A stretch of 34,985 nt of DNA from Fimbriimonadaceae bacterium. Its GTDB lineage: Bacteria > Armatimonadota > UBA10988. Location of the stretch: NCBI GenBank assembly GCA_020850355.1, contig JADZEX010000057.1, positions 1 through 34,985 of the forward strand. The letters run 5' to 3'. Every line of letters starts with the position of its first letter. Within the stretch, counting starts at the first letter, position 1. Under the pieces are notes generated by a model, which ran no database searches, was not told the DNA's origin, and saw only the letters and a list, made by a program, of their open reading frames with translations. The translations under genes and the position numbers were made by a program. Positions 1-34,985 of this stretch are shown here, in pieces.

Positions 1-1387
1 CCGGTCGTACCGCTCCAGGTGCTGGCGGCGGCTCCACCAGCCGTGCACCGGGTAGACCGCGAGCTGGCCGCAGTCGGCGACGGCCGCCGCGGTGCCGGTC
101 CACCAGTCCGAGTGCAGCGAGCCACGTTCACGGGACCTGGGTCCAACGACCCACGGCACAGTGCTCCCGCCCGCGCCTTCGCCCGCGCGCGCTTCGTCCT
201 CAGGTGGCTTTGAAACGCGCTCGCGGAAAGCCTGCTGCGATTCCATGGGATGGAGCATGTCGAACAGCAGGCCATGGGACCGATAGCGGTGCTTGGCCCC
301 CCAGCCGCAGTTGCCCGGGCTCGGCTCGATGAAGTAGGACAGGGTGACCCTGACAGTCACCTCAGCTCCGCCCAGCGCTTGGAGCGCCTCGCGCGGCCAG
401 GGCAGCCTGTGAAGGTGGTACTGGTCCGTCTTCACGACGGTACCATCGAGACGGAATGGCTGGCGTGCGCCCTCGTAGACGAGGCAGACCTGGTTCTCTC
501 GGCTCCAGATGGCCCGTCCGAGGTCTGGCACGCCGTAGCCGAAGCAGCGCAGTCGGGTTTGGATGTCTTCCTTTAGCCGAGCCGGCGTCTGGCGTTCCAT
601 TGCTGGCGTCCAGCGTGCGGAGTGGACCAGCAGCGCGCGAACCGTTTCCGGCCACAGCCTTGGGTAGCGGGCTTGGAGGATGGCGGCCATCCGCGCCACC
701 TGCGCGGTCGCGGCGCTGGTGTCCGCCATCCGTCCAAGCAAGCGCCCGTCACTCGTCCGGGCAGTCGTCAGCAGTTGCAGCTCGTCCAGGTCGTCGAAGC
801 GGCCCAGCCGGTCGACACCGTAGTTGCCGCCTTCGACACAGACATCCGGCCTGTACGGCCATTTGTCATCTGGCCAGGGTCGTAATGTTCGGCTGGCGGG
901 GCTCAGACCGCCGGCAACGGCCACGGGCTCGTAGTTCGGTTCGCCGGGCACCACCTTCTGCGTGATGGCGCCACAGTCAGGGCATTCCAAGACTGGGTCG
1001 GATTCTGCACTGCGAGGGCCATATTGGTTGCCGGATACGTGTAGCCCTGAGGGTCGAGGACATTGACGTTGCCGGCCGCCAGCACGTACAGTCGCCGTCA
1101 TGGCGCACGCTGCCAAGAACGATGCCGGCTCGCCTGTCCTCCAGGCTCTCGACAGCCAGGCCGAATCCTTCTTCGCTCCGGAACTCCAGCGCTATCCCGT
1201 CGGGAGACGCTGCGGTGGCGGCCTCCGCGCTGTCCTGGGCTTCGCTTAGGTCCCTGAGGAGTTTCGGCGAATGAGCTTGCCGGTCTCGGTCGGGGAGCCG
1301 AAGGCTCTCACCGCCTCGGCCGGCCCTGTGAGTGTAGCGCAGGGCTTGCTCCCGGCCCTCAGTCCTCAGGTGTTCGTGCTCCGGCAT
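1..1387 (-). pseudogene. ietS: Decayed subtilisin-like serine protease (IetS of an IetAS defence pair), 3' end beyond window
   Basis: Three reading frames read in order on the minus strand rebuild an S8-family protease of the IetS kind. Frame 1 starts at ATG 1387 (AGGAGG-type ribosome site upstream) and gives the typical IetS N-terminus (MPEHEHLRTEGREQALRYTH, then LPDRDRQAHSPKLLRDL). At about 1091-1105 it jumps, with a frame change, straight to the oxyanion-hole region LYVLAAGN. The intervening part of the catalytic domain, which should hold the catalytic Asp and His, is absent. A second lesion at 970-971 looks like one lost base in a GTG-GGC-GCC stretch. From 969 to the window edge the frame is open and carries the catalytic Ser (MADTSAATAQ, Ser codon 715-717) and the C-terminal domain (WTPAMERQTPARLKEDIQ onwards). 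The last few dozen residues would lie outside the window. The product cannot be an active protease. A sequencing error could explain the single-base shift, but not the missing domain. Confidence 0.85.
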
Positions 1388-2402
1388 CCGTTGCCCACCC
1401 CTCCTGGCCCGAGCCCAAGGGCGACCGCGCGCTACGCCGTTCGCTGAGCGCCCGCACGAGCATCGCCAACATGATCCGCTGCCGACCGTCCAGTACGGCA
1501 TCTTTGGCGGCGTCTTCACAGCCCCGGACCACTTCGGCGTGGCTCAGGCCACCCGCCGCCGCCGTCACGGGGCCCCACCTCAGCCCGGTGGTGTCGAACA
1601 GCGCCAGCCGGTTGCGAACCAACTGCTTGATCATCGCTGCGTCGGGCAGATCGTACTGGATGACATCATCAAAGCGGCGCATCAGGGCGGAGTCGAGCAT
1701 CCCGCTGAGGTTTGTGGCGGCCACGAGCAGGCTGTCCGAAGAGTCCTGTTCGAGGAACTGCAGGAACGAGTTGAGGATGCGCCGGACCTCGCCGATGTCG
1801 TTGTCGGCCCCACGGGTGGCACCGATGGCATCGAACTCATCGAACAGGTAGACCCCGCGGGTGGTCTGCATGGCCTGGAACACCACATGGAGCTTGGCGG
1901 CCGTCTCACCCATGAACTTCGTGATCAGGCCATGCAGTTGAACCTGCAGCAGCGGTAGGCCGAGTTCGCCGGCAAGGGCGGTGGCGGTCATCGTCTTGCC
2001 GGAGCCTGGTGGGCCGACCAGCAGCAGTTTGCGCCGCGGTTGCAGGCCGTGGGCGTCGAGGACCGCGGTCTGGCGGTACTCGCGGACGACCCGCTCCAGC
2101 CGGCTGTGGGTGGTCGGCGCGAGCACCATGTCCGACAGCCGGACCTGCGGACACGAGGCCGCCACCAGCCCAGCCAGCTCCCCGGGCGAGCGGACCAGCG
2201 GGACGGCTGCCACAACGGGCTGACGCGCCGCCGCACGGTGACGCTTGGCCTGGTCGACCAAGTCGCGCAGCTCGTCTCCAAGGCGCTGCTTCCCGCTTCG
2301 CGCGGCCCCGGAGGCGATTTGCAGCGCCACCGAGAGGAAGCGATCCTCGTCGGCGGTGGCGTAGCTGTGCAATAGCGCCTTGAGTTGCTCCGCCGTCGCC
2401 AT
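1359..2402 (-). CDS. ietA: AAA+ ATPase of IetAS-type defence pair
   Basis: This 347-residue AAA+ ATPase has a Walker A GPPGSGKT (130-137), Walker B YLFDEFD (185-191), sensor-1 AATN (228-231) and an arginine-finger-like RRFD (242-245). The N-terminal MATAEQLKALLHSY segment and the following subtilisin-like gene are characteristic of IetA, which with the protease IetS forms a known anti-phage and plasmid-incompatibility module. The start at 2402 is chosen over an upstream in-frame ATG because AGGAGG lies 12 bases before it and the known family begins there. The gene overlaps the start of ietS by 29 bases, so the two were probably co-translated. The ATPase frame looks intact although its partner is destroyed. 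Its likely role, ATP-driven sensing or unfolding upstream of the protease, is known only for the family and is unlikely to operate here. Confidence 0.85.
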   Translation of the reverse strand: MATAEQLKALLHSYATADEDRFLSVALQIASGAARSGKQRLGDELRDLVDQAKRHRAAARQPVVAAVPLVRSPGELAGLVAASCPQVRLSDMVLAPTTHSRLERVVREYRQTAVLDAHGLQPRRKLLLVGPPGSGKTMTATALAGELGLPLLQVQLHGLITKFMGETAAKLHVVFQAMQTTRGVYLFDEFDAIGATRGADNDIGEVRRILNSFLQFLEQDSSDSLLVAATNLSGMLDSALMRRFDDVIQYDLPDAAMIKQLVRNRLALFDTTGLRWGPVTAAAGGLSHAEVVRGCEDAAKDAVLDGRQRIMLAMLVRALSERRSARSPLGSGQEGWATDAGARTPED

Positions 2403-2618
2403 GAGATTGCCTTGCCTCCTGAGCTGCAAATCCCCGACCGTATTGTCACCCGCGCGGGCCAAGGCAGCCAGAGTCCTCGCTTGACGTGCGGTGACGAAAC
2501 CCCTCGCTGTGTTCTGACACCGCTGGCGCGGTGCCGTTGCCGGACTGCCCACCCTTGCCACCACCGTCCCGCCGCCGCACACCGATCTGGCGGGGCGGAC
2601 GGACGGGCCAGACGGGTC

Positions 2619-2660
2619 TTGACATCCGTCCCCGAGATCGCTACATTCCTAGTTAGGAAT
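2619..2660 (+). promoter_or_regulatory. perR promoter with overlapping palindromic operator
   Basis: A TTGACA (2619-2624) and a TACATT (2642-2647) are separated by 17 bases, a good sigma-70-type promoter. A perfect inverted repeat, ATTCCTA-GT-TAGGAAT (2645-2660), overlaps the -10 element, and a weaker related copy (ATTCCGAAATAGGA) follows directly. The position suits autorepression by the PerR/Fur-like protein encoded just downstream. Binding is inferred, not shown. Confidence 0.75.
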
Positions 2661-2683
2661 GATTCCGAAATAGGAGCATTCCG

Positions 2684-3166
2684 GTGGTGGTGCCTGCGGA
2701 CGAGGTCCAGCAGCGGGTCGAGAAGCTGGCGACGGCTTGTCGGCAGGTTGGGGTGAAGCTGACGCACCAGCGGTTGGAGATCTTCCGCGAGGTGGCCGGC
2801 AGTGTGGATCACCCTGACGCCGAGACCGTCTTTCGCGGTGTGCGGCAGCGCTTGCCGACGGTCTCGTTGGACACCGTCTACCGCACGCTGTGGCTGTTGC
2901 ACGACCTGGGACTGGTGCAAACGCTGGGGCCGCGGCGGGAGAGCGTGCGGTTTGATGCCAATCCGCGACGGCACCACCACTACCTCTGCGTGCGGTGCGG
3001 GCTGACCCGGGACTTTGAGAGTGCCGAGCTGGACGCGCTGGCGGTGCCGCCGGCGGCGTGCGAGTTTGGCAGCGTGCTGGGCACGCAGGTCGAGGTCCAC
3101 GGGTTGTGTGCCTGCTGTGCCGCCGCAGCCGATGGGCCGCCGCGGGAGGTGCCGCCTCCCGCGTGA
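2684..3166 (+). CDS. perR: Fur-family peroxide-sensing regulator, PerR-like
   Basis: This 160-residue Fur-family repressor has a winged-helix N-terminus (LTHQRLEIFREV, then TVSLDTVYRTLWLL at about 59-72) and a metal-binding C-terminal half. The likely regulatory-metal ligands are H43, D91, the H97-H99 cluster and D110. An Asp at the last position (TRDFES) is the PerR signature, where Fur has Glu. Two CxxC pairs (C102/C105, C142/C145) should hold the structural zinc. The GTG start at 2684 follows AGGAG (2672-2676) by seven bases. The catalase gene begins 27 bases after the stop codon, so the two are probably one peroxide-response operon, with metal-catalysed oxidation of the repressor releasing transcription. 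A Zur or Fur role is less likely given the Asp ligand and the catalase neighbour. Confidence 0.85.
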   Translation: MVVPADEVQQRVEKLATACRQVGVKLTHQRLEIFREVAGSVDHPDAETVFRGVRQRLPTVSLDTVYRTLWLLHDLGLVQTLGPRRESVRFDANPRRHHHYLCVRCGLTRDFESAELDALAVPPAACEFGSVLGTQVEVHGLCACCAAAADGPPREVPPPA

Positions 3167-3193
3167 CGGCCGTGGTGCCACTGGGAGAAAGCG

Positions 3194-4642
3194 ATGTCAG
3201 GCGACGAGCAGCAGCGCAAGTTGACGACGGCGGCCGGCGCGCCGGTGCCGGACAACCAGAATGTCCTGACGGCCGGGCCGCGCGGGCCGCAGCTCCTGCA
3301 GGATGTCTGGTTCTTGGAGAAGCTGGCCCACTTTGACCGGGAGGTGATCCCGGAGCGGCGGATGCACGCCAAGGGCTCCGGGGCCTACGGCACCTTCACG
3401 GTGACCGGCGACATCACCCGCTACACGCGCGCCGCGGTGTTCTCGCGGATCGGCCTGGCCACCGACCTGTTCGTGCGCTTCTCGACGGTGGCCGGCGAGC
3501 GCGGCGCGGCCGACGCCGAACGCGACATCCGCGGCTTCGCGATCAAGTTCTACACGGCCGAGGGCAACTGGGACCTGGTCGGCAACAACACCCCGGTGTT
3601 CTTCCTGCGCGACCCGCTGAAGTTCCCCGATCTGAACCACGCGGTGAAGCGCGACCCGCGCACCAACTTGCGCAGCGCCACCAACAACTGGGACTTCTGG
3701 ACCGCGCTGCCCGAGGCGCTGCACCAGATCACGATCACCATGAGCGACCGCGGCATCCCGGCGTCCTACCGCCAGATGCACGGCTTTGGCAGCCACACCT
3801 TCAGCCTGATCAACGCCGCCGGCGAGCGGCACTGGGTGAAGTTCCACCTGCACTCGCAACAGGGCATCGCGAATCTGACTGACGCCGCGGCCGCAGCGCT
3901 GATCGCGCAGGACCGCGACAGCCACCAGCGCGACCTGTACAACGCCATCGAGGCCGGCGACTACCCGCGCTGGACGATGTCGGTCCAGATCCTCAGCGAC
4001 GAGCAGGCGCAGCAACTGCCCTACAACCCGTTCGATTTGACCAAGGTCTGGTACCACCGCGACGCGCCGCTGCAAGAGGTCGGCGTGCTGGAACTGCACC
4101 GCAACCCGGCCAACTACCATGCCGAAGTTGAGCAGGCCGCCTTCAACCCGGCCAATGTCGTGCCGGGGATTGGCTTCTCGCCTGACAAGATGCTGCAAGG
4201 TCGGCTGTTCAGCTACGGCGACGCGCAGCGCTACCGGCTGGGCGTGAACCACCACCAGATTCCGGTCAACGCCCCGCGCTGCCCCTACCACGCCTACCAC
4301 CGCGACGGCGCGATGCGCGTCGACGGGAACTACGGCAGCACCCTGGGCTACGAGCCGAACAGTGCCGGCGAATGGCAGCAGCAGCCGGACTACGCCGAAC
4401 CGCCGCTGGCGCTGAGCGGGGCGGCAGCGCATTGGGATCACCGCGAGGATGACGACTACTTCACCCAACCGGGGCTGCTGTTCCGCCTGCTGACGCCGGC
4501 CCAGCAGCAGGCGCTCTTCGAGAACACGGCCCGCGCAATGGGTGACGCGCCGGAGGCGATCAAGCGCCGGCACATCGCCCACTGTGCCGCTGCCGATCCG
4601 GCCTACGGCGCCGGCGTGGCCGCCGCCCTCGGGCTGGCCTGA
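3194..4642 (+). CDS. katA: Monofunctional haem catalase
   Basis: This 482-residue haem catalase breaks hydrogen peroxide down to water and oxygen in the cytoplasm. The distal catalytic His58 lies in [11 protein letters not shown] and Asn131 in [12 protein letters not shown]. The proximal haem ligand is Tyr341 in [12 protein letters not shown]. The length and the absence of a C-terminal flavodoxin-like domain point to a small-subunit, clade-3 type enzyme. The ATG follows GGGAGA with normal spacing. It lies directly behind the PerR-like gene on the same strand, which suggests peroxide-induced co-transcription. No residue expected at the active site is missing. Confidence 0.95.
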
Positions 4643-4646
4643 CGTC

Positions 4647-4662
4647 CCGCGCGGTGGCGCGG
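4647..4662. terminator. Short GC hairpin between convergent katA and livG
   Basis: A perfect 6-bp stem with a 4-base loop (CCGCGC-GGTG-GCGCGG) fills the 21-base gap between the stop codons of two convergent genes. There is no T-tract on either strand, so it is at best a weak, possibly bidirectional, transcription stop. Confidence 0.25.
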
Positions 4663-4663
4663 T

Positions 4664-5428
4664 TCAGGCCGTCGGCCCCAGGTAGACCTCGGCGAGGACC
4701 GCGCTGTGCCAGACCGTGGCGGCAGGTCCGGCGGCCCGGCAGGTGCCGCGGTCGAGCAGAATCAGGTCGTCGCTGACCTCGCGCACCAGCGCCATGTTGT
4801 GCTCGACCAACAGGATCGTCTGCCCGTCGGCGCGGAGGCGTCGCAGCAGGTCGGCGAGGGTCTCGAGCAGCTTCGGGTTGACCCCGCTGGCGGGCTCGTC
4901 GAGCAGCAGAAGCTGCGGCGCGGTGGCCAGCAGGCGGGCGATGGCGAGGAGCTTCTGCTGGCCGTAGGAGAAGCTCCCGGCGACCGCCTCGGCGCGGTCG
5001 GCGAGGCCGACCCGGTCGAGCTGCTGCAGCGCCTGTTGGTGCGCCCGGGCGGCCTCGCGCCGGCAGCGCCGCGGCGTGGCGAGGGCTGCCCAGACGCCAT
5101 GTCCGGTCTGCCCGGGCACTCCCACCAGGACGTTCTCGAGGGCCGTCAGCGAACCGAACACGCGGACGTCCTGGAACAGCCGGCCGATGCCGGCGGCCGC
5201 CACGCGGTGCGCCCCGCGGGGGAGCGGCCGGCCGTGCCAGCGGAGCTGTCCGGCGTCGGGCTGGTGGGCCCCTGCGATCAGGCCGACGACCGTGCTCTTG
5301 CCGGCGCCGTTGGGGCCGATCAGGCCGGTCAGCCGCCCGGCGGTCAGCGCCAGGCAGAGGTCGTCGGCGGCGACGGTTCCGCCGAAGCGCTTGGTGACAC
5401 CGATCAGCTCCAGCAACGGCTCACTCAA
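4664..5428 (-). CDS. livG: Branched-chain amino acid-type ABC transporter ATP-binding protein
   Basis: This 254-residue ABC ATPase is of the LivG type. It has Walker A GPNGAGKS (38-45), a signature of the LivG form SFSYGQQK (152-159), Walker B LLLLDEP (173-179) and the switch histidine in VEHNM (H210). It would power import of branched-chain amino acids or a related substrate such as urea or an amide. Its start overlaps the end of the upstream permease gene livM by eight bases, indicating translational coupling. The second ATPase (LivF), the second permease (LivH) and a substrate-binding protein are absent next to it, so the substrate cannot be assigned. Confidence 0.88.
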   Translation of the reverse strand: MSEPLLELIGVTKRFGGTVAADDLCLALTAGRLTGLIGPNGAGKSTVVGLIAGAHQPDAGQLRWHGRPLPRGAHRVAAAGIGRLFQDVRVFGSLTALENVLVGVPGQTGHGVWAALATPRRCRREAARAHQQALQQLDRVGLADRAEAVAGSFSYGQQKLLAIARLLATAPQLLLLDEPASGVNPKLLETLADLLRRLRADGQTILLVEHNMALVREVSDDLILLDRGTCRAAGPAATVWHSAVLAEVYLGPTA

Positions 5429-6302
5429 AGCGGTAGACTCCGGCGAGGCCCTGCGGCCGGAGCCGCAACAGGACGATCAGCGCAGCGGCCAGCAGCAGCG
5501 CGTTCAGTTCGCCGGCGAGGTTGGCAAAGGTGCTGCCGGCGGCGCGCAGCAGGGCGTCGAGGGCGGTCACGCCCAACGCGCCGACCAGCGGGCCGCGGAC
5601 ATTGCCGGTGCCGCCGAGGATCAGCACGGTGAGGATCAGCACCGACTGCTCGACGGTGAACTCGTTCGGATGCAGGATGTCGGAGCGGGCGGCCAGCAAG
5701 CCGCCCGCAACGGCGGCGCAGGCGCTACCCACCAGGAAGGCCTTGATCTTGAGCGCGGCCACGTCGTGGCCAAGCGAACTGACCGCCGCGGGGTCGTCGC
5801 GGACGGCGCGTAGCAGGCGGCCGAAGGGGCTGTCCGCCAGGCGGGCCAGCACCAGGCAGACCACCACGGTGAGCGCGCTGGCAAGGCCGACCAGGGCCAG
5901 CGTGTCGCGCTGAAAGATGAACCCCGCGACCGTGGCGGGGGGCAGGTCCGGCAGTCCGAGCGCCCCGCGAGTCAGGCCGTCGGAGTTGTAGAGCAGCCGA
6001 AAGACGATATTCTGGAAGGCCAGCGTGGCGACGATGAAGTAGTCGTCGCGCAACCGCAGCGAGGGCAAGGCCACCAGGGCCCCGAGCAGCATCGTCAAGA
6101 GCACGGCGCCGAGCAGGACGAAAGGGAAGCTGAGGCCGAGCCGGAGCATCAGCAGGGCGGTGCCGTAGGCACCGACGCCGTAGAAGGCGGCGTGGCAGAG
6201 CGAGACCAGGCCGGCATAGCCGCACAACAGGTTGAGCGACAGGGCCAGGATGAGGTAGAGTTCGAAGTTGATGACGACGAAGCCGAGGTACGACGTGCCC
6301 AT
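5421..6302 (-). CDS. livM: Branched-chain amino acid-type ABC transporter permease
   Basis: This 293-residue polytopic membrane protein is of the LivM family. It shows the conserved early segment LSLNLLCGYAGLVSLCHAAFYGVGAY (about 22-47, the second stretch containing the family hallmark) and the cytoplasmic coupling region DSPFGRLLRAVRDDPAAVSSLGHD (about 157-180). About eight hydrophobic helices are visible. It begins 33 bases from the divergent beta-propeller gene, so it is the first gene of a livM-livG unit. LivH, its usual heterodimer partner, is not found upstream, which is unusual for this transporter family. UrtC of urea importers is a possible alternative identity. Confidence 0.88.
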   Translation of the reverse strand: MGTSYLGFVVINFELYLILALSLNLLCGYAGLVSLCHAAFYGVGAYGTALLMLRLGLSFPFVLLGAVLLTMLLGALVALPSLRLRDDYFIVATLAFQNIVFRLLYNSDGLTRGALGLPDLPPATVAGFIFQRDTLALVGLASALTVVVCLVLARLADSPFGRLLRAVRDDPAAVSSLGHDVAALKIKAFLVGSACAAVAGGLLAARSDILHPNEFTVEQSVLILTVLILGGTGNVRGPLVGALGVTALDALLRAAGSTFANLAGELNALLLAAALIVLLRLRPQGLAGVYRFE

Positions 6303-6334
6303 GCTCGGCGGGCCTCGTTGCCCGTGGTACTAGA

Positions 6335-7378
6335 ATGACGCCCTTCGTTCCGGAGCGCACCTCGCGGCGGGGCCGGTGGTGGCTGGCCGTGGCGCTGCTG
6401 CTGGTGTTCGGCGGCCGGACCTGGTGGCGCGAGCGGCAACCGGTGGCAGCCGCCTGGTGGGTGGCGGTCGGCGACGCGGTGCGGCTGACGCCGGTGCTGC
6501 TGGGCGACCGCCTGGTGGTGGCGCCCGACGACCGCCACCTGCTCGGTCTGACGGCGGCCGACGGGCGGCTGCTCTGGGACATCCTGCTGAGCGCGCCCGC
6601 GGTGGCCCTGGCGACCAGCAGCCAGACCGCCTTCGTGGCGACCGCTGAGGGCCGGGTGCTGGCCCTCGACTGCCGCGGCGAGCTGCGCTGGCGGCAGCAG
6701 TTGGACCGTCGGGCGGTGCGCCAGTTGGCCGCCACGGATCGGCTGGTGGCCGTGGTCGACGGGGCCGGCGCGCTGTGGGGGATCGACCCGGCCAACGGTC
6801 TGCCGCGCTGGCGGCGCCCGGCCGATCCGCCGCCGTGTGGACTGTGGTTGGATCGGCAGCAGTTGCTGGTGACCTGGCCCGATGGCCGGGTGGTGCGGCA
6901 CAACCTGGACGGGCTGCCCCGCTGGGCGACGCAGCCGACCGCGGCGGCCCGGCTGCCGCTGGTGGTTGGCGACAGCGTCTGGGTGGCCCGCGACGATGGG
7001 CGGGTCAACCAGCTCGCCCTGGCCAACGGCGCGGTGCGCGGCGAGCGTCTGCTCGGGGCGGGCGTCACGGCCTGGGCGCCCCTCGGGCAGCGTGTGCTGG
7101 CCCTGCTGACCGACGGCCGCGTGGTCGCCCTGGCGAGCGGGGCGACGGCGGCCTGGGAGCTGCGGCTGCCCGCGCCGGGCTGCGGGCCGGGCGCCGTGTT
7201 GGGCGACACGATGGTGATCGCCTGCACCGACGGCCAACTGCGCGCGGTCGATGCCGCCGGTGTCTGGCGCTGGCGGCTGTCGCCCGGCGCCACGGTGACG
7301 GCCGGCCTGATGGCCGGTGACGGTGCCCTCTTCCTGGCCAGTTGGGCCGGTGAGGTGGGCGCCCTCCGCGTGCGGTGA
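6335..7378 (+). CDS. Membrane-anchored PQQ-like beta-propeller repeat protein
   Basis: This 347-residue protein has a basic N-terminus and one hydrophobic helix (about 13-27), followed by repeated beta-propeller blades. Recurrent units of the form 'AxDGRLLWD / AxEGRVLALDxRGELRWRQ / DGRVVALASG' every 40 or so residues are typical of the PQQ-like/BamB-like seven- or eight-bladed fold. It should sit outside the inner membrane as a scaffold. No enzymatic residues for a quinoprotein dehydrogenase are evident. The ATG at 6335 has no good ribosome site, so a leaderless message or a slightly different start is possible. Function is unknown; BamB proper is only a distant comparison. Confidence 0.7.
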   Translation: MTPFVPERTSRRGRWWLAVALLLVFGGRTWWRERQPVAAAWWVAVGDAVRLTPVLLGDRLVVAPDDRHLLGLTAADGRLLWDILLSAPAVALATSSQTAFVATAEGRVLALDCRGELRWRQQLDRRAVRQLAATDRLVAVVDGAGALWGIDPANGLPRWRRPADPPPCGLWLDRQQLLVTWPDGRVVRHNLDGLPRWATQPTAAARLPLVVGDSVWVARDDGRVNQLALANGAVRGERLLGAGVTAWAPLGQRVLALLTDGRVVALASGATAAWELRLPAPGCGPGAVLGDTMVIACTDGQLRAVDAAGVWRWRLSPGATVTAGLMAGDGALFLASWAGEVGALRVR

Positions 7379-7406
7379 AGGCGGGACGGGAAGTCAGGAG
7401 CGAACG

Positions 7407-7748
7407 ATGGAGTTGTGGCACAACCCGCGCTGCAGCAAGAGCCGGCAGGCGCTGGCGTTGTTGCAGGAGGCTGGCCGCGAGGTGACGGTGCGGCTCTACC
7501 TGGAGCAGCCCCCGACGGCAGTCGAGCTACGCGCGGTGCTGGCCAAGCTGGGCCGCGGCCCGCGCGACCTGCTGCGGCGCGGCGAGGCGCTCTACCGCGA
7601 GCTGGGGCTGGCCGACGCCGATCGCAGCGACGATGAACTGATCGCCGCGATGGTGGCGCATCCGATCCTGATCGAACGGCCGCTGGCGGTGGGGGCGTCC
7701 AGCGCCGCTATGGGGCGTCCGCCGGAGCAGGTGCTGGCAGTGGAGTGA
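7407..7748 (+). CDS. arsC: ArsC/YffB-family thioredoxin-fold protein (arsenate reductase-like)
   Basis: This 113-residue ArsC-family protein has the catalytic-type Cys9 in WHNPRCSKSRQAL and the downstream family segment HPILIERPLAV (about 85-95), with Arg91 where ArsC has an oxyanion-binding arginine. Glutaredoxin-linked ArsC enzymes reduce arsenate to arsenite, but many close relatives have no proven arsenate activity. The start at 7407 is preferred over an earlier in-frame ATG because AGGAG lies eight bases before it and the conserved fold starts there. No arsenite efflux gene or ArsR is nearby, so a resistance role is not supported by context. Its 3' end overlaps the convergent Rrf2 gene by 41 bases. 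Confidence 0.82.
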   Translation: MELWHNPRCSKSRQALALLQEAGREVTVRLYLEQPPTAVELRAVLAKLGRGPRDLLRRGEALYRELGLADADRSDDELIAAMVAHPILIERPLAVGASSAAMGRPPEQVLAVE

Positions 7749-8181
7749 GGGCGATCTGCGGGAACTCGCAGAAGGCCGTGGCGGCTTCCGGGTCGGCCAG
7801 CACTTCGGCGATGGTGGTGCCGGCGAAGGCTGCCTCCACCGTCGCCATGGCGTCGTCCAGCCGTTTGTGCAACGGGCACAGCTTGACCCCGTGGGCGCCC
7901 AGCTCCAGCGGGCAGCTCTTGATGCGCTGCAGCGGGTCGACCGCGTTGATCACCTGCAGCACGCTGATCTCGTTGGTCGGTCGCGCCAACACGAACCCAC
8001 CTCCCAAGCCGCGGTGCGACTTCACCACGCTGGCCCGCGCGAGCGACTGGAGCACCTTCGCCAGGTAGCCGGCCGGCACCTTGGTGGTGCGGGCGATCTG
8101 CGGCGTGGTCAGCCGCGCCGGGTGGGCGGCGGCCAGACAGACCACCGCCCGCAAGGCATACTCCGCTGTCTGCGACAGCAT
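7708..8181 (-). CDS. Rrf2-family transcriptional regulator
   Basis: This 157-residue Rrf2-family regulator has an N-terminal winged helix (LSQTAEYALRAVVCLA, then TTPQIARTTKVPAGYLAKVLQSLARA, and SHRGLGGGFVLAR as the wing, residues 2-67). The ligand region contains C90 and C102 with H97 between them (SCPLELGAHGVKLCPLH). NsrR and IscR relatives use three cysteines for an iron-sulfur cluster; here the central one is missing, so any cluster would need another ligand such as a histidine. A fourth cysteine, C138, lies near the C-terminus. The start at 8181 follows GGGGAG by six bases. The target is unknown. Two parS-like sites lie directly upstream. Confidence 0.85.
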   Translation of the reverse strand: MLSQTAEYALRAVVCLAAAHPARLTTPQIARTTKVPAGYLAKVLQSLARASVVKSHRGLGGGFVLARPTNEISVLQVINAVDPLQRIKSCPLELGAHGVKLCPLHKRLDDAMATVEAAFAGTTIAEVLADPEAATAFCEFPQIALTPLPAPAPADAP

Positions 8182-8269
8182 CGTTCGCTCCCCGGCAGGC
8201 TGCTCTCCAACCAACACCCCGCCAGCCTGCCACCGGAAGAACCTGCAAGGACCTTGCCGGCCGGCGCCC

Positions 8270-8285
8270 CGTTTCACGTGAAACA
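8270..8285. other. parS: parS-like chromosome partition site 1
   Basis: CGTTTCACGTGAAACA matches the bacterial parS consensus TGTTTCACGTGAAACA at 15 of 16 positions, with only the first base differing. It lies in the 155-base gap upstream of the Rrf2 gene. ParB/Spo0J proteins bind this palindrome near the replication origin to organise and segregate chromosomes. Confidence 0.85.
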
Positions 8286-8308
8286 CGGCGCTGGCGCGGT
8301 CGAGGTGG

Positions 8309-8324
8309 TGTTGCACGTGAAACA
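8309..8324. other. parS: parS-like chromosome partition site 2
   Basis: TGTTGCACGTGAAACA matches the parS consensus at 15 of 16 positions, the fifth base being G instead of T. It is 39 bases, start to start, from site 1, so the same intergenic gap holds a closely spaced pair. Confidence 0.8.
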
Positions 8325-8336
8325 GGCGGTCCGGTG

Positions 8337-9128
8337 TCAGGCCGGGCCGGCCGCCAGGGCCGCCCACTGCGCCTCGCCCAGTTCGCGCACGCGGTCGTCG
8401 GACCAGCGCTCCAGCGGGCGGTAGCTGGGGTGGCCGGGCAGGTCGCGGCAGGGGTTGTCGGCCCGGTTGTAGCAGCAGATCAGCGTCCAGCGGGGGTGCG
8501 GGCTGCGGTTCTGGTCGCTGCGGTGGAGCAGGTTGCTGTGGAAGAAGAGCGCCGTGCCGGGCTCCATTTCGCAATGCACCAGCTCCAGGTGTTCCTCGGC
8601 CCAGGCCACCCGCGCTTCGTCGGCGCCGGTCTGTTCGCCGCTCTTGCCGTGCTCGATGCGTCCCAGGCGGTGCGATCCGCGGATCACCTGCAGGCAGCCG
8701 TTCTCGCGACTGGCGCGATCGACGGCGATCATGCAGCTCGCCAGGTCGGGGAACAGGCAGCCGTTGTGGTACCAGTAGCCGTAGTCCTGATGCCATTCCC
8801 AGGCGCCGCCGACGAAGGGCTCCTTGGTCATCATCTTGTGGTGGTAGTGGTAGACCTCACCGCCCAGCAGCCGGTCCATGTTGCCGGCGACCCGCGGGCA
8901 GCGCACGATGGCGCTGTACATATCCTCGCCCAGTTCACCGGTCAGCCACAACTTGCTGACCCCGCCGTCCTTGTCGAGCCGGCCCGAGACGGTCGCCAGC
9001 TTGGCCTGGTCGGCCTTGCCGATTTGCAGCAGCAGCGCCATCTCAGCGGCCTCGAACAACCCCGGCAGCAGCAGGTAGCCGTCGCGCTCGAACTGCGCAA
9101 TCTGCTCGGCGGTGACCAGCACGCTCAT
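8337..9128 (-). CDS. Phytanoyl-CoA dioxygenase (PhyH) family Fe(II)/2-oxoglutarate oxygenase 1
   Basis: This 263-residue PhyH-family enzyme has the iron-binding HxD as H113/D115 in WHQDYGYW, and the distal iron His202 in FFHSNLLHRSD. Arginines near 208-213 may bind 2-oxoglutarate. Family members hydroxylate small molecules with Fe(II), oxygen and 2-oxoglutarate in the cytoplasm; the substrate here is unknown. The start at 9128 is selected because GGAGGAG precedes it, and an upstream in-frame ATG lacks such a site. It lies 32 bases behind another PhyH gene on the same strand, and both are divergent from an AraC-type regulator. The two are clearly not recent duplicates, as their sequences differ outside the motifs. 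Confidence 0.88.
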   Translation of the reverse strand: MSVLVTAEQIAQFERDGYLLLPGLFEAAEMALLLQIGKADQAKLATVSGRLDKDGGVSKLWLTGELGEDMYSAIVRCPRVAGNMDRLLGGEVYHYHHKMMTKEPFVGGAWEWHQDYGYWYHNGCLFPDLASCMIAVDRASRENGCLQVIRGSHRLGRIEHGKSGEQTGADEARVAWAEEHLELVHCEMEPGTALFFHSNLLHRSDQNRSPHPRWTLICCYNRADNPCRDLPGHPSYRPLERWSDDRVRELGEAQWAALAAGPA

Positions 9129-9160
9129 CGTCCCACTCCTCCCGACCTCGCCTGAGGTCG

Positions 9161-10060
9161 TCACTGACTCGGCGGTTGATTCGCCTGGCATTGCCTCAGC
9201 CAGACGTTGTTGGGCGACTTGTCGTAGCCTTTCCAGCGATACGGATCGACCCCGGCCACCGGCACCACGCCGCGCCGGTCGGCCGTCGCCGGGCGCTCGC
9301 CCTCGTGGATCTGCCAGGGCAGCAACGACCAGGCGTTCATGTAGTGGTTCACCAGCACCCGCCGGTAGATCGCGCTGCGGTTGCGCCGCGAGCGGTGCAG
9401 CAGGTAGCCGTTGAAGAAGACCACACTGCCCGCCGGCACCTCGACCGCCAGCTCGGCGCTGTCGTCGAAGCCGTAGCTCTCCTGCGCGAAGTCGAACTCG
9501 TCCGGGCGGCCGTGGTCACGTTGCGGGAAGAGGTAGCCCGGGCGGTGCGAGCCGGGCAGGATCCACAGGCAGCCGTTCGCCACGGTGGCGTCGTCGATGG
9601 CGATCCAGGCGCCGATCAGCGACCGGTCGCGGGTCGGAATGTAGATCTCATCCTGGTGCCAGGCCTGCCCCTGGAAGCCCGGCGGCTTCACGAAGAGCAT
9701 CGACTGCATGCACTTCACGCTGCCATCCCAATGCGCCAGGTGGGCCGCCGTGAGCTGGCTGAGCTGGCCGCAGATCGCGGGGTGCTGGACGTACTTCAGG
9801 GCGACCGGCGAGACGTAGTGCGGCTGGTGGATGCAGAGGATCTGCGCCAGCGCCGCCGCGTCGTCGAGCTCGGCCGGTACAGGTTGCAGCGAGTCGCAGG
9901 GGTACTCGCCGCGAGCCAGCCGCAATGTGTCGGCCTGCAGTTCCGCCAACTCCGCCGGGCCCAGCAGCCGTTCCGCCACCCAGTAGCCTTGATTGACGAA
10001 AAACTCGACGTCCGCCGCCGATAACGTCTGCGGCACCTCGATCCGCGCGGGCAGGATCAT
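9161..10060 (-). CDS. Phytanoyl-CoA dioxygenase (PhyH) family Fe(II)/2-oxoglutarate oxygenase 2
   Basis: This 299-residue PhyH-family oxygenase has iron ligands H135 and D137 in WHQDEIYI and H222 in GYLLHRSRRNRS. The central strands IGAWIAIDDATVANGCLWILPGSH (149-172, split by the family's typical glycine turn) are characteristic of PhyH enzymes acting on small polar or sugar-like substrates. The ATG at 10060 follows GGAGAG by suitable spacing. It is the promoter-proximal gene of a two-gene unit and faces the AraC-type regulator across a 99-base divergent gap, so control by that regulator is plausible. The substrate is not predictable from sequence. Confidence 0.88.
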   Translation of the reverse strand: MILPARIEVPQTLSAADVEFFVNQGYWVAERLLGPAELAELQADTLRLARGEYPCDSLQPVPAELDDAAALAQILCIHQPHYVSPVALKYVQHPAICGQLSQLTAAHLAHWDGSVKCMQSMLFVKPPGFQGQAWHQDEIYIPTRDRSLIGAWIAIDDATVANGCLWILPGSHRPGYLFPQRDHGRPDEFDFAQESYGFDDSAELAVEVPAGSVVFFNGYLLHRSRRNRSAIYRRVLVNHYMNAWSLLPWQIHEGERPATADRRGVVPVAGVDPYRWKGYDKSPNNVWLRQCQANQPPSQ

Positions 10061-10159
10061 CGCCTGACTCTCCGGGGCCGCAGCCCACCGTCGCTCAGGA
10101 TGCGGTGGTGGCGGCCCGCAGTAATGGCCGCGAATCACCATTTGTGGTACGGTTTCACC

Positions 10160-10951
10160 ATGATGCCTCTGCCAGCGACCGTGCGCCTGTGCCTCGATGC
10201 GCCACCGCAGGTGCAACAACTGGCGATCCGGGTGCACCGCGCGGGGACCACCGGCAGCTACTGTTTCGACGACTTCTGGTGCTTCCACTGCTACCGCTAC
10301 CGGGCGCGGCTGGAGCTGGCCGGAGCCTCGCTGGAGCTGCGGCCGGGGCAGGTCGGATTCACCGCGCCGGGGGTCGCGACGACCTACCACTGGGCGCAGC
10401 GCTCGCCGCACGGCTACGCCCACTTTCGGGTGGCCGACGGCGGCCGGGGCTGGGTGCTGCCGGCGCTGCTTGACCTGGGCGAGGCCTTCGAACCGTTCTA
10501 CCGGCAGTTCGAGGAGGCCGTCGGGGCCTGGAGCCATCAACCGCGGCGGGCCGAGGCGCGGCTCTGGGACCTCCTCTGGCAGGTGGTCGAACGGGCCCCG
10601 GCGGCCCCCAGCGGCGAGCTGCCGGCGCATCCGGCCCTGCGCGCGGCGGTGCGCCGGATTGAGTTGGGACTGAGCGAGCCGTTGGCGGTCGGCAGCCTCG
10701 CCACGGCCGTCGGTTTGTCGCACAATCAACTGACGCGGATGTTTCGGGCCGCCTTCGGGACGACCGTGGTCGGCTACATCCGGCGGCGGCGGTTCGCACA
10801 GGCGCAGTACCTGCTACAACACACCGCGCAGCCGATCAAGGCGATCGCCGCGGAGGTCGGCCTGGGCGACCTGCAACGGTTCAACAAGCTGGTGCGCCGC
10901 GAGACCGGGCAGAGTCCCCGCGCCTGGCGCAGTGGAGGGCACGCGACATGA
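10160..10951 (+). CDS. AraC-family transcriptional regulator
   Basis: This 263-residue AraC-type protein has a cupin-like sensory N-terminal half (about 15-110) and two helix-turn-helix segments at the C-terminus (about 170-255, LAVGSLATAVGLSHNQLTRMF and IKAIAAEVGLGDLQRFNKLVRRETGQSP). The second helix-turn-helix ends with the usual family signature. The start is one of two adjacent ATGs (10160 or 10163). No clear ribosome site precedes them, so the message may be leaderless. It is divergent from two PhyH genes and overlaps modA by ATGA at its end. It could therefore control either the oxygenases or the molybdate-type transporter genes; AraC proteins next to PhyH genes usually suggest the former. 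Confidence 0.85.
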   Translation: MMPLPATVRLCLDAPPQVQQLAIRVHRAGTTGSYCFDDFWCFHCYRYRARLELAGASLELRPGQVGFTAPGVATTYHWAQRSPHGYAHFRVADGGRGWVLPALLDLGEAFEPFYRQFEEAVGAWSHQPRRAEARLWDLLWQVVERAPAAPSGELPAHPALRAAVRRIELGLSEPLAVGSLATAVGLSHNQLTRMFRAAFGTTVVGYIRRRRFAQAQYLLQHTAQPIKAIAAEVGLGDLQRFNKLVRRETGQSPRAWRSGGHAT

Positions 10952-11724
10952 CAGGTCGCAGGTTGGTGGTCACGGGATCGCTGGCAGTGCTGGCGGGGTG
11001 TGCCCGCCCGGAGCTGCCGGCGCCGGCGGCGGTTGCTCCGGTGACGTTGCAGGTCTTCGCGGCGGCCTCGCTGCGGGAGGTCGTGCCAGCGCTCAGCGCG
11101 GCCTATAGTCAGGCGGAGCCGGGAGTCACGCTGCTGGCCAACTACGCCGGCAGCCAGGATCTGGTCGCCCAGGTCCAGGCCGGGGCCAGCGCCGATGTCT
11201 TCCTGAGCGCCAATCGCGACCACCCGCAGAAGCTGGCCGACGCCGGGCTGGTGGCGCCGCCGGTGGTCTTTGCCCTGAACCAGGTGGCCATCGCTGCGAC
11301 GCCCCGCAACCAGCGCGTGCGCAGCTACCGCGATTTGCTGCAGCCGGGCACCAGGCTGGTGATCTGCGCCGAAGAAGTGCCGGCCGGCAAGTACGCCGGG
11401 CAGTGGCTGGCGAAGCTGCCGAGCGCCGAGGCGGCGACTCTGCGGGAGCGGGTGGTCAGCGCAGAAGCCAGCGTCGACGGCGTGCTCCACAAGGTCAGGC
11501 TGGGTGAGGCGGATGCCGGGCTGGCCTACCGCACCGATGTCCGGCGCGGTGGCCTGCGGGACGTGCCGCTGCCGCCCGGGACGGCCATCTCGGCGAGCTA
11601 CGCCGCCAGCACCGTCACGGCCGCGCCGCACGCTGCCGAGGCGGCGGCGTTCTTGACCTGGCTGCGCGGCCCGGCCGCCGGACAGGTGCTGCGCGACGCC
11701 GGGTTCGAGCTGCCGGCGCCGTGA
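10948..11724 (+). CDS. modA: Molybdate-type ABC transporter substrate-binding lipoprotein
   Basis: This 258-residue ModA-family protein has a lipoprotein signal ending in the lipobox LAGC (Cys18). The mature part opens with VTLQVFAAASLREVVPALS and contains NYAGSQDLVAQVQAGASADVFLSAN, the two oxyanion-binding regions that hold molybdate or tungstate in this family. SVDGVLHKVRLGEADAGLAYRTD (at about 171-193) is a further family hallmark. It overlaps the AraC gene by four bases (ATGA) and the next gene by GTGA, so AraC, modA, modB and modC form one coupled chain. Tungstate specificity cannot be excluded. Confidence 0.93.
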   Translation: MTGRRLVVTGSLAVLAGCARPELPAPAAVAPVTLQVFAAASLREVVPALSAAYSQAEPGVTLLANYAGSQDLVAQVQAGASADVFLSANRDHPQKLADAGLVAPPVVFALNQVAIAATPRNQRVRSYRDLLQPGTRLVICAEEVPAGKYAGQWLAKLPSAEAATLRERVVSAEASVDGVLHKVRLGEADAGLAYRTDVRRGGLRDVPLPPGTAISASYAASTVTAAPHAAEAAAFLTWLRGPAAGQVLRDAGFELPAP

Positions 11725-12506
11725 GTGACCGCCTGTTCGGCTGCGCCCTGCGCCTGCTGGCCGGCTGTTACGCCGGCCTGGTGGCCCTGCCGCTGCTGGC
11801 GCTGCTGCTCCACGCCACCCCGGCCACCCTGGCCGCGGCGCTGCGCAGCCCGGTGGTCTGGCAGGCGGTTGGCCTGAGTCTGCTGACGGCGACCGCGGCG
11901 ACGCTGCTGGTGGTCGCCGGGGCGCTGCCGCTGGCCTGGCTGTTGACCCGCCAGGTGACCCGCTGGCGGGGCCTCTTGACCACCTTGCTGGAACTGCCGG
12001 CGGCGCTGCCGCCGGCCGTCGCCGGACTGGGCCTGCTGCTGGCCTTCGGCCGCTACCAGTTGCTCGGCCCATGGCTGACGCGGTGTGGGCTGCCGCCGGT
12101 GGCGCTGACGCCGGCGGCGGTGGTGCTGGCGCAGATGCTGGTCGCCGGGCCGCTCTTCTTGCGAGCCGCGCGCGCCGCCCTGGAGGCGGTGCCGCCGCGG
12201 GTGCTGCAGGCCTCGGCCGTGCTCGGCGCCGGTGAGGCGACCACCTTCCGGCGGATCGTGCTACCGCTGGCGCGACCCGGCCTGCTCGGCGGTGCGCTGG
12301 TGACCTGGGCCCGCGCGCTGGGCGAGCTCGGCGCGACGCTGCTGTTCGCCGGCAACCTGCCCGGATGGACGCAGACCATGCCGAGCGCCATCTTCGTAAC
12401 CTGGCAGGTCGACCGGACCGCCGCGGTCAGCCTCAGTGTGTTGCTGTTGTTGCTCTCGGCCGGGGCCCTGCTGCTGGCGCGGCGCTGCGCGGGAGAGGTG
12501 CTGTGA
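11721..12506 (+). CDS. modB: Molybdate ABC transporter permease
   Basis: This 261-residue membrane protein has about six hydrophobic helices and the EAA-type coupling loop EAVPPRVLQASAVLGAGEATTFRRIVLPLARPGLLGG (about 155-191, in two conserved blocks). Its late motif ARALGELGATLLFAGN is the ModB signature. It starts with GTG overlapping the modA stop codon (GTGA) and ends overlapping modC in the same way. It would form the inner-membrane channel for molybdate with ModC as motor. Confidence 0.93.
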   Translation: MSDRLFGCALRLLAGCYAGLVALPLLALLLHATPATLAAALRSPVVWQAVGLSLLTATAATLLVVAGALPLAWLLTRQVTRWRGLLTTLLELPAALPPAVAGLGLLLAFGRYQLLGPWLTRCGLPPVALTPAAVVLAQMLVAGPLFLRAARAALEAVPPRVLQASAVLGAGEATTFRRIVLPLARPGLLGGALVTWARALGELGATLLFAGNLPGWTQTMPSAIFVTWQVDRTAAVSLSVLLLLLSAGALLLARRCAGEVL

Positions 12507-13555
12507 GCGAACTGCGCGCCCACCTCCGCCTGCGCCGCGGCGCCTGGCAACTCGAGCTGGAGTTCGCGCTGGACGGCCACACCGCCCTGGTCGGCCCGAA
12601 CGGCAGCGGCAAGACCACCGTGCTGGACCTTCTGACCGGCCTCGCCGCCCCCGACCAGGGCGCCGTCTGGGTGGCCGGTGACTGCGTGCTCGACACGGCC
12701 CGTCGCCTGGCGCTGCCGCCGGCCCGCCGGCGGCTGGGCTATGTCTTTCAGGACGCCGCGCTGTTCGGGCACCTCAGCGTGGCGCAAAACGTCGGCTACG
12801 GCCCGGCGGTCGGTCACGGCGCGGCGGCGCAGGTCGACGAGCTGCTGGGGCAGTTCGAGCTGACCGAGCTGGCCGCGCGCCGCCCGCTGGAGCTGTCGGC
12901 GGGCGAGCGGCAACGCGTCGCGGTGGCCCGTGCGCTGGCGGCCGAGCCGCGGTGGCTGTTGCTCGATGAGCCCTTCGCCGCGCTCGATGTGGCGGCCCGG
13001 CCGCTGCTGCGGGCCCGGCTGCTGGCGACCCTCGAAGTGCGTGGCGTGCCGGCTTTGCTGGTGACCCATGACGCCGAGGAGGCCTTTGGCCTGGGCGGCG
13101 AGGTGCTCGTGCTGGAGGCCGGCCGGCTGGTCGAGCAGGGTCCCGCTGAACGGCTGGCCGCCAGTCCCAGCTCGGCCTTCGGCGCGGCTTTGGCGCAGAG
13201 CAACCACTACCGCGGCCAGGTCGTCGCCAGCCCGGCGCCGGGGCAAGCAGTGGTGCAGGTGGCCAGCCTGCGCTGGACGGTGCCGACGCCGGCCGCGGTG
13301 GGCGTGCCGCTGGCGCTGGTGGTTCCACCGGCCGAAGTGCTGCTGGCCACGGCGCCGCCGGCCACCTCGGCGCGTAATCAGGTGGTCGGGGTCGTCGCGG
13401 CGGTGCAATGCACGGCGGCCGGCTGCCGCGTCACGGTACAGGGAGCGGTGCGGATTACGGCGCTGGTGACGCCGGCGGCGCTGCAGGAGTTGGGGTTGGC
13501 CGTCGGCAGCCCGGCGGTGGCCTTGTTCAAAGTGAGCGCCGTGAAGATCTGCTGA
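12503..13555 (+). CDS. modC: Molybdate ABC transporter ATP-binding protein with TOBE domain
   Basis: This 350-residue ABC ATPase has Walker A GPNGSGKT (32-39), a variant signature LSAGERQRV (LSGGQ to LSAGE), Walker B LLLDEPFAALD and the switch histidine in VTHD. The C-terminal region from about 230 on, with a TOBE/MOP-like segment ending in ALFKVSAVKIC, may bind molybdate and regulate activity. The GTG start at 12503 is set by the GTGA overlap with modB; a longer upstream reading would run into modB codons. It completes a full ModABC importer. Confidence 0.92.
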   Translation: MSELRAHLRLRRGAWQLELEFALDGHTALVGPNGSGKTTVLDLLTGLAAPDQGAVWVAGDCVLDTARRLALPPARRRLGYVFQDAALFGHLSVAQNVGYGPAVGHGAAAQVDELLGQFELTELAARRPLELSAGERQRVAVARALAAEPRWLLLDEPFAALDVAARPLLRARLLATLEVRGVPALLVTHDAEEAFGLGGEVLVLEAGRLVEQGPAERLAASPSSAFGAALAQSNHYRGQVVASPAPGQAVVQVASLRWTVPTPAAVGVPLALVVPPAEVLLATAPPATSARNQVVGVVAAVQCTAAGCRVTVQGAVRITALVTPAALQELGLAVGSPAVALFKVSAVKIC

Positions 13556-13577
13556 GCGGTTGGTTGGAGGTAGTGGC

Positions 13578-14048
13578 ATGACCGATCCAGAGCTGACCCG
13601 TCGTCGTCTGCTGGTGGCCGCCGGCCTGGCCCCGTTGGCCTTGGCCGCGTGCGGCAAGGGCCCCGACGAGAGCACCGCGACGGTGCCCGCGCCGGAGAGC
13701 CTGAAGGCTGCCGACGGCGCCGTCGCGCCGGCGCCGGCACCCGCCGCGGGGGCCAGCGGCACGCTGCTTGGTCTCGGCGAGTTGCCGGCTGGCGCAGGCA
13801 AGGTGGTGACCCACGAAGGTCGCAAGATCATCGTCGTGCGGCAGGGCGAGGACGTCACGGCGTTCGACGCGAAGTGTCCGCACAAGGGTTGTGCGGTGGT
13901 CTGGAAGGCCAAGGACGCGCAGTTCCTGTGCCCCTGCCACAAGTCGATTTTCGACGCTGGCGGGCAGCCGGTGAGTGGCCCGGCCAAGCGCGGTCTGGCG
14001 CCGATCCGCGTGCAGGTCGACAACGGCAGCGTGGTCCTGGCGGGCTAA
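13578..14048 (+). CDS. Rieske [2Fe-2S] protein with Tat-like/lipoprotein N-terminus
   Basis: This 156-residue protein has an N-terminal TRRRLLVAAGLAPLALAAC segment (7-25), which combines an arginine-rich Tat-like motif and a possible lipobox cysteine at C25. An Ala/Pro-rich linker (about 35-60) leads to a Rieske domain. The cluster ligands are C100/H102 (CPHKGC) and C118/H121 (CPCHKS), with C105 and C120 placed to form the disulfide of bc-type Rieske proteins. GGAGG precedes the ATG at 13578. It follows modC by 22 bases. It is probably an electron-transfer protein anchored outside the inner membrane, but no cytochrome b gene is adjacent, so its redox partner is unknown. Confidence 0.87.
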   Translation: MTDPELTRRRLLVAAGLAPLALAACGKGPDESTATVPAPESLKAADGAVAPAPAPAAGASGTLLGLGELPAGAGKVVTHEGRKIIVVRQGEDVTAFDAKCPHKGCAVVWKAKDAQFLCPCHKSIFDAGGQPVSGPAKRGLAPIRVQVDNGSVVLAG

Positions 14049-14080
14049 GCCCCGCCGCTGCGGGTGCGCCGGAGATGGCG

Positions 14081-14314
14081 ATGCAGACGTCTCGCGGACG
14101 GACCTACGAAGGCCTGGCCTTCACCTTCTGCAAAGCGGCGACGGTCTGCCTGCTGTGCGGCCGCTACGCGCTGCCCGTCGCCGCTGGCGCCGCGGCGGTG
14201 CTCTACGTCGTGGCCTGGCGCCACGGCCAGCGGACCACCCGCTGCTTCGCGCGGCATCCGCTGGCGATCGCGGCGTTCTGGTTGACGGTGGTCCTGGCCT
14301 GGAGCTACGGGTGA
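14081..14314 (+). CDS. Small two-helix membrane protein, unknown
   Basis: This 77-residue protein has two hydrophobic helices (about 14-45, around ALPVAAGAAAVLYVVAW, and 60-74, LAIAAFWLTVVLAW) and three cysteines (C18, C23, C26) at the start of the first hydrophobic stretch. The start at 14081 is chosen because GGAG lies six bases upstream; the ATG at 14075 would be too close. It lies between the Rieske gene and a tiny ORF that begins in its stop codon (GTGA). The family is not recognised; a role beside the Rieske protein is a guess from position. Confidence 0.6.
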   Translation: MQTSRGRTYEGLAFTFCKAATVCLLCGRYALPVAAGAAAVLYVVAWRHGQRTTRCFARHPLAIAAFWLTVVLAWSYG

Positions 14315-14451
14315 GTCGCGGTGCCGCCACCACCCAAACTGCCGCCGCGGCGCGTGCGGAGTTGCTCCACGAGAGCCTCGCGCTGGTGCTGCTGGTCTGG
14401 CTGACGGGTTTGCGCGGCAGCGGACCTGTCAGGTCGAGGAGAGTCCGATGA
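14311..14451 (+). CDS. Possible tiny membrane protein, unknown
   Basis: A 46-codon frame starts with GTG overlapping the previous stop (GTGA) and ends overlapping the next start (ATGA at 14448). It encodes one hydrophobic segment, LALVLLVWLTGLRG (about 23-36), and a basic tail. The double 4-base overlaps fit the coupling seen throughout this operon and favour a real gene. The coding signal is too short to be certain. Confidence 0.4.
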   Translation: MSRGAATTQTAAAARAELLHESLALVLLVWLTGLRGSGPVRSRRVR

Positions 14452-14759
14452 GTGGCGCCTGGGTCTGTCCGAACTGCGGGAGTCGCGAGCTGACCGCCGA
14501 CCGGATGTGCCGCGTCTGCGGGGCGCAGGTCTTCGGCGACGAAGGCGGCGGGCGCTCGGCGGTTGGGATCTTCTTCGGCATCATCTTGCTGCTGGCCGCC
14601 CTCGTGTTCGGCGCCTTGGGCGCCTGCTTCGGTGTCGTCGCCGGGAGCTCTTTGCCGTCCGGTGCCGAAGCGCTGCCGCTCGTCGCCTCCGCGCTGGTCC
14701 TGCTGCTGCTCGCACTGGGCAGCCTGCTGGGTGCGCTGCGGCTGTTCCGCCGCCGTTGA
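14448..14759 (+). CDS. Zinc-ribbon membrane protein, unknown
   Basis: This 103-residue protein has an N-terminal zinc-ribbon with two CxxC pairs (CPNC at 7-10 and CRVC at 21-24), followed by two hydrophobic helices (about 40-65 and 75-97) and an RLFRRR end. GAGGAG precedes the ATG. Such zinc-ribbon/two-helix proteins are common and mostly unassigned. It overlaps the preceding tiny frame by four bases. Confidence 0.65.
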   Translation: MSGAWVCPNCGSRELTADRMCRVCGAQVFGDEGGGRSAVGIFFGIILLLAALVFGALGACFGVVAGSSLPSGAEALPLVASALVLLLLALGSLLGALRLFRRR

Positions 14760-14802
14760 CCAACGCCCGTGGCGCGCCCACCCTAGCGACAGGAGCGAGG
14801 GA

Positions 14803-15690
14803 ATGCACCTGCCGATTGGCGCCGTGCCGCTGGAGTTGGACGGCCCCTACCTGGGGCATCTGGACGATCACACCGCCCTGCGCGACGACTTCCCGGCGTT
14901 GCGGGAGCGTCTCGCGAGCGACGGCTACCTGCGGATCCGCGGCTTGCACGACCCGGCCGCGGTGCAGGCGGCGCGGCAGCGGCTGCTGCAGAACCTGGCC
15001 GCCAACGAGCAACTTGACCCGGCCCGGCCGCTCGACGAGGCCTGGATCGCGCCGGGCGCCAAGGGGCAGTTCCTGGGCGGCGCCAAGGCGGTCAGCCACA
15101 CGCCCGAGTTCCTGAAGGTCGTCGAGTCCCCGGCCCTGCTGGCCTGGTTCGCCAACCTGCTGGAAGGCCCCGCGCTGACCTTCGACTACAAGTGGATCCG
15201 CGCCATCGGCCACGGCGCCAACACCGGGGCGCACTTCGACGTGGTCTACATGGGTCGCGGCACGAAGCGCCTCTACACGGTCTGGACGCCGCTCGGCGAC
15301 CTCACCTACGACCTCGGCACGCTGGCGATTCTGGCGGGCTCACCGAATCTCGACCGGGTGCGGCAGACCTACGGCGAGATGGATGTCGACCGCGACAACG
15401 TCGAGGGCTGGTTCTCGAAGGACCCGCGCGAGCTGGTCGACCGTTACGGCGGCCGCTGGCTGACCGCCGAGTTTGCGATGGGCGACGCGCTGGTCTTCGG
15501 CATGTACACGATGCACTGCTCGACCAACAACACCAGCCAGCGCCTGCGGCTGAGCTGCGACACGCGCTACCAGCGCGCCGACGAGCCGGCCGATGAGCGG
15601 TGGGTGGGTGCCAACCCGAAGGCGCATTACGCCTGGGGCCAGGGCGAGACGGTTAGCATGGCGACGATGCGCGAGCGCTGGGGAGTCTAG
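14803..15690 (+). CDS. Phytanoyl-CoA dioxygenase (PhyH) family Fe(II)/2-oxoglutarate oxygenase 3
   Basis: This 295-residue PhyH-family enzyme has the iron ligands H144/D146 in GAHFDVVYMG and H238 in YTMHCSTNNTS, and a downstream Arg248 or Arg256 for 2-oxoglutarate. The segment TLAILAGSPNLDRVRQTYG (173-191) replaces the 'GSH' turn of the other two local PhyH proteins, so it belongs to a different subfamily. AGGAG (14791-14795) precedes the ATG at 14803. It follows the zinc-ribbon gene by 43 bases and may be the last gene of the modABC-Rieske unit. The substrate is unknown. Confidence 0.82.
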   Translation: MHLPIGAVPLELDGPYLGHLDDHTALRDDFPALRERLASDGYLRIRGLHDPAAVQAARQRLLQNLAANEQLDPARPLDEAWIAPGAKGQFLGGAKAVSHTPEFLKVVESPALLAWFANLLEGPALTFDYKWIRAIGHGANTGAHFDVVYMGRGTKRLYTVWTPLGDLTYDLGTLAILAGSPNLDRVRQTYGEMDVDRDNVEGWFSKDPRELVDRYGGRWLTAEFAMGDALVFGMYTMHCSTNNTSQRLRLSCDTRYQRADEPADERWVGANPKAHYAWGQGETVSMATMRERWGV

Positions 15691-15723
15691 CGAGGCGGTC
15701 GCCCGCAGAAGCAGAAACTGCAG

Positions 15724-15797
<74 letters not shown>

Positions 15798-15808
15798 AAA
15801 CTGCTGTC

Positions 15809-15837
15809 AGTATACCCGGCCGGCGCGGCCCCGTCAA
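15809..15837 (-). promoter_or_regulatory. Promoter of tRNA-Pro
   Basis: On the minus strand TTGACG (15837-15832) and TATACT (15814-15809) are spaced by 17 bases. Transcription would begin about five bases before the tRNA's first base. The promoter lies between the histidine kinase stop codon and the tRNA, so the tRNA can be transcribed independently. Confidence 0.75.
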
Positions 15838-15867
15838 CCTGGGTTTGAGGCCGGCTGCGCCAGCGGC

Positions 15868-17877
15868 CTACCGCTGGCAGGCCTGTCGCACGGCGGCGGC
15901 CAGCAGGCGCGAGTCGAAGGGCTTCTGGAGGAACACCCCGTCGACGGTGACCTCGCGCCGCAGCGGGCCGGTGCCGGGGTGGCCCGAGATGAACAGCACC
16001 TTGACCGCCGGCACCAGCTCGCGGACCATCGCGGCCAGCTCATCGCCGGAGCGGCCCGGCATCACGACATCGGTGACCAGCACGTCGATCCCGGCGGGTC
16101 GCTCCTCGACGAGCCCCAGCGCCGCCTCGGCGTTCGGGGCGTCGAGCACCTCGAAGCCCTGGGCGGCCAGCATCCGGCGCGTCAGGCGGCGGACGGCGTC
16201 GTCGTCGTCGACCACCAGCACCCGCAGCGGCCGGCTGGGCTCCTCGGCGGGGGCGTCGGCGGGGCAGCAGGGCAGCCAGATGCGGACCGTGGTGCCCTGA
16301 CCGAGTGCGCTCTCGATCTGCACCACCCCGCCCAGTCGTTCGACGATCCCGTAGACCGTGGCAAGACCGAGTCCGGCGTGCTCGGTTGGCGATTTGGTGG
16401 TGAAGAAGGGCTCGAAGACGCGGCGTTGGTGCGCCGGCTCGATGCCGCAGCCATCATCGCTGACGGTCAGCAGGAGGTAGTCGCCCGGCTCCAGGTCGGT
16501 CCCGGCCGGCGATCTGGTGACCGGGTGAGCGGCCGTGGTAATGGTCACGTTGCCGCCGTCGGGCAGCGCGTCACGGGCATTGAGCAGCAGGTTCAGCACG
16601 ATCTGTTCGATCTGCGCCCGATCGGCGAGGATCTCGCCGGCGCCCGGATCAAGGTTGCGCTTGATCTGCAGTTGGTGGCCCACGACCGGCCGCAGCAGGC
16701 GGACGACCTGCTGCACCACCCGGCTGGCCTGCAGCGGTTCGGGCGTCGTCACGGCGCGCCGGCTGAAGGTCAGCAGGTGCTCGGTCAGCTCGCCGGCCCG
16801 CCGCGCGGCCTGTTGCGCCTGGGCCAGGTCCCGTCGGCGCGGGTCGTCGGGATCGAGCGTCTCATTGACCAGGTCCAGGTACCCCGACATCGCCGTCAGG
16901 AGGTTGTTGAACTCATGCGCGATGCCGCCGGCGACGTGGGCCACCGCCTCCAGGCGGGCAACCTGCTGGTAGTGCTCCGTCAGCCGCTGCCGCTCGATCG
17001 CGGCGGTCTTGACATCGGTGATGTCCATGCTGGTTCCGGCGATGCGCACCGGCGCGCCGCTGTGGTCGCGCTCGATCACCGTGCCATGGCCACTGAACCA
17101 GCGCCACTGCCCGTCGGCCGCCTGCACCCGAAACTCTTCGTCCCAGCGGGCCGACTCCCCGCGGAGCAGGGCTTCCATGCCGCCCTGCATTCGCTCGCGG
17201 TCGGCTGGATGGGCCTGGGCGAACCAGGCATTCATCGCGGCTCCACGCTCCCATGGCGGATTGCCCAGGAGCTCCGACAGCAGCTCCAAGTCGGCGACCG
17301 ACTCGCCGCTCGGGACATGCCGCTGCCAGTAGACCGCCCGCGCGCCGCGCAGAGCCGCCTGCATCAGGTTGCCCTGCGCCTGCAACTCGTCCTGGGCCCG
17401 CGCGCGGGCCAGCACCGGACCGAAGTTGGCAACCACCGCCTCCAGCGTTGGACGCAACTCGGTCGGCAGGACCTCGGCGCTGTGCGAAGCCAGGTTGACG
17501 CTGCCGATCACCGTGTCGCGATCCCGCACGGGGAGGACCGCCAAGACATGCAGGGCGCCCTTGCCGTCCTGGTCCGGGACGGGGATCCGCGCCGGTTCGT
17601 AGACCGTTTCGCCGGCCTGCACCAGCACGGTCCGCGGGTCCTCGGCGGCAAGGTGCTCGACTGCGGCCAGAAAGCTGGCCGGCAGATTGCGCGCCGCCGC
17701 CAGATCGAGGCGGCCGCTGGGATCAAACAGGTAGACGCCAGCGGCATCGACCGGTAGGAGCGTCAGCAGTCCGTCGATCAGCCGCTCCAGGGCCGTGGCG
17801 AGATCCGGCGCGGCGGCCACCGCCAGGGCCAGGTCGCGTTCGAAGCGGATCAGGTCTGGCTGCCAGCGCTCGGACAT
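15868..17877 (-). CDS. Hybrid sensor histidine kinase (GAF-PAS-HisKA-HATPase-REC)
   Basis: This 669-residue soluble hybrid kinase has a GAF-like domain at about 15-160, a PAS/PAC at about 170-293, a HisKA with His321 in GGIAHEFNNLLTA, an HATPase with N-box LLNARDALP (N433), G1 DDGCGIE and G2 AGLGLATV (to about 536), then a receiver domain from about 551 with Asp603 and Lys652. No transmembrane helix is visible, so it should sense a cytoplasmic signal. Autophosphorylation on His321 and transfer to the attached receiver is the family's mechanism; a phosphotransfer protein or response regulator partner is not adjacent. The ATG at 17877 is preceded by GGGGAGG. It is divergent from the epimerase gene. 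Its stop codon lies in the loop of a 7-bp hairpin (15860-15877). Confidence 0.9.
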   Translation of the reverse strand: MSERWQPDLIRFERDLALAVAAAPDLATALERLIDGLLTLLPVDAAGVYLFDPSGRLDLAAARNLPASFLAAVEHLAAEDPRTVLVQAGETVYEPARIPVPDQDGKGALHVLAVLPVRDRDTVIGSVNLASHSAEVLPTELRPTLEAVVANFGPVLARARAQDELQAQGNLMQAALRGARAVYWQRHVPSGESVADLELLSELLGNPPWERGAAMNAWFAQAHPADRERMQGGMEALLRGESARWDEEFRVQAADGQWRWFSGHGTVIERDHSGAPVRIAGTSMDITDVKTAAIERQRLTEHYQQVARLEAVAHVAGGIAHEFNNLLTAMSGYLDLVNETLDPDDPRRRDLAQAQQAARRAGELTEHLLTFSRRAVTTPEPLQASRVVQQVVRLLRPVVGHQLQIKRNLDPGAGEILADRAQIEQIVLNLLLNARDALPDGGNVTITTAAHPVTRSPAGTDLEPGDYLLLTVSDDGCGIEPAHQRRVFEPFFTTKSPTEHAGLGLATVYGIVERLGGVVQIESALGQGTTVRIWLPCCPADAPAEEPSRPLRVLVVDDDDAVRRLTRRMLAAQGFEVLDAPNAEAALGLVEERPAGIDVLVTDVVMPGRSGDELAAMVRELVPAVKVLFISGHPGTGPLRREVTVDGVFLQKPFDSRLLAAAVRQACQR

Positions 17878-18030
17878 CGGCCGGGCCTCCCCTGGGTCAA
17901 TCGGCCGAGACCGGCTCGGCTACACCCAGTCTAGCAGCACTGGTTGACGCAAAGGCAAACTGCCCGCGGACCGAGCTGCTGGCGCAGGAGCCCCCGCCAG
18001 CGCCGCGAAGCAGCGCGCCGGAGTGACCGC

Positions 18031-19008
18031 ATGGCGGTGCTGGTGACCGGCGGCAGCGGGTTTGTGGGGTACCACGTGGTCCGCGCGCTGCGTGCGTCCG
18101 GGCAGCCGGTCCGGGCGCTGGTGCGAGCCAGCAGCCGCGTCGAGCACCTGCAGGCCCTGGGCGTCGAGCTGGTCAGCGGCGACCTGCGCGATGCGGCGTC
18201 GCTGCAGGCGGCCTGCCGTGGCTGCCGGCAGGTCTACCACGTCGCCGCCGACTACCGCCTCTGGGCGCGCCGGCCGCAGGACCTGTACGAGAGCAATGTC
18301 GAGGGCACCCGCGCCCTGCTGCAGGCCGCGGGCGAGGCCGAGCGGATCGTCTACACCAGCTCGGTCGGCTGCCTCGGCCTGCGGCCCGACGGGCAGCCGG
18401 CCGACGAAACCACGCCAGTCGGCCTGGCCGACATGATCGGCCACTACAAGCGCAGCAAGTACCTCGCCGAGCAGGTCGCCCGGGAAGCCGCGGCGGCGGG
18501 CCAGCCGGTGGTGATCGTCAACCCCAGCACGCCAGTCGGCGATCACGATGTCAAGCCGACGCCGACCGGGCAGATCATCGTCGATTTCCTGCGCGGCCGG
18601 ATGCCGGGCTTCGTGCGCACGGGGCTCAACCTGGTCGACGTCCGCGACGTCGCGGCGGGGCATCTGCTGGCGGCGGAACGGGGGCGGGTCGGGGAGTGTT
18701 ACATCCTGGGAGGGCGCGACCTGACCCTGGCAGCGATCCTCGCGCTGCTGGCCACGCTGACCGGTCGCCGCCGGCCGCGCCTGCGGGTGCCCTACGCGGT
18801 GGCCTACGCGGCGGCCTATGCCGACACGGCCTGGAACCTGCTACGCGGCCGAGAGCCGCAGATTCCGGTCGAAGGAGTGCGGATGTCGCGGCACCTGATG
18901 TACTTCTCGCCGGCCAAGGCGATCGCCGAACTGGGGCTGCCGCAGAGCCCGGTGGAGGGCGCGCTGCAGCGGGCGATTGACTGGTTCCGGGCCAACGGCT
19001 ACGCTTGA
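18031..19008 (+). CDS. hpnA: NAD-dependent epimerase/dehydratase, HpnA-like
   Basis: This 325-residue extended short-chain dehydrogenase has the NAD(P) glycine motif TGGSGFVG (6-13), the catalytic Tyr139/Lys143 (YKRSK) and the Ser region TSSVG. The block NPSTPVGDHDVKPTPTG (about 163-179) is typical of HpnA, the hopanoid-associated sugar epimerase-like protein. Members are thought to act in or near hopanoid side-chain or sugar-nucleotide chemistry, but the reaction is not established. The start at 18031 follows GGAG by eight bases. No squalene-hopene cyclase or other core hopanoid gene is in the window, so assignment to hopanoid metabolism rests on sequence style only. Confidence 0.82.
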   Translation: MAVLVTGGSGFVGYHVVRALRASGQPVRALVRASSRVEHLQALGVELVSGDLRDAASLQAACRGCRQVYHVAADYRLWARRPQDLYESNVEGTRALLQAAGEAERIVYTSSVGCLGLRPDGQPADETTPVGLADMIGHYKRSKYLAEQVAREAAAAGQPVVIVNPSTPVGDHDVKPTPTGQIIVDFLRGRMPGFVRTGLNLVDVRDVAAGHLLAAERGRVGECYILGGRDLTLAAILALLATLTGRRRPRLRVPYAVAYAAAYADTAWNLLRGREPQIPVEGVRMSRHLMYFSPAKAIAELGLPQSPVEGALQRAIDWFRANGYA

Positions 19009-19029
19009 CCGGCCGCTTGGAGGGCCCCG

Positions 19030-20040
19030 ATGGCGCTGCGAACCCTACACATCGGCGTTGGCGGACGAGGCGTCTGGCCGCTGCGGCTGTTCCCCAACCG
19101 TGACGACGTGCAGCCGGTCGGCCTCTGCGACATCCGCCCCGAGGCCCTGGCCGCCGCCCGCGAGCGGACCGGCCTGCCTGAGCGCGCCTGCTGGGACGAC
19201 TGGCAGACCGCCCTGGCGACCTGCGACTGCGACGCGGTGGTCGTGATCACCCCACCGCAGCTCCATGCGCCGATGGTCCTGGCGGCGGTCGAGGCCGGTC
19301 GGCAGGTGCTGGTCGAGAAGCCCTTCACGATGGACCTGCGCGAGGCCGGTCAGATCGTCGCCGCGGCCGACGCGCGCGGCGTGAAGGTCGCCGTGGCGCA
19401 GCAACGGCGGTACAGCCCCGAGGAGCGCCTGGCGCAGCAGCGCCTCGCCGGCGGTGACCTGGGTGCTCCCGAGGTCGGGGTCTTGACCGCCTTCAGCAAG
19501 CGACCCGGCGTCCACCACTCCGGTCAACAGCGCGACAGCTACGCCTGGGAGCGCGGGATCCACGATCTCGACAGCCTCTGGGCGCTGCTCGGCGGGACGC
19601 CCCGACGGGTCCAGGCGGTCAGCTTCAACCCGTCTTGGAGCCCCTACGCCCACGGCGCCGGGCTGTTTGCGACGGTCGAGTTCAGCAGCGGGGCGGTCGG
19701 CAGCGTCACCTGCAGCTTCATGAGCCACTTCCGCGACAGCCGCGTGCAGATCGAGTGCGCCGGTGGCAGCCTCGAGCCGACTGGCGGGGTCGTCAAGTGG
19801 CACCCGGCCGACGGTGGCGAGCCGGTCGTCTGGACCCCTGAGCCGGGCCAGCCGGCGCCCGAGGCGATGGTCACCAGCGCCTGGACCGACTGGATCGCCG
19901 GCGGGCCCGAGCCCCCGATTGGGATGCACCAGAACCTCTGGACGGTGGCCCTGGTGGCCGCCTGCGGGCTGGCGGCCGAACGGCGCGCGGCGGTCGACCT
20001 GCCGGAGCTGCTGCGCTGCTGCGGCGGCGTGGGAGGCTAA
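19030..20040 (+). CDS. Gfo/Idh/MocA-family oxidoreductase
   Basis: This 336-residue NAD(P)-dependent oxidoreductase begins with a Rossmann motif (HIGVGGRGVWPLRLF) and carries the family triad E96-K97-P98 (VLVEKPFTMD) and GIHDLDSL (H178/D179), the region holding the catalytic histidine. The C-terminal half has the mixed beta-sheet dimer domain with substrate residues. Members oxidise sugars, inositols or other cyclitols. GGAGGG (19019-19024) precedes the ATG at 19030. It follows the HpnA-like gene by 21 bases and precedes a small membrane protein gene. The substrate is not predictable. Confidence 0.88.
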   Translation: MALRTLHIGVGGRGVWPLRLFPNRDDVQPVGLCDIRPEALAAARERTGLPERACWDDWQTALATCDCDAVVVITPPQLHAPMVLAAVEAGRQVLVEKPFTMDLREAGQIVAAADARGVKVAVAQQRRYSPEERLAQQRLAGGDLGAPEVGVLTAFSKRPGVHHSGQQRDSYAWERGIHDLDSLWALLGGTPRRVQAVSFNPSWSPYAHGAGLFATVEFSSGAVGSVTCSFMSHFRDSRVQIECAGGSLEPTGGVVKWHPADGGEPVVWTPEPGQPAPEAMVTSAWTDWIAGGPEPPIGMHQNLWTVALVAACGLAAERRAAVDLPELLRCCGGVGG

Positions 20041-20042
20041 TC

Positions 20043-20489
20043 GTGGACAGCACCCTGGCCGACATCGTCGAAGCCGTGAAGGGCTTCGTGTTCAACATCA
20101 CGACCGTCCTGACGGTGCTGGTGGCGCTCGGCAACGAACTGCGGGCGATGCCCCTGACCCTCCGCTGGCCATGGCTCGAAGAGCGCCAGCATGAGGTACG
20201 GCGGGCCTGGTATGTGAGCCTCGGCGTCTACCTCGGGCTGGCCCTGCTGTACGCCTACCTGGCCCACAAGCCGGCCGCGCTGGTGATGGATGCGCTGACC
20301 GCCGGGATGCTGGTGGGCGGGGTCTGGTACCTCAACCGCCGTCACCGGCGACCGCGCGACAGGCACCTCCACGACAGCGACGACCCGGGCACGCCGGCCC
20401 CGCGGCGGCCGCTCGGACGCCGGCCGCGCGAGCGCGACGACGAACCGGTCGAACGTGTCCCGCGGCAGCGCCGGCCGCGGCCGGAGTAG
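20043..20489 (+). CDS. Small membrane protein with basic tail, unknown
   Basis: This 148-residue protein has three hydrophobic segments (about 15-30, 56-75 and 80-96) and a C-terminal tail rich in Arg, Pro and Asp (from about 98). GTG at 20043 is preceded by GGGAGG (20031-20036) that sits in the last codons of the oxidoreductase gene, so the two are coupled. It ends one base before the stop codon of the convergent hydrolase gene. The family is not recognised. Confidence 0.65.
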   Translation: MDSTLADIVEAVKGFVFNITTVLTVLVALGNELRAMPLTLRWPWLEERQHEVRRAWYVSLGVYLGLALLYAYLAHKPAALVMDALTAGMLVGGVWYLNRRHRRPRDRHLHDSDDPGTPAPRRPLGRRPRERDDEPVERVPRQRRPRPE

Positions 20490-20490
20490 C

Positions 20491-21870
20491 TCAGCGGTTG
20501 TCGGTGTGACCGAGCTGCCGACCTTCGCGCAGCAGCACCAGCCCTTCGCCGGCGGGCAGGTCGTACCGCTCGACCAGCGGCTGCGCCGCGGGATCAGCGA
20601 GGCTGTCGTGGGTGATCACCCGGGCGCGACCGCGCGGCACCGGCAGCGCCACGGCCGGGGCGCTGGTCGGGTTGGTGACCACCCAGCCGTCGCTGAACTC
20701 CCGCTGCCAGGCGTGGCCGGCCGCCCCGGCGACGCGTTCCATCTCGCCCACCGCGCGGCCGAGGTGGAGCACCGCCGGGTCGAACTCCGGCAGCGCCTCG
20801 AAGTGGCTGTAGCCCCAGACCGTGAAGTTGAGGTAGCCGTTGCGCCGCTGGTCGTCGAAGCCCTGGAGGAACGAGGTCAAGGCGTACCAGAGCACGTCCC
20901 AGGCCCGGCGGCCGGCAGCGTCGCGGCCGTCCATCCGCTGCAGGCCTGGAGCATCGCTCTGGACATTGCCGTGGACGTTGAGCAGCGCATGGATCTGGCG
21001 CAGGCCGCGGAATGTACGGACCTGGGTCAGCCACTGCTCCTCGGTGCGGTAGTTGAAGCGGTCGGGGCGGCCCCAGGGGTGCACGAAACTGCCCTCGTCC
21101 ATCGCGGCGAAGACTGGCACCGGCTCGGCATCGAGGGCCTGCCAGTCGGCAATGTGCCCGAGGATGTCGCCGAAGTTAAGGATCAACGTCTTACCCTGCT
21201 CGCGGTACCAGCGGGCGGCGTGGCGCAGGCAGTCTGCCATGCCGTGGCGCCAGCGCTCGGGCTGCAGTTGGCCGTCCAGATAGTAGTCGGCCGGCACGTC
21301 GGCCTGGTCGCGGTGGCCCTCGCGCAGCCAGCGGCCGGCCCAGATCAGGCCATAGCCGGAGTTGTCGCTGAACAGGCCGTCCACCCCCTGGCCCTGCCCG
21401 CCACTCCAGTGCTTCGCCGCGGTCTGCTCCAGCCAGAACTGCTGCCACTGCGGGTTGCCCACCAGCATCAGCCGCTCGTTGGCGTACGGCTGCGCCTCGA
21501 GCGGCTCGCCGTACTGCGCGCCAAGGGCGATCCAGCGGTCGGCGGTGCCCGCGCCGTGGTGCAGTTTGACCCATTCCCAGCCCTCACCCAGGCGACCCCA
21601 GTCGGCGGTGTTGTACTCGCCGGGACCGAGTTCGTAGTGCACGATTCGCTGGTCGGGATTGGCCGCCTTGAGGCGCTGCCACATGGTGCCCTCGGCCGTG
21701 CGTGCAAACGGGTCGCTGCCGGCCGAGCAGACCAGCAGGTCGAAGCGCGCCGCGTCGGCGACACTCGGCCAGCCACTCGGTCCGGCGTACTTGATGGCGT
21801 AGCAGGGGACGAACTTGGCGGCCGGCGGCACGGCCAGCAGGCTGCTCAGCGCCAGGCAGGTTAGCAGCAT
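20491..21870 (-). CDS. Secreted putative glycoside hydrolase (TIM-barrel, GHL15-like)
   Basis: This 459-residue protein has an N-terminal signal peptide (MLLTCLALSSLLAVPPAAKF). The following segments resemble the hypothetical glycosyl hydrolase family 15 fold: RIVHYELGPGEYN, then VDGLFSDNSGYG (D164 and D169, candidate catalytic or substrate residues) and GKTLILNFGDILGH. The tail (about 400-459) looks like a beta-sandwich. The start at 21870 is chosen over an upstream in-frame ATG because AGGAG precedes it and the signal peptide begins there. The substrate is unknown. A perfect parS site lies upstream, between it and the divergent sulfatase. It is convergent with the small membrane protein gene. 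Confidence 0.6.
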   Translation of the reverse strand: MLLTCLALSSLLAVPPAAKFVPCYAIKYAGPSGWPSVADAARFDLLVCSAGSDPFARTAEGTMWQRLKAANPDQRIVHYELGPGEYNTADWGRLGEGWEWVKLHHGAGTADRWIALGAQYGEPLEAQPYANERLMLVGNPQWQQFWLEQTAAKHWSGGQGQGVDGLFSDNSGYGLIWAGRWLREGHRDQADVPADYYLDGQLQPERWRHGMADCLRHAARWYREQGKTLILNFGDILGHIADWQALDAEPVPVFAAMDEGSFVHPWGRPDRFNYRTEEQWLTQVRTFRGLRQIHALLNVHGNVQSDAPGLQRMDGRDAAGRRAWDVLWYALTSFLQGFDDQRRNGYLNFTVWGYSHFEALPEFDPAVLHLGRAVGEMERVAGAAGHAWQREFSDGWVVTNPTSAPAVALPVPRGRARVITHDSLADPAAQPLVERYDLPAGEGLVLLREGRQLGHTDNR

Positions 21871-21913
21871 CGGCGGCTCCTGGCCGGCGATTGGCCCACC
21901 GTCGGCGGATCCC

Positions 21914-21929
21914 TGTTTCACGTGAAACA
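21914..21929. other. parS: parS chromosome partition site 3 (perfect match)
   Basis: TGTTTCACGTGAAACA is identical to the 16-bp bacterial parS consensus. It lies in the 106-base gap between the divergent hydrolase and sulfatase genes, about 13.6 kb from the other two sites. Its presence makes the two imperfect sites far more credible. Confidence 0.93.
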
Positions 21930-21976
21930 GCTAGGAGACCGGCCCGGCATGGGGAACCTGGCGTTGGGAGTCCGCG

Positions 21977-23605
21977 ATGCCCGACCACCGGCCGAACGTC
22001 CTGTTGCTGTTCACCGACCAGCAGCGCTTCGACACCATCGCCGCGGCGGGCTGGCCGCACATGGTGACGCCGAACCTGGACCGGCTGCTGGCCGGCGGCT
22101 GCCATTACCCGCAGGCGCACACCCCGAATCCGGTCTGCATGGCGGCGCGCCACTACCTGCTGACCGGCCTGCCGGGGCGCCACCACGGCTACTTCGCCAA
22201 TCGCCACGGCGGCATCGCCGACTACCGCCTGCCGACGCTGCCACGGCTGCTCAGCGAGGCCGGGTACGTCACCGGGGCGATTGGCAAGATGCACTTCGAC
22301 CCGCCGCGGATGCACCACGGCTACGACGAGCTGCACCTGATGGAGGAGCTGCCGCGGTACCGCGAGGAGGACGCCTATCTGCTCTGGCTGGAGCAGCAGG
22401 GCTACGGTCACCTGCGCCACCCGCACGGCTGCCGCCACCTGCTCTACCACACCCCGCAACGGGCGCTGGTGCCGGCGCGGCTGCACGGTTCCAGCTTCGT
22501 GGCCAGCCGCAGCATCGAGTTCATCGACCGCCACCGCGACCGGCCCTGGTTCGCGATGGCCTCCTGGGTCGGCCCGCACCCGCCCTGGAACATTCCGGCC
22601 GACTGGCGGGGCCGCTACGCTGGCCGCGAGCTCCCCGCCCCGTGGCCGCTGGCGCGCGACTTCCCGTTTGAGAGCCAGCCCTGCCCCTGGCATGGCGACT
22701 TCGACGAGCCGGCCCGGCGCCGCGCCGTACAAGAGGCCTACTTCAGCGCCATCTCGTTGATCGACGACCAGATCGGCCGCCTGCTGGACCACCTTGACTC
22801 CAGCGGTCTGGCCAGCAACACGCTGGTGATCTTCAGCAGCGACCATGGCGAGATGCTCTACGACCGGGGCTACTTCCAGAAGCAGGTGCCCTACGAGTCG
22901 TCGGTCCGGGTGCCGCTGCTGATGCGCTTCCCGGAGCGCGTGGCACCGGGCAGCGTGCGCCCGGAGTTCGCCGATCTGCTGGACCTCGCGCCGACCATTT
23001 GGGACGCCGCGGGCGTCGCGCTGCCGGACGGTCCGTACCCCGGCGAGTCGCTGCTGCGGCCGGCGGTGCGGCGCGACCGCAGCGTGCAGTACGCCGACTT
23101 TGGCGTCGGCCAGGGCCGCTGGGCGATGCTGCGCGACGAGCGCTTCAAGCTGGTGCATTACTGGAACGGTGGCTTTGAGGAGCTCTACGACACCGTCGCC
23201 GATCCGGGTGAGCAGCACAACCTGCTGCGTCACGGCGGTGCGCCGGCCGGCGTGGCCGACCGGCTGCGGGCGCGGTTGCTGGCCGCCGAGGCCACCCGCG
23301 GACCGCTCGACAGCCTATGTGACGGCAACTTCGCCGATCGCCCGGCCCAGGTGATCGGCCCGCCGGGCAGCGGCAAGTACCCGCTTTGGGCGCATCAGCA
23401 GTTTCCGACCTGGGGCCCGCTGGCCCCAGAGCTGGAGGCCGGGCTGCTGCGCGACGAGATCCTGGCGGCCGTCGACGGCTGCTTCGACGACTTGCTGGCC
23501 GACCCGCGGTGGGAGGCGGCGTGGCGCCAGGGCTGGGCCGCCTGCGGCGGCGACGAGGCCTTCGGCGACCGCATCTTCGGCCGCCCGGCGCGCCCGCCGG
23601 ACTGA
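21977..23605 (+). CDS. Sulfatase (formylglycine type)
   Basis: This 542-residue sulfatase of the alkaline phosphatase superfamily has an N-terminal metal-binding NVLLLFTDQQRFD (D14, with Gln15 in place of a second Asp) and a formylglycine motif at C54 in NPVCMAARHYLLTG. It is C-x-A-x-R rather than the commoner C-x-P-x-R. The second metal site SSDHGEML lies at about 290-297. It hydrolyses sulfate esters after the cysteine is converted to formylglycine by a separate enzyme not seen here. No signal peptide is evident, so the enzyme appears cytoplasmic. GGGAG precedes the ATG. A choline-sulfatase or phosphonate-monoester hydrolase-like activity is possible. Confidence 0.88.
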   Translation: MPDHRPNVLLLFTDQQRFDTIAAAGWPHMVTPNLDRLLAGGCHYPQAHTPNPVCMAARHYLLTGLPGRHHGYFANRHGGIADYRLPTLPRLLSEAGYVTGAIGKMHFDPPRMHHGYDELHLMEELPRYREEDAYLLWLEQQGYGHLRHPHGCRHLLYHTPQRALVPARLHGSSFVASRSIEFIDRHRDRPWFAMASWVGPHPPWNIPADWRGRYAGRELPAPWPLARDFPFESQPCPWHGDFDEPARRRAVQEAYFSAISLIDDQIGRLLDHLDSSGLASNTLVIFSSDHGEMLYDRGYFQKQVPYESSVRVPLLMRFPERVAPGSVRPEFADLLDLAPTIWDAAGVALPDGPYPGESLLRPAVRRDRSVQYADFGVGQGRWAMLRDERFKLVHYWNGGFEELYDTVADPGEQHNLLRHGGAPAGVADRLRARLLAAEATRGPLDSLCDGNFADRPAQVIGPPGSGKYPLWAHQQFPTWGPLAPELEAGLLRDEILAAVDGCFDDLLADPRWEAAWRQGWAACGGDEAFGDRIFGRPARPPD

Positions 23606-23649
23606 ACGCAGCGCGCTCCGCAGGCGGATCCGCTGGGCCACAATCGGGT

Positions 23650-23679
23650 TTGACAGAGCGTCGACGAGCGTGTTAGGAT
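23650..23679 (+). promoter_or_regulatory. Promoter upstream of PIN-TRAM/ispDF genes
   Basis: TTGACA (23650-23655) and TAGGAT (23674-23679) are spaced by 18 bases, giving a plausible sigma-70-type promoter. The leader to the ATG at 23815 would be about 130 bases. The rest of the 209-base gap after the sulfatase shows no other clear element. Confidence 0.65.
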
Positions 23680-23814
23680 CGCCCGCAGAGTCTTGCCGCT
23701 CGGCCGGCGCCCCGCTGTGGGGAGCGTCGCGTCGGTGCTGCGGCAGCTCAGCTCGCTGGCGCAACGCGTCGCGGGCGGCGGAACGGCAACGACGTTGGGG
23801 GCGTCTGGAAGACG

Positions 23815-25056
23815 ATGGACGGCACGGATTCGGTGGAAACGATGCGGCGATCCGCCAACACGGCCGCCGCCGCGCAGGATGTTCGCAGCAGCACCAGCGG
23901 CGGGCTGGCCGTCGCGCGCCGGCCGCTGCACATCGCCTTCGCCGGGATCCTCACCGTGATCGGCGCGCTGCTGGGTTACCGCGCCGCCGAGTGGTACCTC
24001 GGTTACCTCAGCCGCAGCAGCTCGGCCTTGAGCAGCCTGGCGACCGGCGGCTGGGCCGCCAGCAACCTCGTCGCGGTGACCCTGCTGGGCACCCTGCTGG
24101 GCTTCCTGCTGGCCTCGGTGACCTTCCGACAGATTGTCGCGCTGGTCCCGCGGATCGAGAACCTGCCCGTCGAGGACAAAGTCGCCGGGATGATCGGCGT
24201 GGTGCTCGGCCTGATCGTCGCGGTGCTGCTGCAGCCGCTGGTCAAGAGCATCCCGACCTTTGGCAACGCCCTGGTCGTGCTGGCTTACGTCTTCGGCGTC
24301 ACGGCCGGGGTGCTGGTGATGGTCAGCATGAAGAAGGAGCTGGTCGGCATGTTTGCCAGCGGCTCCTCGGCCGCGACCGATGAGGAAGTGCAGGCGCTGC
24401 GCGACCACGAGGCCAAACCGAAGCTGCTCGACACCAACGTGATCATCGACGGCCGGATCTTGGACATTTGGAACAGCGGCTTCATCGAGGGCGAGCTGCT
24501 GGTGCCGCAGTTTGTGTTGGACGAGCTGCAGACGATTGCCGACAGCGCCGACGACCTGAAGCGGGCGCGCGGCCGGCGCGGGCTGGAGCTGCTCAACCGC
24601 ATGAAGGACGAGGTGGCCAACTTCGGCATCCTCCGCGCCCGCGACTACGCCGTGCCGGTCGACGATGTGACCGGGGTCGACCAGAAGCTGATCCGCCTGG
24701 CGACGGGCATGGAAGCCTCGCTGATCACCAACGACTACAACCTCAACCGCGTCGCCGACGTGCAGGGCATTCCGGTGCTCAACGTCAACCGGCTGGCGAT
24801 TTCGCTGAAGCCGGTGGTGATCGCCGGGGAGGAGATGACTGTCAACATCATTCGACCGGGCCGCGATCCGGGGCAAGGCGTCGCCTACCTTGACGACGGC
24901 ACGATGGTGGTCGTCGAAGACGGCGAGCCGAAAGTCGGCCGGGTGGTCGATGTGGTCGTCAACAGCTTGCACCAGACGGTGGCCGGCAAGATGATCTTCG
25001 CGCAGCTCAAAGACGGCGCGAACCACGAGCACCGGCGAGGCGGCTCGAGCCGGTGA
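23815..25056 (+). CDS. yacL: Membrane PIN-TRAM domain protein, YacL-like
   Basis: This 413-residue protein has four N-terminal membrane helices (about 38-57, 83-104, 122-141, 151-172), then a PIN nuclease-like domain (about 203-330) with acidic residues D206, E237, D289 and D307, and a TRAM RNA-binding domain (about 335-398). PIN-TRAM proteins of this form are conserved next to ispD/ispF in many bacteria (YacL in Bacillus). The nuclease activity and target are not established. The ATG at 23815 has a modest GGAAG site; a second in-frame ATG at 23842 is possible. Its stop codon overlaps the ispDF start (GTGA). Confidence 0.85.
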
Positions 25057-26216
25057 GCCGCGCGGCGAGCGCTGCGGTGATCCCCGCGGCTGGCAGCGGC
25101 ACCCGCTTCGGCGCCCCGCAGAACAAGCTGCTGCAGCCGCTGGCCGGGCAGACCGTGCTGTACCACACCCTGCGCGCCGTCGGCGCCGCCGGCCTGCAGC
25201 AGGTGGTGCTGGTGACTCGCCCCGACGAACGCGACACCCTCGGCGCGGTGGCCGCCGCGGCTGGCTGCGCGGTGACCTTCGCCGACGGCGGGCCGACGCG
25301 ACAGGCGTCAGTGATCCGCGGCCTGCAGCAGGTCCGCGCCGAGATTGCCCTGGTCGCCGTCCACGATGGCGCCCGGCCGCTGGTGACGCCCGAGCTGTTC
25401 CACCGCGCCCTCGACGCCGCCGCGGCGCATGGTGGCGCGGTGGTCGCCGTGCCGGTCGCCGACACACTCAAGCGCGTCGCCACACAGACGGTCGTCGGGG
25501 CCGTCGACCGGAGCGAGTTGTACGCGATGCAGACGCCGCAGGCGTTTCGCGTCGAGTGGCTGCGCGAGGCAGCGCAGTACGCTGCGGTGACCGGCTTCGA
25601 GGGCACCGATGAGGTCAGCCTGATCGAGCACTGGGGCCGCCCGGTGCGAGTGGTGCCGGGCGCGGCGCGGAATGTCAAGGTGACTCACCCGGCCGATCTG
25701 GAGTTGGCGGCGGCGCTGCTGGGCGGGCGCGAGGAGCAAGCCGTGCGCGTCGGTTACGGTTACGACATCCACCAGCTCGTCGCCGGGCGCCAACTGTGGC
25801 TCGGCGGGGTAAGAATCGAGCATGAGACGGGACTCCTCGGACACAGCGACGCCGATGTGCTGCTGCACGCGATCTGCGATGCGCTGTTGGGCGCCATCGG
25901 CGACGGCGACATCGGCCGGCACTTTCCCGACACCGACCCGGCCTACCGGGGCATCGCCAGCCTGCGGTTGCTGGAAGCGACCGCTGCCCGGGTGGACGCG
26001 GCCGGGTACCAGGTGGTCAATGTCGACGCCACCCTGATTGCTGAACGACCGAAGATTGCGCCGCACGTCGGGCAGATGATTGCCCGCATCGCTGCGGCCG
26101 CCGGCCTGCGGGCTGAGCAGATCAACATCAAGGCCACCACCAACGAAAAGCTCGGCGCGCTGGGACAGCAGCAGGGCATCGCCGCGCACGCCGTGGCGAG
26201 TGTCGTGCGACGCTGA
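25053..26216 (+). CDS. ispDF: Bifunctional IspD/IspF enzyme of the MEP isoprenoid pathway
   Basis: This 387-residue fusion has an IspD cytidylyltransferase half (1 to about 225; AAGSGTRFG at 12-20, [10 protein letters not shown] at 103-112) and an IspF cyclodiphosphate synthase half (about 231-387; YGYDIHQL with metal ligands D238 and H240, then H272 in LLHAICD, and ATTNEKLG). It makes CDP-methylerythritol from methylerythritol phosphate and cyclises the phosphorylated product. Only IspE, acting in between, is separate and absent here. GTG at 25053 overlaps the YacL stop. All conserved motifs are present in both halves. Confidence 0.95.
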
Positions 26217-26248
26217 CCGGCGCGGTGGCCGCAACATAAGGAGCGAGG

Positions 26249-26788
26249 ATGAAGACGCACGTTCACGGCAAGAATCTGGAAATCCCGATCGCCCTCGAGG
26301 GCGATATCGAGAGCCGCCTGCGGCAGCTTGCCGACCGCTATCATTTCCTGCATGAAGCGACCGTCCAGGTGGACCGCCAGCGCGGCTGGTACACCGCCGA
26401 AGTGACGCTCCATGTGCGCCACCAGATCCTGCGGGCCGAGGAGCGCAGCAACGATCTCGGCAGTTCGGTGGACCACGCGCTCGACAAGCTCGAACGGCAA
26501 CTGCACCGGCACAAGGGTCGCCTGCAGCACCGTGGGCGGGCCTCTGAGCTGCGCGATGCCCCGCCGTTGACCTCGTTCGAGCCGGCCGAGCCGGACGAAG
26601 AGTACACCGCGCCGCGCGTCGTCCGCGTGAAGCGGATCGCCATCAAGCCGATGAGCGTCGACGAGGCCGCGCTGCAGATGGAACTGCTGGGCCACGACTT
26701 CTACGTCTTTACCAACGACGAGAGCAGCGACTTGAACGTCGTCTACCGCCGCAAGAACGGCGACATCGGGCTGATCCAGCCGGAGTGA
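26249..26788 (+). CDS. hpf: Ribosome hibernation promoting factor, long form
   Basis: This 179-residue protein has an N-terminal RaiA/HPF domain (1 to about 100: HVHGKNLEIPIALEGDIES, then TLHVRHQILRAEERSNDLGSSVDHALDKLERQL) and a C-terminal dimerisation domain (about 123-177: VRVKRIAIKPMSVDEAALQMEL, GHDFYVFTNDES, NVVYRRKNGDIGLIQP). Long-form HPF pairs 70S ribosomes into inactive 100S dimers in stationary phase. An AAGGAG ribosome site precedes the ATG. It follows ispDF by 32 bases and overlaps the next gene by GTGA. Confidence 0.95.
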   Translation: MKTHVHGKNLEIPIALEGDIESRLRQLADRYHFLHEATVQVDRQRGWYTAEVTLHVRHQILRAEERSNDLGSSVDHALDKLERQLHRHKGRLQHRGRASELRDAPPLTSFEPAEPDEEYTAPRVVRVKRIAIKPMSVDEAALQMELLGHDFYVFTNDESSDLNVVYRRKNGDIGLIQPE

Positions 26789-27627
26789 GCCCCACCGACC
26801 GCCGGCTGATCGTCAACGCCGACGACTTCGGGCTCTCCGACCGGGTCAACCAGGCGGTCGCCAGCGCCCATCGCGACGGCGCGCTGTCGAGTGCCAGCCT
26901 GCTGGTCAACGCCCCGGCGACCGCGGCTGCGGTGCGCCTGGCCGCCGCGCTGCCCGGTCTGGGGATTGGGCTGCACCTGGCCTTGACCGAGCTGGCACCC
27001 CTCACCACCTGCCCCGCGCTGGCGCCGGGTGGACGCTTCCCGCCGCACCACCAGCAGGTCTTCCGGCGGCTCCTGGCGGAGCAGGTGCCCCGCACCGAGA
27101 TCGCCGCCGAAGTCCGCGCGCAGTTTGCGGCGGCGCGGGACAGCGGGCTGCGGATCGACCATGTCGACGGCCACGGCCACGTGCATCTGTTGCCCGGCGT
27201 GCTGGAGGCGGTGGTCGCCGCTTGCGCCGAGTTCGGCGTGCCGGCGCTGCGCTGGCCGGTCGAGCCGGCCTGGGAACCGCCCGGCCTGACGCCGGGGCTG
27301 GGGGCGCGGCTGAAGCGCTGGTTGCTGCGCCGGCTGGCCCAACGCGGGGAGCCACTGGTGGCCGGCCTGGCGCGGCCGGCGGCGTTCTTCGGTCTGGCGG
27401 CCAGCGGGCGGGTCGACCAGCACCTCTTGCTGGCGCTCGCGGTGACGCCGTGGGCGGGGGTCGCCGAGCTGATGGTGCATCCCACGACGGTCGATCAGGC
27501 GGAGTACCCGGCCTACTGTGGCGCGCGCGAACTGGCGGCGTTGACCAGCGCCGCGGTCGCCGCGGCGTTGCCGCCGCGGGTCACTTTTCGGGAGTTGCCG
27601 GCGCCGGGTCCGGTGGCGCGTCCTTGA
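26785..27627 (+). CDS. YdjC/ChbG-family carbohydrate deacetylase-like protein
   Basis: This 280-residue protein has the family motif NADDFGLS (Asp13/Asp14), GLHLAL (His64) and a histidine cluster HVDGHGHVHLLP (H126, H130, H132, H134) suitable for a metal-dependent deacetylase. ChbG removes an acetyl group from chito-oligosaccharides, while HpnK of hopanoid clusters belongs to the same family. With an HpnA-like gene about 8 kb away HpnK is a possible identity, not a firm one. The GTG start overlaps the hpf stop codon. Its last 47 bases overlap the convergent small-protein gene. Confidence 0.82.
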   Translation: MSPTDRRLIVNADDFGLSDRVNQAVASAHRDGALSSASLLVNAPATAAAVRLAAALPGLGIGLHLALTELAPLTTCPALAPGGRFPPHHQQVFRRLLAEQVPRTEIAAEVRAQFAAARDSGLRIDHVDGHGHVHLLPGVLEAVVAACAEFGVPALRWPVEPAWEPPGLTPGLGARLKRWLLRRLAQRGEPLVAGLARPAAFFGLAASGRVDQHLLLALAVTPWAGVAELMVHPTTVDQAEYPAYCGARELAALTSAAVAAALPPRVTFRELPAPGPVARP

Positions 27628-28108
27628 GGCCGGGAATCACCTCGGTGCCGTAGGGCACCGGCAGCTTCGCCCGCCGCAGCGGTTCCAGGCCGACCACCAG
27701 CCAGCGGCCGCCCTGCTTGCGCAGCCGGAGTTGCTGCACGTCGGCGTCGTCGCGGTAGACCCACTCGACGCGCGCGGCGGCCTCGCCGTCGAGCACTTCC
27801 ACCTTGCTCACCGCGACGCCCGTGACCCGGCTGCTGAACTCCCGCAACTGCGCCGCCAGAGCCCGCCGGTCGGTCGCCGCCGCGGCCAGCTCGGCCCGCA
27901 GCGGGTCGCCGAAGCTGGCCAGATAGAGCCGCACCTGGCCCTGGCGCATCGCCGCCACCAGGCCATCGTAGATCGCGTTGCTGACCTCCTCGGTCGGCGA
28001 GGCGCCCGGCCGCGGGCGCGGGCCGCTGCCACGCGTGCCGACCGCCAGGGCCACCGCGAAGAGCAGCAACAACACCACCACCAGCCGGTTCGCGCCCGCG
28101 CTCTTCAC
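27581..28108 (-). CDS. Small membrane-anchored or secreted protein at end of hfl operon, unknown
   Basis: This 175-residue protein has one N-terminal hydrophobic helix (about 8-24), a Pro/Gly/Arg-rich linker (to about 38), then an alpha-beta domain (about 40-147) of NTF2-like appearance (SNAIYDGLVAAMRQGQVRLYL near the start, VEWVYRDDADVQQLRL and GRWLVVGLEPL near the end). The GTG start overlaps the stop codon of the upstream hflK paralogue (GTGA), so it belongs to that operon. The function is not recognised; a partner of the SPFH complex outside the membrane is a guess. Confidence 0.7.
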   Translation of the reverse strand: MKSAGANRLVVVLLLLFAVALAVGTRGSGPRPRPGASPTEEVSNAIYDGLVAAMRQGQVRLYLASFGDPLRAELAAAATDRRALAAQLREFSSRVTGVAVSKVEVLDGEAAARVEWVYRDDADVQQLRLRKQGGRWLVVGLEPLRRAKLPVPYGTEVIPGLKDAPPDPAPATPEK

Positions 28109-29076
28109 GGCGTGCCTCCCGGAGTCGGCGCGGCGGGCGGGGTGTGCAGCAGACCGAGGTCGATCGGCCGGCCGCCGCCCTGCACCACCGTGGTCTTCAG
28201 CCGGGGGCCGAGTTGCTCCCAGGTCTCCAACTGCAGCCGTGCCCGCGTCACCCCGGGCGCGGCCCGCTCGGCGGCCAGCAGCTTGCTGAACCGCGCCGCC
28301 CGGCCTTGTGCCTCGTTGATCACGCGGGTGCGGTACCCCGCGGCTCGCGAGCGCAGCTCGGCGGCCTCGCCCCGCGCTTGCGGCAGCAGCTCGTTGGAGT
28401 AGCCGGTGGCGTCGTTGATCTTGCGCTGGTAGTCCTGCCTGGCGCCGGCCACGTCGTCGAACGCCTGCTGCACGTCGGGTGGCGGCTTGACCGCCTGCAG
28501 CAGATTCGCGGCGCCGCTGAGGTTGAGCAGGGTGACCCCCAGTCCAAGCTGCTCGAGCCGCGCCTGAGCCGCGGTCAGCGTCCGGCGGCTGACCTCCTGC
28601 TGGCCGCTGGTCATCAACGGATCGACCCCGGTCGAGGCGATCGTCGCCGTCAGCTCGGCCTGCACCGCGGCGGCCACCAGGCGGTCGACCTCGCGCGCCT
28701 CGAAGAGGTAGGCGACCGGGTCGCTGATGGTGTACTGCACCGCCGCGCGGACCCGCACCAGGTTCTGGTCGGCGGTCAGGTGCTCGGCGCTCTCGCCGGT
28801 CTCCTGGCCCACCAGGTTCAGCGCCGGGGAGCCGCCGATGCTGACCAGCCGCGGTTGCGCCAGCCGCAGGCGGTCGACCCGGCTCAGCGGCCAGGGCAGC
28901 CGCCACCAGACGCCGGCCGTGACCGGCTGCGCCGGGCGACCGCAGAGCCGCACCACGGCCACCTGGTCGGGCCCCACGACGTAGAACCCGGTGAGCAGCC
29001 AGAGCAGCCCCAGGTAGCCACCGCGCCGCCCGGCGGGCAGCATCCGCCAGGTCGCCAGCCAGCTCGCCGGGCTCAT
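28105..29076 (-). CDS. hflK: HflK-like SPFH protein 2
   Basis: This 323-residue SPFH (band 7) protein has one N-terminal membrane helix (about 19-40) followed by VGPDQVAVVRLCGRP and the HflK-type block LTADQNLVRVRAAVQYTISDPVAYLF (about 100-125, in two parts). A coiled-coil-like region (about 200-265) contains DDVAGARQDYQRKINDATGYSNELLPQARGEAAEL. HflK and HflC form a membrane cage that modulates the FtsH protease. Its start overlaps the hflC stop (ATGA), and it is the second HflK-like protein in the operon. No ftsH is in the window. Confidence 0.85.
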   Translation of the reverse strand: MSPASWLATWRMLPAGRRGGYLGLLWLLTGFYVVGPDQVAVVRLCGRPAQPVTAGVWWRLPWPLSRVDRLRLAQPRLVSIGGSPALNLVGQETGESAEHLTADQNLVRVRAAVQYTISDPVAYLFEAREVDRLVAAAVQAELTATIASTGVDPLMTSGQQEVSRRTLTAAQARLEQLGLGVTLLNLSGAANLLQAVKPPPDVQQAFDDVAGARQDYQRKINDATGYSNELLPQARGEAAELRSRAAGYRTRVINEAQGRAARFSKLLAAERAAPGVTRARLQLETWEQLGPRLKTTVVQGGGRPIDLGLLHTPPAAPTPGGTP

Positions 29077-29957
29077 CGCGCTGCTCCGCCCGGGCCCGCC
29101 GTGAGGCCTTTGAACAGCGGGGAGTCCGCCGACAGCACGACGGTGGTGTCCTTCTCGAAGACCTTGTCGTAAGCCTCCAGCGAGCGAGTGAACTTGTAGA
29201 ACTCCGGATCGGCGTTGTGCGCGGCGGTGTAGGTACGGGTCGCCGTCGCGTCGCCGTCGCCGCGAATGCGTTCGGCGTCGCGGTAGGCCGCGGAGAGGAT
29301 CTCCTCCTTCTGACGGTCGGCCTCGGCGCGGATCCGACGGGCCTCCTGCTCGCCCTCGGCGCGGTACTTGCGCGCGATGCGGTCGCGCTCGGCACGCATC
29401 CGGTCGAACACCGACTGCTTGTTGGCCTCAGGCAGGTTGATCCGGCGCAGCCGCACGTCGACCACCTGGATGCCGTACCGGGTGGCGGCGATCTGCTGCG
29501 TCTCGGCCAACACGGCGTCGGTCAGCGCGGCGGTCTTCACGCCGCCGGCCGTCTCGAGGTTGATCAGCTCCTCCATCGCGGTCCGCCCCAGCGCCGCGGT
29601 GAGCAGCCCGCGCACGGTTTCCTCCAGCCGCAGTTCGGCGTACAGCGGCGTGCGCACGGTGCGGTAGAACAGCGCCGGGTCGCGCGGATCGATCTGCCAG
29701 CAGACGAACCAGTCGACCAGCAGGTTCTTCTTGTCGGCGGTCAGGCACTCCGACGGCCGCGGCGAGTAGAGGCGCACCCGCCGGTCGAACTTGCGGCGGC
29801 CCTGCCACGGCCACTTGAGGTGCAGCCCCGGCTCGACGACCCGCCGCACCACGCGGCCGGTCGGCCCGAAGGCGGTGACAATCGCCACCTGCGTCACATC
29901 GACAGCGTAGACACTCAGCAGCAGCAGCAGGCCACCGCCGATCAGGGCGCGCTTCAT
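29073..29957 (-). CDS. hflC: HflC-like SPFH protein
   Basis: This 294-residue SPFH protein has an N-terminal membrane helix (about 4-20), then the HflC block ADKKNLLVDWFVCWQIDPR and a long helical part (about 180-265: ARKYRAEGEQEARRIRAEAD, then RQKEEILSAAYRDAERIRGDGDA and HNADPEFYKFTRSLEAY), which is characteristic of HflC. It would pair with one or both HflK-like neighbours to form the cage around FtsH. ATG at 29957 overlaps the stop of the upstream ATPase-HflK fusion gene, and its end overlaps the second hflK by ATGA. Confidence 0.93.
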   Translation of the reverse strand: MKRALIGGGLLLLLSVYAVDVTQVAIVTAFGPTGRVVRRVVEPGLHLKWPWQGRRKFDRRVRLYSPRPSECLTADKKNLLVDWFVCWQIDPRDPALFYRTVRTPLYAELRLEETVRGLLTAALGRTAMEELINLETAGGVKTAALTDAVLAETQQIAATRYGIQVVDVRLRRINLPEANKQSVFDRMRAERDRIARKYRAEGEQEARRIRAEADRQKEEILSAAYRDAERIRGDGDATATRTYTAAHNADPEFYKFTRSLEAYDKVFEKDTTVVLSADSPLFKGLTAGPGGAAR

Positions 29958-32900
29958 GGCGTGCCACCTCCCTTGCCACCCAGCCCCGGCAGGCTGGGAA
30001 GCTGCAAACCCAAGAAGCCCTGGTTGCCACCGTCCGCGGCTGGCGCGGCTGGCGGCGTGGTTGGGGTGCTGGCAGCGCGCGGCGCCACGGGCGCGCTGGT
30101 GGCCGGCGTGGCCGGCGTGGCCGGCGTGGCTGGCGTGGCGGGCGCCGCGGGCGCGGCCGGGGCGGGCACAGCCACCCCACCGGGGTCGACCGCGTTCGGG
30201 TCGACCGGCGGCGTCGCCAGCGCGCGGATCGCGTCGGCCAGGGCGCGGTCGACCGACCAGAACTGCCGCCGGGCCACCACCATCGGGTCCAGCACCAGCT
30301 TGCGGCGGCCCGCTAGCGCCGTTTCGACACCCTCGTACCAGAGTCGCAGCAGCGTCACCTGCCGGCCGCGGGCAGCGGCCTGGCGTCGTTGGCGGAACCG
30401 TGCAGCGTCGCCCTCGGCGCGGGCGATGCGGCCGGTGCGGGTCGCCAGGGCCACCTCGAGCTGCGCCGCGGCGTCGCCCCGGGCCAGTGCAAGCTGCTCG
30501 TTGGCGTAGGCCTCCGCCTCGTTGATCTTCTGCTGTTTGTTCTCGTAGGCGCTGCTCACGGCGCGGAACGACGGCACCACCTCCAGCGGCGGATGCACGT
30601 CGGCCAGCTCGACTTCGGTGATCCGCACGCCCAGGCCGAGCTGCTCGCAACTGGCCTGTAGGCGTTGCGCGGTGCCGACTTCGACGGCGTGGCGGGCCGT
30701 CGTCAGGACCTCGTCCAGCGGCAGCCGACCGATCACCGCCCGCAGCGCCTCTTCGCCCAGCGCCCGGAGCTGCGTCGCGGGCTGCAGCGTGGCAAACAGA
30801 TAGGCCTGGGGCGCGGCGACCTGGTAGCGGAAGACCGCCTGCACCTCGACGAAGTTCTCGTCGCCGGTCAGCATCAGCGCTTCGTCCGGCAGCCGGCGAT
30901 AGGTGCCGGCCTGATGCGCGCTGTTCCAGTCGTACTGCGCCGTGGCGGGCGGCGCGCCGCGCTGGCGGGGCAGGGTGCGGAAACCCAGCTCGACCACCTG
31001 CAGCTCGGCCGGCCGGAGCCGCGTGGCGCGGCCCAGCGGCCACCACGGTTTGAACGCCAGCCCCGGCCCGTAGACCCCGGCCGGCCAGCCCAGGATGCGC
31101 ACCACGGCCACCTGGTCGGCGCCAATCGGCACCAGGCAACTGCCCAGCCAGAGCAGCGCCAGCAGCCGCAGCTTGAGCCGCAGGAGGCCCCGCCAGTGAC
31201 CGGCGACCCAGCCCACCGCGCCGTCGATATCGAGCGCCAGGAAGCGTTGCAGCAGGCGGCGCAGACCGTGCAGCAGACGTCCGCCGCGGGAGTCCGCGCG
31301 GGGCTCGAACCCCAGCAGGCGGACCGCGTTGAGTAGCACCAGCAGCGAGCCGACCTGGTGGAAGACGGCGGCCTGCGTCGGCGTCAGGCGGCCGATCGCC
31401 GAGAGCACCACGGCCACCCCATTGAGGCCGAAGGCGAAGCCCAGGATGCTCAGCCGGATCGTGAACAGGACCTGCCGCGAGACCTCCAGCAGAAGCGGCA
31501 CCTGCTGCAGCGGATCGCCCAGCAACACGACATCGGCGGCCTCGGCGGCGATCTCGGAGCCGGTGTCGGCGACGGCGATGCCGCAGTCTGCCTCGGCCAG
31601 CGCAGGGGCGTCGTTGATGCCGTCGCCAACCATCGCGACGCGCTCGCCAGCGTTGCGGCGCGTGCGCACCCAGGCTGCCTTGTCGGTCGGCAACTGCTCC
31701 GCCCAGACCTCGTCGATGCCCACCTCGCGCGCCACCGCGGCGGCCACCGCCGGGCGGTCACCGGTCAGCAACGCAATCCGTTGCAGGCCGCGGCGGTGCA
31801 GCTCGGCGACGGCCGCCGGCGCTTCCTGGCGTAGCCGGTCGCGGAGCCCCAGCAGACCTAGCAAGACGCCGTCACGGGTCACGAAAACCGTCGTCAGGCC
31901 GTCGCCGGCGAGCCGCTCGGCGGCCGCGGCGGCGTGCTCCGGCAGGTCGACGGGCAGCTCGCTCAGGAGGTGCGCATTGCCCACCGCCAGCCGACCCTCG
32001 GCGCCTTCGGCGAGCATCCCGGCGCCGGGCCGGGCCGTGCTGCTGGTGGGCGCCGTGAAGGTCAGCCCGCGCGCGCTCGAGGCGCGGCCAATGGCCTGGG
32101 CCAGCGGGTGCTCGCTGCCCGCCTCGGCCGCCGCAGCGACCCGCAAGACCTCGTCCGCGCTGCCCTCCCAGGCCAGCACTTCGGCCACCTCCAGCCGCGC
32201 CTGCGTCAACGTGCCGGTCTTGTCGAAAGCCAGGGTGCGGACGCGGGCCATCGCCTCCAGCACGTCCCCGCCCTTGACCAGCACGCCGTGTCGCGCCAGC
32301 CGACCGATGCCCGCCAGCACGGCCGCCGGAGTCGCCAGAATCAGGGCACAGGGACAGGCCACCACCAGCACCGCCACGGTGCGGTACCAGTCGCGACTGA
32401 CCAACCAGGTGCCCAGCGCGCAGAGCAGCACGACCGGCAGGAAGTAGGCCGCATAGAGGTCGGCCGCGCGCTGCACCGGCGCCTGCTGCTCCTGAGCTGC
32501 CCGCACCCGCGCCACCACCTGGCCCAGCGTGGTCGCCGCCCCGACGCGGGTCGCCTCGACCTGCAGCACGCCGTACAGGTTCTGCGTGCCGCTGAAGACC
32601 GGGTCGCCGACGGTCCGGTCGACCGGGATGCTCTCGCCGGTCAGGCTGGACTCGTCGAGACTGCTCTGCCCGCCGCGGACCACGCCATCGACGGGCAGCC
32701 GCTCCCCGGGCCGGACCGCCAGCAACGCGCCGAGCGGCACCTCGTGGCTGGGCACGTCGACCTCGCCGTCGGGCGTGATCAGGTGGGCGGTCTGCGGCCA
32801 CAGCTCGAGCAGCCGCTGCACGGCGCGGGCGGTGCGCGCGAAGGCGATGGCCTCGAGGCTCTCGCCGGTCATCGCGATGAACACCACCTCGGCCGCGGCC

Positions 32901-33220
32901 AGCGGTTCGCCGATCCAGAGGGCCGCCCAGGTGGCGATGGCCAGCGCCAGGTCGGCGCCGATCGCACCCTCCAGCGCGCCGCTCAGCGAACTGAAGGTCA
33001 CCCGCACCCCGCCCAGCACCGCGGCGATCGCCGCCGGTCGCCAGGGCAGCCCCCAGCACGGCTCGCCCCGCGTCACGAACACGTCGAGCACCACCAACAG
33101 GCCGAGCAACGCCGTCTGCACGAACAGCCCGACGGGCAAGCCCGGATCCTCGGCCGACTCGTCCGCCGCCGGCTGCGGGGCAACGGGCGGCGCGGCGCCC
33201 TGGCGATCCTCGGGTTCCAT
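29954..33220 (-). CDS. P1B-type metal ATPase fused to HflK/SPFH domain
   Basis: This 1088-residue protein joins two normally separate families. Residues about 30-640 are a heavy-metal P-type ATPase: TGES (194-197), the metal-site CPC (289-291), phosphorylated Asp333 in DKTGTLT, SEHP (369-372), TGD (486-488) and GDGINDAP (532-539). There is no N-terminal heavy-metal-binding (HMA) domain, but about 25 residues of Ala/Pro-rich leader. From about 640 a linker leads into a new membrane helix (682-698) and an HflK-type SPFH domain (about 700-1000: GADQVAVVRILG, LTGDENFVEVQAVFRYQVAAP, AYENKQQKINEAEAYANEQL). The tail (1001-1088) holds PAT repeats and a glycine-rich end. The frame is continuous and followed by hflC with a 4-base overlap. 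The metal (Zn, Cd, Cu) cannot be told from the sequence. Confidence 0.92.
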   Translation of the reverse strand: MEPEDRQGAAPPVAPQPAADESAEDPGLPVGLFVQTALLGLLVVLDVFVTRGEPCWGLPWRPAAIAAVLGGVRVTFSSLSGALEGAIGADLALAIATWAALWIGEPLAAAEVVFIAMTGESLEAIAFARTARAVQRLLELWPQTAHLITPDGEVDVPSHEVPLGALLAVRPGERLPVDGVVRGGQSSLDESSLTGESIPVDRTVGDPVFSGTQNLYGVLQVEATRVGAATTLGQVVARVRAAQEQQAPVQRAADLYAAYFLPVVLLCALGTWLVSRDWYRTVAVLVVACPCALILATPAAVLAGIGRLARHGVLVKGGDVLEAMARVRTLAFDKTGTLTQARLEVAEVLAWEGSADEVLRVAAAAEAGSEHPLAQAIGRASSARGLTFTAPTSSTARPGAGMLAEGAEGRLAVGNAHLLSELPVDLPEHAAAAAERLAGDGLTTVFVTRDGVLLGLLGLRDRLRQEAPAAVAELHRRGLQRIALLTGDRPAVAAAVAREVGIDEVWAEQLPTDKAAWVRTRRNAGERVAMVGDGINDAPALAEADCGIAVADTGSEIAAEAADVVLLGDPLQQVPLLLEVSRQVLFTIRLSILGFAFGLNGVAVVLSAIGRLTPTQAAVFHQVGSLLVLLNAVRLLGFEPRADSRGGRLLHGLRRLLQRFLALDIDGAVGWVAGHWRGLLRLKLRLLALLWLGSCLVPIGADQVAVVRILGWPAGVYGPGLAFKPWWPLGRATRLRPAELQVVELGFRTLPRQRGAPPATAQYDWNSAHQAGTYRRLPDEALMLTGDENFVEVQAVFRYQVAAPQAYLFATLQPATQLRALGEEALRAVIGRLPLDEVLTTARHAVEVGTAQRLQASCEQLGLGVRITEVELADVHPPLEVVPSFRAVSSAYENKQQKINEAEAYANEQLALARGDAAAQLEVALATRTGRIARAEGDAARFRQRRQAAARGRQVTLLRLWYEGVETALAGRRKLVLDPMVVARRQFWSVDRALADAIRALATPPVDPNAVDPGGVAVPAPAAPAAPATPATPATPATPATSAPVAPRAASTPTTPPAAPAADGGNQGFLGLQLPSLPGLGGKGGGTP
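30102..30137. repeat. Four 9-bp tandem repeats in the ATPase-HflK tail
   Basis: The unit GCCGGCGTG is repeated four times (the last with one change) and encodes the PAT-PAT-PAT-PAT stretch at residues about 1028-1040. Such a run may expand or contract by slippage without a frameshift. Confidence 0.8.
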
Positions 33221-33334
33221 GCCGCCATGGTACCAAAAAACCGCCGTCTCCGTCTGGTTAGGATTCCGCCAGCGCCCGGTGCCAGCGCAACGTCGGGCCG
33301 GGCGCTGGCGTCAGAGCAGCCAGGAACCACCACC

Positions 33335-34426
33335 GTGCTGCTGAGCCTGCCGTTGTTGCTGCTGACCCAACCCCCCGCCGCCGGGACGCTCGCGGAGTGG
33401 GGTCTGAGCCCCCTCCGGCAGGTCCGCGCCGAGCTCTACCTGCCGGCGCGGCAGCTCTACAGCGAGCACCCCGGCGGCGGGCCGGCGTTCCTGTGGGGCG
33501 GCGGCGTGCAGTTGGCCGCGCTGGTCGCCGCGGCCCGCTGGGACCCGCAGTACCGGCCCTGGCTGGACGCGTACAGCAGCGCGCTGGAAGCCTACTGGAA
33601 CCCCGCCGGGCCGACTCCGGGCTACGATTGCCTGCCGCTGCCGAAGCCGGTCGACCGTTACTACGACGACAACGCCTGGCTGGTGCTGGCCTGGCTGGAA
33701 GCCGCCGCTGAACTGCACGAGCCACGCTACCAGGCGCTGGCAGAACGGGCCCTGACCTACGTCCTGAGCGGCGGCGACGACCGGCTGGGCGGCGGACTCT
33801 ACTGGCGCGAGTCCGACCGTCTGACTAAGAACACCTGCGCCAGCGCCCCGGCCGCCCTGGCCTGTCTGCGTCTCGCCGAGCTCGGCCAGCCGGCCCACGC
33901 CGACCGTGGCCACGAGCTGCTCGAGTGGACGGTCGCCCAGTTCCGGGACCCCGTCGACCAGCTCTTCTGGGATCACCGCGTGGTGGCCGACGGGCGGCTG
34001 GTGACCTGGAAGTTCAGCTACAACGCAGCCCTGCCGATCCGGGCCTGGCTGGCCGCGGCGCGGCTCCGCCCGGACCAGGCCGCCGCCTGCCGGGCCGCCG
34101 CCCAGCGCACCGCCGACGCCGCCCTGGCCCGCTGGTACCGGCCCGACAGCGGCCTCTTCAGCGGCTCGCTGCGCTTCGATCACCTGCTGGCCGAAGCCCT
34201 GCTGGAACTCAGCGCCGCGACCGGCGAACCACGCTACGCCGCCGCGGCGGCGGCCGGGGCGGTCGCCCTCCACGACCGCGGCGCCGACCCCGCCGGACAC
34301 TATCCCGAGAAGATCGCCGCCGAGCAGCCGCGCCCCGCCACCCTGCCCCGCTGGTCGTTGCTCGACCAGGCCAGCGCCGCCCGGTGGTTCCTGGCCGTCG
34401 CCCTGGCCCGCCGCAACGCCCCCTGA
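33335..34426 (+). CDS. Secreted GH76-like glycoside hydrolase (alpha-1,6-mannanase type)
   Basis: This 363-residue protein has a signal peptide ([17 protein letters not shown]) and an (alpha/alpha)6-barrel pattern. [17 protein letters not shown] carries the Asp111-Asp112 pair that is catalytic in GH76 enzymes; GGGLYWRES and [19 protein letters not shown] are further family segments. GH76 enzymes cut alpha-1,6-mannan or related polymers outside the cell; related proteins may be non-catalytic. The GTG start at 33335 is preferred because AGGAA lies eight bases before it and the signal peptide begins there; an ATG at 33227 would add 36 unlikely residues. It is divergent from the ATPase-HflK gene. 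Confidence 0.78.
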
Positions 34427-34484
34427 CGCGCCCACCCCCGTCGCCGCCATCGCAACTTCTGCGCTACATCTTTGTCGCGAATAT

Positions 34485-34492
34485 GCTACAAT
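34485..34492 (+). promoter_or_regulatory. Extended -10 promoter element of the prepilin gene
   Basis: TGCTACAAT (34484-34492, an extended -10 of form TGnTACAAT) lies about 55 bases before the ATG at 34548. No convincing -35 element is visible. The region has locally lower GC than its surroundings, as expected for a promoter. Confidence 0.5.
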
Positions 34493-34547
34493 CGTCCGCC
34501 AACAAAGCCGCTGCGGCCGACCTGCTGCGCGGCGCCTGGAGAGCCCC

Positions 34548-34940
34548 ATGACCCACGCCCGTGGACGCCGCGCGTTCACCCTGATCGAGCTCCTCGTCGT
34601 GATCGCTATCATCGCCATTTTGGCGGCGATTCTGTTCCCGGTGTTTGCGAAGGCGCGCGAAAAGGCCCGCCAGTCGTCCTGCTCGTCCAACTTGAAGCAG
34701 CTCGGCATCGCCGTGATGCAGTACGTGCAGGACTACGACGAGATGTACCCGCGGACCTGGTACGGTCCGGCGGCCTATCCGGGCAGCCAGAACTGGAACA
34801 CGGTGATCGCGCCGTACATCAAGAACACCCAGGTTTTCCAGTGCCCGAGTGCCCACACCGGGTGCATGTCAGATCCTGGGGCCGTCGGGACGGCCCCGGC
34901 GGTGAAGCTAATGGGCACGGAGCGGAGTCCTAACGGATAG
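34548..34940 (+). CDS. Type II/IV-pilin-like prepilin (DUF1559 style), apparently truncated
   Basis: This 130-residue protein has a basic leader and the class III signal [20 protein letters not shown] (Phe10 at +1, Glu14 at +5), cleaved by prepilin peptidase. It is followed by [18 protein letters not shown] and [22 protein letters not shown], typical of abundant pseudopilins in Armatimonadota and Planctomycetota. The family usually runs on well past the CPS segment and ends in an H-x9-DG region; here, after [10 protein letters not shown] (about residue 105), the reading turns into unrelated, Gly/Ala-rich residues and stops. A disruption by an inserted element at about 34862-34875 would explain this. 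GGAG precedes the ATG at 34548. Confidence 0.8.
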
Positions 34941-34985
34941 AGCACTACCTCCCCGAAAGGACACCCGCTCCGTGGAAGATCGAGA
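34862..34985 (+). mobile_element. Possible left end of an insertion sequence running off the window
   Basis: From about 34862 the sequence no longer fits the prepilin gene. It contains a perfect 9-bp inverted repeat with a 2-base spacer (34878-34897) and a long imperfect stem (34917-34931 with 34958-34973). A GTG at 34972 follows AAGGA with ten bases between and opens a frame (GTG-GAA-GAT-CGA) that leaves the window. This arrangement, with a hairpin over the start codon, occurs at IS transposase genes. No transposase motif is visible, so the call is an inference. Confidence 0.4.

What the first reader, a model, noticed from the sequence alone, without database searches (positions are those of the whole stretch)
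29954..33220. Metal-transporting P-type ATPase fused to an HflK/SPFH scaffold
A complete P1B ATPase (CPC, DKTGT, GDGINDAP) runs in one continuous frame into a complete HflK-type SPFH domain with its own membrane helix. HflK normally forms a cage that restrains the FtsH protease, and metal ATPases normally work alone. Physical linkage suggests metal efflux embedded in a SPFH microdomain, or metal-controlled membrane proteolysis. To my knowledge this is not a described system; a search is needed.
Basis: partly seen in the sequence, partly recalled or inferred. Interest (0 to 1): 0.82.

Follow-up and report, generated by a model that had tools for sequence, protein, structure and literature searches.

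The report
Metal pump fused to SPFH scaffold
A bacterial metal pump is made as one protein with a subunit of an HflK-type membrane scaffold, in an operon kept in 14 related genomes, and other bacteria fuse the same kind of scaffold to two quite different metal exporters, so the scaffold probably works as part of a metal-export machine.

Summary
The fusion is real. One 1,088-residue frame (29954-33220, minus strand) holds a P1B-type heavy-metal ATPase with intact catalytic motifs, a positively charged linker, a ninth membrane helix and an HflK-type SPFH domain. It starts a four-gene operon with 4-base overlaps: ATPase-HflK, HflC, a second HflK-type protein (HflK2) and a small membrane-anchored protein. 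The fusion occurs in 14 of 291 genomes of the phylum (11 families); the fused ATPases form one clade. An assembly artefact is excluded.

It is not isolated. A second operon in this genome fuses a CDF exporter domain to HflK, followed by HflC, HflK2 and a separate P1B ATPase. In other phyla HflK is fused to CDF or SO_0444-type Cu/Zn exporters, with HflC and HflK2 following where examined. The closest published system is unfused: Pseudomonas aeruginosa PA2434-2439 (HmtA ATPase beside three HflK/C-like genes, raised under zinc depletion). No description of the covalent fusions was found in the library searched.

Most likely function: metal export by a pump built into an HflK/C-like periplasmic dome. 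Metal, direction and any role of FtsH are untested. Verdict: new variant of a known kind.

The parts
29954..33220 (-). P1B-type ATPase fused to HflK-type SPFH protein, 1088 aa, first gene of the operon
   Evidence: open frame; family matches; fusion in 14 genomes
31316..32953 (-). heavy-metal P-type ATPase core, residues 90-635
   Evidence: NCBIfam TIGR01525, 547 bits against cut-off 346
32348..32356 (-). CPC metal-site motif in helix 6, residues 289-291
   Evidence: sequence; kept in all fused orthologues that cover it
32210..32224 (-). DKTGT phosphorylation motif, residues 333-337
   Evidence: sequence; kept in all orthologues that cover it
31604..31627 (-). GDGINDAP hinge motif, residues 532-539
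   Evidence: sequence; kept in orthologues that cover it
31343..31360 (-). HQVGSL in helix 8, signature shared by nearly all fused ATPases (HEVSSL in one)
31175..31300 (-). junction linker, residues 641-682, net positive, predicted cytoplasmic
31121..31174 (-). predicted ninth membrane helix, about residues 683-700, leading into SPFH
   Evidence: hydropathy scan
30503..31126 (-). SPFH (Band_7) domain, residues 699-906
   Evidence: Pfam PF01145, E 4e-17
30254..30502 (-). HflK-like segment after SPFH (helical and C-terminal part), residues 907-989
   Evidence: aligned to solved HflK
29957..30223 (-). Pro/Ala-rich C-terminal tail, not conserved in orthologues
29073..29957 (-). HflC-type SPFH protein, 294 aa; overlaps the fusion gene by 4 bases
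   Evidence: TIGR01932 190.8 bits, cut-off 134.4
28105..29076 (-). second HflK-type SPFH protein (HflK2), 323 aa; overlaps hflC by 4 bases
   Evidence: TIGR01933 177.5 bits, cut-off 159.4; orthologues
27581..28108 (-). small protein with one N-terminal membrane helix, 175 aa, GTG start; overlaps HflK2 by 4 bases
   Evidence: conserved across operons; weak Rv0361_Cterm match under cut-off

Best explanation
The operon encodes a metal-export complex in which a P1B ATPase is built into an HflK/HflC-type SPFH assembly. The ATPase part moves a soft transition metal out of the cytoplasm. Its C-terminus runs through a linker and a ninth helix, so that the SPFH domain lies in the periplasm as in HflK. 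There it co-assembles with the operon's HflC and HflK2 into a ring or dome, placing the pumps at the membrane inside or along the base of the dome; exported metal is released into a bounded periplasmic space or handed to a partner. Shown: the fusion, its conservation, intact catalytic motifs, four-gene linkage, and parallel fusions of the same SPFH type to CDF and SO_0444-type exporters. Inferred: topology (hydropathy and charge only), hetero-assembly, metal identity, outward direction, release under the dome.
For: ATPase and SPFH domains in one frame. Fusion in 14 of 291 genomes, 11 families; HflC next in all, HflK2 in all but one where it lies on another contig, small protein in 11. HflK2 orthologue found in exactly these genomes plus one truncated contig. 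Fused ATPases form one clade, SH-aLRT 99. Linkers net positive. CDF-HflK fusions and SO_0444-HflK fusions above the curated Cu/Zn efflux cut-off, with HflC and HflK2 following in the seven operons read. HflK-type assembly region aligns to solved HflK.
Against: No experiment on any member. HmtA, the characterised ATPase beside such genes, is reported as an importer (PMC10393844 says this needs confirmation). No metal regulator was recognised beside the operon. Deletion of the P. aeruginosa SPFH trio gave only slight phenotypes (PMC13086221), though metals were not tested. Metal specificity cannot be read from the motifs.
Confidence: 0.6

Rival explanations
1. Import rather than export: the fused ATPase is an HmtA-like uptake system used under metal shortage, and the SPFH dome gathers or protects periplasmic metal for it.
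For: HmtA (PA2435) lies beside three HflK/C-family genes; the cluster is raised in a znuA mutant and under zinc depletion (PMC4542158, PMC11761036). HmtA overexpression raises cell Zn and Cu (PMC10393844).
Against: The other transporters fused to the same SPFH type are exporter families, CDF and SO_0444. P-type metal ATPases otherwise act as exporters (established knowledge). The fused ATPase was not shown to be an HmtA orthologue.
Confidence: 0.2
2. Quality control: HflK/C-type parts recruit or hold off FtsH so that pump turnover is controlled (metal-controlled proteolysis). The fusion fixes the pump as the client.
For: HflK and HflC of E. coli modulate FtsH (established; PMC12048511 and PMC13220708 seen). 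The genome has two FtsH genes above cut-off and no other hflK/hflC pair.
Against: No ftsH in the operons read. The fused SPFH is under the HflK equivalog cut-off, and transporter-fused HflKs lie apart from canonical HflK and HflK2 on the tree (SH-aLRT 93). Does not by itself explain why only metal exporters are fused.
Confidence: 0.15
3. Simple tether: the fusion only places the pump in a membrane microdomain and no closed dome is formed.
For: SPFH proteins are widely described as microdomain organisers (PMC13086221). One polypeptide does not prove a dome.
Against: The segment after SPFH aligns to HflK through the C-terminal part, and three distinct SPFH subunits are kept together in the operon, which fits a hetero-oligomer better than a bare tether.
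Confidence: 0.15
4. Assembly or sequencing artefact joining two genes.
For: None found.
Against: Same junction in 13 other genomes with the same following genes; coding phase continuous across the junction.
Confidence: 0.01

Closest known systems
P. aeruginosa PA2434-PA2439: HmtA ATPase with three HflK/HflC-family genes (the SPFH trio PaFlo5-6-7 of strain PA14 is most likely the same locus; inferred)
   Same: A P1B ATPase gene clustered with three SPFH genes of HflK, HflC and HflK/C type.
   Different: ATPase is a separate gene, not fused. Reported as importer and raised under zinc depletion. Its sequences were not held, so orthology was not tested.
CDF-HflK operons: contig 80 of this genome (L039), plasmid of Aquibium oceanicum (L084), L143, L144, L148, L153 (found here)
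   Same: Metal exporter domain fused in front of an HflK-type SPFH; HflC and HflK2 follow in the operons read. L039 and L084 also have a P1B ATPase gene after the trio.
   Different: Fused transporter is a CDF domain; the ATPase, where present, is a separate gene.
SO_0444 Cu/Zn efflux permease-HflK operons (L145-L147, L149, L154, L155, L160, L161; found here)
   Same: Metal exporter fused in front of an HflK-type SPFH; HflC and HflK2 follow in the operons read.
   Different: Unrelated transporter fold; no ATPase in the fusion.
E. coli HflK/HflC with FtsH
   Same: HflK- and HflC-type SPFH proteins as neighbours; same domain order after the membrane helix.
   Different: No transporter domain; only one HflK; two-gene SPFH set; known partner is FtsH.
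Stand-alone P1B ATPases (CopA, ZntA, CoaT types)
   Same: Core, CPC, DKTGT, GDGxNDAP.
   Different: No SPFH; helix-8 signature HQxxSL differs from those of most unfused ATPases compared; no HMA domain here.

Membership tests
P1B-type heavy-metal ATPase | match to TIGR01525 above curated cut-off | tested here: met
   547.2 bits, cut-off 346.25
P1B-type heavy-metal ATPase | CPx metal motif, DKTGT, GDGxNDAP, TGES | tested here: met
P1B-type heavy-metal ATPase | metal-stimulated ATPase activity and transport | not testable with these tools
   needs biochemistry
HflK (FtsH modulator, TIGR01933 equivalog) | score above curated cut-off | tested here: not met
   154.2 bits, cut-off 159.4; HflK-type, not filed as an HflK equivalog
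HflK (FtsH modulator, TIGR01933 equivalog) | one membrane helix then periplasmic SPFH | tested here: inconclusive
   helix before SPFH and net positive linker fit; no topology experiment
HflK (FtsH modulator, TIGR01933 equivalog) | partner HflC encoded next to it | tested here: met
HflK (FtsH modulator, TIGR01933 equivalog) | binds or modulates FtsH | not testable with these tools
   no ftsH in the operon; two FtsH elsewhere
HmtA / PA2434-2439-type cluster | P1B ATPase and three HflK/C-type SPFH genes in one cluster | tested here: met
HmtA / PA2434-2439-type cluster | ATPase as a separate gene | tested here: not met
   fused in all 14 genomes
HmtA / PA2434-2439-type cluster | sequence orthology to PA2435-PA2439 | not testable with these tools
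   P. aeruginosa chromosome not held
HmtA / PA2434-2439-type cluster | induction by zinc shortage, Zur control | not tested
   no Zur-box search made; the FUR-family gene at 2681-3163 sits beside a catalase gene, about 24 kb away
transporter-HflK / HflC / HflK2 operons (group proposed here) | metal exporter domain fused N-terminally to HflK-type SPFH, followed by HflC and HflK2 | tested here: met
transporter-HflK / HflC / HflK2 operons (group proposed here) | fused HflKs of all transporter types lie apart from canonical HflK and HflK2 | tested here: inconclusive
   SH-aLRT 93 in an unrooted quick tree with long branches

The most novel reading that the evidence does not exclude
The SPFH trio HflK1-HflC-HflK2 is a general docking dome for metal exporters: its first subunit is a socket whose N-terminal transporter has been exchanged between unrelated folds (P1B ATPase, CDF, SO_0444 permease and at least one unnamed multi-helix domain), so that metal leaves the cytoplasm into a closed periplasmic chamber.
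Probability: 0.4. Interest if true: 0.88.

Novelty: new variant of a known kind. Interest (0 to 1): 0.7.

Why it matters
What HflK/C-like SPFH assemblies do besides FtsH control is open, and why such genes sit beside a metal ATPase in P. aeruginosa is unexplained. A protein in which pump and scaffold are one chain, with parallel fusions to two other exporter folds, says that scaffold and exporter act at the same spot and in fixed ratio. It gives a direct handle: a single polypeptide to purify, image and assay for metal transport within an SPFH assembly.

Tried and rejected
Assembly join or missed stop: rejected. Chance ORF: rejected, both domains match at E 4e-17 or better. Separate HflK made by internal initiation: no conserved start with a ribosome-binding-like sequence seen in the linkers (the script took the wrong stretch for G028), not fully excluded. 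Plasmid or viral carriage: no place covers 80% of the fusion in the 5,000 best plasmid records; two viral-contig scans gave no relative. PDB: no chain among the best 60 joins the two parts. P1B fusion outside the phylum: none in about 210 genomes of other phyla, a sparse sample. One search was run in the wrong reading frame and is not used. Metal regulators beside the operon: none recognised among the neighbours checked. The 633-aa HflK hit on contig 30 is a stomatin-like protein with an overlong frame, not a fusion.

Full report
Observation. The frame 29954-33220 (minus) encodes 1,088 residues without a stop. Residues 90-635 match the heavy-metal P-type ATPase model far above its cut-off (E 5e-164), and residues 699-906 match Band_7 (E 4e-17). 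The HflK model scores 154.2 bits, just under its 159.4 cut-off. TGES, CPC, DKTGT, SEHP and GDGINDAP are present; there is no HMA domain. Codon-position GC shows one unbroken coding phase across the junction.

Operon. Three genes follow on the same strand, each overlapping the one before by four bases: an HflC (29073-29957), a second HflK-type protein here called HflK2 (28105-29076), and a small protein with one N-terminal membrane helix (27581-28108). HflC and HflK2 pass their curated cut-offs. The small protein has no Pfam family but is conserved across the orthologous operons, with an invariant W and a YGT near its end.

Conservation. A profile of the junction and SPFH half found the fusion in 14 of 291 genomes of the phylum, in 11 families; three of the fourteen are cut by contig ends but span the junction. 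HflC follows in every one. HflK2 follows in every one except G014, where it lies on another contig. The small protein was found in 11. A profile of HflK2 found its high-scoring orthologue in exactly those 14 genomes and in G275, whose contig begins inside or just before hflC. The hypergeometric chance of that overlap is 6e-23 if genomes were independent, which they are not. The fused ATPases are one clade (SH-aLRT 99). The fused SPFH domains are one clade in a first tree (90); in a larger tree a CDF-HflK row falls among them. Distribution is patchy, so losses or transfers must have occurred.

Anatomy. A simple hydropathy scan shows P1B-type helices, then a net positive linker, then a further helix directly before the SPFH domain. 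By the positive-inside rule the linker is cytoplasmic and the SPFH domain periplasmic, the topology of HflK. The SPFH part and the segment after it align to solved HflK (E 3e-30). The PDB holds 12 HflK chains per entry for that sequence (48 chains in 4 entries). If the fused HflK took those places, one dome would carry up to twelve pumps; this is inference. In helix 8 nearly all fused ATPases share HQxxSL, unlike most unfused ATPases compared; one unfused ATPase (L015) also has HQ. Metal specificity cannot be read from this.

Parallel fusions. A second operon in the same genome (contig 80) has a CDF-family domain fused to HflK, then HflC, HflK2 and a separate P1B ATPase with an SPC motif. [quoted passage not shown] In genomes of other phyla, HflK is fused to CDF domains (four loci) or to permeases that pass the curated cut-off for SO_0444 Cu/Zn efflux transporters (eight proteins, 349-371 bits against 300). 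In the seven such operons read in full, HflC and HflK2 are adjacent. Three more loci of the phylum (L129, L131, L132) have the trio with an adjacent CPC-type P1B ATPase; in two of them HflK carries a multi-helix domain of no known family. In an unrooted tree all transporter-fused HflKs lie on one side of a branch from canonical HflK and HflK2 (SH-aLRT 93). One origin of the fused HflK with exchange of the transporter is the simplest reading. The tree is a quick one with long branches, and one row added by script (xK_L134_1157) is probably an HflC.

Literature. In P. aeruginosa the ATPase HmtA (PA2435) lies with PA2437-PA2439, of HflC/HflK families; all rise in a znuA mutant, with a weak Zur site (PMC4542158), and the proteins are elevated under zinc depletion, only some of them significantly (PMC11761036). 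A 2026 survey describes a three-SPFH operon (PaFlo5-6-7) of patchy distribution; its deletion gave slight phenotypes, and metals were not tested (PMC13086221). That this is the PA2437-2439 locus is my inference. HmtA import awaits confirmation (PMC10393844). The SPFH evolution paper does not mention P-type ATPases or metals (PMC2636767). Ten searches of an open-access library found no report of a transporter-HflK fusion; most subscription papers are not held.

Mechanism. The best reading is a metal exporter built into an HflK/HflC/HflK2 dome. The strongest argument is convergence: three unrelated exporter folds occupy the same position in front of the same SPFH type. FtsH control is possible but has no support here beyond family resemblance. 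Direction and metal remain open.

Verdict. Observation confirmed; a conserved, unusual architecture; new variant of a known association; interest 0.7.

Noticed in passing
L039 3449-9642 (G000 contig 80): Second SPFH operon in the same genome: CDF-HflK fusion, HflC, HflK2, then a His-rich P1B ATPase with SPC and HEGST motifs.
   Followed up: yes
L145 4086-6239, L146 5404-7635, L147 4261-6804, L149 5174-7306, L154, L155, L160, L161: SO_0444-type Cu/Zn efflux permease fused to HflK in genomes of other phyla; apparently undescribed.
   Followed up: partly
L129 2144-4024; L131 7384-9267: HflK-type protein with an N-terminal multi-helix domain of no Pfam family, in trio operons with a P1B ATPase whose helix 8 reads HN(I/V)G(A/S)VAVV.
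   Followed up: partly
L084 4061-12798 (Aquibium oceanicum plasmid, conjugative): CDF-HflK operon with a PPIase and a P1B ATPase on a plasmid; the deposited hflK start lies inside the longer open frame and the annotation does not mention the CDF domain.
   Followed up: partly
L043 2494-5469, L044 11074-13932, L047 2200-5229, L090 1089-3926: A large gene with a partial DUF3604 match lies directly upstream of the fusion, same direction, in four genomes but not in the window.
   Followed up: no
L150 1161-3110; L178 418-2448: HflK-type proteins with long N-terminal extensions (about 350-380 residues in the open frame) that match no transporter family; the true starts may lie further in.
   Followed up: no
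window 24906-26213: IspD and IspF (YgbB) domains in one reading frame, a bifunctional IspDF.
   Followed up: no
window 2681-4639: FUR-family regulator followed by a catalase gene, a likely PerR-type pair.
   Followed up: no
G000 contigs 48, 43: Two FtsH genes above the family cut-off, neither on a contig with an hflK/hflC operon; the genome shows no other hflK/hflC pair.
   Followed up: partly
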